Assembly (NCBI RefSeq): GCF_014224355.1
Contig: NZ_VNWP01000005.1
Location: 1 to 64,000, forward strand
DNA: 64,000 bases
Reading direction: 5' to 3'
Source of the DNA: Synechococcus sp. BSA11S
GTDB taxonomy: Bacteria > Cyanobacteriota > Cyanobacteriia > PCC-6307 > Cyanobiaceae
Part shown: positions 1 through 64,000 of the stretch, piece by piece
Layout: each line of letters begins with the position of its first letter
Numbering within the stretch: position 1 is the stretch's first letter
Program-made: the position numbers and the translations under genes
The notes under the pieces: generated by a model
The model's input: only the letters and a program-made list of their open reading frames with translations
Databases searched by the model: none
Told to the model about the DNA's origin: nothing

Positions 1-788
1 AGGCCTCATAGCTCCCTTGGAGGCAAGACTCCCAATGAGGTCTATACTGAGACCAAACCCTGTTCCTCCCGTCCGGAGTTAACGATGTCAGGGGCCAGAA
101 CTGTCCAGTAAAAGGCACCCACCTCACACCGGCCAACCTTTGTTTAGCTGGATGATGCCCTTGGCCCTCTCGGAGTGGCCAGTCTTTCTCGCCACCACCC
201 TGGGCTCCCTGGATCGGCAACAGTCTCCTGCCGATCCGGCTGCTGGAACCAACCCCAATCGGCCAGGATCGGTGCACCGCTTCAGATCGTGGCCACCTTG
301 GGCCTCGGAACCTGGATCCTCAGGACTGACAGCGACAATCTCTACCCCGGAAATCACACGGCGGCCGTAGTCGAAGGGTTGGAGGTCCATCCGGAGGCCG
401 CGGTGGTCGGCTGACAGTCGATCGAGTTGGATGAAGCCAGTGGCCGGTTCAGTTCCCACCGCACGCCCGCCGATCCAGCCGAATTCAGGCTCTGGTTGCC
501 CTGCCCCCCCTGAGCCCACCAGACGGTGGGGCTGTGCCAGCAGGCCCTGCTCGTGGCCGGCGGCTCTCGCCTGCCTTCGCCTTCGAATACTGGGACCTTT
601 GCTGAGGTGAGGATTGCAGCGCATGGTTCTGGCCTGCTCAATCTGCTCCTGGCCACCGTGGTCGCACGGGTGAAAGGGCAGTAACGCCTGAAGCGCGGTT
701 GAAGTTATGTGTACGGCAGGAGCGTTGCTTCTATCGCCGCCAGATGAAGGGAAGCAGGATGAGCTGTTCGCCCTCCTATCCAGCCTGC
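1..788. other. Unassigned stretch at the left end of the glycan island
   Basis: I see no gene I can support here. Open frames exist on both strands, the longest on the minus strand running through about 124-1011, but their translations are rich in Arg/Pro/Ser, lack recognisable motifs and overlap the 3' part of the neighbouring glycosyltransferase gene. The stretch could be an intergenic or decayed remnant at the island edge. An imperfect inverted repeat with 6-base arms (CCTCAT and ATGAGG) lies near bases 4-40 and could be coincidental. Confidence 0.4.
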
Positions 789-1763
789 TCACCACCGCTC
801 GACACGACCTGGGTCGCCGAGCTTCTGGCGCAGAATCCGGGGGTACCAGGCCTGGGGAATCCAGAGGAGTGGAGCCAGTAACACCATCACCAGCCCATAG
901 TGCCAGGACAACAGAGCCAGGTGCAGATGGATCGTCAGAGGCCGCACTCCTTGGGAGCGCGATCCGTAGAAGGGCCGCACCCGCAGACACTTCACCACCA
1001 TGCGAGCCCAATCCCTGTGGAACAACATCCGCTGCAGGGCGCGGCGATTCTCCGCGTCGATGATGCCACAGAACGTGGAGAGTGAGATCGCCATTTCATA
1101 CCAGGTGGCCGCCTTTGGCCAGCCGGCTTCGGATACACCGTGGGACACCGGCCGCAGCGGCGAGAACATCAGCCGATAACCATCCTGGGCACAGGCCTTC
1201 AGAGGCGGCAGCAGGTGGGAAAATTTGGTGGAATAGCCAAGATAGGCCGTGGCCAGATGGCGGCGGCAAGGGGCTGTGCGAAACAGCCAGTTAGACACCA
1301 GCAACAGATTATTGAACGCCTGTGGATAATCAGCGGCCAACATGGTGTCAAGGTATCCGCTCAAGGCCGTCACCGTGCAGGCAGACTGACGACCGAACAA
1401 TCCAGAGTCGTACTTCACTGCGGTGATGTCCTCCGGCAGGTCGTCGATCGTCTGGATGAGAATGTCCCGCGCCGCTGGTGTGAAGAAGTCGTCGTCGCCC
1501 ACGATCATCAACCAGGGGGTGGTCACCACCTCAAAAGCCCGCAGGAAGTTCACCCCCGCCGAGAGGTTGGCGACGTTGCGCCGATAGCTGAGCGAGTGCC
1601 CCTGGAACTGCAGGGAATGGCCAAGACTCGAGACCGGATCATTGTCTGACACAATCACATCAGCAATTGCTGCCAGTCCCGCCTGCTCGAGGGAATGCAG
1701 CAGCTCCAGCAACGACGCTTCCCGCTGATACGTGGGAATCCAGATGGTGAGGAGGTTGGACAA
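789..1763 (-). CDS. Family 2 glycosyltransferase
   Basis: Predicted inverting GT-A sugar transferase that adds one residue to the polysaccharide made by this island. The protein (about 324 aa) opens with the typical GT2 strand LLTIWIPTYQRE, followed by a VSDNDP turn and the metal/nucleotide-binding motif VGDDDFF. A hydrophobic stretch near the C-terminus (ALLSWHYGLVMVLLAPLLW) may anchor it at the membrane. I chose the TTG start at 1763 because the GT2 fold begins there and the upstream gene stops 4 bp before it; longer readings run into that gene. It is the last island gene before the unassigned left end. The acceptor and donor sugars cannot be read from sequence. Confidence 0.8.
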   Translation of the reverse strand: MSNLLTIWIPTYQREASLLELLHSLEQAGLAAIADVIVSDNDPVSSLGHSLQFQGHSLSYRRNVANLSAGVNFLRAFEVVTTPWLMIVGDDDFFTPAARDILIQTIDDLPEDITAVKYDSGLFGRQSACTVTALSGYLDTMLAADYPQAFNNLLLVSNWLFRTAPCRRHLATAYLGYSTKFSHLLPPLKACAQDGYRLMFSPLRPVSHGVSEAGWPKAATWYEMAISLSTFCGIIDAENRRALQRMLFHRDWARMVVKCLRVRPFYGSRSQGVRPLTIHLHLALLSWHYGLVMVLLAPLLWIPQAWYPRILRQKLGDPGRVERW

Positions 1764-1767
1764 GGGG

Positions 1768-3012
1768 TCAGAACCAGGAGATCGGCGGCAGGCGGCGCAG
1801 CCTCGAACCGAAGCTGAACAGGCGGGTGCTGAAGAAGACGATGAACGGCTGCAGCAACCGGAATAGGCCGATGGCGCCCAGCACATCCGCCACCCGATCG
1901 ATCAGATTCAGCAGCAGGCAGAGAGCGCTATGGGTCCAGTAGGGCAGCTTGAGTGTGCGTACATACAGGCGGGCGAAGCCGGAGGAAAGTGCTGTGCCGT
2001 TGAACACCGTCTGAATCGTACGGGTATCTTTGATCGACTGGCAGTAATGATCGATGGATTGAAGTGTGTCCGGGCCGATACGCAGCGATTCCATCAGCAC
2101 CGGATCAGTGAATAGCTGCTGAATCAAAGCAACTGCCTTTCGATTCACAGAACGGAAGCGCAGCAGAGAAAGCTTTTGGGGAGGGCCATCGGCACCCAGC
2201 CTATCAATGAAGCACTCGGCATCATCGGTGACATAGGTGGAGAGATCCACGAGAAACTCGTTGAAGCAGGACGGGGGAAACGGATTGCTCGTCAGGTACA
2301 CAGGAAGGCCCAGATTCGCGGCCTCCAGGAAGATGTTGGTGAGCGGATCAAAGCTGATCAACCCCCGCGAATCAGCCATCAAGTTAATCAGTCCCTTCCG
2401 AGTAGAGGGATAGTCCCGCGTGATCAACCGTATGTTCAATCCCAGCAGGGCACGATGCAGGGGCCTAGGCAGGGCTTTAAGCCTGCCCTTACCGGTATAG
2501 AAGCAAACAGATCTGAGCTGCTGGCGATGGGGGCGATAGGAGCCATTCGCCTTGGTGAGTTCGGCATCGGCAGGGGGATGAATGAACAGGTAGTTCGGGT
2601 GACAAGGAAACGCAAAAGTAGAAAAGGGCAGCATCAGATCCCCTGGACGCATCGCTGGCTTGTAGGTGGTCAGCAGACCACTGGGAGCCAGTACCCACCA
2701 CAGCACCTGCTGGAAATATGGTCGAGCCTTCTTGAGCAAACCCCTCGGGGCAGATTCCGGCACCACCAGGAGGCTCCCCTCCGGCGCCTCCCGGAAATGG
2801 GCAATGAAACGAAACTGCCGAAAGCGTTGGTGGAGCTTTGGCCAGTAACGTCGGTAAAAGCGATAAGGCTGATAAGGCAATAGGCAGACATCGTGCCCGG
2901 CGTCCTTCAACTCCATGGCCAATGTGAGAATGCAGGAGTGACCGTTACTGCGGGGATTCAGTTCCGTCGGTGAGAGGAAAACGATACTGCGGGGCAAACT
3001 CACGGTCAACAC
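1768..3012 (-). CDS. Glycosyltransferase-like protein (GT4-like architecture)
   Basis: Protein of about 414 aa, probably a sugar transferase of the island, although family motifs are weak. The N-terminus (IVFLSPTELNPRSNGHSCIL, then LAMELKDAGHDVCLLPY) looks like the first Rossmann half of a GT-B enzyme. The middle part (RGLISFDPLTNIFLEAANLG) resembles the nucleotide-sugar-binding region with its conserved Glu (SF.PLTN..LEA..LGLPV). Two hydrophobic segments near the C-terminus may associate with the membrane. The GTG start at 3012 is the longest reading and fits the fold start. It sits between an SDR gene and a GT2 gene on the same strand. It could also be a glycan-modifying protein of another kind; I do not recognise a named homologue. 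Confidence 0.6.
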   Translation of the reverse strand: MLTVSLPRSIVFLSPTELNPRSNGHSCILTLAMELKDAGHDVCLLPYQPYRFYRRYWPKLHQRFRQFRFIAHFREAPEGSLLVVPESAPRGLLKKARPYFQQVLWWVLAPSGLLTTYKPAMRPGDLMLPFSTFAFPCHPNYLFIHPPADAELTKANGSYRPHRQQLRSVCFYTGKGRLKALPRPLHRALLGLNIRLITRDYPSTRKGLINLMADSRGLISFDPLTNIFLEAANLGLPVYLTSNPFPPSCFNEFLVDLSTYVTDDAECFIDRLGADGPPQKLSLLRFRSVNRKAVALIQQLFTDPVLMESLRIGPDTLQSIDHYCQSIKDTRTIQTVFNGTALSSGFARLYVRTLKLPYWTHSALCLLLNLIDRVADVLGAIGLFRLLQPFIVFFSTRLFSFGSRLRRLPPISWF

Positions 3013-3061
3013 TGCTACAGGGTGGATGAAGCACAGCCAGGATGCCCGCCGTTGTATCGCT

Positions 3062-4060
3062 TCAGAGATCGATACGAAGCGGGGAACAGCTTAGGGGAGT
3101 GGGTCGCCCGTTCTCTGGCCAAGGCGGCGCGGCCAGCCCTAAACCCACACCGGTATCAATGATCTGTTCTTCGAGGCTGTGGGGATTCTGATCAAATCTG
3201 GTCAGAGCTGCAAGGAACGGCTCGGTGTCGGCCCCATAGCTCTGGGCAGGCGCGGTAGTGTCGAGCCGGGAAATCACAGGGGGCAGACGATAGATCCTGC
3301 ACACCGATTCCGCCAGCTGTTCCAGACTTACATGATGCGTAACAGCATCAAGTTGCCCCAACGCAGGGGGCTCGGCAGAGAGCAACCAGGCCCAAGCCAA
3401 AGCGGTGATATCACCGGCATTTCCATAACTACGCCACACCGGAGCAGGTGAGTTGATGCGAATCGGTAAGCGCTGCTGCGCCTTGAGAAGAAAGTCGCCA
3501 AGGGCGAAACGCGCCGGATCTCGGATGAAACGACCGGAAAGGGCGTAAATCCGCAGAACGAGAGCCGAACGGTTCCGAGCCAGAAGCCTTTCCTCCTCTA
3601 GCTTGAGCACACCATAGGGGTCGTCGAGCAAGCTCCTCTCTGGATCAGAACATGAGGCATGGACTGCGGCTGCTCCAGAGGAGACGACGACAACCCTGGC
3701 AGCAGGGGCCAGTTCGAGAGCCCGGAGAACCTGTGCAGTGATGCCGCGATTGATGGCAACGTATCGTTCCTTTTCCATCGAGCCGAGACGATCCCGGGTG
3801 AGGAAGGCCGCATGAAAAAAGGCACTGATCCGGCCACTCATCGCCAGATCAGGCAGGTCCGAGAGGGGATAAACGGGAATTTTCAACTGCAGCTGATCTG
3901 GATACGCTGTGGTGGGAAGTGTGCTGGATCGACTGGCAAAAGCACGCACTCGCTGCATGAATTCGTCCGGAGTCATCCGCCGCTGAAGAGCATGGAGCGC
4001 TGAGCGCCCAACCCAGCCAGTGGCCCCCGAGACCACAATCAAACCAGAATCAGACAGCAA
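3062..4060 (-). CDS. NAD(P)-dependent epimerase/dehydratase-like SDR
   Basis: Extended-SDR protein of about 332 aa, predicted to oxidise, reduce or epimerise a nucleotide-linked sugar or a derived intermediate. The N-terminal nucleotide-binding motif GATGWVGRSA is intact. VVVSSGAAAVHAS supplies the catalytic Ser region, and DPYGVLKLEEE carries the YxxxK pair. The start is a TTG at 4060, five bases after the stop of the upstream aldolase gene, whose last codons contain a purine-rich GGAGGGAG that could serve as ribosome binding site. The position between the aldolase and the glycosyltransferases suggests a late reduction or epimerisation step. The substrate is unknown; this family is too broad for a firmer call. 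Confidence 0.75.
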   Translation of the reverse strand: MLSDSGLIVVSGATGWVGRSALHALQRRMTPDEFMQRVRAFASRSSTLPTTAYPDQLQLKIPVYPLSDLPDLAMSGRISAFFHAAFLTRDRLGSMEKERYVAINRGITAQVLRALELAPAARVVVVSSGAAAVHASCSDPERSLLDDPYGVLKLEEERLLARNRSALVLRIYALSGRFIRDPARFALGDFLLKAQQRLPIRINSPAPVWRSYGNAGDITALAWAWLLSAEPPALGQLDAVTHHVSLEQLAESVCRIYRLPPVISRLDTTAPAQSYGADTEPFLAALTRFDQNPHSLEEQIIDTGVGLGLAAPPWPENGRPTPLSCSPLRIDL

Positions 4061-4065
4061 AGGAC

Positions 4066-4866
4066 TTATTCTCCCTCCAGGATCTTCCAGCGACTTTCAA
4101 GCATATCAATGCGGGCATCATCTTCTTTATACATCAGTCCGTAATATTCACGCTTATTCAGAAGCCAGAGCAACTCGAAGTGAACTGCATTGCGAAGGCC
4201 CTGAGAAAGGTTTAGAATGGAGAGAGCAGACGAATCAAAAACAACCTTCCTTGTCTCGAACCTCTTCAGGTGGGCAGCCTCAAAACGCCTAAGGTTGTCA
4301 AAAGCATCGATGGAGACCGCACCGCCAACAACAAAATCCAGATTTCGCTTTGCGCAGAGGTGGCCGATTTTCTCTCCAACCGCCGTAACCTCTTCAGACT
4401 CGACACCAGCACGACCGACTCCTATCGATCCGCTGTAATCAACACGCCCAAACACTATGCCATCGCAACCAGGCTTACCGGAGGCAATGTCCACTAAAGT
4501 GTCAATATTCTGAAAAGCCGTAACAGTTTCCACGTTGAAGAGGAAGGTCACATCCTCTTGCTCCTCAAGGGTGAACACCTTATTGACGGCAGCGATATAT
4601 TTGCTTAGTGCGTAAGGAGTTTCCACCATCGGAGCAATGATGTAACGAACCCCGAACTGACGGGCCTCCAGCATATCTCTGATGGCTTCGCAGCCGCCAA
4701 TTTTCAAGGCAAGCCCAACACCGGCCTTGTGGACAATTTCAAGCAGTCGCAGCAATTCATCGGCACGGGTTCCTTCCGCCTCGAATTCAGCTTTGGCGGC
4801 CAACACCCCAAACTCCTCACGTCCGCACTTGAGGAGATCAAGCATTTTCCGCTCGTACGTGTTCAT
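4066..4866 (-). CDS. HpcH/HpaI aldolase / citrate-lyase-beta-like protein
   Basis: TIM-barrel protein of 266 aa related to class II pyruvate aldolases and CitE-like lyases, which make or break C-C bonds next to pyruvate or acetyl-CoA-type units using a divalent metal. The metal-binding Glu lies in FLFNVETVTAF and the metal-binding Asp in GIVFGRVDYSGSIG. The barrel strand IIAPMVETPYAL is also typical. The gene starts with ATG and has a 48-bp AT-richer leader. The base composition is clearly lower in GC than the housekeeping genes. Beside a pyruvate-using ThDP enzyme and a cyclase-like gene, it probably takes part in building the unusual sugar. Its substrate is not predictable, and it could have another role in the same operon. 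Confidence 0.8.
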   Translation of the reverse strand: MNTYERKMLDLLKCGREEFGVLAAKAEFEAEGTRADELLRLLEIVHKAGVGLALKIGGCEAIRDMLEARQFGVRYIIAPMVETPYALSKYIAAVNKVFTLEEQEDVTFLFNVETVTAFQNIDTLVDIASGKPGCDGIVFGRVDYSGSIGVGRAGVESEEVTAVGEKIGHLCAKRNLDFVVGGAVSIDAFDNLRRFEAAHLKRFETRKVVFDSSALSILNLSQGLRNAVHFELLWLLNKREYYGLMYKEDDARIDMLESRWKILEGE

Positions 4867-4914
4867 TGAACTGCGCTACGGCTAAGGTAGAATGCTAACA
4901 TAAGCGGAGCCTTT

Positions 4915-6741
4915 TCAGGACCCAGCGCTGATGTAAGGAAGAACAACTGAATTCAACTCCTGATCAAGTTCCGGTGTCATGCGGTGGAGAGGGTTAGACT
5001 CCATTCCTCCAGTGACGCTGACGCGGCTGGCAATCTTGGGGAAATAGGTTTGCTCTGGGTGAAGCGGAACCAAAAAGATGTCAGGACCCTCACGAGTCCA
5101 ACGCCTCAGGAACTTGGGATCGCCCTGCCATTCGCTCGAAAGCTGATAACAATTAAGCCCATAGGCCTTAGCAAGCATACGCCAATCAGGAAAACCCAGC
5201 CCACTACTGATGTCGCAACCAAGGTAGGCCCCATCAAAGTAGTTTTTTTGAGTCATGCGGATCGAAGCATAGCCATTGTTGCAGAAAAGAAATATTTTCA
5301 GATTCAGTTTATTGACTGACGCCGTAGCCAACTCCTGCAGATTCTGCGTGAAGCCTCCATCCCCCTCAACCAGTACTGTGCGGTGAAGAGGGTCCGCCAA
5401 GCTGGCACCAATCGCTCCCGCAAGTCCGTATCCCATGCTGGCCAGGCCCTTGTTGGTCAGCATCGTCTGATCATGACGAATTTCGAAAGCCTGCATCATT
5501 ACGGTGAAAGCCCCACCACTGCTGCAAGGAACAATGTGATCCTCAGGACCTGTGATCTGAGAAAGAGTCAGTGCAAAGTCATAGGGATTAAGAAACCCCT
5601 CAGGCGTAAGATTACAGTCTTCAGAAAGGGGAAGCCTGTCTCTGACAGAAATGCAGAATCCAAGCCACTCCCTGTGATCACCTAGCTGACACCCCATCAG
5701 TGCTTCCAGAAAGAGATCTGCATCTGCAGCAATCGGCAGGTCAACAGTGGGATTGGCCTTCTCCAATTCAAACGGATCAAGCTCAACCTGGATGATCTCT
5801 CCCAACGGAAGGAAGGATTGCCAGTTGAACCCTGTCTGCTGCAGACCCAGACGCGTTCCAACGGAAATCAGGAGATCCGATTGCTGAATCAATATATTGC
5901 TGTATCGCATTCCCCAAGTGTTGGGGCGCCCAAAGTAGTTGGGCTGGTCTGATCCGAAGCGATCCGCTCCATTCCATGTGGTCATGATGGGCAGGCTGAC
6001 CGATGCCAGAGCACTCCTGAGGCGCATGGCACACGGCCGACTGACACCCCCTCCAATCAGAAGCACAGGACGTCTGGCTGTACAAATTCGGGAAGCAATG
6101 TCCTCGATCTGGAGCGATGCAGTCACATCTGCAGACACCTTTGGTGGATCCTTGGAGGATGCAGGCAAGGCTGAAGACTCCAGAGGGGCAGGCCGAAACT
6201 CCGTTGAGGAAAACTGGGCGGCCTGCACATCCAGAGGGATCTCCAGAAAGACGGGGCCCCTTCTGCCGCTCATGCCTTGGCGAACAAGGGTCTCAAACGG
6301 CTCGCGCTGCAACGGTTCACGGAGGCACTCGCTGACCTTGCACACCGGAGCCGCGAGGGAGACACCGTCCACTTCCTGAATTCCCAGCTGACGGAGGCCC
6401 GCTGGAGCCAGATCCTGCACTTTCACTTGGCCTCCGATCAGAAGCAGTTCCCGACTTTCCAAGTAGGCGCCTGCCAATCCTGTAATCGTGTTCGTCAGCC
6501 CCGGGCCCGCAGTGACCAAAGCCAGGGACCGGCCCACACCCGGGGCTGCCGTACCTGTATCGAGAGTAGCGTTGTGATACTCAGCAGCAATCACCGCCGC
6601 AACCTCGTGAACGGTTGGCACACAGACCATTCTTTGGCGTGCTGAATTCAGCAGATGCATGATGTTTCCCCCTGCCACGAAATAACAATGGGAATAGCCG
6701 ATATCAACCAGCCAATCAAACAGGCAATCGGAGTACTTCAT
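4915..6741 (-). CDS. ThDP-dependent acetolactate-synthase-like enzyme (YerE-like candidate)
   Basis: Large thiamine-diphosphate enzyme of 608 aa with acetolactate-synthase architecture. The N-terminal PYR domain carries the cofactor-activating Glu (HE at residues 45-46, VPTVHEVAAV). A central Rossmann-like domain follows (PVLLIGGGVSRP). The C-terminal PP domain has the GDGG...NN metal-diphosphate motif (VEGDGGFTQ, then FLFCNNGY). Family members decarboxylate pyruvate and move the acetyl unit to an acceptor. YerE of Yersinia does this onto C4 of CDP-4-keto-3,6-dideoxyhexose to make branched yersiniose. Here rfbF/rfbG/rfbH would supply that acceptor, so a YerE-like role is a reasonable inference, not proof. 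The start overlaps the upstream cyclase stop by 4 bp (ATGA). A true acetolactate synthase is less likely because no ilvN partner is present. Confidence 0.85.
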   Translation of the reverse strand: MKYSDCLFDWLVDIGYSHCYFVAGGNIMHLLNSARQRMVCVPTVHEVAAVIAAEYHNATLDTGTAAPGVGRSLALVTAGPGLTNTITGLAGAYLESRELLLIGGQVKVQDLAPAGLRQLGIQEVDGVSLAAPVCKVSECLREPLQREPFETLVRQGMSGRRGPVFLEIPLDVQAAQFSSTEFRPAPLESSALPASSKDPPKVSADVTASLQIEDIASRICTARRPVLLIGGGVSRPCAMRLRSALASVSLPIMTTWNGADRFGSDQPNYFGRPNTWGMRYSNILIQQSDLLISVGTRLGLQQTGFNWQSFLPLGEIIQVELDPFELEKANPTVDLPIAADADLFLEALMGCQLGDHREWLGFCISVRDRLPLSEDCNLTPEGFLNPYDFALTLSQITGPEDHIVPCSSGGAFTVMMQAFEIRHDQTMLTNKGLASMGYGLAGAIGASLADPLHRTVLVEGDGGFTQNLQELATASVNKLNLKIFLFCNNGYASIRMTQKNYFDGAYLGCDISSGLGFPDWRMLAKAYGLNCYQLSSEWQGDPKFLRRWTREGPDIFLVPLHPEQTYFPKIASRVSVTGGMESNPLHRMTPELDQELNSVVLPYISAGS

Positions 6742-7856
6742 AGGTGCGAAGCCAAAGTGGCCACATCCTGCAAAGCTCGGATCATGGCCTTTACAACAGC
6801 ATCGAGGCTTTGCGGATCGTCGGGTAACCTGCGCTCCACAACCCCCAGGTCATCAGTGTTGGAAGTGATCTGAGGGACGATGACGTGGAGGATTCCGGGA
6901 CTATGTTTTTTGTCACCTCTGAAGGCCTGCCTGAAGACCGTTTCATCAAAACAGTCGATCTGGGCAAAACTCACAACACCATCGAGCAATGTGAGCGAAT
7001 GGCGTCGTAATGGCTCCTGCTCAACAGAGCGGCCGCAGAACTCGATTGCCGCCAGCATCCCGATGGCCACGGCAAGTCCGTGGGGAACCGCAAATCCCGT
7101 CGCCGATTCCAGAGCATGACCCCAGGTATGGCCGAAGTTGAGGAGTCGGCGCTCGGCTCTGTCGAACTCATCGCGTTCGATGAACCACTGTTTAATGGTG
7201 AGCGTGGCATGCACAAGCGCTGCCAGGTCGCTGTCCTCCCAGGTGCCCGACAGGAGGGGTTCGGCAAGGCGCCTGTGAGCCTCAAAGGCGGCAGAGCCTC
7301 GGCACCAGGCGATCTTGGCCGCTTCAGCAGCACCACCGCGAATTTCCACAAGCGGTAGGGAGCGCGCAAATCCGGGCAGAATCTCGATATTCCTCGGGGG
7401 ATGGAAGTTACCGATAAGGTTTTTATACGGACCTGCGTTGATCGAACTCTTCCCGCCCAGACAGGAATCCGTCATCCCCAGAAACGTGGTGGGCACATAG
7501 GACCAGACAATCCCACGCATATAGAGCGAAGCCACAAATGTGGCGATGTCCTGAATGACGCCACCGCCGATGGCTATCAGGGTGGAGGATCGGGACAGCC
7601 CAGCCTCCTTGAGAGCCAGAAAGATAGTGAGAACAGCGTGGTAGGACTTCGCCTGTTCCGTTGCCTCCACATAGACAACAGGCACTCCCGGAGGCACCTG
7701 GAGGCGATTCTGAAAAAATGCATCCACCACTAGGAAATCCCCTGATGGCTCCCAGGCGGCAAGATCCGTGGATGCATGGACAACAACAGCATAATCCGCC
7801 ATTGAACTGCGGATTTTGATGGTCGGCAAACCTGGCGGGGAGTGGGTCAGAGCCAT
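6738..7856 (-). CDS. 3-dehydroquinate-synthase-like sugar phosphate cyclase
   Basis: Protein of 372 aa of the NAD- and metal-dependent sugar phosphate cyclase family, which turns a phosphorylated sugar acid or sugar into a carbocycle. The NAD loop is IGGGVIQD, and VPTTFLGMTDSCLGGK carries D130 and K136. Predicted metal ligands are E178, H243 and H259. R236, N240, H243 and H247 keep the spacing of the AroB active site (LLNFGHTWGHALE), and K181, K222 and the DKK near 315 are also present. By residues it looks catalytically competent and closer to dehydroquinate synthase than to valiolone-type synthases. Yet it is overlapped by the ThDP gene inside a sugar island, so a role in a cyclised sugar is more likely than shikimate supply. 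A displaced aroB cannot be excluded from this window. Confidence 0.82.
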   Translation of the reverse strand: MALTHSPPGLPTIKIRSSMADYAVVVHASTDLAAWEPSGDFLVVDAFFQNRLQVPPGVPVVYVEATEQAKSYHAVLTIFLALKEAGLSRSSTLIAIGGGVIQDIATFVASLYMRGIVWSYVPTTFLGMTDSCLGGKSSINAGPYKNLIGNFHPPRNIEILPGFARSLPLVEIRGGAAEAAKIAWCRGSAAFEAHRRLAEPLLSGTWEDSDLAALVHATLTIKQWFIERDEFDRAERRLLNFGHTWGHALESATGFAVPHGLAVAIGMLAAIEFCGRSVEQEPLRRHSLTLLDGVVSFAQIDCFDETVFRQAFRGDKKHSPGILHVIVPQITSNTDDLGVVERRLPDDPQSLDAVVKAMIRALQDVATLASHL

Positions 7857-7880
7857 GGACGGGAAGGGAACGGAGAACGT

Positions 7881-8582
7881 TCAGGTGCGGCGGAGGCCGA
7901 GGAAGCCCCCATCCACGATCAGGGACTGACCGGTGATGACACGGTTGCTCGGTCCGATCAGGAATGCCACTGCAGCAGCAATGTCCACGGGCTCCGCCAA
8001 GCGCAGAAGTGCGGTCTGTTGAATGAAGCCGTCAATCTGATCAGCGGACAGATGCTGACGAGTCATGGGTGTATCGACGACGCCGGGCAGGACCGCATTG
8101 ATGAGGATCCCCCGTTCACCGAGATCCAGCGCACAGGATTTGACGAGACCCTGGAGCGCGGCTTTTGACACGGTGTAGGAGAACTTGCTGAGTCGACTTT
8201 CCATTTGCCAGATCGAACTAATCACACACAACTTCGCACCAACATGGAGTTTGCCGGCACCCAACAGGGCAGCCATGCTGGAAGCAATGAAAGCGACATT
8301 GGCCTGCCAGAGATCAGCGAACGCCCCAGCGTCGAATTCTGTGATTTTATCGCTGGTATTGAGTCCATGGGCCCACACCACACCATGGAGTTCTGGAAGG
8401 CCCTGGAAGATGCTGGAATCCGGATCGGAGGCATAGTCCACCACGGTGTGTTGGCCGGATTCGGCATCAGCACCGCGCGGCCGACCGGCAGTGAAGACCT
8501 GCCAGGAGAGTGCCTGCAAAGCCAGTCGAATCGACTCTCCCAGGGCACCGCCGGCACCGAAGACCAGCACATTCTGATTCAT
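7881..8582 (-). CDS. Short-chain dehydrogenase/reductase
   Basis: Classical SDR of 233 aa, predicted to reduce a keto group with NAD(P)H. The nucleotide-binding glycine motif is VFGAGGALGE at residues 6-15. VVWAHG corresponds to the NNAG region, CVISSIW supplies the catalytic Ser, and FSYTVSKAAL gives the YxxxK pair. The C-terminal LIVDGGFLG is typical of the FabG-like type. The start is the ATG at 8582, which overlaps the rfbH stop as ATGA; a longer upstream reading would lie wholly inside rfbH. Translational coupling to rfbH suggests it acts on the product of RfbH or of the ThDP enzyme, as YerF does after YerE in yersiniose synthesis. That step assignment is inference. Confidence 0.88.
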   Translation of the reverse strand: MNQNVLVFGAGGALGESIRLALQALSWQVFTAGRPRGADAESGQHTVVDYASDPDSSIFQGLPELHGVVWAHGLNTSDKITEFDAGAFADLWQANVAFIASSMAALLGAGKLHVGAKLCVISSIWQMESRLSKFSYTVSKAALQGLVKSCALDLGERGILINAVLPGVVDTPMTRQHLSADQIDGFIQQTALLRLAEPVDIAAAVAFLIGPSNRVITGQSLIVDGGFLGLRRT

Positions 8583-10105
8583 CGAACTTCGGGAACGAAT
8601 CCGCTCACGAAGGCTTTGATGTAAGCGATCTCCCTGTCGATCATTGCATCGCTGAGTCCCGGGTAGGTACCCAGGAAAAGGGCCTGATTCATCAACTGAT
8701 CGGCGCCTGGCAGTTCGCTCACCGCCAGGCGCAGGGCCTCGGGGCGGTCGTGGCGCAGCTGCACGAACACCGGCTGCCGCAGCAGGTTGCCACCGAACAG
8801 CATGCGTGTGCCCACGCCGGCATCGGCCAGGTGGCGGCCCAGGTCGGAGCTGCTGAACGGAGCTTCGGGGCGCACTAGCAGCAGGAATCCGAACCAGCTG
8901 CAGTCGGTGGAGGCGCCGCTGGAATCCCACTGGAAGCTGCCGCTGGCCGCATCGAACCCGGTGGCGTGGGTGGGCAGGCAGAAGCGGAACAGATGGCTCA
9001 GCGGATCAAGGCCCCGGCGCAACCGCAGCCAGTTGCGCTTGCGCGCCTCGATGAACTCCGGCAGCCGCCGGATCTGTACCCGACCGATCGCCGCCTGGGG
9101 GTCGAGAGGTTTGAGATTGTAGCCCAGATGGGAATAGATGTACTTGTGGTCATAACCCTGAGGCAATTCCCCCAGCTGCCAGTCGTAGCGCTTGCCGCAG
9201 GTGTTGTCCTTGCCGCTGGGGCACCAGCAGTCGCGCCCCCAGTCGCGAAAGCTTTCAACAATCCGTCGCAGCAGGCCGCTGCGCGTGATGTTCACCGCAC
9301 CGCCTTCGCCCATCGTGAGGTGGTGGGGCGGATAGAAGCTCTGGGTGCTCAGGTCGCCCCAGGTGCCGGTCCAGCGGATCACCCGGTTGGGACCGGCGTC
9401 GAGGCCAGGGCTGTTCTCGCTGAACCCCAGCGCTTCGGCCTGGGCCCGGGGCATGGCGTAGCTGCAGCCGAGGGCGTCGCAGTTGTCTTCCACCAGCCAG
9501 AGCTGGTGCTCCTGGCAGAACGCCAGCACCGCACCCAGATCAAAGGGATTACCGAGGGCGTGGGCCGCCATCACCGCCTTGGTCCTGCCTGGGGTGTAGG
9601 CCTGGCCCAGCTGGCTGACCAGCAGGTTGCCGGTGCAGGGGTCGTTGTCGATGAAGACCGGGATGCAGCCGTTCTGCAGGATCGGCGTGACGGTGGTAGG
9701 AAAGCCGGCCGCGCAGGTGATCACCTCATCACCGGGCTGCAGGCGCCGTTCGGCGGGCAGCAGTGGGGAGGTCAGGGCCGAAAGCGCCAGCAGGTTGGCG
9801 GAGGAGCCGGAGTTCACGGCCAGGCAAGCCTTCACCCCCAGAAAGGCCGCCAGTTCCTTCTGGAAGGCCTCACCCTCGGCGCCGAGGGTGAGCCAGAAAT
9901 CCAGCGTGCTGCCCACCGCTGCTTCGACTTCGTCCTCGGTAAACACCCGGCCCGCGTAGGGAATGGCGCCCCGTTCGGGATCAAAGGCGGTCCGCTCGGA
10001 ATCCCAGCCCGGTCGGAAGGCCCGGTGGGCGTGTCGGGCATACTGACGGGTGAGCCGCAGAATGTCCTGCTTGAGGTCGTCCAGTTGGGCGAAGCTCGGC
10101 GGCAT
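8579..10105 (-). CDS. rfbH: CDP-4-keto-6-deoxyglucose-3-dehydrase (E1, RfbH-type)
   Basis: PMP/[2Fe-2S] enzyme that removes the 3-hydroxyl of CDP-4-keto-6-deoxy-D-glucose on the way to 3,6-dideoxyhexoses. It has the DegT/AHBA aminotransferase fold, but the usual PLP-binding Lys is replaced by His in SFYPPHHLTMGEGG (H262). The iron-sulfur ligands are visible as C214, C293, C295 and C303 (DWGRDCWCPSGKDNTCGKRY), with the exact CxCx7C spacing of Yersinia E1. The segment between the first Cys and the His is longer than in E1. I prefer the ATG at 10105 (508 aa); a TTG at 10141 would add 12 residues. An E3-type reductase is normally needed, and none is in this window. Confidence 0.93.
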   Translation of the reverse strand: MPPSFAQLDDLKQDILRLTRQYARHAHRAFRPGWDSERTAFDPERGAIPYAGRVFTEDEVEAAVGSTLDFWLTLGAEGEAFQKELAAFLGVKACLAVNSGSSANLLALSALTSPLLPAERRLQPGDEVITCAAGFPTTVTPILQNGCIPVFIDNDPCTGNLLVSQLGQAYTPGRTKAVMAAHALGNPFDLGAVLAFCQEHQLWLVEDNCDALGCSYAMPRAQAEALGFSENSPGLDAGPNRVIRWTGTWGDLSTQSFYPPHHLTMGEGGAVNITRSGLLRRIVESFRDWGRDCWCPSGKDNTCGKRYDWQLGELPQGYDHKYIYSHLGYNLKPLDPQAAIGRVQIRRLPEFIEARKRNWLRLRRGLDPLSHLFRFCLPTHATGFDAASGSFQWDSSGASTDCSWFGFLLLVRPEAPFSSSDLGRHLADAGVGTRMLFGGNLLRQPVFVQLRHDRPEALRLAVSELPGADQLMNQALFLGTYPGLSDAMIDREIAYIKAFVSGFVPEVR

Positions 10106-10171
10106 TTCGTTGCCGGTGGGCGTGTCGCTGCTGGAAGGCAAAGTGCTGCGGCGGCAGGCAAGGGCAACCTA

Positions 10172-11308
10172 TCAGGAGCCCAGATAGGATTCGATCTGCT
10201 CCAGGCACAGGGCCCGGCACGATTCGCCCTGTTTGAAGCGCAGGTACCAGCCCGCGGTTTGGGCCACCGTGTCTGCGAAGTTCCAGCGCGGCATCCAGCC
10301 CAGGCGATGGAAGGCACGGTCGGTGCTCAGATCCAGGCGTGAGGCCTCGTGGCGGGCCTGGGGATCGGAATGGTCCTCCCAGCGACCGGGCCAGTGCTGC
10401 AGGAGACCCTCCACCAGATTGCAAACGGGCTGGTTGGACTGGCGATCGGGTCCGAAGTTAAAGGCGGTGTCGAGGCGAGAGCCCTGCTCCGGCCTGGAAG
10501 CGATTCCGACGCCTTCTGCCTGGCCCTGCAGCCGCTCCGCCAACAACAGGTAGCCGCCAAGGGGCTCAAGCACGTGCTGCCAGGGCCGGGTGGCGGTGGG
10601 GGAGCGCACTGCAATCGGGCGCTCGGCGATCAAGGCGCGGATGGCGTCGGGGACAATACGGTCCTCAGCCCAGTCGCCTCCGCCAATCACGTTGCCGGCC
10701 CGGGCCGAGGCGATCCGCAGACCGGGACACTGGTGGGGCGCCTTGCCGCAGAAGCTGGAGCGCCAGCTGGCGATGGCCAGTTCGGCCGCTCCCTTGCTGC
10801 TGCTGTAGGGGTCGTGGCCGCCGAGCGGATCCTCCTCGCGGTATCCGAAGTCCCACTCCCGGTTGTCGTATACCTTGTCCGTGGTGATCATCACCGCCAC
10901 ACAAGGCTGGTCGAGCTGGCGCAGGGCCTCAAGCACGTGACAGGTGCCGATAACGTTGGTGGACCAGGTGAGCAGCGGTTCCTGGTAACTGCGCTGGACC
11001 AGCGGCTGGGCGGCCAGATGGAACACCACCTCGGGGCGGAAGGCCCTCAGCCGGGCACACAGCAGCGCCAGGTCGGCCAGGTCGCCGCGTTGATCGTGCT
11101 CCAGCGCGTCCTCCAAACCCAGTTCGGTGAAAAGGGGCTGCATGGGGCCTCCCACCGGGGGCTCCGGATCCAGCGCATAGCCCTCCACCACTGCCCCCCA
11201 GTGGAGCAGCCAGAGCACCAACCAGCTGCCCTTGAAACCAGTGTGTCCGCTCAACCAGACCCGCCGGCCGCGCCAGAAGTCGGGGGTCCAGGAGGGGCTG
11301 ATCACCAT
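10172..11308 (-). CDS. rfbG: CDP-glucose 4,6-dehydratase
   Basis: Extended SDR that converts CDP-D-glucose to CDP-4-keto-6-deoxy-D-glucose, the second step of CDP-3,6-dideoxyhexose synthesis. The nucleotide-binding site is [15 protein letters not shown], which has the HTGFKG signature of this subfamily. [24 protein letters not shown] and the catalytic [10 protein letters not shown] (YxxxK) follow, and WAEDRIVPD and [14 protein letters not shown] are also diagnostic. The ATG at 11308 overlaps the end of rfbF by 7 bp; a GTG at 11317 is an alternative. Gene order rfbF-rfbG-rfbH matches the classical cassette of enteric O-antigen loci. Confidence 0.95.
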
Positions 11309-12069
11309 GTTTTCCACGGGGCCGTGCCCTCCTGCCAGAGACGTTCGAGCAGTTCCTTGTCCCGCAGGGTGTCCATGGCCTGCCAGAAACCGTGATGTTG
11401 AAAGGCGTTGAGTTGGTGGCGAGCTGCGATCTGGGGCAGGCAGTCGCGCTCCCAGACATCGTCGTCGCCACTGATGGCGCTGAGCACCTCCGGCTCGAGC
11501 ACAAAGAAACCACCGTTGATCCAGCCCCCATCCCCTTGTGGCTTCTCCTCAAAAGACAGCACACGGCCGCGCTCAAAGGCAATTGAGCCGAAGCGTCCAG
11601 GAGGCTGCACAGCGGTGAGGGTGGCCCAACGGCCCTCCTGGCGGTGGAAATCGATCAAGGCCGTGATGTCGACGTCGGCAAGGCCATCGCCATATGTGAA
11701 GCAAAAACTACCGTCGTTGAGATAATTGGCCACCCGCTTGAGTCGTCCACCAGTCAGAGTGGAATCACCCGTATCCACCAAGGTTACACGCCAAGGCTCA
11801 GCGTTTTGCTGGTGCACCTCCATGCTGTTTGTAGCCATGTCAAAAGTGACATCACTACTATGAAGAAAATAATTAGCAAAATACTCCTTTATCACATAAC
11901 CCTTGTAACCGCAGCAGACAATAAAATCATTGATTCCATGCTGCGAATAGACTTTGAAAATATGCCAGAGGATAGGTCTGCCGCCAATCTCCACCATGGG
12001 CTTCGGCTTCAGGTGAGTTTCTTCGCTGATGCGGGTTCCAAGCCCGCCAGCCAGTATCACCGCTTTCAT
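11302..12069 (-). CDS. rfbF: Glucose-1-phosphate cytidylyltransferase
   Basis: Nucleotidyltransferase of 255 aa that makes CDP-glucose from glucose-1-phosphate and CTP, committing carbon to the CDP-deoxysugar pathway. The N-terminal signature is [20 protein letters not shown], with [17 protein letters not shown] after it; [11 protein letters not shown] is the metal-binding region. The gene lies 3 bp after wzm and overlaps rfbG. Base composition changes inside the gene: the first part (plus-strand 11,821-11,940) is about 35% GC, while the last part (11,401-11,520) is about 62%. That suggests a recombination junction within or beside the gene. Confidence 0.95.
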
Positions 12070-12072
12070 ACC

Positions 12073-12900
12073 TCAGATCCAAAGGGGAAGACGATAGCGG
12101 AGTCGCCTCAACGCCCACACCGCCAGCATAACTCCCAGCCCATTGATGACGAGCGACATTACTTCGCTCCCCAGCTGCAGCCGCCCATCGATCAAAGCAT
12201 TCCTTAGAGGCGCAAGCGCCTGGTAGAAAGGATTGAAGTCGGCAAGCAAGCCAAGACGGCCTAGCCCCTCCCGCTTGTAGAGAATCGGAGAAACCAAAAA
12301 AAGAAGCTGCAGGATAATAGGCATGAGTTGGGCGAAATCCTTGAATCTTGCCCCAAGCAGGGCCATCAACACAAGGATCCAGAACGCGAATAGCGACAGA
12401 TTTAGCATCGGCAGCCAGATGAAGCGGACTGCATTGAGCAGGAGTGCGGGATCCAAAAAGGCAAAGGCCACCAGAATCACCACGAAGGCCTGGGCAAAGG
12501 TTTGTAGCTGGAACGCCCATTCCTCCAGACAGTAAAAAATACTCGGTAGTGCATTGTTCACCAACTGGTCACGGCGTTGCATGAACAACGTGCTGCCAGC
12601 CACTGACGTCATACTGATCAGACCCCAGATCGTGATCCCTAATCCGAGATAGATGATGTAGCGAATGGGGTCCTGCACATTTAAAACCGTGCCATAGACT
12701 ACCCCAAGAACCCCTACGCTGAGGAGGTTGCTGAGCCCCATCCAGAAGCTGCCAAGGGTTGTACGGCTAAACCGAGCCAGGGTTCGCAACCAAGCGCTGT
12801 ACCACCAGGCCCGTGCCGTTCGAAACGCAAAGAAAAGGCCCTGACCCGTGGCCGGATTGGCTTCCCGCAGGCCCATGTCCCCAGGGATTGGTGTCTGCAT
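12073..12900 (-). CDS. wzm: ABC-2 type polysaccharide exporter permease
   Basis: Inner-membrane permease of 275 aa of the Wzm/KpsM type, which with the adjacent ATPase exports a lipid-linked polysaccharide to the periplasm. Several hydrophobic helices are visible: LLSVGVLGVVYGTVL, YIIYLGLGITIWGLISM, FVVILVAFAFLD, LFAFWILVLMALLGA, LLFLVSPILYK and LVINGLGVMLAVWAL. The DPIRYIIYLGLG segment and the motif around FNPFYQALAPLRNAL are family features. It lies 3 bp after wzt and 3 bp before rfbF, so it is part of the same transcription unit as the sugar genes. Confidence 0.92.
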   Translation of the reverse strand: MQTPIPGDMGLREANPATGQGLFFAFRTARAWWYSAWLRTLARFSRTTLGSFWMGLSNLLSVGVLGVVYGTVLNVQDPIRYIIYLGLGITIWGLISMTSVAGSTLFMQRRDQLVNNALPSIFYCLEEWAFQLQTFAQAFVVILVAFAFLDPALLLNAVRFIWLPMLNLSLFAFWILVLMALLGARFKDFAQLMPIILQLLFLVSPILYKREGLGRLGLLADFNPFYQALAPLRNALIDGRLQLGSEVMSLVINGLGVMLAVWALRRLRYRLPLWI

Positions 12901-12903
12901 CGC

Positions 12904-13710
12904 TCAGCCTGGCCTCTGGGTGTAGGCCTCAATCGCCTGGTCCAGAGGACCATCGAACACCAGGTGGCCGTGACTGAGCACCAGTCCGCGGCTGCAGAAC
13001 TGTGCGAGAAGATCGTTGGAGTGGGACGCGAGGATCAAGGTGCCTACCTCCCCCAGAAAGCGGGTGAGCTGGTGCTTGGCCCTGGAGAGAAACCACTGGT
13101 CACCGGCGCCAATCCCTTCATCGAGAGCGAGGGCCTCGTGGCGAAAGGCGGTGAGGAGGCCGAACTGAAGGCGGGTGCGCATGCCATCGCTGTAGGTGCG
13201 GATCGGCAGATTGATGAAATCAGCCAGTTCGGTGAACGCGGTGAGTTCTTCAAGAAAGCAGCTGAATCCCTCGATCGTGTTGCGATTGAGCAGGTAGTGA
13301 GCCTTGGCGGCGTGGCGGCCGCTGAGATCAGTGTCGACCCAGAAACTCTTGTTGATCAGCGGCACCACCTGCTCATAACGACGAATGCGTCCGCTACTGG
13401 GTCGGTACACATCGGAGAGAAGGCGCAGCAGGGTGGATTTACCCGCTCCGTTGTGGCCCAGCAGCGCCACCCGCTCACCCTTGTGGATCGTGAAGCTGAG
13501 GTCGTTGAGGGCGCGAACCGACACTCCACCACTCTTACCGCGGTTGAGCAGCCCTCCGGTTAGGCCACCCACCAGTGCCGCCTTGAGAGAACGGCTGCCG
13601 ACGCCCTCCACGGGAATGTCAAGGCAGACCCCGTCCAGCTCAACCAGCGGCTGATCGTTGATGGCAGCAGGGGACCGCTGGTCGACAGGGATAGTCACCA
13701 TGTCACTCAT
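12904..13710 (-). CDS. wzt: ABC polysaccharide exporter ATPase
   Basis: Nucleotide-binding subunit (268 aa) partnering the Wzm-type permease. Walker A is GHNGAGKST at about residues 85-93, the signature motif is YSDGM at 173-177, Walker B is ALALDEG at about 193-199, and the H-loop is in LILASHS. The protein stops soon after the ATPase core, so it lacks the C-terminal carbohydrate-recognition domain of O8/O9-type Wzt. Export is therefore more like the KpsT or O-antigen types that do not read a terminal cap. The ATG overlaps the ribH stop by 4 bp (ATGA), placing the exporter under a housekeeping gene. Confidence 0.92.
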
Positions 13711-14198
13711 AGGGCAGCCACGGGAGGCAACACCTGCATCAGGCTGCCCATCTCCAGGGCCTGCAGGGCATAGCTCCAGCCCAGGTTGCTCTTGATGCCG
13801 GCCCGCTCGAGGGCCTGCTGCATGGTGTCGGTGGTGAGCACACCGAAGATCACCGGCACGCCGGTGCTGCGGGAGACCGCCGCCACCCCCTTGCTCACCT
13901 CGGCGCAGACGTAGTCGAAGTGGGGGGTGTCGCCCTTGATCACGGCCCCGAGGGTGATCAGCACCTGGTAGCGGCCCGTGGCCGCCAGGCGCTGGGCCAC
14001 CAGGGGAATCTCGAAGCTGCCGGGCACCCAGGCCAGATCCAGCTGCTCGCTGCCGGGGCCGGTGTCGATGCCGTGGCGCGAGAGGCCATCCAGGCAGGCG
14101 CTGAGCAGCTTGGCGGTGACCAGGTCGTTGAAACGACCGACCACGATGCCGATGCGCAGGCCGCTGACGTCGGTGAAGCGACCTTCAAAAACGGTCAA
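13707..14198 (-). CDS. ribH: 6,7-dimethyl-8-ribityllumazine synthase
   Basis: Penultimate enzyme of riboflavin synthesis; it condenses 5-amino-6-ribitylaminouracil with 3,4-dihydroxybutanone 4-phosphate and forms icosahedral or pentameric shells. The 163-aa protein shows [33 protein letters not shown], the [15 protein letters not shown] motif with the catalytic His, and [17 protein letters not shown]. The C-terminal [20 protein letters not shown] is of the cyanobacterial type. The start appears to be TTG at 14198, five bases after the psbZ stop. No in-frame ATG is better placed. Confidence 0.96.
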
Positions 14199-14203
14199 TG
14201 GAC

Positions 14204-14392
14204 TCAGACCACGAAATAGCTCATGCCCCAGTTGAGCAGCACCAGGGCCACCCAGGCGGCACCGCCCAGCAGAATCAGACGGTTGGAGCGGCCGCTGTCG
14301 TCGGTGCTGGCGTAGAGCACCGGGACTGCCACCACAAGGGCAAACGACATCACCACCAGGGCCAGAACGGTGAGGGTGTTGAGGATCTGCAT
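14204..14392 (-). CDS. psbZ: Photosystem II reaction centre protein Z
   Basis: Small thylakoid protein of 62 aa with two transmembrane helices ([22 protein letters not shown] and [20 protein letters not shown], each read as a hydrophobic run) joined by a polar loop, [10 protein letters not shown]. It sits at the periphery of photosystem II and stabilises antenna-core contacts. Length and the MSF...VPVLYAS and [10 protein letters not shown] elements match PsbZ (formerly Ycf9). The ATG at 14392 is internal to longer open readings and gives the exact family length. It is the first gene of a minus-strand unit leading into ribH and then the glycan island. Confidence 0.95.
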
Positions 14393-14544
14393 GGTTGGGA
14401 GGTCGGGGTGCGCGGTCCCTGGCTCACGGGCCTGGGCAGGCAGTGGCTGGATTCTCCCATGGGGCTTCCGGGATTTCCTGGCCCGCCCCGGCCATCCTTC
14501 ACAAGTTGTGGGAGCCGCCCGGGAAGCTGACCGCGCGGCCCTCC

Positions 14545-14550
14545 TACGAT
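14545..14550 (+). promoter_or_regulatory. Possible -10 element for mutS
   Basis: TACGAT lies 13 bases before the GTG start of mutS in the divergent psbZ-mutS gap, a plausible -10 box giving a very short leader. No convincing -35 element was seen. Confidence 0.25.
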
Positions 14551-14563
14551 CGCCCCAGCCCCT

Positions 14564-17308
14564 GTGCACGCCGTGGCCGCGCCGCCGGACGAACAGCTCT
14601 CGCTGGTGGCCGCCCTGGGCCTGGAGGCCCCGACAGCCGCCTCAGGCAGCCTTGCCGGCGAGAGCGACGACGACGCGCTGGTGGCGGAGGCCGCCGCCCG
14701 GCCCCGGCGCCGTCCGGCCAGGCAGGCCGCTCCCAGGGAGGACGGCGCCGGGACCGCCGAGGAGGACGGGGAGTCCAGCGACTCGGCGGAGCCCACGGAG
14801 CCACTGCCCCCCTGGCACCACCACGGCCTGGTGGATCCCGAGGCGCTGCCGCCGGTGCTGCGCCACTACGTGGAGCTGAAGCTGGCCCACCCCGAGAGGG
14901 TGCTGCTCTACCGCCTCGGCGACTTCTACGAGTGCTTCTTCGAGGACGCCATCCGCGTGTCGCGGCTGCTGGAGCTCACCCTCACCGGCAAGGAGGGGGG
15001 CAAGCGGATCGGGCGGGTGCCGATGGCCGGCATCCCCCACCACGCCGCCGAGCGCTACTGCGCTGAGCTGGTGCGCCGCGGCCTTGCCGTGGCCCTCTGC
15101 GACCAGCTGGAGAGCACCCCGGCCCCGGGCGCCCTGCTGCGGCGGGGAATCACCCGCGTGCTCACCCCCGGCACCGTGCTGGAGGAGGGAATGCTGGCGG
15201 CCCGCCGCAACAACTGGCTGGCGGCCGTGGTGCTGGAGCAGGGCCAGTGGGGGCTGGCGGTGGCTGACGTGAGCACCGGCGACTTCCAGCTGATCCAGGG
15301 CCACGGCAGCGATCAGCTGCACCAGGACCTCCTGCAGCGGCAGCCGGCCGAGCTGCTCTGGCCCACGCTCGAGCCGGGCGAGCCGGCCTGGGCACCGGAG
15401 TCGATCCAGCGCACGCCGCTGCCGCTCACCCCCTTCACCCTGCCGGAGGCGCGCCGCACCCTGCTGGAGCGCTACGGGCTGGCCAGCCTCGAGGGCCTTG
15501 GTCTTGGCGAGGCGCCCCTGGCCCTGAGGGCCGCCGGCGGTCTGGTGCGCTACCTCGATGACACCCAGCCCGCCACGGACGACCCGGCTGCCGCCACCAC
15601 CGCCGGCCGCATCCCCCTGGATCGGCCCACCCTCCGCCAGCGCAGCGATCAGCTGGTGCTCGATGCCCAGACCCGCCGCAACCTGGAGATCACCCAGCCC
15701 CAGCGGGACGGACAGTTTCAGGGGTCGCTGCTCTGGGCCCTGGATCGCACCATGACCGCCATGGGCGCCCGGGCGCTGCGCCGCTGGCTGGAGGCCCCGC
15801 TGATGGATCTCGAGGCGATCGAGCGGCGCCAGGAGGGCATCGGAGTGCTGGTGCAGGAGCGCAGCCTGCGCCTGGCCCTGCGCCGGCTGCTGCGGCCCAT
15901 GGGCGACCTGGAGCGGCTGGCGGGCCGCGCCGGAGCGGGCAGCGCCTCCGCCCGCGACCTGGTGGCCCTCGCCGATGGGCTGGAGCGCCTGCCCCGCCTC
16001 GCCGCCCTGCTGGATCCCGTGGCCGCGGCCGCCTTCGGACCCCTGCGGCAGGCCGATCCGGAGCTGGAGCAGCTGGCGGCCCTGGTGCGCCACACGCTGG
16101 GGGACGCGCCTCCGCTCAGCCTCAGCGAGGGGGGGCTGATCCACGATGGAGTCGACGACCGCCTCGATGGGCTGCGCAACCGGCTCGACGACCAGAATCA
16201 ATGGCTGGCCGCCCAGGAACAGGAGGAGCGCCGCCTCAGCGGCATCCCCGCCCTGCGGCTGCAGTTCCACCGCAGCTTCGGCTACTTCCTCTCGGTGAGC
16301 CGGGCCAGGGCCGCCCGGGTGCCCGAGCACTGGATCCGGCGTCAGACCCTGGCCAACGAGGAGCGCTTCGTCACGCCCGAGCTCAAGGCCCGCGAGGGTC
16401 GCATCCTGCAGCTGCGGGCCCGGGCGGCCCAGCGGGAATACGAGCTGTTCAACCAGCTGCGCCAGCAGGTGGGGGAGCTGGCCGCACCGATCCGCCGGGC
16501 CGCCCGGCATGTCGCCGGCCTCGACGCCCTGGCCTCCCTGGCGGAGGTGGCGGCCTGCTTCGGCTACTGCCGCCCCCAGCTGGAGCACAGCCGCTGCCTG
16601 GAGGTGGAGGCGGGACGGCACCCGGTGGTGGAGCAACTGCTGGTGGAGGAGTCGTTCAGCGCCAACGACCTGCACCTGGGCGAGCAGGGGCGCCCCGACC
16701 TGGTGGTGCTCACCGGGCCGAACGCCAGCGGCAAGAGCTGCTACCTGCGCCAGAACGGGTTGCTGCAGCTGATGGCCCAGATCGGCAGCTGGATCCCGGC
16801 CCGATCGGCGCGCCTCGGCCTGGCCGATCGCATCTTCACCCGGGTGGGGGCCGTCGATGATCTGGCCAGCGGGCAGTCCACCTTCATGGTGGAGATGGCC
16901 GAAACCGCCAACATCCTGCACCACGCCACCGACCGCTCCCTGGTGCTGCTCGATGAGATCGGCCGCGGCACCGCCACCTTCGATGGCCTCTCGATCGCCT
17001 GGGCCGTGGCGGAACATCTGGCGGCCGGGCTGCGGGCCCGGGCGGTGTTCGCCACCCATTACCACGAGCTCAACGAACTGGCCTCGCTGCTGCCGGGCGT
17101 CGCCAACTATCAGGTGCTGGTGGAGGAAACGGGCGACCGCCTGCTCTTTCTGCATCAGGTGCGTCCGGGCGGCGCCAGCCGCAGTTACGGCATCGAGGCG
17201 GCCCGGCTGGCGGGCGTGCCCCCCCAGGTGGTGCAGCGGGCCCGCCAGGTGCTGGGGAGGATCGAGGCCAACAGCCACGTGGCCGTGGGGCTTCAGGCCG
17301 CGGCCTGA
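14564..17308 (+). CDS. mutS: DNA mismatch repair protein MutS
   Basis: Mismatch-recognition ATPase of 914 aa. A disordered, Ala/Arg/Glu-rich N-terminal extension of about 90 residues precedes the usual MutS start ([20 protein letters not shown]). The mismatch-reading loop is [12 protein letters not shown], with the Phe-Tyr-Glu motif. The lever/clamp region carries [12 protein letters not shown], Walker A is GPNASGKS at about residues 718-725, and Walker B is [16 protein letters not shown] at about 792. The GTG start at 14564 is the only good in-frame candidate close upstream. The 3' end overlaps convergent cobH by 16 bp. GC is very high; one 60-base line of the gene is about 80% GC. Confidence 0.97.
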
Positions 17309-17922
17309 TCCAGCCAGGCCCGGCGCAGCAGGGCGTTGCAGCAGGCCGCCACCAGGCCCGCACCACCCCTGCTCCCCTCGAGCCGGATCTGGGGCAGATC
17401 GCTGGCAGCCAGCCGCCGCTTGCTCTCCGCCACCCCCACGAAGCCCACCGGCATGCCGATCACCAGGGCCGGCCGCAGCGGGCCGCCGGCCTGATCGAGC
17501 AGGCGCTCCAGGGCGGTGGGGGCACTGCCGATCAGCACCACCGCCCCGGGGCAGGCCGCCAGGGCCGCCGCCATGCCCTCGGCCGTGCGGGTGCCGCCGG
17601 GCGGCGCCACATCCGGCGCCCACTCCAGGATGCTGCGCACCGGGTTGGCGAAGGTGCGCCCGGCCATCGGCGACACGGCCGCGGCCGCCATGGCCGTGTC
17701 GGTGAGGATCACCGCCCCCGCGGCCAGGGCCTCCTGTCCCCGTGCGCAGGCGCCGGCGCTGAAACGGAGATCGGCGGCGATGGTGAGGTCGCCACTGCTG
17801 TGCACCAGGCGCTCCAGCACCTCCTGCTCGACGGGATCCAGGCCGGTGGGCCCGAGCCACTGGCGGATGCGCCGCACACTTTCAGTGAAGATCGGATGAT
17901 CCAGATCCACGCCGGGCCCCAT
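17293..17922 (-). CDS. cobH: Precorrin-8X methylmutase
   Basis: Cobalamin-pathway enzyme (CobH/CbiC) that moves the C11 methyl group to C12 to make hydrogenobyrinic or cobyrinic acid. The 209-aa protein shows [16 protein letters not shown] at the start, the catalytic His in [11 protein letters not shown] (about residue 41), and [12 protein letters not shown]-type and [14 protein letters not shown] segments typical of the family. The start codon lies on a CATG shared with divergent holA, and the 3' end overlaps mutS by 16 bp. Another cobalamin gene, cbiD, occurs 33 kb away, so the pathway is dispersed. Confidence 0.95.
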
Positions 17923-18889
17923 GCCGATCCATCTCTACTGGGGCGACGACGAGGCCGCCCGGACCCGGGCGATCGAGCAGCTGATCAGCAAGGAGGTGGA
18001 CCCGGCCTGGCACAGCATCAACCTCAGCCGCCTCGATGGCTCCGATGCCGCCCAGGCGGCACAGGCCCTGAGTGAGGCCCGCACCCCGCCCTTCGGCAGC
18101 GGTGCCCGGCTGGTGCTGCTGCAGCGCAGCCCCTTCACCAGCAGCTGCCCCGCCGAGCTGGCCCAGCAGCTGGAGGCCTGCCTGGAGCTGATTCCCGACA
18201 GCTGCCACCTGGTGCTGGTGAGCAGCGGCAAACCCGATGCCCGGCTGCGCACCACCAAGGCCCTGCGGCAGCGGGCCCAGGAGACGAGCTTTCAGCTCCC
18301 CTCCGCCTGGGATGGGGCCGGCCAGGTGGCGCTGGTGACGCGCACGGCAGGGGAGCTGGGGGTGACCCTGGCGCCCGGGGCCGCCGAAGCCCTGGCGGAA
18401 GCGATCGGCAGCGACAGTGCCCGGCTGAGCAGCGAGCTGGAGAAGCTGGCCCTCTACAGCGGCCAGGCACCGGTGCAGGCGGCGGCCGTGGCGGCCCTGG
18501 TGGGCGGACACAGCACCACCAGCCTGGCGGTGGGCGATGCCCTGCTGGAGGGCAATGCCGGCGCGGCGATCGCCCTGGTCGACGAACTGCTGCAGGCGGG
18601 CGAGCCGGCCCTGCGGCTGGTGGCCTCCCTCACCAGCCAGATCCGCGGCTGGCTGTGGGTCTGCCTGCTGGAGAGCCGCGGCGAGCAGGACGTGGCCGTG
18701 ATCGCCAAGGCCGCCGGCATCGGCAACCCCAAACGCATCTACGTGATGCGCCGGCAGATCCGCGGACGAACCCCGGCCCGTCTGCTGACCCTGCTGGCCC
18801 GGGTGCTGGAGGTGGAGGCCGCCCTGAAACGGGGCGCCGAGGCCGGTGAGGCCTTCCGCGACGGGATGCTGCTGGCCACCGCCCGATAA
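17921..18889 (+). CDS. holA: DNA polymerase III delta subunit
   Basis: Clamp-loader delta subunit (322 aa) that opens the sliding clamp together with the DnaX complex encoded about 18 kb downstream. The start [14 protein letters not shown] is typical of cyanobacterial HolA. LSRLDGSDA, FGSGARLVLLQRSPF and LSSELEKLALYSG follow the delta-family pattern of an inactive AAA+ fold. The ATG overlaps the divergent cobH start. The C-terminal helical domain includes ALRLVASLTSQIRGWLWV. Confidence 0.9.
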   Translation: MPIHLYWGDDEAARTRAIEQLISKEVDPAWHSINLSRLDGSDAAQAAQALSEARTPPFGSGARLVLLQRSPFTSSCPAELAQQLEACLELIPDSCHLVLVSSGKPDARLRTTKALRQRAQETSFQLPSAWDGAGQVALVTRTAGELGVTLAPGAAEALAEAIGSDSARLSSELEKLALYSGQAPVQAAAVAALVGGHSTTSLAVGDALLEGNAGAAIALVDELLQAGEPALRLVASLTSQIRGWLWVCLLESRGEQDVAVIAKAAGIGNPKRIYVMRRQIRGRTPARLLTLLARVLEVEAALKRGAEAGEAFRDGMLLATAR

Positions 18890-18890
18890 T
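18885..18890 (+). promoter_or_regulatory. Possible -10 element for lysC inside the holA stop
   Basis: GATAAT overlaps the holA TAA stop and lies 30 bases before the lysC ATG, a good match to a bacterial -10 box. No clear -35 box is visible at the expected distance. Confidence 0.3.
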
Positions 18891-18920
18891 CGCGGCATCA
18901 CACCGCGCCTGCCGATCGGA

Positions 18921-20726
18921 ATGGCCCTGCTGGTTCAGAAATTCGGGGGAACCTCCGTCGGCAGTGTGGAGCGGATCCAGGCGGTGGCCCGGCGGATCGC
19001 CGCCAGCCGCGAGCAGGGGCACGACCTGGTGATCGTGGTTTCGGCGATGGGCCACACCACCGATGAGCTCACGTCCCTGGCACGGGCGCTGTGCACCGAG
19101 CCCCCCCAGCGGGAGATGGACATGCTGCTGGCCACGGGCGAGCAGGTGTCGATCGCGTTGCTGGCGATGGCCCTGCACAGCCTCGGGGTGCCGGCTGTGT
19201 CGATGACGGGCCCCCAGGTGGGCATCGTGACCGAATCGGCCCACGGCCGCGCCCGCATCCTCGAGGTGCGCACCGAACGCCTGCGCCGCCGCCTGGAGGA
19301 TGGCCAGGTGGTGGTGGTGGCGGGCTTTCAGGGCACCAGCAGCGGCAGTGGCGGCACCCCCGAGATCACCACCCTCGGCCGCGGCGGCTCCGACACCTCC
19401 GCCGTGGCCCTGGCCGCCGCCCTCGCGGCCGACGCCTGCGAGATCTACACCGATGTGCCCGGGGTGCTCACCACCGACCCGCGCAAGGTGAGCGAGGCCC
19501 AGTTGATGGAGGAGGTGAGCTGCAACGAGATGCTGGAGCTGGCCAGCCTCGGCGCGGCGGTGCTGCATCCCCGCGCCGTCGAGATCGCCCGCAACTACGG
19601 CGTTCCCCTGGTGGTGCGCTCCAGCTGGAGCGAGGCCCCGGGCACCAGGCTCACCAGTGGTGAACCCCGGCCGATCGGCAGCGAGGGGCTGGAGCTCGGC
19701 CGCCCGGTGGACGGAGCGGATCTGGAGAACGGGCAGGCGGTGCTGGCCCTCACCCGGGTGCCCGACCACCCGGGGGTGGCCGCCCTGCTGTTCGAGGCCC
19801 TCTCCGCGGCGAAGCTGAATGTGGATCTGATCGTGCAGGCCACCCATGTCGGCTCCAGCAACGACATCGCCTTCACCCTCGCGGAGAGCCAGCTGGAGGG
19901 TGCTCGAGAGGTCTGCCGGGGCCTGCTCCAGGAGCTGGGGGTGGAGGAGAGCGCCCTGAGCACCCAGGCGGGGCTGGCCAAGCTCAGCATTTCCGGGGCC
20001 GGGATCATGGGGCGGCCCGGCATCGCCGCGCGCCTGTTCGACACCCTCGCCCGCTACGGCATCAACCTGCGCATGATCGCCACCAGCGAGGTGAAGGTGA
20101 GCTGCCTGGTGGAGGGCACCCAGGGAGCACGGGCCCTGCGCGCCGCCGCCGAGGTGTTCGAACTGCAGGAGCACCAGCTGCGCCAGAACCCGCTCCCCTG
20201 CGACGTCAATGATCCGGCGGTGCGTGGGGTGGCCCTCGACCGCGACCAGGCCCAGGTGGTGGTCCGCCAGGTGCCCGATCGCCCCGGCACCGCCGCCGCC
20301 GTCTGCCGTGCCCTGGCCGATGCCGGCATCAGCCTCGACACCATCGTCCAGTCGGAGCGCACCCACGGCTCGGGCCCCCAGCTCAGCCGTGACATGAGCT
20401 TCACCCTGCGTCGCGAGGACCTCACCCGAGCCCGCGGCGCCCTGCAAGCGGTGCTGGCCCCCTGGGCGGACGCACGCTTCGAAGAAGGCCTGGCCATCGC
20501 CCGGGTGAGCGCCGTCGGCGCCGGCATGCCCTGCACCCCGGGCACCGCCGCCCGCATGTTCCGGGCCCTGGCGGAGGCCGGCGTGAACATCGAGATGATC
20601 GCCACCAGCGAGATCCGCACCAGCTGTGTGGTGGCGGAAGCTGATGGGGTCAGGGCCCTGCAGGCAGTGCACGCCTGCTTCCAGCTGGGCGGCAGCACCG
20701 CCGGGGCGGTGGAGGCCATGACCTAG
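18921..20726 (+). CDS. lysC: Aspartate kinase with duplicated ACT pairs
   Basis: First enzyme of the aspartate family pathway, phosphorylating aspartate for lysine, threonine and methionine synthesis. The 601-aa protein opens with the signature LLVQKFGGTSVGSVERI. The kinase domain includes GFQGTSSGSGGTPEITTLGR and GGSDTSAVALAAAL, about residues 1-245. The C-terminal half has four ACT-like regions, two starting VPDHPGVAALLFEAL and ISGAGIMGRPGIAARLFDTL, and two more at VPDRPGTAAAVCRALADAG and VGAGMPCTPGTAARMFRALA. Duplicated ACT pairs are known in cyanobacterial enzymes. The ATG at 18921 is chosen because the kinase motif starts there. dapA and asd of the same pathway lie about 9 kb downstream. 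Confidence 0.96.
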   Translation: MALLVQKFGGTSVGSVERIQAVARRIAASREQGHDLVIVVSAMGHTTDELTSLARALCTEPPQREMDMLLATGEQVSIALLAMALHSLGVPAVSMTGPQVGIVTESAHGRARILEVRTERLRRRLEDGQVVVVAGFQGTSSGSGGTPEITTLGRGGSDTSAVALAAALAADACEIYTDVPGVLTTDPRKVSEAQLMEEVSCNEMLELASLGAAVLHPRAVEIARNYGVPLVVRSSWSEAPGTRLTSGEPRPIGSEGLELGRPVDGADLENGQAVLALTRVPDHPGVAALLFEALSAAKLNVDLIVQATHVGSSNDIAFTLAESQLEGAREVCRGLLQELGVEESALSTQAGLAKLSISGAGIMGRPGIAARLFDTLARYGINLRMIATSEVKVSCLVEGTQGARALRAAAEVFELQEHQLRQNPLPCDVNDPAVRGVALDRDQAQVVVRQVPDRPGTAAAVCRALADAGISLDTIVQSERTHGSGPQLSRDMSFTLRREDLTRARGALQAVLAPWADARFEEGLAIARVSAVGAGMPCTPGTAARMFRALAEAGVNIEMIATSEIRTSCVVAEADGVRALQAVHACFQLGGSTAGAVEAMT

Positions 20727-22066
20727 TGCACTGGCTGCGTCACCGCCGCTGGCTGGCCCTCGCCGCGGGCCTCGACGCCCTCGGGATCTGCCTGCTGGCA
20801 GCCTGGATCGACCGGGAGCGCAATGGCTACCTGGACAATCAGCTGGGCCTGCTGGCCATGCTGGTGGTGATCTATCTCAGCCTCGGCTGGCTGTTCGGGT
20901 CGTTCACCCTGCTCAAGACCAGGCGCCTGCGCTGGAGCCAGCTTGTGGTGCGGCTGGCGATCACCAGTGCGGCCACCACGGCCGCCGGCGCCGTGGTGGG
21001 CTGGCTGCTGCGCGCCGCGCCGGAGGTGACGCTGCTGCACCGCGGCAGCCTGTTGCCGCTCTTCGCTCTGGCGGCGCTCTGGAGCGGTGGCGTGCGGCTG
21101 CTGCTGCGCCAGCTGGCCCACTCCACCCGGCAGGATCCGTGGGAAATCGTCAGCCTTCCCGGCGAGCAGGAGGAGATCCGCCGTGAATGGGAGCGGATCG
21201 GGGCCGTGCGGGCTCCCGCCATCCATGCCCTCGGCCTCAGCCCTGGCCTGAACCCACTGGAGAGCAGCCCGACGGAGAACGAGAGCAGCGGCCTCGCCCT
21301 CAGCCAGGGAGTGCTCAACCTCCCAGGTGGACTCGAGTCCTGCGCCCGCGCCCTGGAGGAAGGCCGCCCCGTCACCTCCCTGGCGCTGGCGGCCGAGCAG
21401 GAGTTGCAGCGGATTCCGCCCCGTTGGGTGGTGGATCAGTGGCTGCTGTTCTCCGATCGCTCCGCGCAGCGCATTGGGAGCTTCGAGCGACAGCTCAAGC
21501 GCTATGCCGACGTGATGGTGAGTCTTCTGCTGCTGCTGCTGTGTTCACCGCTGCTGGCCATCACCGCCGCGTTGATCCGCCTGGGGGATGGCGGACCGGT
21601 GCTCTACCGGCAACGGCGCACAGGGCTGCAGGGCAAGCGCTTCGAGGTGATCAAACTGCGCACGATGGTCCCCGATGCGGAGGAAAAGGGGGAGGCGATC
21701 TGGTCGGGGCCGAACGACGGGCGGATCACCCCGGTGGGCCAGTGGCTGCGACGCACCCGGCTCGATGAGCTGCCCCAGCTGATCAACGTGCTGCGGGGTG
21801 AGATGAGCCTGATCGGCCCACGGCCGGAGCGGCCCGAGCTGGAGACGGACCTGGAGCAACGCATCCCCAACTACCGCCTGCGCCACTGGATCCGGCCGGG
21901 CCTGAGCGGCTGGGCCCAGGTGAACATGCCCTACACCTCCACGGTGGAGGATGCCGAACTGAAGCTGAGCTACGACCTCTTCTACCTGCGCAACAGCAGT
22001 GTCTGGCTGGATCTGCTCATCCTGTTCAAGACGATCAAGATCGTGCTCAAGGCCGCCGGGCGCTGA
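20726..22066 (+). CDS. Polyprenyl-phosphate sugar-1-phosphate transferase (WbaP-like)
   Basis: Membrane enzyme of 446 aa that starts glycan assembly by moving a sugar-1-phosphate from a nucleotide sugar to a polyprenyl phosphate. Four hydrophobic segments fill the first 140 residues, a soluble region follows, and a fifth membrane segment precedes the bacterial sugar transferase domain. The domain shows VLYRQRRTGLQGKRFEVIKL, RTMVPDAE, LDELPQLINVLRGEMSLIGP, RPERPE and RPGLSGWAQVN. The GTG start shares one base with the lysC TAG stop (TAGTG). It may initiate the polymer exported by the island 7-13 kb away, but they are separated by housekeeping genes, so the link is inference. Confidence 0.9.
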   Translation: MHWLRHRRWLALAAGLDALGICLLAAWIDRERNGYLDNQLGLLAMLVVIYLSLGWLFGSFTLLKTRRLRWSQLVVRLAITSAATTAAGAVVGWLLRAAPEVTLLHRGSLLPLFALAALWSGGVRLLLRQLAHSTRQDPWEIVSLPGEQEEIRREWERIGAVRAPAIHALGLSPGLNPLESSPTENESSGLALSQGVLNLPGGLESCARALEEGRPVTSLALAAEQELQRIPPRWVVDQWLLFSDRSAQRIGSFERQLKRYADVMVSLLLLLLCSPLLAITAALIRLGDGGPVLYRQRRTGLQGKRFEVIKLRTMVPDAEEKGEAIWSGPNDGRITPVGQWLRRTRLDELPQLINVLRGEMSLIGPRPERPELETDLEQRIPNYRLRHWIRPGLSGWAQVNMPYTSTVEDAELKLSYDLFYLRNSSVWLDLLILFKTIKIVLKAAGR

Positions 22067-22109
22067 GCGTCAACGTTGTTCCACCGACAGGCAGCCGGCG
22101 ACCCTGATC

Positions 22110-24116
22110 TCAGACCCTCCCCACCAGTTTCTGGCGCAGCTTCTTGATGCGATCGCGCAGATTGGCGGCCTCCTCGAAGTCCAACTTCTTGGCCGCGGCC
22201 TTCATCTTGTCCTCCAGCTCCTGGATCAGCTCCGGCAGGGCATCGAGGGGCACCATCGCGAAGGAAGCAGGTTCGGCCTCGGGCTGCGGCGCATCCTCCT
22301 GGGCACGCCTGGAGACCTCCAGAAAGCTGAGAATGGCATTGCCGGCCCGCTTGCCGGCCGGGCTGGGGGTGATGCCGTGGCTCTCGTTGTAGGTCTGCTG
22401 GATCCCGCGGCGCCGCTCGGTTTCGGAGATGGCACGGGCCATCGAATCGGTGAGGTTGTCGGCATAGAGCAGGGCCACCCCCTCAACATGGCGGGCCGCC
22501 CGGCCGATGGTCTGAATCAGGGAGCGCTCGGCCCGCAGGAATCCCTCCTTGTCGGCGTCGAGAATCGCCACCAGGGACACCTCCGGCAGATCCAGGCCTT
22601 CCCGCAGCAGATTCACCCCCACGAGGGCATCGAACTCCCCGTTGCGCAGATCCTGGATGATCTCGATCCGCTCGATCGAATGGATCTCCGAGTGCAGATA
22701 GCGCACGCGCACGCCATTCTCCGCCAGGTAATCGGTGAGGTCCTCGGCCATCCGCTTGGTGAGGGTGGTGATCAGGGTGCGCTCATCCCGCTCCGCCCGC
22801 AGCCGGATTTCTCCGAGCAGATCATCCACCTGGCCCTCCGTGGGCCGCACCTCCACCACCGGATCAAGCACGCCCGTGGGTCGGATCACCTGCTCGACCA
22901 CATGGCCGTGGCTCTGCTCCAGCTCCCAGGCCCCAGGGGTGGCTGACACGAAGATGGTCTGACGGGCCTTCGACCAGAACTCCTCGGCCTTGAGCGGGCG
23001 GTTGTCGGCGGCGCTGGGCAGCCGGAAGCCATGCTCCACCAGCACCTGCTTGCGGGCCTGATCGCCGTTGTACATGGCGTGGAGCTGGGAGTTGGTGACG
23101 TGGCTCTCATCCACCACCAGCAGCCAGTCATCCGGGAAGTAGTCGATCAGGCACTCAGGCGGTGTGCCGGCCTGGCGTCCCGCCAGGTGCCGGGCGTAGT
23201 TCTCGACCCCGTTGCAGTACCCCACCTGCTGCAGCATCTCCAGGTCGTAGGTGGTGCGCTGCTCCAGCCGCTGGGCCTCCAGCAGCCTGCCCTGGCCATG
23301 GAGGTGCTCCAGGCGCTGGTGCAGCTCCTCGCGGATGGCCGTGATCGCCGCCTCGAGCCGGTCCTTGGGGGTAACGAAGTGCTTGGCGGGATAGATACTG
23401 ATTTTTTCCAGGCTCTGCAGGATTTCACCTGTGAGGGGATCGACATAGCGAATTGCCTCCACCTCATCGCCGAACAGCTCGATGCGCACCAGGCGGTCTT
23501 CGTAGGCCGGACCGATCTCCAGCACATCCCCCTTGACCCGGAAGCGCCCGCGCGCGATCTCAATGTCGTTGCGGGAATACTGGTTGTTGACCAGCTCGCG
23601 CAGGGACCTGCGCAGGTTCAGCGTGTCTCCCACCTGAAAGGGCACCGCAGCCTTGAGGTACTCCGATGGAATCCCCAGGCCGTAAATGCAGCTGATCGAG
23701 GCCACCACGATCACATCGGAGCGCTCGAACAGGGAGCGGGTGGCGGAGTGGCGCAGCATGTCGATCTCTTCATTGATCGACGCCGTCTTGGCGATGTAGG
23801 TATCGGAAACCGGAACATACGCTTCCGGCTGGTAATAGTCGTAGTAGGAGATGAAGTATTCAACGGCATTGTTCGGGAAGAACTCCCGCAGCTCATTACA
23901 GAGCTGCGCCGCCAGGGTCTTGTTGTGGGCCAGCACCAGGGCCGGACGGCCGGTGCGGGCGATCACATTGGCAATGGTGAAGGTCTTGCCGGTGCCGGTG
24001 GCCCCCAGCAGGGTCTGGTAACGATCACCGCGATCGACCCCTTGCACCAGAGCTTCGATGGCCGTGGGTTGATCGCCCTTCGGCTCATAGGGAGCCTGGA
24101 GCTCGTAGCGCGCCAT
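22110..24116 (-). CDS. uvrB: Excinuclease ABC subunit B
   Basis: DNA-damage-verifying helicase-like subunit of nucleotide excision repair (668 aa). Walker A is [16 protein letters not shown] (residues 36-51) and the damage-probing beta-hairpin is [12 protein letters not shown]. Helicase motifs include [35 protein letters not shown] and [12 protein letters not shown]. The C-terminal UVR domain that contacts UvrC is [20 protein letters not shown]. The start [17 protein letters not shown] at 24116 is the conserved one; the longer reading adds unrelated residues. Confidence 0.97.
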
Positions 24117-24222
24117 GGCCGCAGGATCCAGGTGCACCCTGGACAAAGACAGCCACAATCCTAGGAATCAGCCACAGGCTGCGCCTGTCGAGATCGCGGC
24201 ATTGGGCTCCGGCCGGGAATCC

Positions 24223-24654
24223 TCACCCCACGCCGACCGACGCCGAGAGAGCGGCCGCTGCTCTGGTGAAGCTCACATCCAGGCCCAGCCAGCCCAGGAT
24301 CAAGGTGCTGAGCACGCTGTAGACGATGGCGCCGAGGGCTGCACTCAGCAACCCGTTCTTCAGGCGGAAGCCCTGAATCAGCCAGGCCGCCAGAGCGAAC
24401 AGAATGATCGTGATCACCCAGTTGTAGACCGCTGTGATCGGGGTGACCATGCCGCCGAGGCTGGTGATGGCCCAGGGCAAGGCCAGCACCAGCTTCAGCG
24501 GCCAGAGCAGCAGGGTGCCCAGCAGCCCGATCACCAGGGCGGAGAGAAGCGCCGTGCCGAAGCCACTGAACTCAACACCGAGGGGCAAGGCCCCCACGAT
24601 CAGCAGGACCACAGCCCGGATGGGCCATTGCAGGAGCCAGATGAACGGGCCCAT
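24223..24654 (-). CDS. Phage-holin-family (4TMS) membrane protein
   Basis: Hydrophobic protein of 143 aa with four predicted helices (around LLQWPIRAVVLLIVGALPLG, LLSALVIGLLGTLLLWPLKL, VYNWVITIILFALAAWLI and LLSAALGAIVYSVLSTLIL). It fits the bacterial 4TMS holin-like family (PF04020 type), whose members are common in non-phage contexts and mostly of unknown function. The loop PWAITSLGGMVTPITAVYNW is a family feature. An ATG at 24654 follows a GTG, and either could start. It lies between uvrB and ycf23 on the same strand. No phage genes are nearby, so a lysis role is unlikely. Confidence 0.75.
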   Translation of the reverse strand: MGPFIWLLQWPIRAVVLLIVGALPLGVEFSGFGTALLSALVIGLLGTLLLWPLKLVLALPWAITSLGGMVTPITAVYNWVITIILFALAAWLIQGFRLKNGLLSAALGAIVYSVLSTLILGWLGLDVSFTRAAAALSASVGVG

Positions 24655-24681
24655 CACGGAAGAAGCGGCAACCGTTCAAAG

Positions 24682-25476
24682 TTAGTCAGAGCTGCCGCCA
24701 TGGCCAAGACGGGTGCCCCGAACTGTCACAGCCGGGGCGGCAGGGGCCAGGGCTTCGCGCAGGCCACGCACCACCGCCACCATGGCCAGCTCGTCGTCGA
24801 GGCGATTCACGGCGGAACCCACCCCCACGCCATGGGCACCGGCGGCGATGGCCATGGGCAGCGTGACAGCCGAGAGCCCGGAGGCGCAGAGCACCGGCAG
24901 CTCCACGGCACGGCTGATGGCATGGGCTGCCGCCAGGGTGGGCGCCGCCTTCTCGATCAGGCCGAGGGTCCCCGCACTGAACGGGCGGGCAGCGGTGCCC
25001 CCTTCGGTCTGGATCAGGTCGGCACCGGCGGCGGCCAGATCAATAGCCAGCTGCTCCTGCTGATCGAGCGGCAGGAGATGGGGCACCGTGACCGAGAGCA
25101 CCACCTCCGGCAGCAGCTCACGGGTGCGGCGGGTGAGGGCGAGCACGTCGTGGGCGGAGAAGATCCGCCCTTCGGCATAGAAGGCATCGAAATTGCCGAT
25201 CTCGGCCATCGCGGCCCCGGCGGCGATGGCCTCGGGGAACAGCTCCGGATCGACCGCCGAAACACAGATCGGCAGGCCAGAGACGGCCGCCGCCAGGCGC
25301 ACGATCTGCGGATCGCAAGCCACATCGAGCAGGTCGGCGCCACCGGCGCCGGCGGCACGGCAGATCCTCTCCACGCTGGCCGCCTCGAAGTTGCGCAGAC
25401 CGGCGATCACCTTGAGCAACCGCCGGGATTGCAGCGCCGCTTGCAGGGGGGTGGGCAGGCTGGTGAGGCGCGACAT
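24682..25476 (-). CDS. ycf23: DUF561 family protein (Ycf23)
   Basis: TIM-barrel-like protein of 264 aa conserved in cyanobacteria and some algal plastids; its biochemical function is not established. The core LQSRRLLKVIAGLRNF, GADLLDVACDPQIVRLA, GNFDAFYAEGRIFSAHDVL, DLIQTEGGTAARPFS and ISRAVELPVLCASGLSAVT segments are characteristic. The ATG at 25476 gives the usual family length, and longer readings would run into divergent tilS. Only 15 bp separate it from the tilS start. Confidence 0.88.
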   Translation of the reverse strand: MSRLTSLPTPLQAALQSRRLLKVIAGLRNFEAASVERICRAAGAGGADLLDVACDPQIVRLAAAVSGLPICVSAVDPELFPEAIAAGAAMAEIGNFDAFYAEGRIFSAHDVLALTRRTRELLPEVVLSVTVPHLLPLDQQEQLAIDLAAAGADLIQTEGGTAARPFSAGTLGLIEKAAPTLAAAHAISRAVELPVLCASGLSAVTLPMAIAAGAHGVGVGSAVNRLDDELAMVAVVRGLREALAPAAPAVTVRGTRLGHGGSSD

Positions 25477-25491
25477 CGGCGGGCAGGGCAG

Positions 25492-26547
25492 ATGAAGGCG
25501 ATTCTCCCATGGGGTCCCCTGCAGCACCGGTTGCACCGGCAGCTGCTGGCCGATCCCAAGCTGCTCCCACCGGGGAGGCGGCTGCTGCTGGCCGTCTCCG
25601 GTGGTCAGGACTCGATGGCCCTGGTGGCCCTGCTGCTGGAGCTGCGGCGTCTGCATGGCTGGGAGCTGCACCTCTGGCACGGCAACCACGGCTGGCGGCA
25701 GGAGGCGGGCGCCCAGGCCGCTGCCCTGGCGAGCTGGGCGGAGGGCCGGAGCCTGCCGATGCTGGTGGAGCGGGCCCCGGCAGGGTCGGCCGACCTGACC
25801 AGGGGCGCGGAAGAAGCCGCTCGCCGCTGGCGCTACGAGCGGCTGAGTCACCAGGCCCGCAGTCTGGGCAGCCTCCATGTGCTGACCGGCCACACCGGCA
25901 GTGACCGGGCCGAGACCCTGCTGTTCAACCTGGCAAGGGGTTGTGGTCTGCGGGGCCTGAGCAGCCTGCGCGCGCGGCGGCCCCTCCACGGCCCGATCGA
26001 GCTGGTGCGGCCCCTGCTGCGCTTCTCCCGGGCCGAGACCGCGGCCTTCTGTGAGCAGCACCAGCTACCCCTCTGGCTGGATCCGGGCAATGCCGACCCC
26101 CGCTTCAGCCGCAATCGCCTGCGCCAGGAGGTGCTGCCGGTGCTCGAGGACCTCCACCCCGGAGCCTGGCGGCGCATGGGCGCCCTGGCGGAGCGGCTGG
26201 AATCGACCCAGCAGCTCAGCGAGGAGCTGGCGCTGCTGGCCTTGGCGGCCCTGGAGGCCCCCAGGCCAGCCGCCAGCGCAGACTGGCCAGAGCAGGGGCC
26301 AGGCCTGCGGCGTCAGGGGCTGAGCCAGCTCTCGCCCGGCACCCAGGAGCTGTTGCTCGATCTCTGGCTGGAGCGCAACGCCGGAGTGCGCCTGGGGTCA
26401 GCGGGCCTTGGGGCCCTGCGGCAGCGGTTGCCTCTGGCCCGGGGGCCTGGCAGCCTGGACCTGCCCGGAGGCAGGAGCCTCCTCTGGGACCGGCAGACCC
26501 TGCGCCTGCACCGGACCATGAGCGCACCCAACCCCTGCCAGCCATGA
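25492..26547 (+). CDS. tilS: tRNA(Ile)-lysidine synthetase
   Basis: ATP-dependent enzyme (351 aa) that converts C34 of tRNA-Ile(CAU) to lysidine so the tRNA reads AUA. The PP-loop is LLLAVSGGQDSM (residues 31-42). HVLTGHTGSDRAETLLFNLA and RPLLRFSRAETAAFC follow, then NADPRFSRNRLRQEVLPVL, all N-type ATPase/TilS features. The protein is shorter than the E. coli enzyme and appears to lack a full C-terminal domain, as is common in cyanobacteria. The stop overlaps the next gene by 4 bp (ATGA). Confidence 0.94.
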   Translation: MKAILPWGPLQHRLHRQLLADPKLLPPGRRLLLAVSGGQDSMALVALLLELRRLHGWELHLWHGNHGWRQEAGAQAAALASWAEGRSLPMLVERAPAGSADLTRGAEEAARRWRYERLSHQARSLGSLHVLTGHTGSDRAETLLFNLARGCGLRGLSSLRARRPLHGPIELVRPLLRFSRAETAAFCEQHQLPLWLDPGNADPRFSRNRLRQEVLPVLEDLHPGAWRRMGALAERLESTQQLSEELALLALAALEAPRPAASADWPEQGPGLRRQGLSQLSPGTQELLLDLWLERNAGVRLGSAGLGALRQRLPLARGPGSLDLPGGRSLLWDRQTLRLHRTMSAPNPCQP

Positions 26548-27077
26548 AACCCAGCGGCTTCGATCAGGCCTACAAGAGCGTGGAGCTGGCCTACAGCCAG
26601 GGACGCTTCGAGGAGGCCCTCCGGCAGGGGCAGGAGCTGCTTCAGCAGGCACAGCTCAAAGCAGAGGACCCCCACAGCCTGCGGCTGAAGCTGCTGCTGG
26701 GACACATTCATTTCTACGGCTTGCGCCAGCCGCGGGAAGCAGGAGACCTCTACCGCCAGCTGCTGCGCAACGCCAGCGGGGAGAGCACCTACAGCGATCT
26801 GGCCGCCGAGGGACTGGCCCTCTGCGAGCCGAGTGGGCCGGCCACCGGCCAGGGCATGGCGCCCCCGTCGCTGGCTCCGGCTCCGCCAGACGCGGGCCTG
26901 GAGGCAGAGCTCGGCCAGGATGAGGACACCTCAAGCCAGTCCGTGGAGCCGGTCCGGGTGGAGGTGCTGAGCGAACCCCCAGGCACCGGGGCCACCACCC
27001 CCAGCGAGCAGCCCCGCTTCAGCTCAGAGGAGGAAGCGGAGCTGGCCAAGGGTCTGCTGCGGGTTGTGCTGCGCTGA
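26544..27077 (+). CDS. Small helical (TPR-like) protein of unknown function
   Basis: Protein of 177 aa with an N-terminal helical repeat region (FDQAYKSVELAYSQGRFEEA, LRLKLLLGHIHFYGLRQPRE, AGDLYRQLL) that resembles one or two TPR units. A low-complexity Pro/Glu-rich tail follows, and a short helix ends the protein (EEEAELAKGLLRVVLR). Translational coupling to tilS by ATGA overlap suggests co-expression. I do not recognise a named family, and function is unknown. Confidence 0.65.
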   Translation: MKPSGFDQAYKSVELAYSQGRFEEALRQGQELLQQAQLKAEDPHSLRLKLLLGHIHFYGLRQPREAGDLYRQLLRNASGESTYSDLAAEGLALCEPSGPATGQGMAPPSLAPAPPDAGLEAELGQDEDTSSQSVEPVRVEVLSEPPGTGATTPSEQPRFSSEEEAELAKGLLRVVLR

Positions 27078-27105
27078 GGGCAGGGCAGCCCCCAGCCCGT
27101 AGCGC

Positions 27106-29127
27106 TCAGTTGGAAGCGGTGGAACGCCGACGGCGCACGCGGTTGGCGGGCATCTCGGGTTCCTCACGCTTGGCCGCTGCGGCCTCAACGACAGGTGCCA
27201 GCGTGGGGGTCTTGACGACGGCGGGTGCCGTGGCCGTGGAGGCAGCAGCGCCGGCGGGCTGAACGCGCTGGGGAGCCGGGGCGTGGTTGCGGATCACAGG
27301 TTCGCGGCTTCCCCCATCGCGACCACCGTGGCGGCCACCACGGGGGGCCGGACGGCTGTCGGGCTCGGCATCGGCACGTCCCTTGTAGGCCGGGGTGCCG
27401 GCTGGAGCCGGCTGCACCAGGCAGATGATCAGAGGCTCCACCTGCAGCTCCCGGCGCAGGCGCCGTTGCAGACCGACCTCGATCTCCCGCTGCACGCCCA
27501 CCCAGTCGACATCGGGGGCCGTGCCACCGGTGTTGCGGGCCAGCTGCTTCCAGCGGTTCTCGAGCACCCAGCCGATCTCCCTCTCAGCCCAGATCGAGAG
27601 CCGGCGCGCATCGGCCGTGGTGACCACACCGCGCAGGTTGACCCGTGGCGGAGCACCCATCACGCCGTCGGTGCTGATCACGGTCAGGAGGGTGATCACG
27701 CCGTCTTCGGCCAGTTGCTGCCGCTCCTTCAGCACCCGGGTGTCGACGATGCCGTTGCGGGAGGCATCGAGCAGCTCGATGCCGGCCTTGACGGGATCCC
27801 CCTTGTGGATGGAGCTGGGGGTGAGCTCCACCACATCCCCGTTGTCGATGATCAGCATGTTGTCGGCGGGGATCCCCATCGACTGGGCCGTGCGCGAGTG
27901 GCACACGAGCATGCGGTGCTCACCATGCACCGGCACGAAGAACTTCGGCCTGGTGAGGGCCAGCATCAGCTTGTGGTCTTCCTGGCAGCCATGGCCCGAT
28001 ACGTGGATGCCTTCGCCCTTGCCATAGACCACCTTGGCCCCCATCATCATCAGCCGGTCGATGGTGTTGACCACCGAAATGGTGTTCCCGGGGATCGGGC
28101 TGGCGGAGAAGATGATCGTGTCGGTGGGTTTGACCTGCACCTGAGGATGTTCACCGCGGGAGATGCGGCTGAGCGCGGCCAGGGGTTCGCCCTGGCTTCC
28201 GGTCATCAGCAGCAGGGTTTCGCGGTCAGGGAGGTCGCGGATCTGCTTGATCGGCACGAACAGCTCATCGGGGCAGCGGATGTAGCCGAGCTCCCGGGCC
28301 TTGGCGATCACGTTGAGCATGGAGCGGCCCAGCAGACCCACCTTGCGGCCATGCTTCATGGCCAGCTCCAGGATCATCGAAACCCGGTGCACGGAACTGG
28401 CGAAGGTGGTCACGATCACGCGGCCATCGGAATTGGCGAAATGGCGATCGAGGTTCGGGTACACCGCCCGCTCCGGCGGGGTGAAGCCAGGCACTTCGGC
28501 ATTGGTGGAATCACTGAACAGGCAGAGCACGCCCTGCTCGCCGTAGTGGGCCATCCGCTGGATGTCGAAGTATTCACCATCCACAGGCGTGTGATCGAAC
28601 TTGAAGTCTCCGGTGAAAATCACCACTCCCACGGGAGTGGTGATCGCCAGGCTGAAGCTGTCGGCGATGGAGTGGGTGTTGCGGATGAACTCCACCTGAA
28701 AATGCTGGCCCACCTTGACCACATCCCGTGGGCTCACCGTCTGGATCACAGTGCGGTCGGTGACGGCGGCCTCCTCCATCTTTCCCTGCAGCATCGACAT
28801 GGCCAGCCTGGGGCCATAGATCACCGGGATGTTGAAGTTCTTGAGGTGGTGGGGAATGCCGCCGATGTGATCTTCATGACCGTGGGTCACGATCATGCCG
28901 CGGATGCGCTTCTGGTTTTCACGCAGGTAGCTGGTGTCGGGCAGCACCACGTTGACGCCGTGCATGCCATCACTGGGGAATGCCAGTCCGGCATCCACCA
29001 GCATCAGCTCATCGCCGTATTCGAACACGCAGGTGTTCTTGCCGATCTCATGAAGACCTCCGAGGGGAATCACCCGCAGGGTGGGCTGGTTCGTGGCGGT
29101 GGCCTTCTTGTTGTTGCTTGAGCTCAT
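27106..29127 (-). CDS. rnj: Ribonuclease J
   Basis: Metallo-beta-lactamase/beta-CASP ribonuclease (673 aa) with 5'-3' exo- and endonuclease activity in mRNA turnover and rRNA processing. The catalytic metal motif is VTHGHEDHIGGIPHHL, NTHSIADSF and FTGDFKFDHT supply further ligands, and SGHGCQEDHKLM is the beta-CASP part. After residue about 550 the protein continues into a Gly/Arg/Ala-rich low-complexity tail (for example RGGRHGGRDGGS) ending in RRRRS, which may bind RNA or partner proteins. The start is the ATG at 29127, just before the globular core. Confidence 0.95.
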   Translation of the reverse strand: MSSSNNKKATATNQPTLRVIPLGGLHEIGKNTCVFEYGDELMLVDAGLAFPSDGMHGVNVVLPDTSYLRENQKRIRGMIVTHGHEDHIGGIPHHLKNFNIPVIYGPRLAMSMLQGKMEEAAVTDRTVIQTVSPRDVVKVGQHFQVEFIRNTHSIADSFSLAITTPVGVVIFTGDFKFDHTPVDGEYFDIQRMAHYGEQGVLCLFSDSTNAEVPGFTPPERAVYPNLDRHFANSDGRVIVTTFASSVHRVSMILELAMKHGRKVGLLGRSMLNVIAKARELGYIRCPDELFVPIKQIRDLPDRETLLLMTGSQGEPLAALSRISRGEHPQVQVKPTDTIIFSASPIPGNTISVVNTIDRLMMMGAKVVYGKGEGIHVSGHGCQEDHKLMLALTRPKFFVPVHGEHRMLVCHSRTAQSMGIPADNMLIIDNGDVVELTPSSIHKGDPVKAGIELLDASRNGIVDTRVLKERQQLAEDGVITLLTVISTDGVMGAPPRVNLRGVVTTADARRLSIWAEREIGWVLENRWKQLARNTGGTAPDVDWVGVQREIEVGLQRRLRRELQVEPLIICLVQPAPAGTPAYKGRADAEPDSRPAPRGGRHGGRDGGSREPVIRNHAPAPQRVQPAGAAASTATAPAVVKTPTLAPVVEAAAAKREEPEMPANRVRRRRSTASN

Positions 29128-29224
29128 GGGGTGTGGAACGAAGGATTGAAGGAAAGTCGTACGGAATCTGGTGTTGCTGTTGCGAGAACTCCAGGCCGCA
29201 CAGCGCCGGAGCCGAGCCATGGCG

Positions 29225-30121
29225 TCAGGTGGGACGCAGGGCAGCCAGGGCGGTGGTCAATCGGGCACGGACGTCGCTGTCGGCGGAGACCAGCGGAAGA
29301 CGGGGGGACCCCACGGGCCAGCCCTCCAGTTCAAGGGCGGCTTTGACGGGAATCGGATTGGTGGTGGAGAACAGAGCCCGGCAGAGGGGCAGCAGGCGTT
29401 CATGCAGGCTGAGGGCCGTGGCCAGCTCGCCGGCCAGAAAGGCGGAGATCATGCGCTGGATCAAGGGCCCCACCAGATGGCTGGCCACACTCACCACGCC
29501 GACGGCGCCCACGGCCAGCATCGGCAGGGTGAGGGCATCGTCGCCGCTGTAGATCGCCAGACGGTCGCCGCAGAGCAGCCGCAACTGGCTGACTTCCGCG
29601 GTGCTGCCGCTGGCGGCCTTGTAGCTCACCACATTGGGGAGATCGAGCAGGCGGGCCGTGGTACTGGGCTCGAGGCTGCAGCCGGTGCGGCCGGGGATGT
29701 TGTAAAGCATCACCGGCAGGCGGGGGGCCGCCTGGGCGATCGCCCGGAAATGGGCTTCCAGCCCCTCCTGGGGCGGCTTGTTGTAGTAAGGGACCACCAC
29801 CAGGGCGCCGTCGGCGCCTTCGTCGGCCGCCCGCCCGATCGCCTCGATGGCCTCAGAGGTGCTGTTGCTGCCAGCTCCGGCCAGCACCGTGGCTCGCCCC
29901 GACACCGCGGTCTTCACCGCATCAAACAGATCGTGCTGCTCCTGCCAGCTCAGGGTGGGGGATTCGCCGGTGGTGCCGCAGAGCACAAGCCCGTCGGAGC
30001 CGTGATCCACCAGGTGCTGCGCCAGACGGGCCGCCAGATCGAGATCGACCGCTCCATCCGGACGGAACGGGGTGACCATCGCGGTCAGCACCCGACCGAA
30101 GGGCGGTTGGCGTTGGCCCAT
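29225..30121 (-). CDS. dapA: 4-hydroxy-tetrahydrodipicolinate synthase
   Basis: Class I aldolase (298 aa) condensing pyruvate with aspartate semialdehyde, the branch point to lysine and diaminopimelate. The substrate loop is [11 protein letters not shown], and the Schiff-base Lys is in [10 protein letters not shown] at about residue 168, 28 residues after the proton-relay Tyr in LYNIPGRTG. That spacing matches E. coli DapA. The ATG at 30121 lies 5 bp past the asd stop; a TTG at 30130 would overlap asd. asd makes its substrate, so the pair forms a functional operon. Confidence 0.96.
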
Positions 30122-30126
30122 GGCGC

Positions 30127-31230
30127 TCAAACCGCACCTCCCACAGCGGACTCGGACGGGGCCCCGGCAGGCTGGGCAGCAGCCTCATGCCGGGCTGGAT
30201 CCAGCAGCAACTCGGCGATCTGAACAGCATTGAGCGCCGCTCCCTTGCGGATCTGATCGCCGCAGAGCCAGAGCTCGAGGGCGTTGGGTTCGCTGAGGTC
30301 CTGGCGGATGCGTCCCACCGCCACCGGATCACGGCCGGCGACATCGGTGGGCATCGGGAAACGGTTGGCGGCGAAATCCTCGAGCAGCTCCACCCCCGGG
30401 GCCGCCGCCAGCAGAGCCCGGGCCTCCGCGACGGGGAAGGGGTGCTCGAACTCGATGTTCACCGCCTCGGAGTGGGCCCGCAGCACCGGCACCCGCACGC
30501 AGGTGGCCGACAGCCGCAGCTCCGGCAGGCCCATGATCTTGCGGGTTTCGTGCAGCATCTTGAGCTCCTCCTCGCAGTAGCCGCTGGGCTGGAGCGGTGA
30601 GTTGTGCAGGAAGAGATTGAAGGCCAGGGAATGGGGCAGCACCTCGCTCACCGGCTCCCCCCCATCGAGAACGGTGCGGCTGAGTTCACGCAGTTCCTCC
30701 ATCGCCCGGGCACCGGCACCACTGGCCGACTGGTAGGTGCTCACCACCACCCGCCGGATCGCACGACGGGACTGCAGAGGCGCCAGGGCCAGGGTGAGCA
30801 GGATCGTGGTGCAGTTGGGGTTGGCGATGATTCCCCGGTGGCCCTGGGCCGCCTCGGGATTCACCTCGGGGACCACCAGCGGCACCTCGGGATCGAGGCG
30901 GAAGGCACTGGAGTTGTCGATCACCACGGCACCGGCCGCCACCGCCACCGGCGCCCAGCGCCTGGAGATCGAGCCGCCGGCGGAGGCCAGCACCACATCC
31001 ACCCCCTGGAAAGAGGCAGCGTCGACCGCCTCGATGCCGTACTCACGGCCCTGCCAGATCAGCCGTCGTCCGGCGGAGCGGGGGGACGCCAGCAGGCGCA
31101 GCTCACCGACCGGGAAGCGGCGTTCGTGCAGAAGCGCCAGCAACTCCTGGCCCACAGCACCGGTGGCTCCGAGCACGGCCACGGTCAGGGGCCGCCTCGG
31201 CAGAGGTTGAACGGTGGCGGTGGTTGACAA
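30127..31230 (-). CDS. asd: Aspartate-semialdehyde dehydrogenase
   Basis: Reduces aspartyl phosphate to aspartate semialdehyde with NADPH, feeding dapA directly downstream. The NADP loop is [17 protein letters not shown], and [10 protein letters not shown] and [10 protein letters not shown] follow. The catalytic Cys is in [12 protein letters not shown], and [10 protein letters not shown] carries the active-site His region. The start is uncertain: a TTG at 31230 (367 aa) is chosen because the conserved core starts 15 residues later, and a TTG at 31311 or 31236 is possible. An Ala/Pro-rich tail of about 20 residues extends past the usual end. Confidence 0.93.
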
Positions 31231-31652
31231 CGGCAACAGGGGGTGAAAACGCTGGTCCTGGTGGCTGGGCCTGGACCCGATCAAGGGGGAACCCGGGGTG
31301 GGTCGAGGCAAACGCCATTGGCGCGGATGGGGATGGCTCCGGTGAACCGGGATGAGCCATCAGAAGGGGCTGGGGGAAGGTTGGAAGAGTTGCGGGGGAA
31401 CGGGAAAGACTGGATGAGCCTGGGCCAGCGTCACGCTCCGTGAGGAGGAGGGAGCTGAGCACGGTGGACCGAAGGCTCGAAGCGGAACCGAATGGTCCAG
31501 GGGATATCAACGACCGCATGTCGTCTCCCACACAATACGCTGCCCGCGCCGCCGTCGGGAGCTGGCGATGCCCTTGGAAGGCTGGGAGGAGGCCCAGGAG
31601 CACGAGTTCTTAGGATCGCGGGCTGCATCGCCGCGGTCCCGGCCGTTTCTCC
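31231..31652. other. Divergent asd-tig intergenic region
   Basis: About 420 bases between the asd start and the tig ATG contain no gene I can support; open frames here are shadows without motifs. The region should hold the promoters of both units. A -10-like TAGGAT at 31611-31616, about 37 bases before the tig start, is the best candidate for tig. If asd starts further upstream at 31311 the gap shortens to about 340 bases. Confidence 0.5.
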
Positions 31653-33005
31653 ATGAGCTCCGCTTTGAAGGTCAAGACCAGCCCCCGTCCCGGCAGCAGG
31701 CTGGCGCTGGAGGTGGCCGTCCCCGGAGGCCGCTCCCAGGCCAGCTACGAGGCCGCCGTGGCGAAGCTGAGCCGCAGCGTGCGGCTGCCCGGATTCCGCC
31801 AGGGCAAGGTGCCCCGTCCGGTCCTGCTGCAGCAGATCGGCCCGCTGCGGATTCGCGCCACCGCCCTCGAAGACCTGGTCGACAGTGTCTGGCGGGACGC
31901 CCTGGAGCAGGAAAAGATCGAAGCCCTGAGCAGCCCGGAGCTGAGCGAAGGCTTCGAGGCGCTGCTGGAGCGCTTCAGCCCCGGTGAGGACCTCACCCTC
32001 ACCCTCGAGCTGGACGTGCAACCGACCCCCAGCCTCAAGACCACCAAAGGGCTCAAGGCCGAGGCCGAGCTGATCAGCTACGACCCCGCTCGGGTCGACG
32101 AGATGCTCGAGCAATCGCGCCGCCAGCTGGCCACCCTGGTGCCCGTGGAGGACAGGCCCGCGGCCAGCGGCGATCTGGCGGTGGTGGCGTTCAGCGGAAC
32201 CTTCGTCGACACCGATGAGGCGATCGAGGGCGGCAGCTCCGACGCGATGGAGGTGGAACTGGAGGAAAGCCGGATGATCCCCGGCTTCGTGGCGGGCATC
32301 CTCGGCATGGCCGTGGGTGAGGAGCGACAGGTGAGCTGCCGTTTCCCAGACGACTACCCCCAGGAGGCGGCCCAGGGACGGGAGGCCAGCTTCACCATCA
32401 CCCTCAAGGAGCTCAAGGCCCGCGAGCTGCCCGCCCTCGACGACGCCTTTGCCAAGGAGGCCAGCGACAAGGAGACCCTCGCGGAGCTCAGAACCGATCT
32501 GGAGACCCGCCTGCGGGAGGACACCGAGCAGCGGGCCCGCCGCAGCCGCCACGACGCCCTGCTCGCTTCGCTGGTGGAGCAGCTGGAGGTGGATCTGCCC
32601 GAGACCCTGATCCAGCAGGAGATCCGCTCCCTGATCGAGCAGACCGCCTCACAGATCGCCCAGCAGGGGATGGATGTGAAGAAGCTGTTCACCCCCGACC
32701 TGGTGCGCAACCTGATGGACAGCTCCAGGCCCGAGGCCGAGCAGCGGCTGCGGCGCAGCTTCGCCCTCAAGGCCCTGGCCGAGGCGGAAGACATCCGGCC
32801 TGAAGCCGCAGCGATCGAGGCCAAGGTCAAGGAAGTGAGCCAGGGCCTGAGCGACACCAGCTCGATCGATCCGGTTCGCCTGCGCGAGGCCGTGGGCGAA
32901 GACCTGCTGCGGGAGACCCTGCTGGAGTGGCTCGAGGCCAACAGCACCGTCAGCGAGAAAGCGCCTGAAGCCAAGCCGGCCGCCGAGGCCGACGACCAGG
33001 CCTGA
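31653..33005 (+). CDS. tig: Trigger factor
   Basis: Ribosome-associated chaperone and peptidyl-prolyl isomerase (450 aa) that meets nascent chains at the exit tunnel. The ribosome-binding signature is [20 protein letters not shown] near residue 45. The FKBP-like domain spans about residues 160-245 ([39 protein letters not shown]). The long helical C-terminal domain continues to an Ala/Glu-rich tail. It opens the tig-clpP-clpX order widely conserved in bacteria. Confidence 0.97.
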
Positions 33006-33052
33006 GGCCGCCATAGATTGAACGCCTGCACCGTTTCCCCTGCCCCGGCCGC

Positions 33053-33694
33053 GTGATCGAAGCCCTTCGCTCCCACCCGATCCAGAACACCTGGCAGGCC
33101 TCACCCGGCGTGCTGCCCACGGTGGTGGAGCAGTCGGGGCGAGGGGAGCGGGCGTTCGACATCTATTCCCGCCTGCTGCGGGAGCGAATCATCTTCCTCG
33201 GCACCGGCATCGACGATCAGGTGGCCGACTCCCTGGTGGCCCAGCTGCTGTTCCTGGAGGCGGAGGACCCCGAAAAGGACATTCAGATCTACATCAATTC
33301 CCCCGGGGGATCCGTCACCTCGGGTCTGGCCATCTACGACACCATGCAGCAGGTGGCCCCTGACGTGGTGACGATCTGCTACGGCCTGGCAGCCAGCATG
33401 GGGGCCTTCCTGCTCTCAGGCGGCACCAAGGGCAAGCGGATGGCCCTGCCCAGCGCCCGGATCATGATCCACCAGCCCCTGGGAGGCGCCCAGGGACAGG
33501 CGGTGGACATCGAAATCCAGGCCAAGGAGATCCTCTTTCTCAAGGACACCCTCAACGGTCTGATGGCCGAGCACACCGGTCAGCCCCTCGAGAAGATTGC
33601 GGAAGACACCGACCGCGACTACTTTTTGTCTCCGCCCGAGGCCCTGAGCTACGGCTTGATCGATCGTGTCGTTGATGACACCACTCCGGTTTGA
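33053..33694 (+). CDS. clpP: ATP-dependent Clp protease proteolytic subunit
   Basis: Serine peptidase (213 aa) that forms the barrel degraded into by ClpX- or ClpC-delivered substrates. The catalytic triad is S115 ([11 protein letters not shown]), H140 ([11 protein letters not shown]) and D189 ([10 protein letters not shown]), with spacing equal to E. coli ClpP. The core begins [19 protein letters not shown]. The GTG at 33053 is the annotated-type start, but a short pro-sequence may be cleaved. It lies 89 bp before clpX and probably is co-transcribed with it. Cyanobacteria usually carry several clpP paralogues and a clpR; this is the tig-linked copy. Confidence 0.97.
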
Positions 33695-33783
33695 TCCTTA
33701 AGGTCTGCTGACGAACCTCCGGTTCCGGCCGATCCTGGAGCGCCGGACCATGCCCTACCCCCTGACCAGGACGCCCCAGCCCG

Positions 33784-35124
<1,341 letters not shown>

Positions 35125-35216
35125 CCTGAGCGGCAATCCACCCCTGACCGACCTTGCCCGGCACGAGGTCCCGGCGGCAGGGTGAATCAGTACCGCCTTT
35201 CTCCCGATCACAGCCC

Positions 35217-35897
35217 ATGGCAGCCGCCGACCATCTGGAGGTGCCCCGGCAGCACGGGCTGTTCAACCACCACGGCATCGACCTGGGCGATGGCACCGTG
35301 GCCCATTACCTCGAGGGACGCCAGATCCTGCGCTCTCCCCTCGATGAGTTCAGCCGCGGCGAGACCGTGGAGCCCGTGGCCTATGACCCGGCCGAGATCT
35401 CCCCGCCGGGGGTGACCCTGCGCCGGGCCATGGGACGGCTGGGGGAGCAGCGCTACAACCTGATCTTCAACAACTGCGAACACTTCGCGATCTGGTGCAA
35501 GACCGGTCGTCACCGCAGCGCCCAGGTGGAGGGCTGGCTCCACACCGGCAGCCTGGGCGCTTTGATGCTTGGTCAGCTGGTGCCGGCGGCCCTGATCACC
35601 GGCGTGCGCCTGCTGCTCCGGAAGGGCCTCAGCCTGGATGGCGCGCAGCTGGAGAAGGGCCGGGTGCTGGCGCAGCAGAGCCTGGAGCAACTCGATGGCC
35701 TGCGCCTGAAGCTGCAGCAGAAACTGGAGACGGAACTGGCCCGGGCCGAAACGCGCTGGGGGGAGGGCAGAGACGGCGCTTCCGAGCAGTTCGTGACCCT
35801 GCGCCTGGCGGCCCAGAACCTGGCCGATCAGCTGGAAGAGGTGGAGGAGATGGAGGACCGCCTGGAGCGGCTGCTGGCCCCGAAACCCTCTGAGTAG
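35217..35897 (+). CDS. LRAT-domain protein
   Basis: Protein of 226 aa whose first 100 residues form an LRAT/NlpC-P60-like thiol hydrolase or acyltransferase domain. The predicted catalytic set is H19 and H30 (FNHHGIDLGDGTVAHYLEG) and C87 in the NCEHF motif (NLIFNNCEHFAIWCKTG). A hydrophobic stretch (SLGALMLGQLVPAALITGV) follows, and the rest is predicted coiled coil (LEQLDGLRLKLQQKLETEL, LADQLEEVEEMEDRLERL). Related domains act on lipid acyl chains or peptides. The gene lies between clpX and dnaX, 4 bp before dnaX. The ATG at 35217 is chosen because the domain starts right after it. Substrate unknown. Confidence 0.8.
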   Translation: MAAADHLEVPRQHGLFNHHGIDLGDGTVAHYLEGRQILRSPLDEFSRGETVEPVAYDPAEISPPGVTLRRAMGRLGEQRYNLIFNNCEHFAIWCKTGRHRSAQVEGWLHTGSLGALMLGQLVPAALITGVRLLLRKGLSLDGAQLEKGRVLAQQSLEQLDGLRLKLQQKLETELARAETRWGEGRDGASEQFVTLRLAAQNLADQLEEVEEMEDRLERLLAPKPSE

Positions 35898-35901
35898 CCT
35901 C

Positions 35902-37674
35902 ATGGCCCAGGCCGTCCGGGGAGCACCCGCCATGACCCAGGCCCGTGCCTACCTGCCCCTGCCCCAGAAATACAGACCCCAGCGCTTCGACCAGCTGGTG
36001 GGGCAGGAAGCGATCGCCTCCACCCTCAGCAGTGCCCTGCGCCAGAACCGGATCGCACCGGCCTACCTGTTCAGCGGACCCCGGGGCACGGGCAAGACCT
36101 CCAGCGCCCGGATCCTGGCGCGGTCGCTCAATTGCCTGGAAGCGGCAGGACCCACTCCCGAACCCTGTGGGGTCTGTGAGCTCTGCCGTTCGATCACCGC
36201 CGGCAACGCCCTGGATGTGATCGAGATCGATGCCGCCTCCAACACCGGTGTCGACAACATCCGTGAGCTGATCGAGCGCTCCCGCTTCGCGCCGGTGCAG
36301 GCCCGCTGGAAGGTCTACGTGATCGATGAGTGCCACATGCTCTCGACCGCCGCCTTCAACGCCCTGCTCAAGACCCTGGAGGAACCCCCGCCGCGGGTGG
36401 TGTTCGTGCTGGCCACCACCGATCCCCAGCGGGTGCTGCCCACGATCCTCTCCCGCTGCCAGCGCTTCGATTTCCGCCGGATTCCCCTGGAGGCCCTCGA
36501 GGGCCACCTGCGTTTCATCGCCGGCGCAGAGGAGATCGGCATCACCCCGGAGGCCCTGCACGTGGTGGCGTTGCGGGCCCAGGGGGGCCTGCGGGATGCC
36601 GAGAGCCTGCTCGACCAGCTCAGCCTGCTGAGCGCACCGATCGAGGCTGCGGCGGTGTGGGAACTGCTCGGCGCCGTGCCAGAGCAGGAGCTTCTGGACC
36701 TGGTGGCGGCCATGGGAGCGGGTGATCCCGTGGGAATCCTCGAGACCTGCCGCCGCCTGCTCGATCGGGGCCGGGAGCCGGGAGCCCTGCTGCAGGGTCT
36801 GGCCAGTCTGCTGCGGGATCTGGTGCTGGCCGGGGTGGCCCCGGACCGGCTGGAACTCACCGCGGTCAGTGCCCAGCTGCAGCCTCTGTTACCCGAGCAG
36901 GCCCGCCGCATCGGCAAGGCAAGGCTGCTCAGCTGGCAGGCGCATCTCAAGGGCAGCGAACAGCAACTGCGCCAGAGCGCCCAGCCCAGGCTCTGGCTGG
37001 AGGTGCTGCTGCTGGGGCTGATCGCCGAGGCCGCGAGGTCCAACACCAGTCCTCCAGCACCGCCGGCAGCGAAGCCAGCAGCACCGCCCGCTTCGCCCCC
37101 GGCTCCAGAGACAACCGCAGCAGCGCCCCAGGCCCAGCCAGCGGCTGCGCCCCCTGCCGCGCCGCCAGCCCCTGCTGCTGGCCCGGAGAGTCAGGATCTC
37201 GGGGAGCTCTGGCAGCAGATCCTCTCCAGCCTGGAGCTGCCCTCCACCCGGATGCTGCTCTCCCAGCAGGCCTCTCTGCTGCGCCTTGATGGTCAACGGG
37301 CCGTGGTGCGGGTCAGCGGCAAGTGGATCGCCATGGTGCAGAGCCGGCTTCCCCTGCTGGAGACCGCCCTGCTCCAGGCCCTGGGCAGCCCCCGCCAGGT
37401 GCTGCTGGAAGCGTCCGAGCAGTCCGGCAGCAGTCCTGTGGCGGCCGCGGTCGTGTCCCCACCCTTGGTGCCGGTACCGGTGGTGCCTGTGGTCCCGGTG
37501 GAGCCGGTGGTGCCAGCCCCGCCAGTCCCGACTCCACCTCCAGGACCAACCCCGGCACCTGAGCCACCGCGAACCGGGGAGCCCGGTGAGCGATCAGAGC
37601 GGCAACCGCTCGACGATCAGGCCCGCCGTCTGGCCGACTTCTTCAACGGCGAAGTGGTCAGCCTGGAGGAATGA
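35902..37674 (+). CDS. dnaX: DNA polymerase III subunit gamma/tau
   Basis: Clamp-loader ATPase (590 aa). Walker A is LFSGPRGTGKTSSARIL, the four-Cys zinc site is NCLEAAGPTPEPCGVCELC, Walker B is VYVIDECHMLS, and the sensor motif is LSRCQRFDFRRI. After about residue 370 it has two Pro/Ala/Val-rich linkers flanking a small conserved C-terminal domain (LWQQILSSLELPSTRMLLSQ). A shorter gamma form by frameshifting is not evident. An ATG at 35932 (MTQARAYLPL) is an equally good start. No intein was seen. Confidence 0.95.
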   Translation: MAQAVRGAPAMTQARAYLPLPQKYRPQRFDQLVGQEAIASTLSSALRQNRIAPAYLFSGPRGTGKTSSARILARSLNCLEAAGPTPEPCGVCELCRSITAGNALDVIEIDAASNTGVDNIRELIERSRFAPVQARWKVYVIDECHMLSTAAFNALLKTLEEPPPRVVFVLATTDPQRVLPTILSRCQRFDFRRIPLEALEGHLRFIAGAEEIGITPEALHVVALRAQGGLRDAESLLDQLSLLSAPIEAAAVWELLGAVPEQELLDLVAAMGAGDPVGILETCRRLLDRGREPGALLQGLASLLRDLVLAGVAPDRLELTAVSAQLQPLLPEQARRIGKARLLSWQAHLKGSEQQLRQSAQPRLWLEVLLLGLIAEAARSNTSPPAPPAAKPAAPPASPPAPETTAAAPQAQPAAAPPAAPPAPAAGPESQDLGELWQQILSSLELPSTRMLLSQQASLLRLDGQRAVVRVSGKWIAMVQSRLPLLETALLQALGSPRQVLLEASEQSGSSPVAAAVVSPPLVPVPVVPVVPVEPVVPAPPVPTPPPGPTPAPEPPRTGEPGERSERQPLDDQARRLADFFNGEVVSLEE

Positions 37675-37685
37675 ACCAGGCCGGT

Positions 37686-39101
37686 TCAGGAGGCCTGGGT
37701 GGAAGGATCCGCCAGCGGGTCACTGCCGGCAATGAGGTCATCACCCTCCCCTTCACTGCCGCTCTCGCCGCCCAGGTGCTGAGTCTTGGCCCAGACCAGA
37801 CGCTTGGGCAACAGGGCCATGCGCAGGGTGACCCAGGGGATGACCACGAACCAGTGCATCAGATAGGCGATGCCCAGCGCAGCCGCCAGGGGATTCATCG
37901 CCGGTAGAGCAGGGCCATCGCTGGGTCGGCGGCAGCCGGCCACGATCGCTGCGCCGGAAAGCCCGAGGACCACGAGCGACAACGGCCAGACCGTGGGGGG
38001 CGTGCGGGTGATCAGCGCCGTGAGCAGGTCAACCACCGAGACCATCGGCAGCACGTACTGGAGCAGGAAGTAGCTGGTGAGGTCCAGTTTCTGGGAGGGG
38101 TTCAGGCGCTTGGAGAGCAGCCCTGGCCAGTAGTCGAAGAAGCGCTGCAGGCCCCCTTCCGCCCAGCGCTGACGTTGCCTCCAGAGCGCGGGGAGGGTGA
38201 GCACCGCCTCCTCCTCCACCGGGGGATCCCAGAGGATGCCCACGGGCTCGCCGGCCAGCAGCAGCCGAAAACTGAGATCGAGGTCATCGGTGACGGTGTC
38301 CTCGTTGAACCCCCCGGCCCGGGTGATGGCCTCGCGGCGCAGCAGCTGACCATTGCCCCGCAATTCCGCCACGCCACCGCTGGCCAGCCGGCCCTCCTGA
38401 ACCACCGAATCCAGGGCCATTTCCATGGCCTGGGCGCGGGTGAGCAGGTTGCAGCCCGCATTCACCACAGCCTTGCGCAACTGCATGGCCGACCAGCCGC
38501 CCTGCTCCGCCTGCGGGATCAGCCGCTCGAGCAGATCCTCCTGAAGGCCAGCGTCGGCGTCGAGCACCAGCATCCAACGGCCCTCGAGGCGCCCGAGCAC
38601 GGCATTGAGAGCGCCGGACTTGCCACCGCCGGCATGGCGGGGCCGTCGCAGCACCTGCAGCATCGGTGTGCTGGCCTCCAGGGCCTTGAGCACCTCAGGA
38701 GTGCGGTCCTCGCTGCCGTCGTCCACCACCCAGAGGCGGACAACCCCATGGCGGTAGCGCAGACGGCTGACCCGCTCCACCAGACGACCGATCACGGCCT
38801 GCTCATCACGGGCCGCCACCACCACATCCACTGCCGGCCAGGGGCCAGGCCAGGAGCCTTCGCCGACCAACGTCTCAGGAATGGCGCCGTCAGCTGAAGA
38901 CCGGGGCCGGCAGCGACGCCAGAGCTGTCCCAGCACGGTGCGCACCACGTAGGCGCCGAGCAGGAGGGTGAGGCTGGCGGCGGGCAGAAGATTGCGGGGC
39001 GGCTCCAGCCAGTGGGGTGCGACCCCGGCCCAGCCGCAGAGCACGACGAACAGGGCGGCTTTGCCGCGACGGCCTTCGGAGCTGGAACCGGTGGGTGTCA
39101 T
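37686..39101 (-). CDS. Cellulose-synthase-like family 2 glycosyltransferase
   Basis: Membrane glycosyltransferase of 471 aa predicted to polymerise or add sugars from a nucleotide donor. Two hydrophobic segments lie near the N-terminus. The GT-A domain shows VDVVVAARDEQAVIGRLV, LWVVDDGSEDRTPEVL, LVLDADAGLQ (DxD), VTDDLDLSFRLLLAG and the processive motif WRQRQRWAEGGLQR (QxxRW). Three or four C-terminal membrane segments follow. The ATG at 39101 is the first Met that does not add unrelated sequence. It is not linked to other glycan genes here, so its product is unknown. Confidence 0.88.
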   Translation of the reverse strand: MTPTGSSSEGRRGKAALFVVLCGWAGVAPHWLEPPRNLLPAASLTLLLGAYVVRTVLGQLWRRCRPRSSADGAIPETLVGEGSWPGPWPAVDVVVAARDEQAVIGRLVERVSRLRYRHGVVRLWVVDDGSEDRTPEVLKALEASTPMLQVLRRPRHAGGGKSGALNAVLGRLEGRWMLVLDADAGLQEDLLERLIPQAEQGGWSAMQLRKAVVNAGCNLLTRAQAMEMALDSVVQEGRLASGGVAELRGNGQLLRREAITRAGGFNEDTVTDDLDLSFRLLLAGEPVGILWDPPVEEEAVLTLPALWRQRQRWAEGGLQRFFDYWPGLLSKRLNPSQKLDLTSYFLLQYVLPMVSVVDLLTALITRTPPTVWPLSLVVLGLSGAAIVAGCRRPSDGPALPAMNPLAAALGIAYLMHWFVVIPWVTLRMALLPKRLVWAKTQHLGGESGSEGEGDDLIAGSDPLADPSTQAS

Positions 39102-39156
39102 GGCAACTCCGTCATGGCAACCGCGCCGGCCTGGCTGGTCCGCATCGCTGCGAACT

Positions 39157-40716
39157 CTAAAGGCCCCCACTGAGGACTTCCAGGGGCACCAGCTCGGTGC
39201 CCGGGTAATAGTGCGCCAGGATCCGCTGCTGGCTCCAGCCACGCCCTCCCAGATCGATGGCCCCCTGCTGGGAGAGGCCTGCGCCATGGCCGAAGCCACC
39301 CCCGCTGAAACTCCAGCGGCCCGGCCCGTCAGGCCTGACCACAAACAGAGTGCTCGGGAGTTGGCGGAAGGTGCGGCGGATCGCGTCGAGGCGCAGCACC
39401 CGCTGCCCTGTGCTGCCCACCACCGCAAGGGCGAGCACCCGGCCGCTGGGACCGCGCTCGAGGACCTTCAGTGCAGTGGGCTGCCCCACACCCCCGGGCC
39501 CTTTCTCAAGGGCCTGGCGGATCCGGGTGGCGTTCAGCTGGCGGCTCCAGCGAAAGAGAGGATGGCCGGCGCCGTAGGCGGTTCTGCCATCGCGCAGCAG
39601 CGCGGGCAGGCTGGCGGCGGGCAGCGGCAGGGCAAACCGCCTGGCAAAGGCCGGAGGGCCATCGGGGCTGGCCTGGAGGTAGGGCAGGGGCGCGCCGCTC
39701 CAGGCCTCCTCGAACCCGGCCGCGATGCCGCCGTTGCTGGCGTGGTAGACGGCGTGGATCGGCTGCCCCTGCCAGCTCAGCACCTGCCCCCGGGTGGCTT
39801 GCACGGCTCGGCGCACGGCGCCACCGGCCAGGCGCGGATCGGCGTACACCTGGCACTGGGTGTCGGAGCAGAGGTGGTAGCCATCGACGTCGTAGCGATG
39901 GCTGTTGCGCAGGGCCCAGGTGCGGGCGAGAACGGCCTGGGCGGCCAGGGCCGCCGCGGGAGAGCCCGCACCGATCTCATGGGGGACCACTCCCAGCAGG
40001 TAGCGCTCCAGGGGCACCTGCTCGATCAGGCTCCAGCCGCCGTAGGCATTGGGCTGCAAGCGGAACGGCCCCTGGAACACCCCCTTGCCCCAGCGCAACC
40101 CAGCCGGGGCCTTGAGGCGCAGGGGGCCCTGCAGCGCGATGACACTGCCATCAGCGCCGGTGGCCTCCAGCTCCAGGCGGGTTGTCACCTCCCGCCGCCA
40201 GGTCCTGACCTGAAAGCCTTCAGGGGGAGCTGTCCCGGCAGGAGCCCACACCTCCCACTCCGCCGGATGGGCGATCACGGGCTCCACACCGAGCCGGCGC
40301 CAGGCCTGGGCTGCCTGATCAGCCGTTTCAAAACTGGAGAAGGGGCCCAGGACGCTGCGCTCGATCAGCAGGGGTTCCTGCAGGGGCCGCTCCCGCCAGC
40401 GCAGGCTGAGGGTGGAGCCCTGCAGCGTTCTGCCGCTCGCATCCTCCAGCTCCAGGCGACCGGAGGCCGCCTTCAGCTGCAGAGGAGGGGCCTTGGCCGC
40501 GGCCACGCCGGGGGCCGGGCCGAGCCGGGAGCCCAGGGCGACCCAGAGCACCGGCCGGGTGAGCTCGATCGCCGGGCGGGATGGGGTGGGCCAGTGCAGG
40601 GCGACGGCCGGCATGGCGCGGCAGCCCGGGGCCAGCAGGAGAGAGCCGCCGAAGCCCAGGGCGAGCGGCGTCAGGCGCGGCAGCGACCGCGGGAAGGACG
40701 GGGCGAGGAAACGCAT
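39157..40716 (-). CDS. SpoIID/LytB-domain protein
   Basis: Secreted or periplasmic protein of 519 aa. An N-terminal signal-like stretch (LTPLALGFGGSLLLAPGCRA) ends in a possible lipobox-like Gly-Cys. The C-terminal half has the SpoIID/LytB domain: LERYLLGVVPHEIGAGSPAA, LAAQAVLARTWAL, CSDTQCQVYADPR, YHASNGGIAAGFEEAW, and FGHGAGLSQQGAIDLGGRGW near the end. In Bacillus SpoIID is a peptidoglycan-cleaving transglycosylase that acts on denuded glycan. In cyanobacteria the target is probably also peptidoglycan, but this is family inference. Confidence 0.9.
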   Translation of the reverse strand: MRFLAPSFPRSLPRLTPLALGFGGSLLLAPGCRAMPAVALHWPTPSRPAIELTRPVLWVALGSRLGPAPGVAAAKAPPLQLKAASGRLELEDASGRTLQGSTLSLRWRERPLQEPLLIERSVLGPFSSFETADQAAQAWRRLGVEPVIAHPAEWEVWAPAGTAPPEGFQVRTWRREVTTRLELEATGADGSVIALQGPLRLKAPAGLRWGKGVFQGPFRLQPNAYGGWSLIEQVPLERYLLGVVPHEIGAGSPAAALAAQAVLARTWALRNSHRYDVDGYHLCSDTQCQVYADPRLAGGAVRRAVQATRGQVLSWQGQPIHAVYHASNGGIAAGFEEAWSGAPLPYLQASPDGPPAFARRFALPLPAASLPALLRDGRTAYGAGHPLFRWSRQLNATRIRQALEKGPGGVGQPTALKVLERGPSGRVLALAVVGSTGQRVLRLDAIRRTFRQLPSTLFVVRPDGPGRWSFSGGGFGHGAGLSQQGAIDLGGRGWSQQRILAHYYPGTELVPLEVLSGGL

Positions 40717-40754
40717 GGCAAAACCGTACGGCCGGGGGGAAGATCCTGAAGGAG

Positions 40755-40784
40755 TTGGCGGAAGGGGCATCAACGTCGTACTTT
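40755..40784 (+). promoter_or_regulatory. Possible promoter for rpmI-rplT
   Basis: TTGGCG at 40755-40760 and TACTTT at 40779-40784 are separated by 18 bases and lie 26-55 bases before the rpmI ATG. The match to a sigma-70-type promoter is moderate. Confidence 0.35.
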
Positions 40785-40809
40785 GGTTGTTTGTGAACGG
40801 GCGTCAGAC

Positions 40810-41010
40810 ATGCCGAAGCTCAAGACCCGCAAAGCAGCTGCCAAGCGGTTCAAGATGACCGGCAGTGGCAAGTTCATGCGTCGCCGCGCCTTCCACAACC
40901 ACCTGCTCGATCACAAGAGCCCCAAGCGCAAGCGCTACCTCGGCACCATGGCGGTGGTCGATGAGCGCGATGCCGACAACGTGAGCCTCATGCTCCCCTA
41001 CGCAGGCTGA
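40810..41010 (+). CDS. rpmI: 50S ribosomal protein L35
   Basis: Small basic ribosomal protein bL35 of 66 aa. The start [20 protein letters not shown] is diagnostic, and [19 protein letters not shown] completes the core. The ATG at 40810 is the conserved one; a longer upstream reading adds nine non-homologous residues. It lies 55 bp before rplT, the usual pair. infC, the third member in many bacteria, is not next to it. Confidence 0.98.
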
Positions 41011-41065
41011 GGCCCGGCGAAAGCCAGCTGCTCCTGAATTTCAACAGTCCAACCGAGAGTTCTCC

Positions 41066-41413
41066 ATGGCCCGCGTCAAGAGGGGCAATGTCGCCCGCAA
41101 ACGCCGCAACAAGATCCTCCGTCTCGCCCGCGGCTTCCAGGGCAGCAACGGCAGCCTCTTCCGCACCGCCAACCAGCGGGTGATGAAGGCCCTCTGCAAC
41201 GCCTACCGCGACCGTCGCCGGCGCAAGCGCGATTTCCGCCGCCTCTGGATCGCCCGGATCAACGCAGCCGCTCGCCTCAACGGCCTCAGCTACAGCCGGC
41301 TGATCGGTGGTCTCAAGCGCTCTGACGTTCTTCTCAACCGCAAGATGCTGGCCCAGCTGGCCCTGGCTGATCCCGGCAGCTTCAGCGACGTGGTGGGCGC
41401 CGCCCGCTCCTGA
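41066..41413 (+). CDS. rplT: 50S ribosomal protein L20
   Basis: Early-assembly ribosomal protein bL20 of 115 aa that binds 23S rRNA. The sequence [40 protein letters not shown] and [20 protein letters not shown] is unmistakable. It is co-oriented with rpmI. In other bacteria L20 represses its own operon, but no leader structure was evident here. Confidence 0.99.
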
Positions 41414-41460
41414 TCTGACCCACGCCGCACCCACTCCGCGCTGACCCCCCTGCAGGCCCG

Positions 41461-42093
41461 ATGGACCTTCTCCTTCCACAGGCCTATCTGATCGGCCTGA
41501 TCGTTCTGCTGGGTGGTGCCGCCGTCGTGATCGGGCTGCAGGTCTGGCGCGTGAGGGCCGATGAGGTTCGTCTGGCCAAGCTGGAGAACCAGGTCAAGGA
41601 GGAGTCGAAGGACGCCGCCACGCTCTACGAGCTGGCCTCGGTGCAGTTGCGCAAACGCCTCTACGACCAGGCCGTCGACTCCCTCAAGCTGGCTCTGAAG
41701 CGCTCGGATGGCGAACCCGGTGAAGCGCGGGCGCTGATGCAGAACGCCCTGGGCTTCGCTCTGGCTGCTCAGGGCAACCATGCCGCGGCCATCCGTCACT
41801 ACAAGCTGGCCCTGCAGGCCAAGGCGGATTACCCCGTGGCCCTCAACAACCTGGGCTATGCCCTCGAGAGGCAGGCTCTCCACGAGGAGGCACGCCAGGC
41901 CTACAACCAGGCTCTGGCCCTCGATCCCTCCAACAAGACCACCAGCAAGCGCCTGAAGCTGCTGGATCGCCGCTTCCCCGCTGATTCAGCCGAACCTGGA
42001 GCCAAGGGGATGGCCCCGTCCGCCGGACGTCCGGGCACGGCCGCCAACGCCAGTTCCGCCAAGAAGGAGTCAGGGCCGAAGAAAGCCGCCTGA
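41461..42093 (+). CDS. ycf37: TPR protein, Ycf37-like
   Basis: Protein of 210 aa with one N-terminal membrane helix (YLIGLIVLLGGAAVVIGLQV), a short coiled segment, and about three tetratricopeptide repeats (YELASVQLRKRLYDQAVDSL, NALGFALAAQGNHAAAIRHY, LNNLGYALERQALHEEARQA). A basic, Ala/Ser-rich tail ends the protein. Membrane anchor plus TPR order matches cyanobacterial Ycf37, a thylakoid factor connected with photosystem I assembly or stability. Assignment rests on remembered sequence pattern. It lies 47 bp after rplT on the same strand. Confidence 0.7.
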   Translation: MDLLLPQAYLIGLIVLLGGAAVVIGLQVWRVRADEVRLAKLENQVKEESKDAATLYELASVQLRKRLYDQAVDSLKLALKRSDGEPGEARALMQNALGFALAAQGNHAAAIRHYKLALQAKADYPVALNNLGYALERQALHEEARQAYNQALALDPSNKTTSKRLKLLDRRFPADSAEPGAKGMAPSAGRPGTAANASSAKKESGPKKAA

Positions 42094-42121
42094 GGCGGCC
42101 TGGGCCCCAGACACCAGCGGC

Positions 42122-42694
42122 TCACCAGAGACCACGAATCGGAGCTCCTGTGGCAGGAGCTTCTGCAGGGGAGGCTGCCTCCTCAACCACAGGCCGGAGG
42201 TCGAAGCGACCGCCGGGATTGGTCAGGCGCGGCGCGACCCAGCCCGCCAGCTCCAGCCCCTGCACCCCGCTGATCTCCCCGCCCGACTCCATCCCGCCGA
42301 CTTCGCAATCGCAGAGCATCAGCAGATCGAGCTGGTCGGACTTGGCGTTGAGGTTGCCCTGCACCCCCACCGTGGTTTCACCCACCTGCATCTCGCCGCG
42401 CAGGTCGACCATCTGGCCCATCGGGGTGGCTTCGGCCAGGCGCAGCAGCACCGGCTGGGGGGCACCTCCACTGAAGGAGCGGTAGACGCCCGACCAGACC
42501 CTGGGCAGCTCGCGGGCCAGTTCGACGGCCCGGCCCTTGGGATCGAAGGTTTCCACAGGCCCCAGCTCGGTCTCGAACACCTCAATCGATGACGACGGCG
42601 GCGCTCCGAAGGGCACGACGCTGCCCACCGGCAGGGGATTCATGGCCAGCTGGGGGTCGGCGGCAGCCAGCAGCAACGGCAGGAGCAGCGGCAT
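42122..42694 (-). CDS. Conserved secreted protein of unknown function
   Basis: Protein of 190 aa with an N-terminal hydrophobic signal-like run (MPLLLPLLLAAADPQLA). The mature part contains EVFETELGPVETFDPKGRAV, WSGVYRSFSGGAPQPVLLRL, and a repeated GEMQVGETTVGVQGNLNAKS theme ending in a CDC pair. It looks like a beta-rich periplasmic protein. I know no function. The ATG at 42694 places the signal at the very start; the longer reading would bury it. It is convergent with the ycf37-like gene. Confidence 0.65.
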   Translation of the reverse strand: MPLLLPLLLAAADPQLAMNPLPVGSVVPFGAPPSSSIEVFETELGPVETFDPKGRAVELARELPRVWSGVYRSFSGGAPQPVLLRLAEATPMGQMVDLRGEMQVGETTVGVQGNLNAKSDQLDLLMLCDCEVGGMESGGEISGVQGLELAGWVAPRLTNPGGRFDLRPVVEEAASPAEAPATGAPIRGLW

Positions 42695-42822
42695 CGCGAG
42701 TGTTCCGGGAGCACGTCTGAGCAGGCTAAGGGGGTGAAGCCCTGCCGGCCGGGCTGGAACAGCCGCTGCGGCCACCGTTCGCGGTAGTTTCGCGACATGG
42801 CTGAGGCCTCGACCACATCCGA

Positions 42823-43641
42823 ATGGACAGCGACCCCCTGGTGATCGCAGGACGGCCCTTCCGCAGCCGCCTGATGACCGGCACCGGCAAGTATCCGAGC
42901 CTGGCGGCGATGGCCGCCAGCCTGGCGGCCAGCTCCTGCGAGATCGTCACCGTGGCGGTGCGCCGGGTGCAGTCCCTGGCCGCCGGGCATCAGGGGCTGA
43001 TCGAGGCGATCGACTGGAGCCGCCACTGGATGCTCCCCAACACCGCCGGATGCGCCACCGCCGAAGAGGCGGTGCGGGTGGCACGGCTCGGCCGGGAACT
43101 GGCGCGTCTGGCCGGGCAGGAGGACAACACCTTCGTGAAGCTGGAGGTGATCCCCGACAGCCGGCATCTGCTGCCTGATCCGATCGGCACCCTGCAGGCC
43201 GCGGAAACCCTGGTGAAGGAAGGCTTCGCCGTGCTCCCCTACATCAACGCCGATCCGATGCTGGCCCGGCGGCTGGAGGAGGCCGGTTGCGCCACGGTGA
43301 TGCCGCTGGGCTCCCCGATCGGCTCCGGCCAGGGAATCCGCAACGCCGCCAACATCGCGCTGATCATTGAAAACTCCGGGGTGCCGGTGGTGGTGGATGC
43401 CGGCATCGGCGTGCCCAGCGAGGCAGCCCAGGCGATGGAGATGGGAGCGGACGCCCTGTTGATCAACAGCGCCATCGCCATGGCTGGCGATCCGGCGGCG
43501 ATGGCGATGGCCATGGCCATGGCCACCGAGGCGGGTCGCACCGCCTACCTGGCCGGGCGGCTGCCGGTCCGCTCCGAGGCCAGCGCCAGTTCGCCGCAGC
43601 AGGGTCGCGTCGGCTCCCCGGCTCAGCCCCCGGTCCCGTAA
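42823..43641 (+). CDS. thiG: Thiazole synthase
   Basis: Makes the thiazole phosphate ring of thiamine from deoxyxylulose phosphate, dehydroglycine and ThiS thiocarboxylate. The 272-aa TIM barrel shows [31 protein letters not shown]-type ([16 protein letters not shown]), the imine-forming Lys in [11 protein letters not shown] (K106), [14 protein letters not shown] and [20 protein letters not shown]. The C-terminus has an extra Ser/Pro-rich tail. thiL lies 20 kb away. The island's ThDP enzyme would need the cofactor from this pathway. Confidence 0.96.
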
Positions 43642-43710
43642 CAGTCCTTCTCAGGGCAGGGGCAAGGCCGGCGACCCCCGGTAATTTGCGGCATTCTTTG
43701 CGCCCCAGCC

Positions 43711-43878
43711 ATGTCGGTCACCGAGGAAGACGGCGGCAAACTCAACGCCTTCGCCAGGGAGCCCCGCATGGAAGTGATCGAGACGGGCACTGGGCGCAGC
43801 CGATCCACCACCCTGCTGCTCGTCGGCGGTGTGGTTCTGGTGCTGCTGATGGTGGCGGTGGCGGCGGGCATCAGCTGA
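43711..43878 (+). CDS. psb34: Photosystem II assembly protein Psb34
   Basis: Small protein of 55 aa, too short for many gene finders. The soluble N-terminus TEEDGGKLNAFAREPRMEVI is followed by one membrane helix (TLLLVGGVVLVLLMVAVAAG). The motif TEE.G.LN.FA.EP matches the Ssl1498/Psb34 family, which binds late photosystem II assembly intermediates at the CP47 side and competes with HliA-type proteins. It is read from the sequence 69 bp past thiG. A TAATTT at 43682-43687 could be its -10 element. Confidence 0.85.
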   Translation: MSVTEEDGGKLNAFAREPRMEVIETGTGRSRSTTLLLVGGVVLVLLMVAVAAGIS

Positions 43879-43970
43879 GCTCCCTGATCCCATCCCTTCG
43901 CCAGGGGGTGACGGAACGCCTGTAGTAGCTTGCCCCGAGGAGCATCGGCTCGTTCAGCAGGAGTTCAGAC

Positions 43971-45167
43971 GTGAAGGTTCTCGTTCTCGGCGGCGACGGC
44001 TTCTGCGGCTGGCCCTGCTGCGTGAATCTGGCCGAGGCCGGGCACGACGTGGTCATGGTCGACAACCTCAGCCGCCGCAAGATCGACGTGGATCTGGGGG
44101 TGGAATCCCTGACTCCGATCGCCACCGTCAGCGATCGCCTGCGGGCCTGGGAGGAAACAGGTGGCCGGGCCATCCGCTTCGTGGGCCTCGACATCGCCCA
44201 GGACTACCAGCTGCTGCTGGAGCTGCTGCGCAGCGAGCGCCCGGAAGCCGTGGTCCATTTCGCCGAGCAGCGGGCGGCGCCCTACTCGATGAAATCGAGC
44301 ACCACCAAGCGCTACACGGTCGACAACAACGTCAACGGCACCCACAACCTGCTCTGCGCCATCGTGGAGAGCGGCCTCGACATCCACATCGTGCACCTGG
44401 GCACCATGGGGGTCTACGGCTACGGCTCCCACCGTGGCGCCACGATTCCCGAGGGCTACCTGACGGTGGAAGTGCCCCAGGCCGACGGCAGCCGCTTCCG
44501 GGAGAAGATCCTGCATCCCACCGATCCGGGCAGCGTCTACCACATGACCAAGACGCTGGATCAGCTGCTTTTTTACTACTACAACAAGAACGACGGCATC
44601 CGCGTCACCGACCTGCACCAGGGCATCGTCTGGGGCACCAACACCGATCTCACCGACCGGGATCCGCGCCTGGTCAACCGCTTCGACTACGACGGCGATT
44701 ACGGCACGGTGCTCAACCGTTTCCTGATGCAGGCCGCCATCGGCTATCCGCTCACGGTGCACGGCACAGGCGGCCAGACCCGCGCCTTCATCCACATCCG
44801 CGATTCGGTCAAGTGCGTGGAGCTGGCGATCGACCACCCGCCCAGCTCCGGCGAAAAGGTGCGCATCTACAACCAGATGACCGAAAGCCACAAGGTCAAG
44901 GACCTGGCCGAAAAGGTGGCGGCGGTCACCGGCGCCCAGGTCAGCCACCTGCCCAACCCGCGCAAGGAGGCGATCGAGAATGATCTGATCGTCGACAACC
45001 GCTGCCTGATCGAGCTCGGACTCAAGCCCACCACCCTGGAAGACGGCCTGCTCAGTGAAGTGGTCGACGTGGCCCGGCGCTGGGCTGACCGCTGCGACCG
45101 CTCCCGCATCCCCTGCGTGTCCACCTGGACCACCACCCAGGCCGCGGCCCTCAAGGCCACGGTCTGA
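43971..45167 (+). CDS. sqdB: UDP-sulfoquinovose synthase
   Basis: Makes UDP-sulfoquinovose from UDP-glucose and sulfite, the head-group donor for sulfolipid SQDG in thylakoids. The 398-aa SDR has MKVLVLGGDGFCGWPCCVNL, DNLSRRKIDVDLG, HFAEQRAAPYSMKS, LGTMGVYGYG and the catalytic YHMTK; FIHIRDSVKCVELA also fits. The start is GTG. It lies 30 bp before sqdX, forming the sulfolipid operon. Confidence 0.97.
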   Translation: MKVLVLGGDGFCGWPCCVNLAEAGHDVVMVDNLSRRKIDVDLGVESLTPIATVSDRLRAWEETGGRAIRFVGLDIAQDYQLLLELLRSERPEAVVHFAEQRAAPYSMKSSTTKRYTVDNNVNGTHNLLCAIVESGLDIHIVHLGTMGVYGYGSHRGATIPEGYLTVEVPQADGSRFREKILHPTDPGSVYHMTKTLDQLLFYYYNKNDGIRVTDLHQGIVWGTNTDLTDRDPRLVNRFDYDGDYGTVLNRFLMQAAIGYPLTVHGTGGQTRAFIHIRDSVKCVELAIDHPPSSGEKVRIYNQMTESHKVKDLAEKVAAVTGAQVSHLPNPRKEAIENDLIVDNRCLIELGLKPTTLEDGLLSEVVDVARRWADRCDRSRIPCVSTWTTTQAAALKATV

Positions 45168-45197
45168 GCCGAGGATCATGCCCCACCAGCGGCTCCC

Positions 45198-46331
45198 GTG
45201 AAGATCGCTCTGTTCACCGAAACCTTCCTCCCCAAGGTCGACGGCATCGTCACGCGTCTCACCAAGACCGTGGAGCACCTGGTGGGCGCCGGAGATGAGG
45301 TGCTGCTGTTCTGCCCCGAAGGGGCCCCGGCCATCTACATGGGCGCCCGGGTGATCGGCGTGCCGGCCATGCCCCTGCCGCTCTACCCGGAGCTGAAGCT
45401 CGCCCTGCCCCGTCCGGCCGTCGCCGAGGCCCTGGAAGCGTTCCAGCCGGATGTGGTGCACGTGGTCAACCCGGCGGTGCTGGGCCTGGGGGGCATCTGG
45501 ATGGCGCGAACCCGCCAGATCCCCCTGGTGGCGAGCTATCACACCCACCTGCCCAAATACCTCGAGCACTACGGCATGGGAGTGCTGGAGCCCTTGCTGT
45601 GGGAGCTGCTCAAGGCCGCCCACAACCAGGCGGTGCTCAATCTCTGCACCTCCTCGGCAATGGTGGAGGAACTGAGCCAGCGGGGCATCCAGCACACCGC
45701 CCTCTGGCAACGGGGCGTCGACACCGAGATGTTCCGCCCCCAGCTGCGCTCGGACCCCATGCGGCGCCGCCTGATGGGCCACCATCCCGACAGCGACAGC
45801 CTGCTGCTTTACGTGGGTCGGCTCTCGGCTGAGAAACAGATCGAGCGGATCCGTCCGGTGCTCGATGCCCTGCCCCAGGCCCGGCTGGCTCTGGTGGGCG
45901 ACGGCCCCCACCGGGCGCAGCTGGAGAAGGTCTTCGAAGGAACCGCCACCACCTTCGTGGGCTACCTGGGCGGCGAGGAACTGGCCAGCGCCTTTGCCAG
46001 CGCCGATGCCTTCCTGTTCCCCTCCAGCACCGAAACCCTGGGGCTGGTGCTGCTGGAAGCGATGGCGGCAGGCTGCCCCGTGGTGGGTGCCAACCGGGGC
46101 GGCATCCCCGACATCGTCACCGATGGGGTCAACGGCTGTCTCTACGACCCCGACGACGACTCCTCCCTCACCGCCGCCACCCTGCGGTTGCTGGCCAGCC
46201 CCGAGCGACGCGAGGAACTGAGGCTGGCGGCCCGCCACGAGGCCGAGCGCTGGGGCTGGGCCGGCGCCACAGCCCAGCTTCGCCGCTTCTACCGCGATGT
46301 GGCCGGAGCCGATCTTCAGCTGGCGGCCTGA
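45198..46331 (+). CDS. sqdX: Sulfoquinovosyltransferase SqdX
   Basis: Family 4 glycosyltransferase (377 aa) that moves sulfoquinovose from UDP to diacylglycerol. The N-terminus MKIALFTETFLPKVDGIVTR, the acceptor side PDVVHVVNPAVLGLGGIWMA, VASYHTHLPKYLEHYGMG and the GT4 nucleotide motif FPSSTETLGLVLLEAMAAG are typical. The start is GTG. The 3' end overlaps the convergent PBP2 gene by 16 bp. Confidence 0.95.
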   Translation: MKIALFTETFLPKVDGIVTRLTKTVEHLVGAGDEVLLFCPEGAPAIYMGARVIGVPAMPLPLYPELKLALPRPAVAEALEAFQPDVVHVVNPAVLGLGGIWMARTRQIPLVASYHTHLPKYLEHYGMGVLEPLLWELLKAAHNQAVLNLCTSSAMVEELSQRGIQHTALWQRGVDTEMFRPQLRSDPMRRRLMGHHPDSDSLLLYVGRLSAEKQIERIRPVLDALPQARLALVGDGPHRAQLEKVFEGTATTFVGYLGGEELASAFASADAFLFPSSTETLGLVLLEAMAAGCPVVGANRGGIPDIVTDGVNGCLYDPDDDSSLTAATLRLLASPERREELRLAARHEAERWGWAGATAQLRRFYRDVAGADLQLAA

Positions 46332-48070
46332 GCCGGTCTGAACCAGGTGGCCAGCAGGGCCTTCACCATCGGCACAGCGACGGTGCCGCCGTAGCCACCA
46401 CTGTTCTCACCGAAGGCAATGATCACCAGATCGGGGTTGCCGGCCGGCGCATAGCCGCCGAACCAGGCGTGATCCGGCCGGGGCGGGTCTTCGGCGGTGC
46501 CGGTCTTGCCGGCCACCGCAGGCAGCCTGGGATCGTTGAGCGTGGTGGCCGTGCCGTTGGTGACCACCTCCCGCAGGCCCTGGCGCAGCACCTTGATGGT
46601 GGTGGGCTTGAGACCGATCCAGGTGCGGGGGGCGTCCTGCTCCACCAGGTGGGGCGTGACCAGCCAGCCGCCATTGGCCACGGCCGCGTAGAGCCGTGCC
46701 ATCTGCAGCGGGGTCACCGCAACGGCCCCCTGGCCGATCGAGGAGGTGATCGTGTCGACCGAGGTCCAGGGCTCCCCAAGCACCTTCTTCTTCCAGGCCT
46801 TGTCCCCCAGCAGCCCGGGGCTCTCCTCATCGCTGAGCTCAATGCCGGTGAGGCTGCCGTAGCCCAGGCGGCGAGCCGCCTTGAACAACTCCTCGGAGCC
46901 CACCTTCAGACCCAGGCGGTAGAAGAAGCTGTTGCTGCTCACCGCCAGAGCCATGGGAAAGCCGATGCTGCCGTAGCTGCCGTGGTCGGCGTAGCACTGG
47001 CCGTCGTAGCAGAAGGAGTTGGACGTGGGGATGGTGGAGCCCGGGCCGTAGCGCCCCGATTCCAGCCCGGCGATCGCGCTGATCAGCTTGAAGGTGCTGG
47101 CTGGGGGAAAGGCCCGCATCGCCCGGTTGAGCATGGGGGCCTGCGGGCGGTTGAGCTCGTTCCACTGGGCTGTGGTCGGTCCGGTGGAGAAGATGTTGGG
47201 ATCGAAGCTGGGGCGACTGGCCATGGCCCGGATGGCGCCGGTGCGGGGATCCATGGCCACGATCGCCCCCTTGGCCACCCCATCGAGGGCCTTCTCGGCG
47301 GTGCGCTGCAACTCGAGATCCAGGGTGAGGCGCAGATCCTTGCCGGCACGGGCCTGCTTGTCGCCGAGCACCCGCTGCACCTGGCCGGCGGCATTCACCT
47401 CCAGCTGCTGACCGCCCCACTCACCCCGCAGGTGGGATTCGTACACCCGCTCAAGGCCGGTGCGGCCGATGCGGTCCTGCACCCGGTAGCCCTTGTCACC
47501 CAGGCGGTCGTATTCCTCCTCGGTGATGCCGCTGGTGTACCCGAGCACGTGGGCCGCCAGCCGGCCACCGGGATAGGAGCGCAGATAATCGACATCGACC
47601 TCGGCGCCATCGAGAGCCGAAGCCTGTTCACGGAAGCGGAGCACCTGGACACTGCTGAGGGAGTCCGCCAGCTCGATCCGGTACCCCGCATCACCCTGGA
47701 GTCCCTGCCTGTAGTTCTGCTCGAGCCGCTCGGAGGGCAGCCCCAGCAGCGCCGAGAGCCTGTCACGGAGGTCAGGCCAGCGGTCCTGGGACACCAGCCG
47801 CGGCTGCAGGTAGAGGTTGTAGGTGAGGCGGCTGGTGGCCAGCACCTCCCCATGGCGATCGAGCAGGCGGCCACGAACAGGGTGACGGGGCACCAGCCGG
47901 ATGCGGTTCTGGTCGGCCCGCAGGCGGTTCTCGGGACCCTGGGCCAGCTGCAGCCAGGCCAGGCGTGCCCCCATCGCCGAGGCCGCCAGCAGCACCACGG
48001 CCAGCAACCAGGCGGGCTGATGGCTCATTCCCGACTGCCGTGACGTGCCGGGCAGGAATCCGCTGGCCAT
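46316..48070 (-). CDS. mrdA: Penicillin-binding protein 2
   Basis: Peptidoglycan transpeptidase of the elongation machinery (584 aa). One N-terminal membrane helix (AWLLAVVLLAASAMGARLAW) leads into the PBP dimerisation domain (RGRLLDRHGEVLATSRLTYN). The transpeptidase active site is S325-T-F-K (PPASTFKLI), followed by SSNSFFYRLG (SxN) and VAGKTGTAEDPP (KTG). The ATG at 48070 lies 4 bp after the upstream stop; an ATG at 48028 is an alternative. Gene order with the two small genes upstream suggests one unit. Confidence 0.95.
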   Translation of the reverse strand: MASGFLPGTSRQSGMSHQPAWLLAVVLLAASAMGARLAWLQLAQGPENRLRADQNRIRLVPRHPVRGRLLDRHGEVLATSRLTYNLYLQPRLVSQDRWPDLRDRLSALLGLPSERLEQNYRQGLQGDAGYRIELADSLSSVQVLRFREQASALDGAEVDVDYLRSYPGGRLAAHVLGYTSGITEEEYDRLGDKGYRVQDRIGRTGLERVYESHLRGEWGGQQLEVNAAGQVQRVLGDKQARAGKDLRLTLDLELQRTAEKALDGVAKGAIVAMDPRTGAIRAMASRPSFDPNIFSTGPTTAQWNELNRPQAPMLNRAMRAFPPASTFKLISAIAGLESGRYGPGSTIPTSNSFCYDGQCYADHGSYGSIGFPMALAVSSNSFFYRLGLKVGSEELFKAARRLGYGSLTGIELSDEESPGLLGDKAWKKKVLGEPWTSVDTITSSIGQGAVAVTPLQMARLYAAVANGGWLVTPHLVEQDAPRTWIGLKPTTIKVLRQGLREVVTNGTATTLNDPRLPAVAGKTGTAEDPPRPDHAWFGGYAPAGNPDLVIIAFGENSGGYGGTVAVPMVKALLATWFRPAQAAS

Positions 48071-48074
48071 CGCC

Positions 48075-48440
48075 TCAGTCCCCGAGACGACGCTCGAGTT
48101 GCTCCAGCCGCTCGGACATGCGCGCCAGCGCCTCCTGCAGGGCCTGGCGCTCCTCCGGGCCAGCGGGATCAGCGGGGGGGTCGGGCGGAACGTCGCGCAC
48201 CTCCACCCTGACCACAGGGTTGCCGAGCCCCGGTTGCACCTGATCGAGGCTCTCGCGCACCGCCCTGGCGGCCGCATCTCCCTCCTGACGCAGCTGCGAA
48301 AGGGGGTCACCTGAGGCGGTGAAGGCCTCCACCACCTGGCGGGGACCACCGCGGCGGGCGCGATCGACCAAAGCGATCCCGACAGGAAGGAGGTCTTCCA
48401 TCAGGGTGAGCCGCAGGGCGTCAAACGGATCGGCAGCCAT
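48075..48440 (-). CDS. Small conserved protein with C-terminal coiled coil
   Basis: Protein of 121 aa of unknown function. It shows MAADPFDALRLTLMEDLLPV, a central VVEAFTASGDPLSQLRQEGD and a C-terminal coiled coil (RQALQEALARMSERLEQLER). It lies 4 bp before the PBP2 start, so the two are likely co-translated, and a role tied to cell-wall growth is possible. No named family recognised. The ATG at 48440 was preferred because the longer reading carries unrelated sequence. Confidence 0.65.
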   Translation of the reverse strand: MAADPFDALRLTLMEDLLPVGIALVDRARRGGPRQVVEAFTASGDPLSQLRQEGDAAARAVRESLDQVQPGLGNPVVRVEVRDVPPDPPADPAGPEERQALQEALARMSERLEQLERRLGD

Positions 48441-48523
48441 GGCAGGACTCCTGAAGCGAAGGCCGCTGGCGAGCACCACCGGACTGTTCCCCCAGTCTGG
48501 CGTCCAGGAGGCCGGAGGATGGC

Positions 48524-49132
48524 TCAGGGTGTGCGCTGAATGCCGGGTTCGAGAATCACCGCACGGCAGAACTCCCGGGAGCCCACCCACCAGCCGCCCA
48601 CCACGGCCAGGGCCAGGGCTGCGGTGAAGGGCAGCAGGGCCTGGCGGGTGATGTCGAGACTGAACCACTCGCCCCACCCCCTGAGGGCCCGTTCGCGATC
48701 GAAGCGGCGGCGCTCACGCAGCTCCTGCCTCTGGCGACGCTGCAGGGACTTCTGCACCCAGCGCTCGAAGGCCCGCTTCTTGGTGACCGCCATCTTGCGC
48801 TCCACCTCCAGCAGGTGGCCGGCGCTGAGATCGGGATGGAAGGTGCTGATCAGCTCCAGGCTCTTGATGAACATCTCCACGGCGCCGTCCTTGATCTGGC
48901 GCTCGGTGTCACTGATCTCCCCCCAGTGCACTTCCGGGTAGAACCGGCCACGGTTGGCCAGGATCTGCTCCTCCTGGAGCTGGCCGGGTTCCCGCAGCCA
49001 GCGATCGGTGTTGGCATCGAATCGACGCCAGTAGAGGAAGGGATTGAGGAAGATGGTTTTCCCCGCCAGCTGAATGCTGTCCTGCTGCAGACGGCGCTGC
49101 ACCTGGGGATCCTGCTGGGTGACGGCGGTCAA
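48524..49132 (-). CDS. Conserved protein with one C-terminal membrane helix
   Basis: Protein of 202 aa of unknown function. The soluble part includes IQLAGKTIFLNPFLYWRRFD, FYPEVHWGEISDTERQI and FIKSLELISTFHPDLSAG. A highly basic segment (KSLQRRQRQELRERRRF) precedes a single membrane helix (ALLPFTAALALAVVGGWWVG) near the C-terminus, consistent with a cytoplasmic domain held at the membrane. It is on the same strand as the PBP2 group, 83 bp upstream. The start appears to be TTG at 49132. Confidence 0.68.
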   Translation of the reverse strand: MTAVTQQDPQVQRRLQQDSIQLAGKTIFLNPFLYWRRFDANTDRWLREPGQLQEEQILANRGRFYPEVHWGEISDTERQIKDGAVEMFIKSLELISTFHPDLSAGHLLEVERKMAVTKKRAFERWVQKSLQRRQRQELRERRRFDRERALRGWGEWFSLDITRQALLPFTAALALAVVGGWWVGSREFCRAVILEPGIQRTP

Positions 49133-49227
49133 GGGGAAAAGGCCGGGAGCCGATGGTATCGAACGCCGACCGGCGGGGCCAGCTCCAGGGCCACGTTCAT
49201 CCCGTGGCCTGGCCCTGACCTATTGAC

Positions 49228-50826
49228 CTATTCCCACTCGATCGTTCCGGGGGGTTTGCTGGTGATGTCGAGCACCACCCGGTTCACCCCGTGAACCTCA
49301 TTGACGATCCGGTTGGAGATGCGCTCCAGCAGGTCGTAGGGCAGGCGGGACCAATCGGCGGTCATGCCGTCTTCGCTGGAGACACAACGCAGCACGATCG
49401 GATAGGCATAGGTGCGCTTGTCCCCCATCACGCCGACGCTGCGCACCGGCAGCAGAACGGCGAAGGCCTGCCAGATCTCGTGGTAGAGCCCCGCCTCCTG
49501 CACCTCCTCGCGCACGATCAGATCGGCGTCGCGCAGGATGTTCAGCTTCTCTGCGGTCACATCTCCAAGGATGCGGATCGCCAGACCAGGCCCGGGAAAA
49601 GGGTGGCGGCGCACGATCTCCTCAGGCAGACCGAGGCTCCGTCCCACCTTGCGCACCTCGTCCTTGAACAGGCGCCGCAGGGGCTCCACCAGCTTGAACT
49701 GCAGATCCTTGGGCAGGCCGCCCACGTTGTGGTGACTCTTGATCTTCACCGCCACCCGCTCACCCGTCCTGGGATCGACGTTGGTGCCGGCGGATTCGAT
49801 CACATCGGGGTACAGGGTGCCCTGGGCGAGGTAATCGAAGGGACCGAGCCGCTTGCTTTCCTCCTCGAACACGCGAATGAATTCAGCGCCGATGATCTTG
49901 CGCTTCTGTTCGGGATCCGTGATGCCATCGAGCTTGGCGAGGAAGCGATCCCGGGCATTGATGTATTCAACCCGAATGTGAAACTGAGCGGCAAAGAACT
50001 CGGTGAGGAACTCAGGTTCACCCTTGCGCATAAACCCCTGATCGATGAACATGCAGGTGAGCTGATCACCGATCGCCCGGTGCAGCAGGAACGCCAGGGT
50101 CGAGGAATCGACCCCTCCAGAGAGCGCCAGCAGCACCCGCCTGTCCCCCACCCGCTCACGCACATCAGCGAGTGCCTCATCGATGAAGGCTGCCGTGGTC
50201 CAGTCGGGTTCGCAGCCGCAGATGTGATAAACAAAATTGCGGATCATGGCCATCCCCCCGCGGGAATGCACCACTTCGGGGTGGAACTGCACCCCATACA
50301 GACGCCGCTCATGGTCGGCCACAGCCGCTTCCGGGGTGTTGTCGGTGTGCGCCAGCCGGCTGAAGCCAGGCGGCAGGGCCTGAACCGAATCCCCGTGGCT
50401 CATCCACATCGTGGAGCCATGCTCCACGTTCGTGAGCAGATCGATCGGGTCATCCACATACAGGGGAGCCTTGCCGTATTCACCCCGGCCCGACGCCTCC
50501 ACCTGGCCGCCGAGCTGCTGCACCATCAGCTGCATGCCGTAGCAGACCCCCAGCACCGGGATCCCCAGACTCCAGAGGGCGGGATCGCAGCGAGGTGCCC
50601 CCTGGTCGTAGACGGAGCTGGGGCCGCCACTGAGGATGATTCCCTTCGGGGCCAGACGCCTGATCTCCTCGATGCTGGTGGCGTAGCCCAGCACCAGGGA
50701 ATACACCTCGGTCTCCCGCACCCGACGGGCAATCAGCTCGGAATACTGGGAGCCGAAATCAAGGATCACGATCGCCGGCAGGCGGGAGCTCTCGGGTTGC
50801 TCGGTCGAATGGGACGGGTGGGACAT
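49228..50826 (-). CDS. guaA: GMP synthase (glutamine-hydrolysing)
   Basis: Converts XMP to GMP using glutamine and ATP (532 aa). The class I amidotransferase domain has [37 protein letters not shown] with the catalytic Cys, and [11 protein letters not shown]. The ATP-pyrophosphatase domain has [20 protein letters not shown], and the dimerisation end includes [18 protein letters not shown] and [10 protein letters not shown]. The start [10 protein letters not shown] at 50826 gives the usual family length. Confidence 0.98.
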
Positions 50827-50861
50827 AACGACCGAATGACGGCCTGCCGGGCCTTTTGGGC

Positions 50862-52022
50862 TCACCCTAGGCCGTGCCGGAAAGCCTCCAGCAGCTCCCG
50901 CCCGCAGGGACCGGCCACCCGCAACTGCCGTTGTCGATCGAACAGGGCAGCCCCGATCCGCATCGAGAAACGACCGTAGCGGGCGAGGTAGGCCTGGCTG
51001 CGGGCCTCGATCGCCAGGGCCAGCCGGGCCTCGATGCGGGCGGAGAGGGGCGCATCGAGCTCCCGCAAGCCGGCCAGGGCCGCCTCCACCGTGGGCGCCG
51101 CGAACAGCCGCTCCAGGGGCGGGCCAGCCAGCCCCTCGAGGGCGGCCAGGGCCGTGAGCACCTCGGCGCGACCATCGGCCAGGTGGTGGTGGGTGTGGAA
51201 GATCCCCCCCGCCAGTTTGATCAGCTTGCCGTGGTACCCGAACAGCAGCAGCCGCTCGACGCCGGCTTCGGCCGCCGCCACGATCAGGGGCCCGAGCCAG
51301 TTGCCGGCCTTGAGCAGCAGGTGGGCAGGCAGACCGAGGCGGGGAGCCAGATCAAGACCGTTCTCGCCGATCACCAGCACCAGATCGGCCGGACTGGGCG
51401 AGTGCGGCCGCTGGCGCAAGGCCTCGAGGCATTCCTCGAGGCGATCCGGGGAGGCGCTGCGCTGCACCACGGCCTGGGTGCCGATCAGGGCCAGGCCCTC
51501 CACCACCCCGAAGGCTTCGTTGCTGGTGCGGACGGCCAGCTCCCGCCCCCGGGGGAAGACCAGCTGGAGCTGCAGTCCACGGCCGGCTGGGACCAGGGGC
51601 AGAAGGTTGACCTCCAGCAGGCGGCGGGCATAGGCGGAAAGGCACAGCGTCCGGGTGGCGGCCAGGACCCCCAGTCCCTCCCCCGCCTCCAGACGCAGCC
51701 GCTGCGGTGGCTCCGCTCCCTGCGGAGGATCCCACCAGCTCGCCCGCACCCACACCAGCAAACCCCGGGTGAGATCGAGGCCGTCGCCGGGATCGCAGCG
51801 GGCCATGCCCAGGGCCTGGCCGTCGCCGAGGGAGGCGGCCGCCTCCACCGGCACCAGCTCGACTCCGGGCGGCTCCAGCAGCTCCAGTGGCTGAACCTCC
51901 CTGGAGACCCCGGAAGAAGCCCCGGCGGCGGGGATCCCTTCGGCCTCCAGCAGCACCTCCAGGCCCGCTCGGGCCGCGGCCGCCACCCAGACCGGCAGGG
52001 TGAACGGCGTTGCGGTGGTCAT
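50862..52022 (-). CDS. cbiD: Cobalt-precorrin-5B C1-methyltransferase
   Basis: Anaerobic-type cobalamin enzyme (386 aa) that methylates C1 during corrin ring formation. The N-terminus [19 protein letters not shown] resembles the GFTTGTCAAAAAKAA-type start of Cbi[50 protein letters not shown] and LADGRAEVL are diagnostic. CbiD is the cobalt-early version of the step, whereas CobH/CbiC serves both routes. It lies 35 bp upstream of guaA on the same strand. Confidence 0.94.
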
Positions 52023-52083
52023 GGGCTGGGCCTGGGGGGCTGAGTTGAACGGGGAGGTGGCACTGGAGCTGTGATGTGGGGGG

Positions 52084-52101
52084 ACCTTGGTTTTTTAAGG
52101 T
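52084..52101. repeat. Short inverted repeat upstream of the aminotransferase gene
   Basis: ACCTT and AAGGT frame eight bases containing six T residues in the 119-bp divergent gap between cbiD and the aminotransferase. It could be an operator, part of a promoter, or chance. Its spacing does not fit the NtcA site GTA-N8-TAC. Confidence 0.25.
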
Positions 52102-52141
52102 GGCGGATTGGGCCGCCGCGCCCGTCCCCCCAGCGCACCCC

Positions 52142-53293
52142 ATGCAGGACAAGCTCACCCTGATGATCCCCGGCCCGACGCCGGTGCCGGAAACCGTCCT
52201 GCTGGCCATGAGTCGCCACCCGATCGGCCATCGCAGCGGCGAATTCCAGGCAATCGTGAAACGCACCACCGCGCAGCTCAAGTGGCTGCATCAGACCGAG
52301 GGGGATGTGCTGGCCCTCACCGGCAGCGGCACCGCCGCCATGGAGGCCGGGATCATCAACGTGCTGAGCCGGGGTGACAAGGTCCTCTGCGGGGACAACG
52401 GCAAATTCGGTGAACGCTGGGTGAAGGTGGCCCAGGCCTATGGCCTGGAGGTGGAGGTGATCCGCGCCGACTGGGGCCAGCCCCTCGATCCGGAGGCCTT
52501 CCGCCTGGCCCTGGAGGCCGACAGCGAGAAGCGGATCCGGGCTGTGATCCTCACCCATTCGGAAACCTCCACCGGGGTGATCAACGACCTGGAGACGATC
52601 GCGCGTCACGTGCATGCCCATGGCCAGGCCCTGGTGGTGGCTGACTGCGTCACCAGCCTGGGGGCCTGCCCGGTGCCGGTGGATGCCTGGGGCCTCGATG
52701 TGGTGGGCTCCGGCTCCCAGAAGGGTTACATGATGCCGCCGGGCCTGGCCTTTGTGGCGATGAGCGAGCGGGCCTGGGAGGCCCACAAGCGCTCGGATCT
52801 GCCCAAGTTCTATCTCGATCTGGGCAAGTACCGGAAATCGGCCGCTGCCGACAGCAACCCCTTCACCCCCCCGGTGACTCTCTATTACGCCCTGGAAGCC
52901 GCCCTGGGAATGATGCAGCAGGAAGGGCTGGAGGCGATTTTCGCGCGCCATGACCGGCTGCAGCGGGCCACCCAGGCGGCCATGGTTGCCATCGGTCTGC
53001 CGCTCTACGCCGCGGAAGGCCACGGCAGCCCGGCGATCACAGCGGTGGCTCCCGAGGGTCTCGACGCCGAGGTGCTGCGCAAGAAGGTGAAGGAGCGCTA
53101 CGACATCCTGCTGGCTGGAGGCCAGGATCACCTGAAGGGCAAGGTGTTCCGCATCGGTCACCTGGGCTTCGTCTGCGATCGCGACGTGCTGACCGCTGTG
53201 GCGGCCATCGAGGCGACCCTGCAGGAGCTGGGAGCGGCCCGTCAGCCGGTGGGAGCCGGCCTGGCCGCTGCAGCCCGGGAACTGGCCGCCTGA
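52142..53293 (+). CDS. Alanine/serine-glyoxylate aminotransferase family enzyme
   Basis: PLP enzyme of 383 aa that probably transfers an amino group to glyoxylate from serine or alanine, as needed in photorespiration. It shows LMIPGPTPVPETVLLAMSRH, LTGSGTAAMEAGI, HSETSTGVIND, DCVTSLGACPVPVDAWGLDV and the PLP-Lys in GSGSQKGYMMPPG. The ATG at 52142 fits the family start. Members also include soluble hydrogenase small-subunit (SHMT-like misnamed) proteins, so donor specificity is uncertain. Confidence 0.92.
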   Translation: MQDKLTLMIPGPTPVPETVLLAMSRHPIGHRSGEFQAIVKRTTAQLKWLHQTEGDVLALTGSGTAAMEAGIINVLSRGDKVLCGDNGKFGERWVKVAQAYGLEVEVIRADWGQPLDPEAFRLALEADSEKRIRAVILTHSETSTGVINDLETIARHVHAHGQALVVADCVTSLGACPVPVDAWGLDVVGSGSQKGYMMPPGLAFVAMSERAWEAHKRSDLPKFYLDLGKYRKSAAADSNPFTPPVTLYYALEAALGMMQQEGLEAIFARHDRLQRATQAAMVAIGLPLYAAEGHGSPAITAVAPEGLDAEVLRKKVKERYDILLAGGQDHLKGKVFRIGHLGFVCDRDVLTAVAAIEATLQELGAARQPVGAGLAAAARELAA

Positions 53294-53376
53294 GGGACCA
53301 GCTGGGGAACCGAAGACCAGTTGTCCAGGGCTGGCCACCCACCCTGGACCGCTGGACCTGGAGGGGGTTGATTCTT

Positions 53377-53385
53377 TGCTAAGGT
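53377..53385 (+). promoter_or_regulatory. Possible extended -10 for tRNA-Gly
   Basis: TGCTAAGGT, an extended -10-like element, ends 8 bases before the tRNA. No clear -35 box was found. Confidence 0.3.
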
Positions 53386-53393
53386 GAAAAAAT

Positions 53394-53465
53394 GCGGGTG
53401 TAATTCAGTGGTAGAATGTCAGCTTCCCAAGCTGAACGTCGCCGGTTCGAGTCCGGTCACCCGCT
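53394..53465 (+). tRNA. tRNA-Gly(CCC)
   Basis: A 72-base cloverleaf. The acceptor stem GCGGGTG pairs perfectly with CACCCGC, the D-arm is in ATTCAGTGGTAGAAT, and the anticodon stem TCAGC/GCTGA encloses TTCCCAA with anticodon CCC. The T-arm is GCCGG-TTCGAGT-CCGGT (one G-T pair), and the discriminator base is T. It reads GGG glycine codons. The CCA end is not encoded. Confidence 0.95.
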
Positions 53466-53472
53466 TCTCAAG

Positions 53473-53491
53473 CTGAGGCAATCACCCTCAG
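53473..53491 (+). terminator. Weak hairpin after tRNA-Gly
   Basis: CTGAGG (53473-53478) pairs with CCTCAG (53486-53491) across a 7-base loop, 8 bases past the tRNA. There is no T-run after it, so it is only a weak terminator or processing-signal candidate. Confidence 0.25.
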
Positions 53492-53531
53492 AACTACCTG
53501 ATCAAGGTGTGGATTGGTGATCGCAACAATT

Positions 53532-53723
53532 TCAGGATCGCGGCTTGATCACCTGGAGAATCTGGGGACCAACGCTTCCGGCCCGACGCTCACAGTCCAG
53601 AGCCTTGAGAAGCGCCTGTGCGGCTTCGGTGAGATCACCCCGCTGGGCAGCAGCCTGGGCCCGAGATTCGTGCACGGCCGCATTCCGGAGATACTGGCTT
53701 CGTTGCTCAGATCCCTGTGACAT
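53532..53723 (-). CDS. Small protein of unknown function
   Basis: Protein of 63 aa, mainly one or two amphipathic helices (QYLRNAAVHESRAQAAAQRG, DLTEAAQALLKALDCERRAG). The pattern resembles a single TPR-like hairpin. The ATG at 53723 starts MSQGSEQRSQYLRNAAV. It is convergent with the tRNA gene. I recall no named family, but the regular helical pattern supports real coding. Confidence 0.55.
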   Translation of the reverse strand: MSQGSEQRSQYLRNAAVHESRAQAAAQRGDLTEAAQALLKALDCERRAGSVGPQILQVIKPRS

Positions 53724-53849
53724 GGCGATCGACGATCGCGTTTGAACCACAAGCACAACAACTGATCAATCTGGACTCATTGTATCGCTTGTGGGAGAAG
53801 TTGGCCCGAAAGGGACAGAAATGCAGACAGGGTGTTGCTGTTCCCTGTG

Positions 53850-54071
53850 TCAGGTGCCTGGCTCTTCACCCGGATCACCGAGGGCATCGATCTGGGTGCG
53901 CAACTGCCTGGCCCGGCTGCTGTCGCCGCGGCTGATGGCGATGGCCAGAGCGAACTCGAGTTTCTCAAGCTGGTGACCACCTTCGATGTACCCAGGGCGG
54001 TGAGGGGCGGTTTGCGGGGTCAACGACCCCCCGGAGCGGGGCAGGGGGCAGGCCGGATAGGTGTTGGCCAT
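53850..54071 (-). CDS. Small protein of unknown function
   Basis: Protein of 73 aa. A Pro-rich start (MANTYPACPLPRSGGS) leads to a helical part, EGGHQLEKLEFALAIAISRG followed by DSSRARQLRTQIDALGD. Preceded on the minus strand by the 100-aa coding frame at 54150-54452. The composition and helix pattern suggest a real protein of the picocyanobacterial small-protein set. Function unknown. Confidence 0.55.
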   Translation of the reverse strand: MANTYPACPLPRSGGSLTPQTAPHRPGYIEGGHQLEKLEFALAIAISRGDSSRARQLRTQIDALGDPGEEPGT

Positions 54072-54149
54072 GGTTGTTTTTCTTTTCATTCTGCCACCCG
54101 GAACCAGCCAACCGCCAGGTCGCGTGATACTGAGCCCTGATCTCCAGCG

Positions 54150-54452
54150 CTAAGCGGCCTGATCCAGATCGCGGGGGGGAGACAGGGCCTCAACAGGTGC
54201 GGCCACCACCTGGGGAGACGGCGCCTCAAGAGCAGATGTCTCCAGCAGCTGGCGGCAGTCCCGCAGCAGCACGTCCACATTGGTGAGGGCCTGGAGCTGC
54301 TCAGGCTCCGGCCGCTCGCCCTCCTCCACGGCCATTTCCAGGAGTCCCAGCCGTTGCTCGAGGTGCACCAGCCGGTGCGAGAGCGCCGCCACGGTCTGGG
54401 CAAGATCCTCCGCGGTGCGGGTGATGCGGAACGACACCGATTCAGGGGCCAT
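54150..54452 (-). CDS. Small coiled-coil protein of unknown function
   Basis: Protein of 100 aa with a heptad-like helix (DLAQTVAALSHRLVHLEQRL, GLLEMAVEEGE) and a second helix (LQALTNVDVLLRDCRQLLET), then a Pro/Ala-rich tail. MAPESVSFRITRTAEDLAQ at 54452 is taken as start. It is divergent from the AbrB-type gene, 92 bp away. No family recognised. Confidence 0.6.
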   Translation of the reverse strand: MAPESVSFRITRTAEDLAQTVAALSHRLVHLEQRLGLLEMAVEEGERPEPEQLQALTNVDVLLRDCRQLLETSALEAPSPQVVAAPVEALSPPRDLDQAA

Positions 54453-54544
54453 GGCCTTTTCGCCAAGAAGGCCGATCACAACACAGAACCACCCACAGCT
54501 CAACCCATCTCCCAGACTGAGTTGTCCTGGCGTCACCTGCGGGC

Positions 54545-55066
54545 ATGTCAAGCCTGGCCACCCTGGCGATCTACCTCCTGGCCGGCCTCGGGGGCGGCCT
54601 GGTCGCCCTGCTCACGGGCATCCCCGCCGCTCCCCTGGCGGGCGCCCTGCTCGGCGCGGGCCTGGTGAGCGTGAGCGGACGCTGGGATCTGGCCCACTGG
54701 CCCCCTGGAACGCGCACCGGCCTGGAGATCGCCATCGGCACAGTGATCGGCACCAGCCTCACCAGTACAGCCCTGTCGGAACTTCGGCAGCTGTGGCGGC
54801 CGGCGCTGCTGATCACGGTCACCCTGGTGGCCACCGGCCTTGTGGTCGGCCTCTGGAGCAGCCGACTGCTGGGCATCGATCCAATCATCACCCTGCTGGG
54901 GTCAGCCCCTGGTGGCATCAGCGGCATGAGCCTGGTGGGTGCTGAATTCGGCGTCGGCGCCGCCGTGGCCGCCCTGCATGCGGTGAGGCTGATCACGGTG
55001 CTGGTGGTGGTGCCCGTGGTGATCAGGCTGGTGCTGGCATTCACAGCTGGTCATTCCTCCAGGTGA
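54545..55066 (+). CDS. AbrB-type membrane protein, half length
   Basis: Hydrophobic protein of 173 aa with about five predicted helices (IYLLAGLGGGLVALLTGIPA, LLITVTLVATGLVVGLWSSR, VRLITVLVVVPVVIRLVLAF). Family features are AAPLAGALLGAGLV and IITLLGSAPGGISGMSLVGA, the latter close to the TTPGGLSEM-like motif of AbrB-family transporters. Full members are about 350 aa with two such repeats, and this protein is one repeat long. It may dimerise or pair with another half-size protein. Function (possibly export or regulation) is not established. Confidence 0.7.
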   Translation: MSSLATLAIYLLAGLGGGLVALLTGIPAAPLAGALLGAGLVSVSGRWDLAHWPPGTRTGLEIAIGTVIGTSLTSTALSELRQLWRPALLITVTLVATGLVVGLWSSRLLGIDPIITLLGSAPGGISGMSLVGAEFGVGAAVAALHAVRLITVLVVVPVVIRLVLAFTAGHSSR

Positions 55067-55146
55067 CCCACCGGAGAACTCCCCCTCGACAGTCCGGAGA
55101 CGACCGATACGTTGGTGCCCGAAGCCTGGTTGCCCGGACTGAATTC

Positions 55147-55650
55147 ATGCCGCCCCGTCCTCACTGCCCTTGCCCGACGTCGGCCGACACTGCCAGGGGT
55201 CGCCGGCTGAGATCGGCTCTGCGCGTGGTTCTGGCTCCTGCCCTGGTGATCCTGAGCAGCCCGTTGCCGCTGCTGAGCCAACCCATGCAGCTCAGCCAGA
55301 TCATCCAGCCTGACCCCAGCGATCCGGGTCACAAAGGAGCAGAGGTGTACTGCTTCATGCGCAAGGCCGGCAACAACCATGAGGTGAGCTGGACCGCCGC
55401 CTATGCCTTAATCAAACGCCAGAGCGCCAGTCTGTTCAAGACCTCCCCGGAGCACGGCGCCGTGATGATCACCGAGGCCGTGGTCAAGTCTCCCGATGCC
55501 TATCCCGACTGCGGCCAGTTCCTTGGCGCCCTCTACGGCAGTGAAAAGCCGGCGCCCCTCCAGACGGACATCCCCGCCAGCGGCACCGGTGGGCCGGTTC
55601 CCCTCCCCAGCGGCGGCGGAACCACACGCCATGACCGCTATTCCTACTGA
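55147..55650 (+). CDS. Secreted conserved protein, DUF6554-like
   Basis: Protein of about 167 aa if started at the ATG at 55147. A signal peptide-like region (LRVVLAPALVILSSPLPLLS) is followed by a compact domain: GAEVYCFMRKAGNNHEVSWT, AAYALIKRQSASLFKTSPEH, GAVMITEAVVKSPDAYPDCG and QFLGALYG. This pattern fits the DUF6554 family of cyanobacteria as I recall it. Two Cys residues may form a disulfide. A longer start at 55063 overlaps the AbrB-type gene. The end overlaps the following lipoprotein gene by 20 bp. Confidence 0.72.
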   Translation: MPPRPHCPCPTSADTARGRRLRSALRVVLAPALVILSSPLPLLSQPMQLSQIIQPDPSDPGHKGAEVYCFMRKAGNNHEVSWTAAYALIKRQSASLFKTSPEHGAVMITEAVVKSPDAYPDCGQFLGALYGSEKPAPLQTDIPASGTGGPVPLPSGGGTTRHDRYSY

Positions 55651-56059
55651 TCCCCGCCAGGTTGATGGGCATCGAGCGCTCCGGGGCTGGGGACTGATGC
55701 TGGTCCTGGCGCTCAGCGGCTGCGCCGCAGAGCCCTTGGGCAAGGACGCGCCACGGCTGCGTGAGGACCAATGCCTCGATGAGGTCAGGGTGGATGCGCT
55801 CGATCAGGCTCTGGAGCGCTGTGACCGGGTGGTGGACACCTTCCCTCGTGCGGCCCGTCCGCTCAGCGATCGCTTCGTGCTGCACACCCTGCGGGGAGAT
55901 CACGGCAGGGCCTGTCAGGACATCGAGAAGGCCGCGGCCCTGCTCAGGTCAGCCTCCGACGGCAAGCCTTCGGCGCCGGAGGGCGATCCCCAGCTGGTCA
56001 CCGACATCCGGGTGCGCCAGGAGAGCTGCCGCGACATCCCTGCGGCGGCGTCCCCCTGA
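55631..56059 (+). CDS. Putative lipoprotein with TPR-like region
   Basis: Protein of 142 aa with a lipobox: the hydrophobic stretch GLMLVLALSGCAAEP gives LSGC as the cleavage site. The mature part (ALDQALERCDRVVDTFPRAA, PLSDRFVLHTLRGDHGRACQ, DIEKAAALL) looks like two helical repeat units. The start is the ATG at 55631, overlapping the DUF6554-like gene by 20 bp, so the two may be co-translated and act together in the periplasm. Function unknown. Confidence 0.65.
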   Translation: MTAIPTDPRQVDGHRALRGWGLMLVLALSGCAAEPLGKDAPRLREDQCLDEVRVDALDQALERCDRVVDTFPRAARPLSDRFVLHTLRGDHGRACQDIEKAAALLRSASDGKPSAPEGDPQLVTDIRVRQESCRDIPAAASP

Positions 56060-56060
56060 A

Positions 56061-57680
56061 TCACCAGGCCTCCAGCAACTGGCGCACCATGGCGGGCAGG
56101 GCCTGACGGCGCAGGATCGCCAGGCGTCCTCCCAGAGCCAGGTCGATCCGCTCGGCCTTGCTGGCGATCAGACCATCCACCAGCTGATCGGCCACCCCCA
56201 GCTGAAGCCAGTGGGCCGTGAGGGGCCCAGCCATGCCGATGCGATGGGCACGGTCTTCGGCCTGCTCGGTGTCCCCCGGGGTCCAGGGCCTCTCCAGCAG
56301 CACCACATGACTGGCGCGGTGCAAGGTGAAGCCGAGGCCCGCCACTGCGAAGGTGGCCACCAGCAGGGGCACCCTTCCGGCCTGGAAGCGCTCCACCTGG
56401 CGCTGCCGCTCCTGCGGCCTCAGCCGACCCGTGAGCAGGGCACCGCCCAGGCGCGCAGCCAGTCGCTCGGCAGGGGCCACGAAAGCCGTGAACACCACCA
56501 CCGATGAACCGCCAGCCAGCAACTCCGTCACCAGGTCCTCGGCCGCCGGCAGCTTGTAAGAAGCACCGATCTGCCTGAGGGCGGTGAGCATCGCCAGGGA
56601 TTCGGCATCGCGGCGCACCTCGCCCCTGGCCGCGCGCCGGCGGTAGTGCTCCACGCGCTGCTGCAGCTCATGCTCAAAGCCCAGGGCATGGCTGGCGCTG
56701 AGGGCCACAGGGCAGACCAGACGCCGCTTGGGGGGAAGGTCGAGGCAATCCTGCTTGCGCCGGTGCAGCAGCAATGGCCTGATCAGCCGGTGCAGCTCCT
56801 CCAGGCGTTCGGCGCCGCTGGCCTGCCAGTGGCGGCGCCCACCGCGTTCGCGCCAGTGGCCCTGGCAGTAGGTCTGCTCGAAGCTGAGCTGATCCCGGCC
56901 GAGGGGGTGATCGATCGCCGCCAGCAGGGGAAAGAGCTGCACCGGGCGCCCGTTCTTCATGGGAGTGCCACTCAGGAGCCAGATCGCCCGCAGGCGTGGG
57001 TGACGGGCCAGGCGCAGCAACGCCCGGGTGCGAGCCGCCCCCAGGTTCTGGGCGAAGTGGGCCTCATCCACGATCAGCACCGTGCCGGCTGGGGGCAGCT
57101 CGGCCGGCAACCGCGCCCAGCTGAACAGCTCGACAGCCAGCTCCAGGGCCAGGGCCTCCTGTCGCCAGAGGCCATGAAGACCCACGGGGGCCACCACGGC
57201 GATGCGGCAGTGCGCGCAGCGGGACAGGGCCCGGGCCGCCACCAGGGCCGTGAGGGTCTTGCCCAGGCCCATCGCGTGGGCCAGGATCGCCCCGCGGCGA
57301 GCCAGCAACCAACGGGCCGCCGTGCGCTGATGGCTGAACAGTTGCCGCCCATCCGGGAGGGGGTCCTCCAGCTGGGCCGCCGCCACCAGCTGGCGGTGCG
57401 GCGGCAGGGGGGGCAACGGCTGGCGCAACCAGGCGATCCACTGGGCCAGGTCGGGCTCGATGGCGAAGCGCGCCCCCAACAGCTCCTGCAACGCGCCTGC
57501 AGCCTCGAGGGGAAACTCCCAGCAGTGGCCCTGGGCACGCCAGCGACCCGTCGGCCTGATCCTTCGCAGCTGGGCCTGGGTGACCGGATCGAACGGGGAG
57601 ATCACCTCGATCAGACCGCAGGACCCAAGCCGCAGCAGACAGCGCGACGGTGTTGTGCGCGAAGCTCGCAGGGACACCAC
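56061..57680 (-). CDS. SNF2-family ATP-dependent helicase-like protein
   Basis: Protein of 539 aa of the SWI2/SNF2 class, which moves along or anneals DNA strands using ATP. Helicase motifs are AILAHAMGLGKTLTALVAAR (Walker A, about 131-150), VLIVDEAHFAQN (motif II), WLLSGTPMKNGRP (motif III), LLVATFAVAGLGFTLHRASH and WTPGDTEQAEDRAHRIGMAG (motif VI). The first 75 residues (RIRPTGRWRAQGHCWEFPLE) resemble the HARP-like N-terminal domain of SMARCAL1-type annealing helicases. That is pattern recognition only. The start appears to be GTG at 57680. An HNH gene is divergent to it. Confidence 0.88.
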   Translation of the reverse strand: MVSLRASRTTPSRCLLRLGSCGLIEVISPFDPVTQAQLRRIRPTGRWRAQGHCWEFPLEAAGALQELLGARFAIEPDLAQWIAWLRQPLPPLPPHRQLVAAAQLEDPLPDGRQLFSHQRTAARWLLARRGAILAHAMGLGKTLTALVAARALSRCAHCRIAVVAPVGLHGLWRQEALALELAVELFSWARLPAELPPAGTVLIVDEAHFAQNLGAARTRALLRLARHPRLRAIWLLSGTPMKNGRPVQLFPLLAAIDHPLGRDQLSFEQTYCQGHWRERGGRRHWQASGAERLEELHRLIRPLLLHRRKQDCLDLPPKRRLVCPVALSASHALGFEHELQQRVEHYRRRAARGEVRRDAESLAMLTALRQIGASYKLPAAEDLVTELLAGGSSVVVFTAFVAPAERLAARLGGALLTGRLRPQERQRQVERFQAGRVPLLVATFAVAGLGFTLHRASHVVLLERPWTPGDTEQAEDRAHRIGMAGPLTAHWLQLGVADQLVDGLIASKAERIDLALGGRLAILRRQALPAMVRQLLEAW

Positions 57681-57810
57681 CGCGCTTCGTGGACCTGGAT
57701 TCTAGTCAGCGATGCCCTGCGAACAAGCCCATCGCGATCAGCTTGAAAAACTGAAGTCCTCGACACATTGACAGACCAGAAGCCATGGGCAAACTGTCTG
57801 CAACCGAGGC

Positions 57811-58215
57811 ATGGGAATGCAGGTCAGGGATGCGGTCTTCCTTGAGGATCTCTGCCCAAAGTTACGCGTCAGACGCTGGAGACAATCCCTGCACAAACAG
57901 ACTCAACATCGTTGTATTTATTGCGGAGATCGCTCCGAATCCATTGATCATCTGCTGCCGCGCTGCCGCGGCGGGCTGAGCGTGACGGAGAACTGCGTTC
58001 CGGCCTGCCTGGCCTGCAACGGCCACAAGAGCGACGCCGACGCCTTCGATTGGTACAGGCGTCAGCGCTTTTACGACCCACGCCGCGCAATGGCGATCCG
58101 GGCCTGGATGGATGGGGACCTGCGCCTGGCCGTTCGGCTGCTGCAATGGGCCACCCCTGAGCCGGCGATGGCGCCGGCACCCCAGGCTGCAGCCCTGAGC
58201 CTGCAGGCGGCCTGA
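57811..58215 (+). CDS. HNH endonuclease-family protein
   Basis: Protein of 134 aa with an HNH motif: QHRCIYCGDRSESIDHLLPR, CRGGLSVTENCVPACLACNG, HKSDADAFDW. Four Cys (CxxC twice) suggest a structural zinc site, with the His of IDHLLP and the Asn/His of NGHK as active residues. Such small proteins are common in cyanobacteria and usually uncharacterised. The Ala/Pro-rich tail is unusual. The divergent SNF2 gene is 130 bp away, so a linked DNA-processing role is possible but unproven. Confidence 0.82.
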   Translation: MGMQVRDAVFLEDLCPKLRVRRWRQSLHKQTQHRCIYCGDRSESIDHLLPRCRGGLSVTENCVPACLACNGHKSDADAFDWYRRQRFYDPRRAMAIRAWMDGDLRLAVRLLQWATPEPAMAPAPQAAALSLQAA

Positions 58216-58225
58216 GCCACACCGC

Positions 58226-58444
58226 TCACCAGACCCGGCAGGCCTCCGGTCCGTGATGGCGCGCGCAGATGGCTCCGAGCTGCTCGGGCTGCTCGGGCGC
58301 CACCAAGGCGGCCATGAGCACAAGGACCACCACCAGCAGAGGGAACACCCCCAGGACGCGGGGGCGACTCCAGGGGCGGACCTGGCCGGGACGCGCCAGG
58401 CTGGAGGCGAGGAAACGGGGTGTAGAGAAGCAGGAGGCGGCCAT
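58226..58444 (-). CDS. Small membrane protein with conserved Cys-rich end
   Basis: Protein of 72 aa with one membrane helix (GVFPLLVVVLVLMAALVAP) and the C-terminal motif PEQPEQLGAICARHHGPEAC followed by RVW. I recognise this ending as a conserved feature of a small Synechococcus protein without known function. It is divergent from the SDR gene with a 32-bp gap, and convergent with the HNH gene, 10 bp away. Confidence 0.7.
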   Translation of the reverse strand: MAASCFSTPRFLASSLARPGQVRPWSRPRVLGVFPLLVVVLVLMAALVAPEQPEQLGAICARHHGPEACRVW

Positions 58445-58476
58445 CAACGGATCCGAGAAGTGATACAGGTGTACTC

Positions 58477-59439
58477 ATGACTTCTCTTGCTGTCAACAGC
58501 AGCCCCTGGAGGGGGGCCTCCGGCCGGATGCTTGTGCTGGGGGGCGGCTACTGCGGCCAGCGCTTCGCCTCCGCCGTGGCCGCCACCGGGATGCCTGTGC
58601 TGATCAGCCACCGGCCCGGTGAGGATCCCCCGGCCGCGGAGGGGATCCAGTCGGTGCCCTTCGCCAGCCAGCTCAGGCCGGGAATCGACCCTGCTGCTCT
58701 GGAGGGGGTCACCCATCTGTTGATCACCATTCCCCCGGACCGCGAGGGCAAGGATCCGGTTCTGGAGAGTCTTGGGACCAGCCTGGTCGGCCTTCCCTTG
58801 CAGTGGGTGGGCTACCTCTCCACCTCCGGGGTCTATGGCGATCGGGGCGGCGCCTGGGTCCAGGAAAGCGACACCCCCGCTCCGAAACTTCCCCGCAGCC
58901 GGGCACGGCTGGCCTGCGAGCAGGCCTGGCGGGCCAGCGGTCTGCCCCTGCAGGTGTTCCGTCTGCCGGCGATCTACGGACCGGGACGCAGCCCGTTCAA
59001 CGGACTGCGCGCGGGCATCAGCCGCCTGATCCACAAACCCGGGCAGGTGTTCAGCCGCATCCATGTCGCTGACATCGTCGGAGCCCTGCTGCACAACCTC
59101 GCCCTGCCCGGTGGCAGCAGGCCGGCGCTGCTCAACCTGGCGGACGACAGACCCTGCCCATCGAGTGAAACCCTGGGCTATGCCGCCCACCTGATGGACT
59201 GCAAACTGCCCGACGTGGAGCCCTATGAGCGGATCCAGGAGAGTCTGAGCCCGATGGCCCGCAGCTTCTGGGGGGAGAACCGCCGCACCAGCAACAGGCG
59301 GCTGCGCCTGGAGCTGGGGTACCGGCTGCGCTACCCCAGCTACCGGGAAGGGTTCAAAGCCTCACTGCTGGAGGAGCTGGATCTTCAGCGAGGGGCAGGC
59401 TCCCCATCCCCGGGACAGACCGGTGTCGCCAGCGGCTGA
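58477..59439 (+). CDS. YeeZ-like NAD(P)-binding SDR
   Basis: Protein of 320 aa of the atypical extended-SDR group related to YeeZ. The nucleotide-binding loop MLVLGGGYCGQRFASAVA is well kept. LSTSGVYGDRGGAWVQESDT and FRLPAIYGPGRSPFNGLRAG are also typical, and SRIHVADIVGALLHNLALPG fits. The usual YxxxK is not obvious, as in other members. Substrate unknown. The 3' end overlaps the convergent small gene 59385-59564. Confidence 0.85.
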   Translation: MTSLAVNSSPWRGASGRMLVLGGGYCGQRFASAVAATGMPVLISHRPGEDPPAAEGIQSVPFASQLRPGIDPAALEGVTHLLITIPPDREGKDPVLESLGTSLVGLPLQWVGYLSTSGVYGDRGGAWVQESDTPAPKLPRSRARLACEQAWRASGLPLQVFRLPAIYGPGRSPFNGLRAGISRLIHKPGQVFSRIHVADIVGALLHNLALPGGSRPALLNLADDRPCPSSETLGYAAHLMDCKLPDVEPYERIQESLSPMARSFWGENRRTSNRRLRLELGYRLRYPSYREGFKASLLEELDLQRGAGSPSPGQTGVASG

Positions 59440-59564
59440 AGATCGTTGAGGGTTGGAATGCTCAGGTCACGCTTCAGCCGACACCAGTCGATCACCACCC
59501 AACCCTTCTGCAGACCCTGACCCAGGCCCAGCACCAGTCCCCCCAGAAGCAACCAGCGGATCAT
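59385..59564 (-). CDS. Small membrane-anchored protein, candidate gene
   Basis: Frame of 59 aa with an N-terminal hydrophobic helix (MIRWLLLGGLVLGLGQGLQ) followed by GWVVIDWCRLKRDLSIPTLN. It starts on the CATG shared with pdxA and its last 55 bases overlap the SDR gene antisense. The membrane-anchor start supports coding, but the short length and overlap make it uncertain. Confidence 0.45.
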   Translation of the reverse strand: MIRWLLLGGLVLGLGQGLQKGWVVIDWCRLKRDLSIPTLNDLQPLATPVCPGDGEPAPR

Positions 59565-60597
59565 GACTCTCGAGGCCACTGGCCTTCACGCTAAGAAGGG
59601 ACCCGGACGGGGGCCCATTGCCCTGGCCCTGGGAGATCCGGCCGGCATCGGCGCCGAGGTGACCCTCAAGGCCCTGGCAGCCCTGGAGGCACGGGGTGTG
59701 ACCCCCGATGTACGGCTGGTGGGCTGTCGCCGCTGGCTGGAGCGGACCTACATGGACCTGCGCAGACGCGGGGGGGCACCGCTGGTGGATCCAGGCTCCT
59801 ACCCGATCCTCGACAGACCTCTGGGGGAGTGGATCGCCCCTGGCCAGGGCACGGCCGTCAGTGGTGCCGCCAGTTTCAGCTGGCTGAATGCGGCGGTGGA
59901 TCTGGTGCTCAGCGGCCAGGCCCGGGCGCTCACCACAGCGCCGATCGCCAAACATGCCTGGCATGCCGCCGGCCATCGCTACCCCGGCCAGACCGAACGA
60001 CTGGCGGAACTCTGCGGGCAGACACAGGCCTCGATGCTGTTCACGGCCCGATCCCCTGGAGGCACCTGGCGGCTGAACACGCTGCTGGCCACCACCCACA
60101 TCCCCCTGGCCCGGGTGCCCCAGGCGCTCAGCCCCGCCCTGGTGGAACGGCAGCTGGAGGTCCTTCTGGGGTTCTGCCGGCGGTTTCACCCCCATCCCAG
60201 CCTGGTGGTGGCAGGGCTGAATCCCCACGCGGGTGAAGCCGGCCAACTGGGCGTGGAGGAGCAGGACTGGCTGATCCCACTGCTGGAGAGCTGGAGGCGG
60301 CGCCACCCGACGGTGGCCCTGAGGGGGCCGCAACCGCCGGACACCTGCTGGCTGGAGGCAGCGGCAGCCTGGCGGGGGAAGGGACGGGGCGCCGATGGTT
60401 ACCTGGCGCTCTACCACGATCAGGGCCTGATCCCGGTCAAGCTTCTGGCTTTCGATGCTGCCGTGAACACCACTCTGGGGCTGCCCTTTCTGCGCACCTC
60501 ACCGGATCACGGCACCGGGTTCGACATTGCCGGAGCTGGCCTGGCCCGCTCCGACAGCATGGTGGCGGCCCTGGAAACCGCCTGGGAACTGGGTTGA
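59563..60597 (+). CDS. pdxA: 4-hydroxythreonine-4-phosphate dehydrogenase
   Basis: Oxidises 4-phosphohydroxy-L-threonine in pyridoxal-phosphate synthesis (344 aa). It shows PIALALGDPAGIGAEVTLKA, TTAPIAKHAWHAAGHRYPGQ TE with a metal-binding His, GLNPHAGEAGQLGVEE (metal His), DGYLALYHDQGLIPVKLLAF, and SPDHGTGFDIAGAG near the end. Its ATG lies in the CATG also used by the divergent small frame. Downstream accB is convergent, 7 bp away. Confidence 0.95.
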   Translation: MTLEATGLHAKKGPGRGPIALALGDPAGIGAEVTLKALAALEARGVTPDVRLVGCRRWLERTYMDLRRRGGAPLVDPGSYPILDRPLGEWIAPGQGTAVSGAASFSWLNAAVDLVLSGQARALTTAPIAKHAWHAAGHRYPGQTERLAELCGQTQASMLFTARSPGGTWRLNTLLATTHIPLARVPQALSPALVERQLEVLLGFCRRFHPHPSLVVAGLNPHAGEAGQLGVEEQDWLIPLLESWRRRHPTVALRGPQPPDTCWLEAAAAWRGKGRGADGYLALYHDQGLIPVKLLAFDAAVNTTLGLPFLRTSPDHGTGFDIAGAGLARSDSMVAALETAWELG

Positions 60598-60604
60598 GCG
60601 GAGG

Positions 60605-61096
60605 TCAGGAAGGTTTGACCCGCAACAGCACCTGGCCGAATTCCACCGGGGTGCCGTTCTCCACCAGGATCTCCACCAGCTCACCGCTGACCTCGGATTC
60701 CAGCTCATTCATCAGCTTCATGGCCTCGAGAATGCAGACCGGCTGACCGACGCTGATGCGGCTGCCGAGCTCCACAAAGGGGGGGTCACCGGGTGACGGT
60801 GAGCGGTAGAAGGTGCCCACCATCGGTGCGGTGATCTCCAGCAGGTCGGCCCTGAGCGCCGGCGGGGCCGGCGGTGGGGCGGAGGGGGCACTGACTGCGG
60901 CGGCGCCCTGGGCCGGCGGGGCGGGCGCCGCCGCTGCTGCCGGCAAGGGGGCAGGGACTTGCTCCGGCGGGGCCGGCGCCTGAAGGTTGCGGCGCACCTC
61001 CAGGCGGAAGTCGTCACCTTCGAGCTTCAGCTCCTGGATGTCGCTCTGTTCCAGGAAAATGAGCAGTTGCTGCAGTTGGTCGTTGTCGAGCTGCAT
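60605..61096 (-). CDS. accB: Biotin carboxyl carrier protein of acetyl-CoA carboxylase
   Basis: Carrier subunit (163 aa) that holds biotin for the first step of fatty-acid synthesis. The start [20 protein letters not shown] is conserved. A Pro/Ala-rich linker of about 45 residues (roughly 40-85) precedes the biotinyl domain. The biotinylation site is [12 protein letters not shown] (K127), and [13 protein letters not shown] is also typical. It lies 5 bp after efp, a common cyanobacterial pair. Confidence 0.97.
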
Positions 61097-61101
61097 GACG
61101 A

Positions 61102-61662
61102 TCAGGACTCCCGGCCGAGGTAACTGTCGTTGCGCGTGTCGATCTTGATCTTCTCGCCGATGGTGATGAACAGGGGCACCATCACCTGGGCGCCTGTCTC
61201 CACGATGGCGGGCTTGGTGCCGCCGGTGGCCGTGTCACCCTTGACGCCCGGATCGGTCTGGGTGACCTCGAGCACCACAGAGTTGGGCAGCTCCACCTCA
61301 AGCGGGGAGTCGTTCCAGGACACCACGTTCACCTCCATGCCCTCCTTGAGATATTTACGCCCCTCGCCGATCTGCTTGGCGGAAAGGCGCGTCTCCTCGT
61401 AGGAGGCCATGTCCATGAAGACGTACTCCTCCCCCTCCATGTAGGTGTGTTGCAGCGTGGATTTCTCCAGCTGGGCCTGGGCAACGGTTTCGCCAGCGCG
61501 GAAGGTCTTCTCGACCACGTTGCCGCTCTGCACGGCCTTCAGCTTGGTGCGCACGAAGGCCGAGCCCTTGCCTGGCTTGACGTGCAGGAACTCGACGACC
61601 CTCCAGACCTGTCCATCGAGCTCGATGGTGGTGCCAGTTCGGAAGTCGTTGCTCGAGATCAT
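61102..61662 (-). CDS. efp: Elongation factor P
   Basis: Translation factor (186 aa) that relieves ribosome stalling at proline runs, relevant here given the Pro-rich DnaX and AccB linkers. The sequence has [40 protein letters not shown] with the domain I tip Lys (K32), and NDSYLGRES at the end. The efp-accB order is conserved in cyanobacteria. Confidence 0.98.
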
Positions 61663-61791
61663 TCCGGCGGAACGGGTGAGCGGGATTGTACGGCTGGCCG
61701 TCGAACCCCTCTGCCGGCCTGGGTCTGGTCACCGGCGAGCTGTGCCAAAGTCCGAAGTACGGCAGATCGCCCGCTGATCGGCAGGAACGCC

Positions 61792-62937
61792 ATGGACAGG
61801 AGTTGGCTACAACCAGAATCCCCACGCATGCCTCAGCACCGACAAGCGCTGCGGCCCAGGGGATCCTGGCAGGCCCTGGGGAGCCTGCTGCTGGCGCTGG
61901 TGCTGGCCAGCGGCGTCACCCTCGTCCGGGTCGTCCCAGTAGCGGCGGCTTTGCCACCGGGGAATGCCGTCACCGATCCTGCCGCCCTGCTGCGCAATGC
62001 CCTGCCGATCGAGCAACCCGATCTTCAGAAGCTGCAGCATCGCCTTGAAGACAGCAGTGACGACCTGCGCGCCAAGCGCTGGAGCGCCCTGACCGCCAAC
62101 GTGCGCAGGGCTCAGGCGCAGCTGAGCAGCCGCCGCGCCGCACTGCTGGAGGCCTTCCAGCCCGAGCAGCGGAACCAGGCCAAGGCCCTGCTCACCAGCC
62201 TGGAATCCGAGCTGCAGGCCGTGGCCGAAGCCGCCGAACAGCAGAACCGTGAGGCCTTTCTCGCCACCCGCCGCAGGGCCCTGAGCACCATCGGCGAAGC
62301 GGAAGCCCTGCTGGTGGGGCCGTTCCCCTTCGAGATACCCGAAGCGTTCGCCGACCTGCCCAGGCTGCTGGGTCGCGCCACCGTCAAGCTCACCACCACC
62401 AAGGGCGATCTGACCGCCGTGGTGGATGGGTACAACGCACCGCTGACAGCAGGTGCCTTCGTCGACCTCGTGCAGCGGGGCTTCTACGACGACCTGCCCT
62501 TCATCCGCGCCGAGGATTTCTACGTCCTTCAGACCGGCGATCCGAAAGGATCCGCCAGCGGCTACCTGGACAGCTCGGGGCAGGAACGGCATGTGCCGCT
62601 GGAAATCATGGTGCCGGGCCAGAGCCAGCCCTTCTACAACCAGACGTTCGAAGATCTCGGCCTGTTCAAGGCCACCCCTGTGCTTCCCTTCGCCACCAAG
62701 GGAACCCTGGGCTGGGCCCATTCCGACCAAGCCCTCGATGATGGCTCCTCCCAGTTCTTCCTGTTCCTGTTCGAAGCGGAGCTCACCCCGGCTGGCCTGA
62801 ATCTGATCGACGGCCGCTACGCCGCCTTCGGGTACGTGGTCGACGGCTTCGATGTGCTCCAGGAGCTCACCGCCGACGACGGCATCGTCAGGGCGACGGT
62901 TGTGGAAGGGGCCGATAACCTGCGGCCCCATGCCTGA
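61792..62937 (+). CDS. Lumenal cyclophilin-type peptidyl-prolyl isomerase (CYP38/TLP40-like)
   Basis: Protein of 381 aa. A twin-Arg-free signal region (LGSLLLALVLASGVTLVRVV, then VAAALPPG) targets it to the lumen or periplasm. A helical domain (residues about 60-170) is followed by a cyclophilin-like domain: VDLVQRGFYDDLPFIRAEDF, YVLQTGDPKGSASGYL, GTLGWAHSDQALDDGSSQFF and YAAFGYVVDGFDVLQELT. The architecture matches plant CYP38/TLP40, needed for photosystem II assembly. An ATG at 61828 is an alternative start. The end overlaps thiL by 8 bp. Confidence 0.88.
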   Translation: MDRSWLQPESPRMPQHRQALRPRGSWQALGSLLLALVLASGVTLVRVVPVAAALPPGNAVTDPAALLRNALPIEQPDLQKLQHRLEDSSDDLRAKRWSALTANVRRAQAQLSSRRAALLEAFQPEQRNQAKALLTSLESELQAVAEAAEQQNREAFLATRRRALSTIGEAEALLVGPFPFEIPEAFADLPRLLGRATVKLTTTKGDLTAVVDGYNAPLTAGAFVDLVQRGFYDDLPFIRAEDFYVLQTGDPKGSASGYLDSSGQERHVPLEIMVPGQSQPFYNQTFEDLGLFKATPVLPFATKGTLGWAHSDQALDDGSSQFFLFLFEAELTPAGLNLIDGRYAAFGYVVDGFDVLQELTADDGIVRATVVEGADNLRPHA

Positions 62938-63952
62938 AGGCTCCAGTGGCACGCCCACACTGGCCGATCTGGGGGAACGGGAACTGATCAAACGGCTGGG
63001 GGCCTATGCCCCGACGGGACAGTTAGACGACGATGCCGCCCTGCTGGACACCCCATCGGAGCGGACGCTGGTGGTGAACACCGACGTGCTGGTGGAGGGG
63101 GTGCATTTCAGTGACGCCACCATGGCCGCCGCCGATGTGGGCTGGCGGGCGGTGGCGGCCAACCTCTCGGACCTAGCGGCGATGGGATGCCGTGAGGTGC
63201 TGGGGGTGACGGTGGCCCTGGTGGCACCGGCGGCCACTCCCTGGCCCTGGGTGGAGGGGGTGTATCAGGGACTGAGTGCCGCCCTCGCCCGCTATGGGGG
63301 CACCCTGCTCGGGGGCGATTGCAGCGGGGGCAGCCTGCGCCTGCTCTCTCTGACGGCCCTGGGACGGCTGGGGCCGGACGGGCCGATCCGGCGGCGGGAT
63401 GGTCGCCCCGGCGATGCCCTGGTCTGCACGGGAGCCCACGGCCTTAGCCGCCTGGGGCTGGCGGCACTGCTCCAGGAGACCCGCACGGCCGCATCCCCTG
63501 ACTGGCGCCAGGCTTCTTCATCCCTGCTGGAGCGCGCCGTGGCGGCCCACCGCAGGCCCCAGCCCCGGCTGGATGCCGTGCAGGTGCTGGCGGCATGCCG
63601 GCCCAGCGGCCTCCCCTGGCGCGTGGCAGGCACCGACAGCAGCGATGGCCTGGCGGCTGCCCTGGGATGGCTGGGCCGGGGCAGCGGGTGTGATGCCCTG
63701 CTGGAGCGGCGGGCCTTGCCCCTCGATCACGAGATGGCCGCCCTGAATGAAGGCGAATCCTGGTGCCTGAACGGCGGTGAAGATTTCGAACTGGTGCTGG
63801 CCCTCGACCCAGACTGGGCCCAGCGGCTGATCCTGGCCCTGCCGGGAGCACGACGGATCGGATCACTGACCAGGGGAGCAGGAGAGCTGCGCTGGGCTGA
63901 TGGGGGATCTCCCCTGGCGGGCCCAGAAGCAGGCTTCACCCATTTTCACTGA
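62930..63952 (+). CDS. thiL: Thiamine-monophosphate kinase
   Basis: Makes thiamine diphosphate from thiamine monophosphate (340 aa). It shows LADLGERELIKRLGAYAPTG, DDDAALLDTPSERTLVVNTD, VEGVHFS, ADVGWRAVAANLSDLAAMG, GGTLLGGDCSGG, ARGTDSSDG-type (VAGTDSSDGLAAALGWLG) and LNGGEDFELVLAL, all ThiL motifs. The ATG at 62930 overlaps the cyclophilin gene by 8 bp. It ends 48 bp before the window edge, and nothing further is seen. Confidence 0.96.
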   Translation: MPEGSSGTPTLADLGERELIKRLGAYAPTGQLDDDAALLDTPSERTLVVNTDVLVEGVHFSDATMAAADVGWRAVAANLSDLAAMGCREVLGVTVALVAPAATPWPWVEGVYQGLSAALARYGGTLLGGDCSGGSLRLLSLTALGRLGPDGPIRRRDGRPGDALVCTGAHGLSRLGLAALLQETRTAASPDWRQASSSLLERAVAAHRRPQPRLDAVQVLAACRPSGLPWRVAGTDSSDGLAAALGWLGRGSGCDALLERRALPLDHEMAALNEGESWCLNGGEDFELVLALDPDWAQRLILALPGARRIGSLTRGAGELRWADGGSPLAGPEAGFTHFH

Positions 63953-64000
63953 ATCGTCGCCAATCCTCCTCCCGGCGGGCCGCTGGGGCGGTGGAACCCA

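Follow-up and report, generated by a model that had tools for sequence, protein, structure and literature searches.

A dehydroquinate synthase-like protein in a Synechococcus polysaccharide locus as a possible sugar-phosphate phospholyase for 4-C-branched sugars

In the pathways of yersiniose and erwiniose, YerE and ErwE join 2-keto acids to CDP-4-keto-3,6-dideoxyglucose, and ErwE uses 4-hydroxy-2-oxo acids; for the synthesis of long-branched sugars, the accessible part of the same review gives biochemical detail on the ThDP-dependent coupling alone (PMC12247030). Caryophyllose, as given in the excerpts available, is 3,6-dideoxy-4-C-[D-altro-1,3,4,5-tetrahydroxyhexyl]-D-xylo-hexose, and its C4 branch is open-chain, 6'-deoxy, and methyl-ended. 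In the fish pathogen Mycobacterium marinum, strains without MMAR_2331, MMAR_2332, or MMAR_2333 build up a precursor and have no caryophyllose, as stated in the accessible text (PMC5706390). For 3-dehydroquinate synthase (DHQS), the accessible part of one study describes that the enzyme takes a 2-deoxy DAHP analogue, halting before ring opening and aldol, that its final steps are thought to be spontaneous, and that acyclic DAHP analogues are not bound (PMC7144000).

The window analyzed here, a 64,000-nt stretch of DNA from Synechococcus sp. BSA11S, has an AroB-like gene within a module that consists of RfbFGH, a YerE-like ThDP enzyme, an HpcH/HpaI aldolase, reductases, and an ABC exporter (Table 1). 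The AroB-like module was found in dozens of genomes of cyanobacteria, actinobacteria, and proteobacteria, as well as in one Bdellovibrionales MAG. The AroB-like open reading frame has an ATG start on the minus strand, and the plus-strand reading of the same interval contains seven stops. It shares 4 bp with the ThDP gene, also on the minus strand, which confirms the overlap described in the earlier note.

Table 1. Coordinates of the AroB-like gene and surrounding genes in the window.
Feature	Position	Strand	Basis
Glycosyltransferase family 2 (GT2)	789..1886	-	Pfam
Protein outside the Pfam families, with syntenic counterparts in some relatives; possible glycosyltransferase	1768..3012	-	Pfam scan, synteny
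Epim: NAD-dependent epimerase/dehydratase-like protein, candidate branch-ketone reductase	3062..4060	-	Pfam; role inferred
HpcH/HpaI-type aldolase relative, 266 aa	4066..4866	-	Pfam, alignment
ThDP-dependent YerE-like carboligase (predicted), 608 aa	4915..6741	-	Pfam, solved-structure relatives; 4-bp overlap with AroB-like
AroB-like protein (TIGR04425-related DHQS-fold enzyme), 372 aa	6738..7856	-	Pfam/NCBIfam scores, residues, AlphaFold model, tree
Short-chain dehydrogenase/reductase (SDR) adjoining AroB-like	7881..8618, longest ORF to 8930	-	Pfam, synteny
RfbH-family dehydratase	8579..10141	-	NF011936, 625 bits vs. cut-off 423
RfbG, CDP-glucose 4,6-dehydratase	10172..11317	-	TIGR02622, 452 bits vs. 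cut-off 278
RfbF, glucose-1-phosphate cytidylyltransferase	11302..12069	-	TIGR02623, 461 bits vs. cut-off 300
ABC transporter permease, Wzm-like	12073..12900	-	Sequence reading; syntenic homologs
ABC transporter ATPase, Wzt-like	12904..13710	-	Sequence reading; syntenic homologs

RfbF, RfbG, and RfbH all score above the curated NCBIfam cut-offs and would supply CDP-4-keto-3,6-dideoxyglucose. The closest solved relative of the ThDP protein is 8rph (JanthE, YerE-like; 265 bits), followed by an acetolactate synthase (178 bits); by similarity, the protein is YerE-like with predicted carboligase activity. The acceptor supply by RfbFGH and a YerE-like ThDP enzyme are common to the window and the yersiniose/erwiniose pathways. 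However, YerE takes pyruvate directly, whereas the aldolase, SDR, and AroB-like genes are extra in the window (the erwiniose locus lies outside this comparison). Among these, the aldolase shares 52–73% identity with the 22 other aligned rows, and the SDR is absent in locus L126. The Epim gene is present in loci with and without the AroB-like gene, but not in every one. Further aldolase relatives occur in Novosphingobium (L026, together with rfbF-rfbG) and, more remotely, in Ilyobacter (L027), and are little informative.

The AroB-like protein matches the Pfam families DHQ_synthase (110.4 bits, E 4.9e-32) and DHQS_C (84.8 bits) far above chance, and the top fold matches of its AlphaFold model (mean pLDDT 88.8) are DHQ synthases (6lla, 5hvn, and 6lk2). 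The complete active site that had been read from the sequence (E178, H243, H259, K136, K181, K222, R236, N240, and H247) was found at those positions, aligned with AroB. These nine residues are conserved in 23 of 23 module homologs (window included), six of six further homologs, and six of six mycobacterial homologs, as are R114, D130, N146, and D315-K316-K317. K222 and R236 correspond to K250 and R264 of A. nidulans DHQS, which we take to be the holders of the DAHP C1 carboxylate, and N240 corresponds to N268. The protein shares fold, metal ligands, and substrate residues with AroB and likely also its oxidation-elimination-reduction core. DOIS, DDGS/EEVS-like proteins, and EboD belong to the same superfamily and have the same metal ligands, but the equivalents of R236 and N240 are changed in each of these groups, and that of K222 as well in DDGS-like proteins and EboD, whereas all three residues are unchanged in the module proteins (comparison with two DOIS, one EboD, and five DDGS-like rows; the EboD and DDGS labels are our own).

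Unlike AroB, the window protein stays below the TIGR01357 cut-off (219 vs. 305 bits), and the same genome has a separate canonical aroB that exceeds it (367 bits). In the sugar-phosphate-cyclase tree, 29 module rows are on one side of a 100/98 branch, the 18 AroB rows are set apart at 100/99, and the AroB-like clade is separate from the AroB, DOIS, and DDGS-like groups; the second tree was built without L050 and L052, the placement of the long rows L119 and L129 is uncertain, and the L096–L099 and L163 proteins were assigned by profile score only, outside the tree. The separate aroB, the sub-cut-off score, the distinct clade, and the sugar context in dozens of genomes agree with the earlier proposal that this gene serves sugar chemistry and not chorismate synthesis. 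The best NCBIfam match for all 11 module members scanned is TIGR04425 (P_lya_rel_AroB, an AroB-related putative sugar phosphate phospholyase), with scores under its cut-off of 400 in every case (268 bits for the window and 277–312 bits for the ten others). We found no published function for TIGR04425 and no assayed member of the AroB-like clade in the literature.

The distribution of neighboring genes provides information on the possible substrate. Among 52 non-redundant ThDP loci, a HAD phosphatase is present in 12 of the 15 without AroB-like, compared with one of the 37 with AroB-like (Fisher p = 2.7e-8, or 3.7e-6 minus the four HAD rows used to build the profile; both values are descriptive because related loci are non-independent). 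L101 has the operon of the window with SDR-AroB-like-ThDP exchanged for HAD and a different ThDP gene. In L118, by contrast, the HAD gene and the aldolase are about 5 kb apart. A strict rule of either AroB-like or HAD was rejected, because L129 carries both and L147, L148, and L154 carry neither. That a HAD phosphatase usually stands where AroB-like is absent hints that the task of the AroB-like protein involves a phosphate. The aldolase is also exchangeable. The Limnohabitans genome has no aldolase match and the corresponding slot is occupied by a NeuB-family protein, and the aldolase of L129 is likewise replaced. The substitution of a NeuB-family synthase for the aldolase in these two AroB-like loci points to a 2-keto-3-deoxy acid as the probable precursor. 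The substrate had been suggested to be a phosphorylated or nucleotide-linked ketose, which is only loosely supported. The evidence points to a DAHP-like 2-keto-3-deoxy acid phosphate, because K222 and R236 are kept in all module members checked and because the neighbor is a pyruvate-aldolase relative with a NeuB-family substitute in two loci. A nucleotide-linked substrate would be possible if the enzyme acts after ThDP coupling.

For these counts, loci were gathered by three queries (AroB-like, aldolase, and ThDP). The loci dropped from the 52 were same-contig repeats (L033, L034, L092–L095, L100, and L120), AroB-like loci lacking a complete ThDP gene in the stretch (L044 and L056, both cut; L047, a short remnant; and L117), ordinary or remote AroB (L025, L050–L055, and L057), and aldolase loci without ThDP (L026, L027, and L107–L111); G1284 was also left out. 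Some incomplete loci were retained: in L042 and L039 the ThDP gene runs off the end of the stretch, in L049 it is on another part of the contig (L112), in L146 the aldolase is about 12 kb off (L161), and in L140 the AroB-like gene is about 19 kb off (L163). L101 and L103–L105 supplied the sequences for the HAD profile, which was applied at E 1e-8 for some loci and 1e-5 for others, and stretches without AroB-like were mostly searched over ≤20 kb.

The genome G1302 is marked as M. marinum by exact sites for seven of the nine published mmar_2318/2319 primers, with wecE adjoining. It has genes for GT2, ThDP, aldolase, SDR, AroB-like, and kinase in one run. As in the window, the presumed caryophyllose locus (MMAR_2331-2333 region) brings ThDP, aldolase, SDR, AroB-like, and RfbF/G/H-type genes together. 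However, an FGGY kinase is added there, whereas a Pfam scan of 10 window ORFs found none; such a kinase adjoins AroB-like in L129 and L145 (Pfam) and, by motif, in L141, L142, L144, L146, and L149. Moreover, the mycobacterial AroB-like proteins form a divergent sister branch (234–248 bits, compared with about 420–520 bits for most module members; L128, L119, and L129 score 360, 266, and 240 bits, respectively). Finally, caryophyllose goes to a lipooligosaccharide, whereas the window module is linked to an ABC-exported polysaccharide. At the M. marinum-like locus L145, no Epim match was found within 20 kb. In the portions of the literature available to us, we found neither a mutant in the AroB-like gene of M. 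marinum nor, for mycobacterial LOS, an annotation of the aldolase and AroB-like genes.

Taken together, we lean toward the AroB-like protein being a dedicated DHQS-fold sugar-phosphate phospholyase for a 4-C-branched CDP-3,6-dideoxyhexose of the yersiniose/erwiniose/caryophyllose type, destined for a surface polysaccharide. In this pathway, RfbF, RfbG, and RfbH, assigned to families by score, would produce CDP-4-keto-3,6-dideoxyglucose. Judging from the gene swaps, the HpcH/HpaI-type aldolase (a NeuB-family synthase in two relatives) would form a C7 2-keto-3-deoxy acid, with its terminal phosphate either already in place or added later by a kinase. On the basis of the M. marinum locus and the structure of caryophyllose, the AroB-like protein may then oxidize a nearby carbinol with NAD, beta-eliminate the phosphate, and re-reduce to give an enol or methyl ketone, which the adjoining SDR would reduce, such that the branch terminus changes from CH2OH to CH3. 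By homology, the YerE-like ThDP enzyme would attach the acyl moiety of the 2-keto acid to C4 of the CDP-sugar, either after or before the phospholyase step. Epim may reduce the branch ketone, and glycosyltransferases and Wzm/Wzt would assemble and export the product. A broader proposal, in which we place slightly less than even confidence, is that the whole clade, from Prochlorococcus to mycobacteria, represents ring-makers turned deoxygenases, which use the oxidize-eliminate-reduce half of DHQS chemistry without ring closure to convert a phosphorylated CH2OH to CH3 on long-branched nucleotide sugars and are exchangeable with a HAD phosphatase.

Deoxygenation of the branch terminus is favored, and ring building by the AroB-like protein is less likely. 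Bradyrhizose and caryose have structures with ring closure on the hexose itself. A closure of this type was set aside because the 3,6-dideoxy acceptor bears a C6 methyl, and therefore any ring must be on the branch. It is unlikely, although conceivable, that the enzyme is a true cyclase that acts after or instead of ThDP coupling, closing the phosphorylated branch to a cyclohexane and thus a C-linked cyclitol branch with its ring ketone reduced by the SDR. Every DHQS residue checked is kept, a likely source of 2-keto-3-deoxy acid adjoins the gene, and the related NCBIfam family is named 'cyclizing'. In addition, if the last DHQS steps are spontaneous (PMC7144000), a free 2-keto substrate should ring-close, which counts against the phospholyase reading, as does the failure of DHQS to bind acyclic DAHP analogues; the halt before ring opening seen with the 2-deoxy DAHP analogue speaks for it (PMC7144000). 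However, the M. marinum-like operon, which carries matching genes, is linked to the open-chain branch of caryophyllose, and Epim, a possible branch-ketone reductase, occurs with and without AroB-like. Furthermore, a coupled substrate would have no C1 carboxylate, yet the residues that would hold it are kept. The same difficulty applies to a phospholyase acting after coupling, for which the conserved carboxylate-type residues lack explanation. Given that the mycobacterial proteins are divergent, the outcome may also differ in the branch of the window.

A separate cyclitol-acid branch is more improbable still. Here, the aldolase, AroB-like, and SDR proteins would produce a quinate-like acid as a decoration of the polysaccharide, and RfbFGH and ThDP would form an ordinary yersiniose-type sugar from pyruvate. 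The conserved carboxylate-type residues would fit, and L049 has SDR-AroB-like-aldolase adjacent with no full ThDP gene within that stretch, but a YerE-like ThDP gene lies about 9 kb away on the L049 contig, and the aldolase and ThDP genes stay together where the HAD swap occurs. A spare 3-dehydroquinate synthase acting on ordinary DAHP, recruited to the sugar locus by chance, would have the complete DHQS active site but is highly implausible given the canonical aroB elsewhere in the genome, the distinct clade and sub-cut-off score, and the presence of either an aldolase or a NeuB gene on the contig of all 40 AroB-like loci counted (the 37 above plus L044, L047, and L117; the truncated locus L056 was excluded).

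The phospholyase reading would represent a possible case of sugar deoxygenation through DHQS chemistry and, if true, would account for the terminal methyl of caryophyllose. In that case, the HAD/AroB-like and aldolase/NeuB swaps would also predict branch structure from sequence. The module provides candidate genes for keto-acid synthesis, phosphate removal, and terminal reduction across cyanobacteria, pseudomonads, and mycobacteria. It also cautions against reading every aroB look-alike of a polysaccharide locus as a shikimate gene. In a search of plasmids with the AroB-like protein, 115 records were found, all with <60% identity; the best 40 of these 115 bear the annotation 3-dehydroquinate synthase or DOIS, or no name.

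The stop of the AroB-like gene shares 4 bp with the beginning of the ThDP gene. Both Pfam domains, DHQ_synthase and DHQS_C, score above their cut-offs in the encoded protein. The AlphaFold2 model (pLDDT 88.8) has DHQ synthases as its top fold matches, with ValA (4p53) and 2-deoxy-scyllo-inosose synthase (2d2x) further down the list. The active-site residues named in the earlier note are correctly positioned and align with AroB. All 23 module proteins in the alignment (including that of the window) retain R114, D130, K136, N146, E178, K181, K222, R236, N240, H243, H247, H259, and DKK at 315–317. At the R236 position, two DOIS rows have G/A, EboD has S, and five DDGS-like rows have C/D, whereas the module proteins keep R. 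At the K222 position, Q is found in EboD and Y in the DDGS-like rows, whereas DOIS retains K, as the module proteins do. These residues correspond to R264 and K250 of A. nidulans DHQS, which we take to grip the substrate carboxylate. Because these presumed contacts are conserved, the AroB-like substrate should bear a carboxylate, like DAHP.

The earlier note had tied this gene to sugar chemistry rather than to chorismate synthesis, and the BSA11S genome (2.88 Mb in 42 contigs, with a listed completeness of 99.99) indeed has a further PF01761 gene, located on contig 12 (161 bits vs. 113 for the window protein). This copy passes the TIGR01357 cut-off of 305 with 367 bits, whereas the window protein fails with 219. 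The top NCBIfam model for the window protein is TIGR04425, a hypothetical family (268 bits, under the cut-off of 400); 10 other module members score 277–312, and none of the 60 genomes searched has a match above the cut-off. No mention of this accession was found in a full-text literature search, which left most subscription papers out of reach. When 61 sugar-phosphate-cyclase proteins were placed in a careful tree, as proposed in the earlier note, the window protein groups with the module proteins, 29 of which split off together (support 100/98), apart from AroB (100/99) and from the DDGS-like and DOIS rows on other branches, the DOIS labels being those given in the annotated records. For loci L060–L065, EBO and DDGS are our own presumptive labels, based on characteristic features. 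A second tree, built quickly from 69 rows, took in six AroB-like proteins and canonical AroB from mycobacteria, excluded L050 and L052, and also placed all 35 AroB-like proteins together (SH-aLRT 96; AroB 82).

Searches by tblastn with the window proteins and by profiles showed that the SDR, AroB-like, ThDP, aldolase, and Epim genes, mostly with rfb genes, recur across taxa. The cyanobacterial carriers are Synechococcaceae, Prochlorococcus, and Aphanothece; the others are actinobacterial MAGs, Pseudoduganella, Limnohabitans (without the aldolase), Gallionella, Methylomonas, Pseudomonas (one P. viridiflava isolate), and a Bdellovibrionales MAG. Among the 30 loci from one scan of named genomes, seven (L050–L055 and L057) lack the module and contain only distant relatives of AroB, and L056 is module-like but truncated. 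No rfb genes were seen in the searched stretches of L038, L048, and L049, although rfbF and rfbG are present further along the contig of L049 (L112); L036 has rfbG alone, and no SDR was seen in the L126 stretch. Few genomes carry the module. At E 1e-30, the aldolase gave matches in 24 of 300 genomes in the family of the window, some of them weak, and in four of 369 in the class of the P. viridiflava genome; AroB-like matches (E 1e-65) were found in five of 394 in the class around an actinomycete MAG. The SDR-AroB-like-ThDP-aldolase-Epim set occurs in nine of the 20 regions fetched around the window-family aldolase matches, five of these nine being contigs already seen. In the genome of L047, which has a ThDP remnant, a ThDP search otherwise gave only a 240-bit, acetolactate-synthase-like match; the remnant is either a deletion or an assembly artifact.

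Coordinates of features in the window and in comparison loci
Feature	Location	Strand	Observation
AroB-like gene	window 7856 to 6738	minus	ATG start, 372 aa
ThDP gene	window 4915-6741	minus	YerE-like carboligase
Lumazine-synthase-like ORF (by eye)	window 13707-14198		4-bp overlap with wzt-like gene, upstream edge of sugar island
ThDP remnant	L047:2769-2971		actinomycete MAG; short, between AroB-like and aldolase genes
Acylation-type cassette (by eye)	L049:11929-19622		Bdellovibrionales MAG; SDR-AroB-like-aldolase, then FkbH-like, MaoC-like, SDR, and MBOAT-like ORFs
rfbF-rfbG-aldolase	L026:12992-15804		Novosphingobium humi megaplasmid; no AroB-like gene in stretch, whose genes carry no annotation in the collection searched
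Aldolase relative	L027:12001-12774		Ilyobacter polytropus; 37% identity, among isocitrate/isopropylmalate dehydrogenase, PrpF, and aconitase genes
HAD phosphatase	L129:14909-15577	opposite to AroB-like	adjoins AroB-like, NeuB-family synthase, and FGGY kinase locus
Third sugar-phosphate-cyclase gene	L175 (G1302:C1:633082-633423)		M. marinum-like genome; protein placed next to DDGS-like group, without several DHQS residues

Among solved structures, the window ThDP protein best matches 8rph (265 bits; next 178), which is JanthE, a YerE-like enzyme (PMC12188165). RfbF, RfbG, and RfbH of the window each score above their family cut-offs, and therefore the acceptor sugar should be supplied. For the aldolase, a sequence search against solved structures gave nothing below E 0.11; its AlphaFold model (pLDDT 91.0) resembles HpcH/HpaI aldolases, SbnG, YfaU, and 2-dehydro-3-deoxy-galactarate aldolase (E 1e-8 to 1e-7, TM about 0.6). 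No aldolase match was found across the Limnohabitans genome, and the aldolase slot there is occupied by a member of the NeuB family (134.7 bits to PF03102), whose best solved relative is 3g8r at 238 bits. The same swap is seen in L129, and a NeuB-family gene is likewise present in six mycobacterial loci without AroB-like (L147, L148, and L150–L153). NeuB-family enzymes convert PEP and an aldose to a 2-keto-3-deoxy acid. The aldolase product would therefore most simply be such an acid. The catabolic-looking setting of the Ilyobacter relative may hint at the ancestry of the aldolase.

The L101 operon matches that of the window (rfbF 83%, rfbH 78%, wzt 80%, and aldolase 70% identity), with an HAD phosphatase and another ThDP gene in place of SDR-AroB-like-ThDP. 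In L103–L105, an HAD gene lies between rfbH and ThDP, which is the slot of the SDR and AroB-like genes in the window. AroB-like is present in 37 of 52 non-redundant ThDP loci (35 with the aldolase and two with NeuB), and only one of these (L129) was counted with an HAD gene, compared with 12 of the 15 loci without AroB-like (L101–L106, L118, and the mycobacterial L143 and L150–L153). The Fisher p-value for this contrast is 2.7e-8, or 3.7e-6 minus the four HAD rows that built the profile; both are descriptive, as related loci are not independent. We take it that the two proteins are different ways of disposing of the same phosphate. Neither gene was found in the mycobacterial YerE-like loci L147 and L148, which have NeuB only, or L154, which has no keto-acid synthase hit; other branch types are predicted for these three.

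Regarding the order of steps, an AroB-like step before ThDP coupling fits the carboxylate residues. However, a free keto acid should ring-close after elimination, because the last DHQS steps are thought to be spontaneous; the same paper states that DHQS takes a 2-deoxy analogue, with which it halts before ring opening, but fails to bind analogues that are acyclic (PMC7144000). Alternatively, ring closure might be hindered if the step followed coupling, but the conserved carboxylate residues would then be unexplained. Among the five titles listed by a full-text search, with most subscription papers outside its reach, none dealt with non-cyclizing AroB relatives; a similar search found no paper that mentions caryophyllose together with biosynthesis, an aldolase, and dehydroquinate, and within the same restriction these results do not establish novelty.

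The mycobacterial genus of genome G762, which has many PE genes, was searched for a locus of known product. YerE-like genes (E 1e-100) are present in 16 of 297 genomes of this genus, and 15 regions were fetched. AroB-like and SDR occur together in L141, L142, L144, L145, L146, and L149, and the genome of L140 has an AroB-like gene further off. Judging from its sequence, the genome carrying L145 (G1302) is M. marinum or nearly so. Seven of the nine primers in Table 1 of PMC4703794 match it exactly, beside the L145 locus, and the other two resemble deletion-junction primers; in the other mycobacterial stretches, only two sites were found, each with two mismatches. The adjoining wecE (616 bits over 434.85) agrees with Table 2 of the same paper. 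In L145, the GT2, ThDP, aldolase, SDR, AroB-like, and FGGY kinase genes all run in one direction, the ThDP gene is the sole match of G1302 in the YerE-like search, and no Epim was seen in the stretch. Strains without MMAR_2331, MMAR_2332, or MMAR_2333 are reported to accumulate the precursor and lack caryophyllose (PMC5706390), and MMAR2333 is listed as a GT-A glycosyltransferase (PMC4403928). If the ThDP gene is taken as MMAR_2332, flanked by the glycosyltransferase, gene order would make MMAR_2331 the aldolase.

Caryophyllose is given as 3,6-dideoxy-4-C-[D-altro-1,3,4,5-tetrahydroxyhexyl]-D-xylo-hexopyranose. Its open-chain branch with a terminal methyl is the expected outcome of a C7 2-keto-3,7-dideoxy acid, decarboxylative coupling, and reduction, and the methyl would arise through phosphorylation, AroB-type elimination, and SDR reduction. 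Such a branch therefore argues against ring formation by the AroB-like protein in mycobacteria and, more weakly, in the window.
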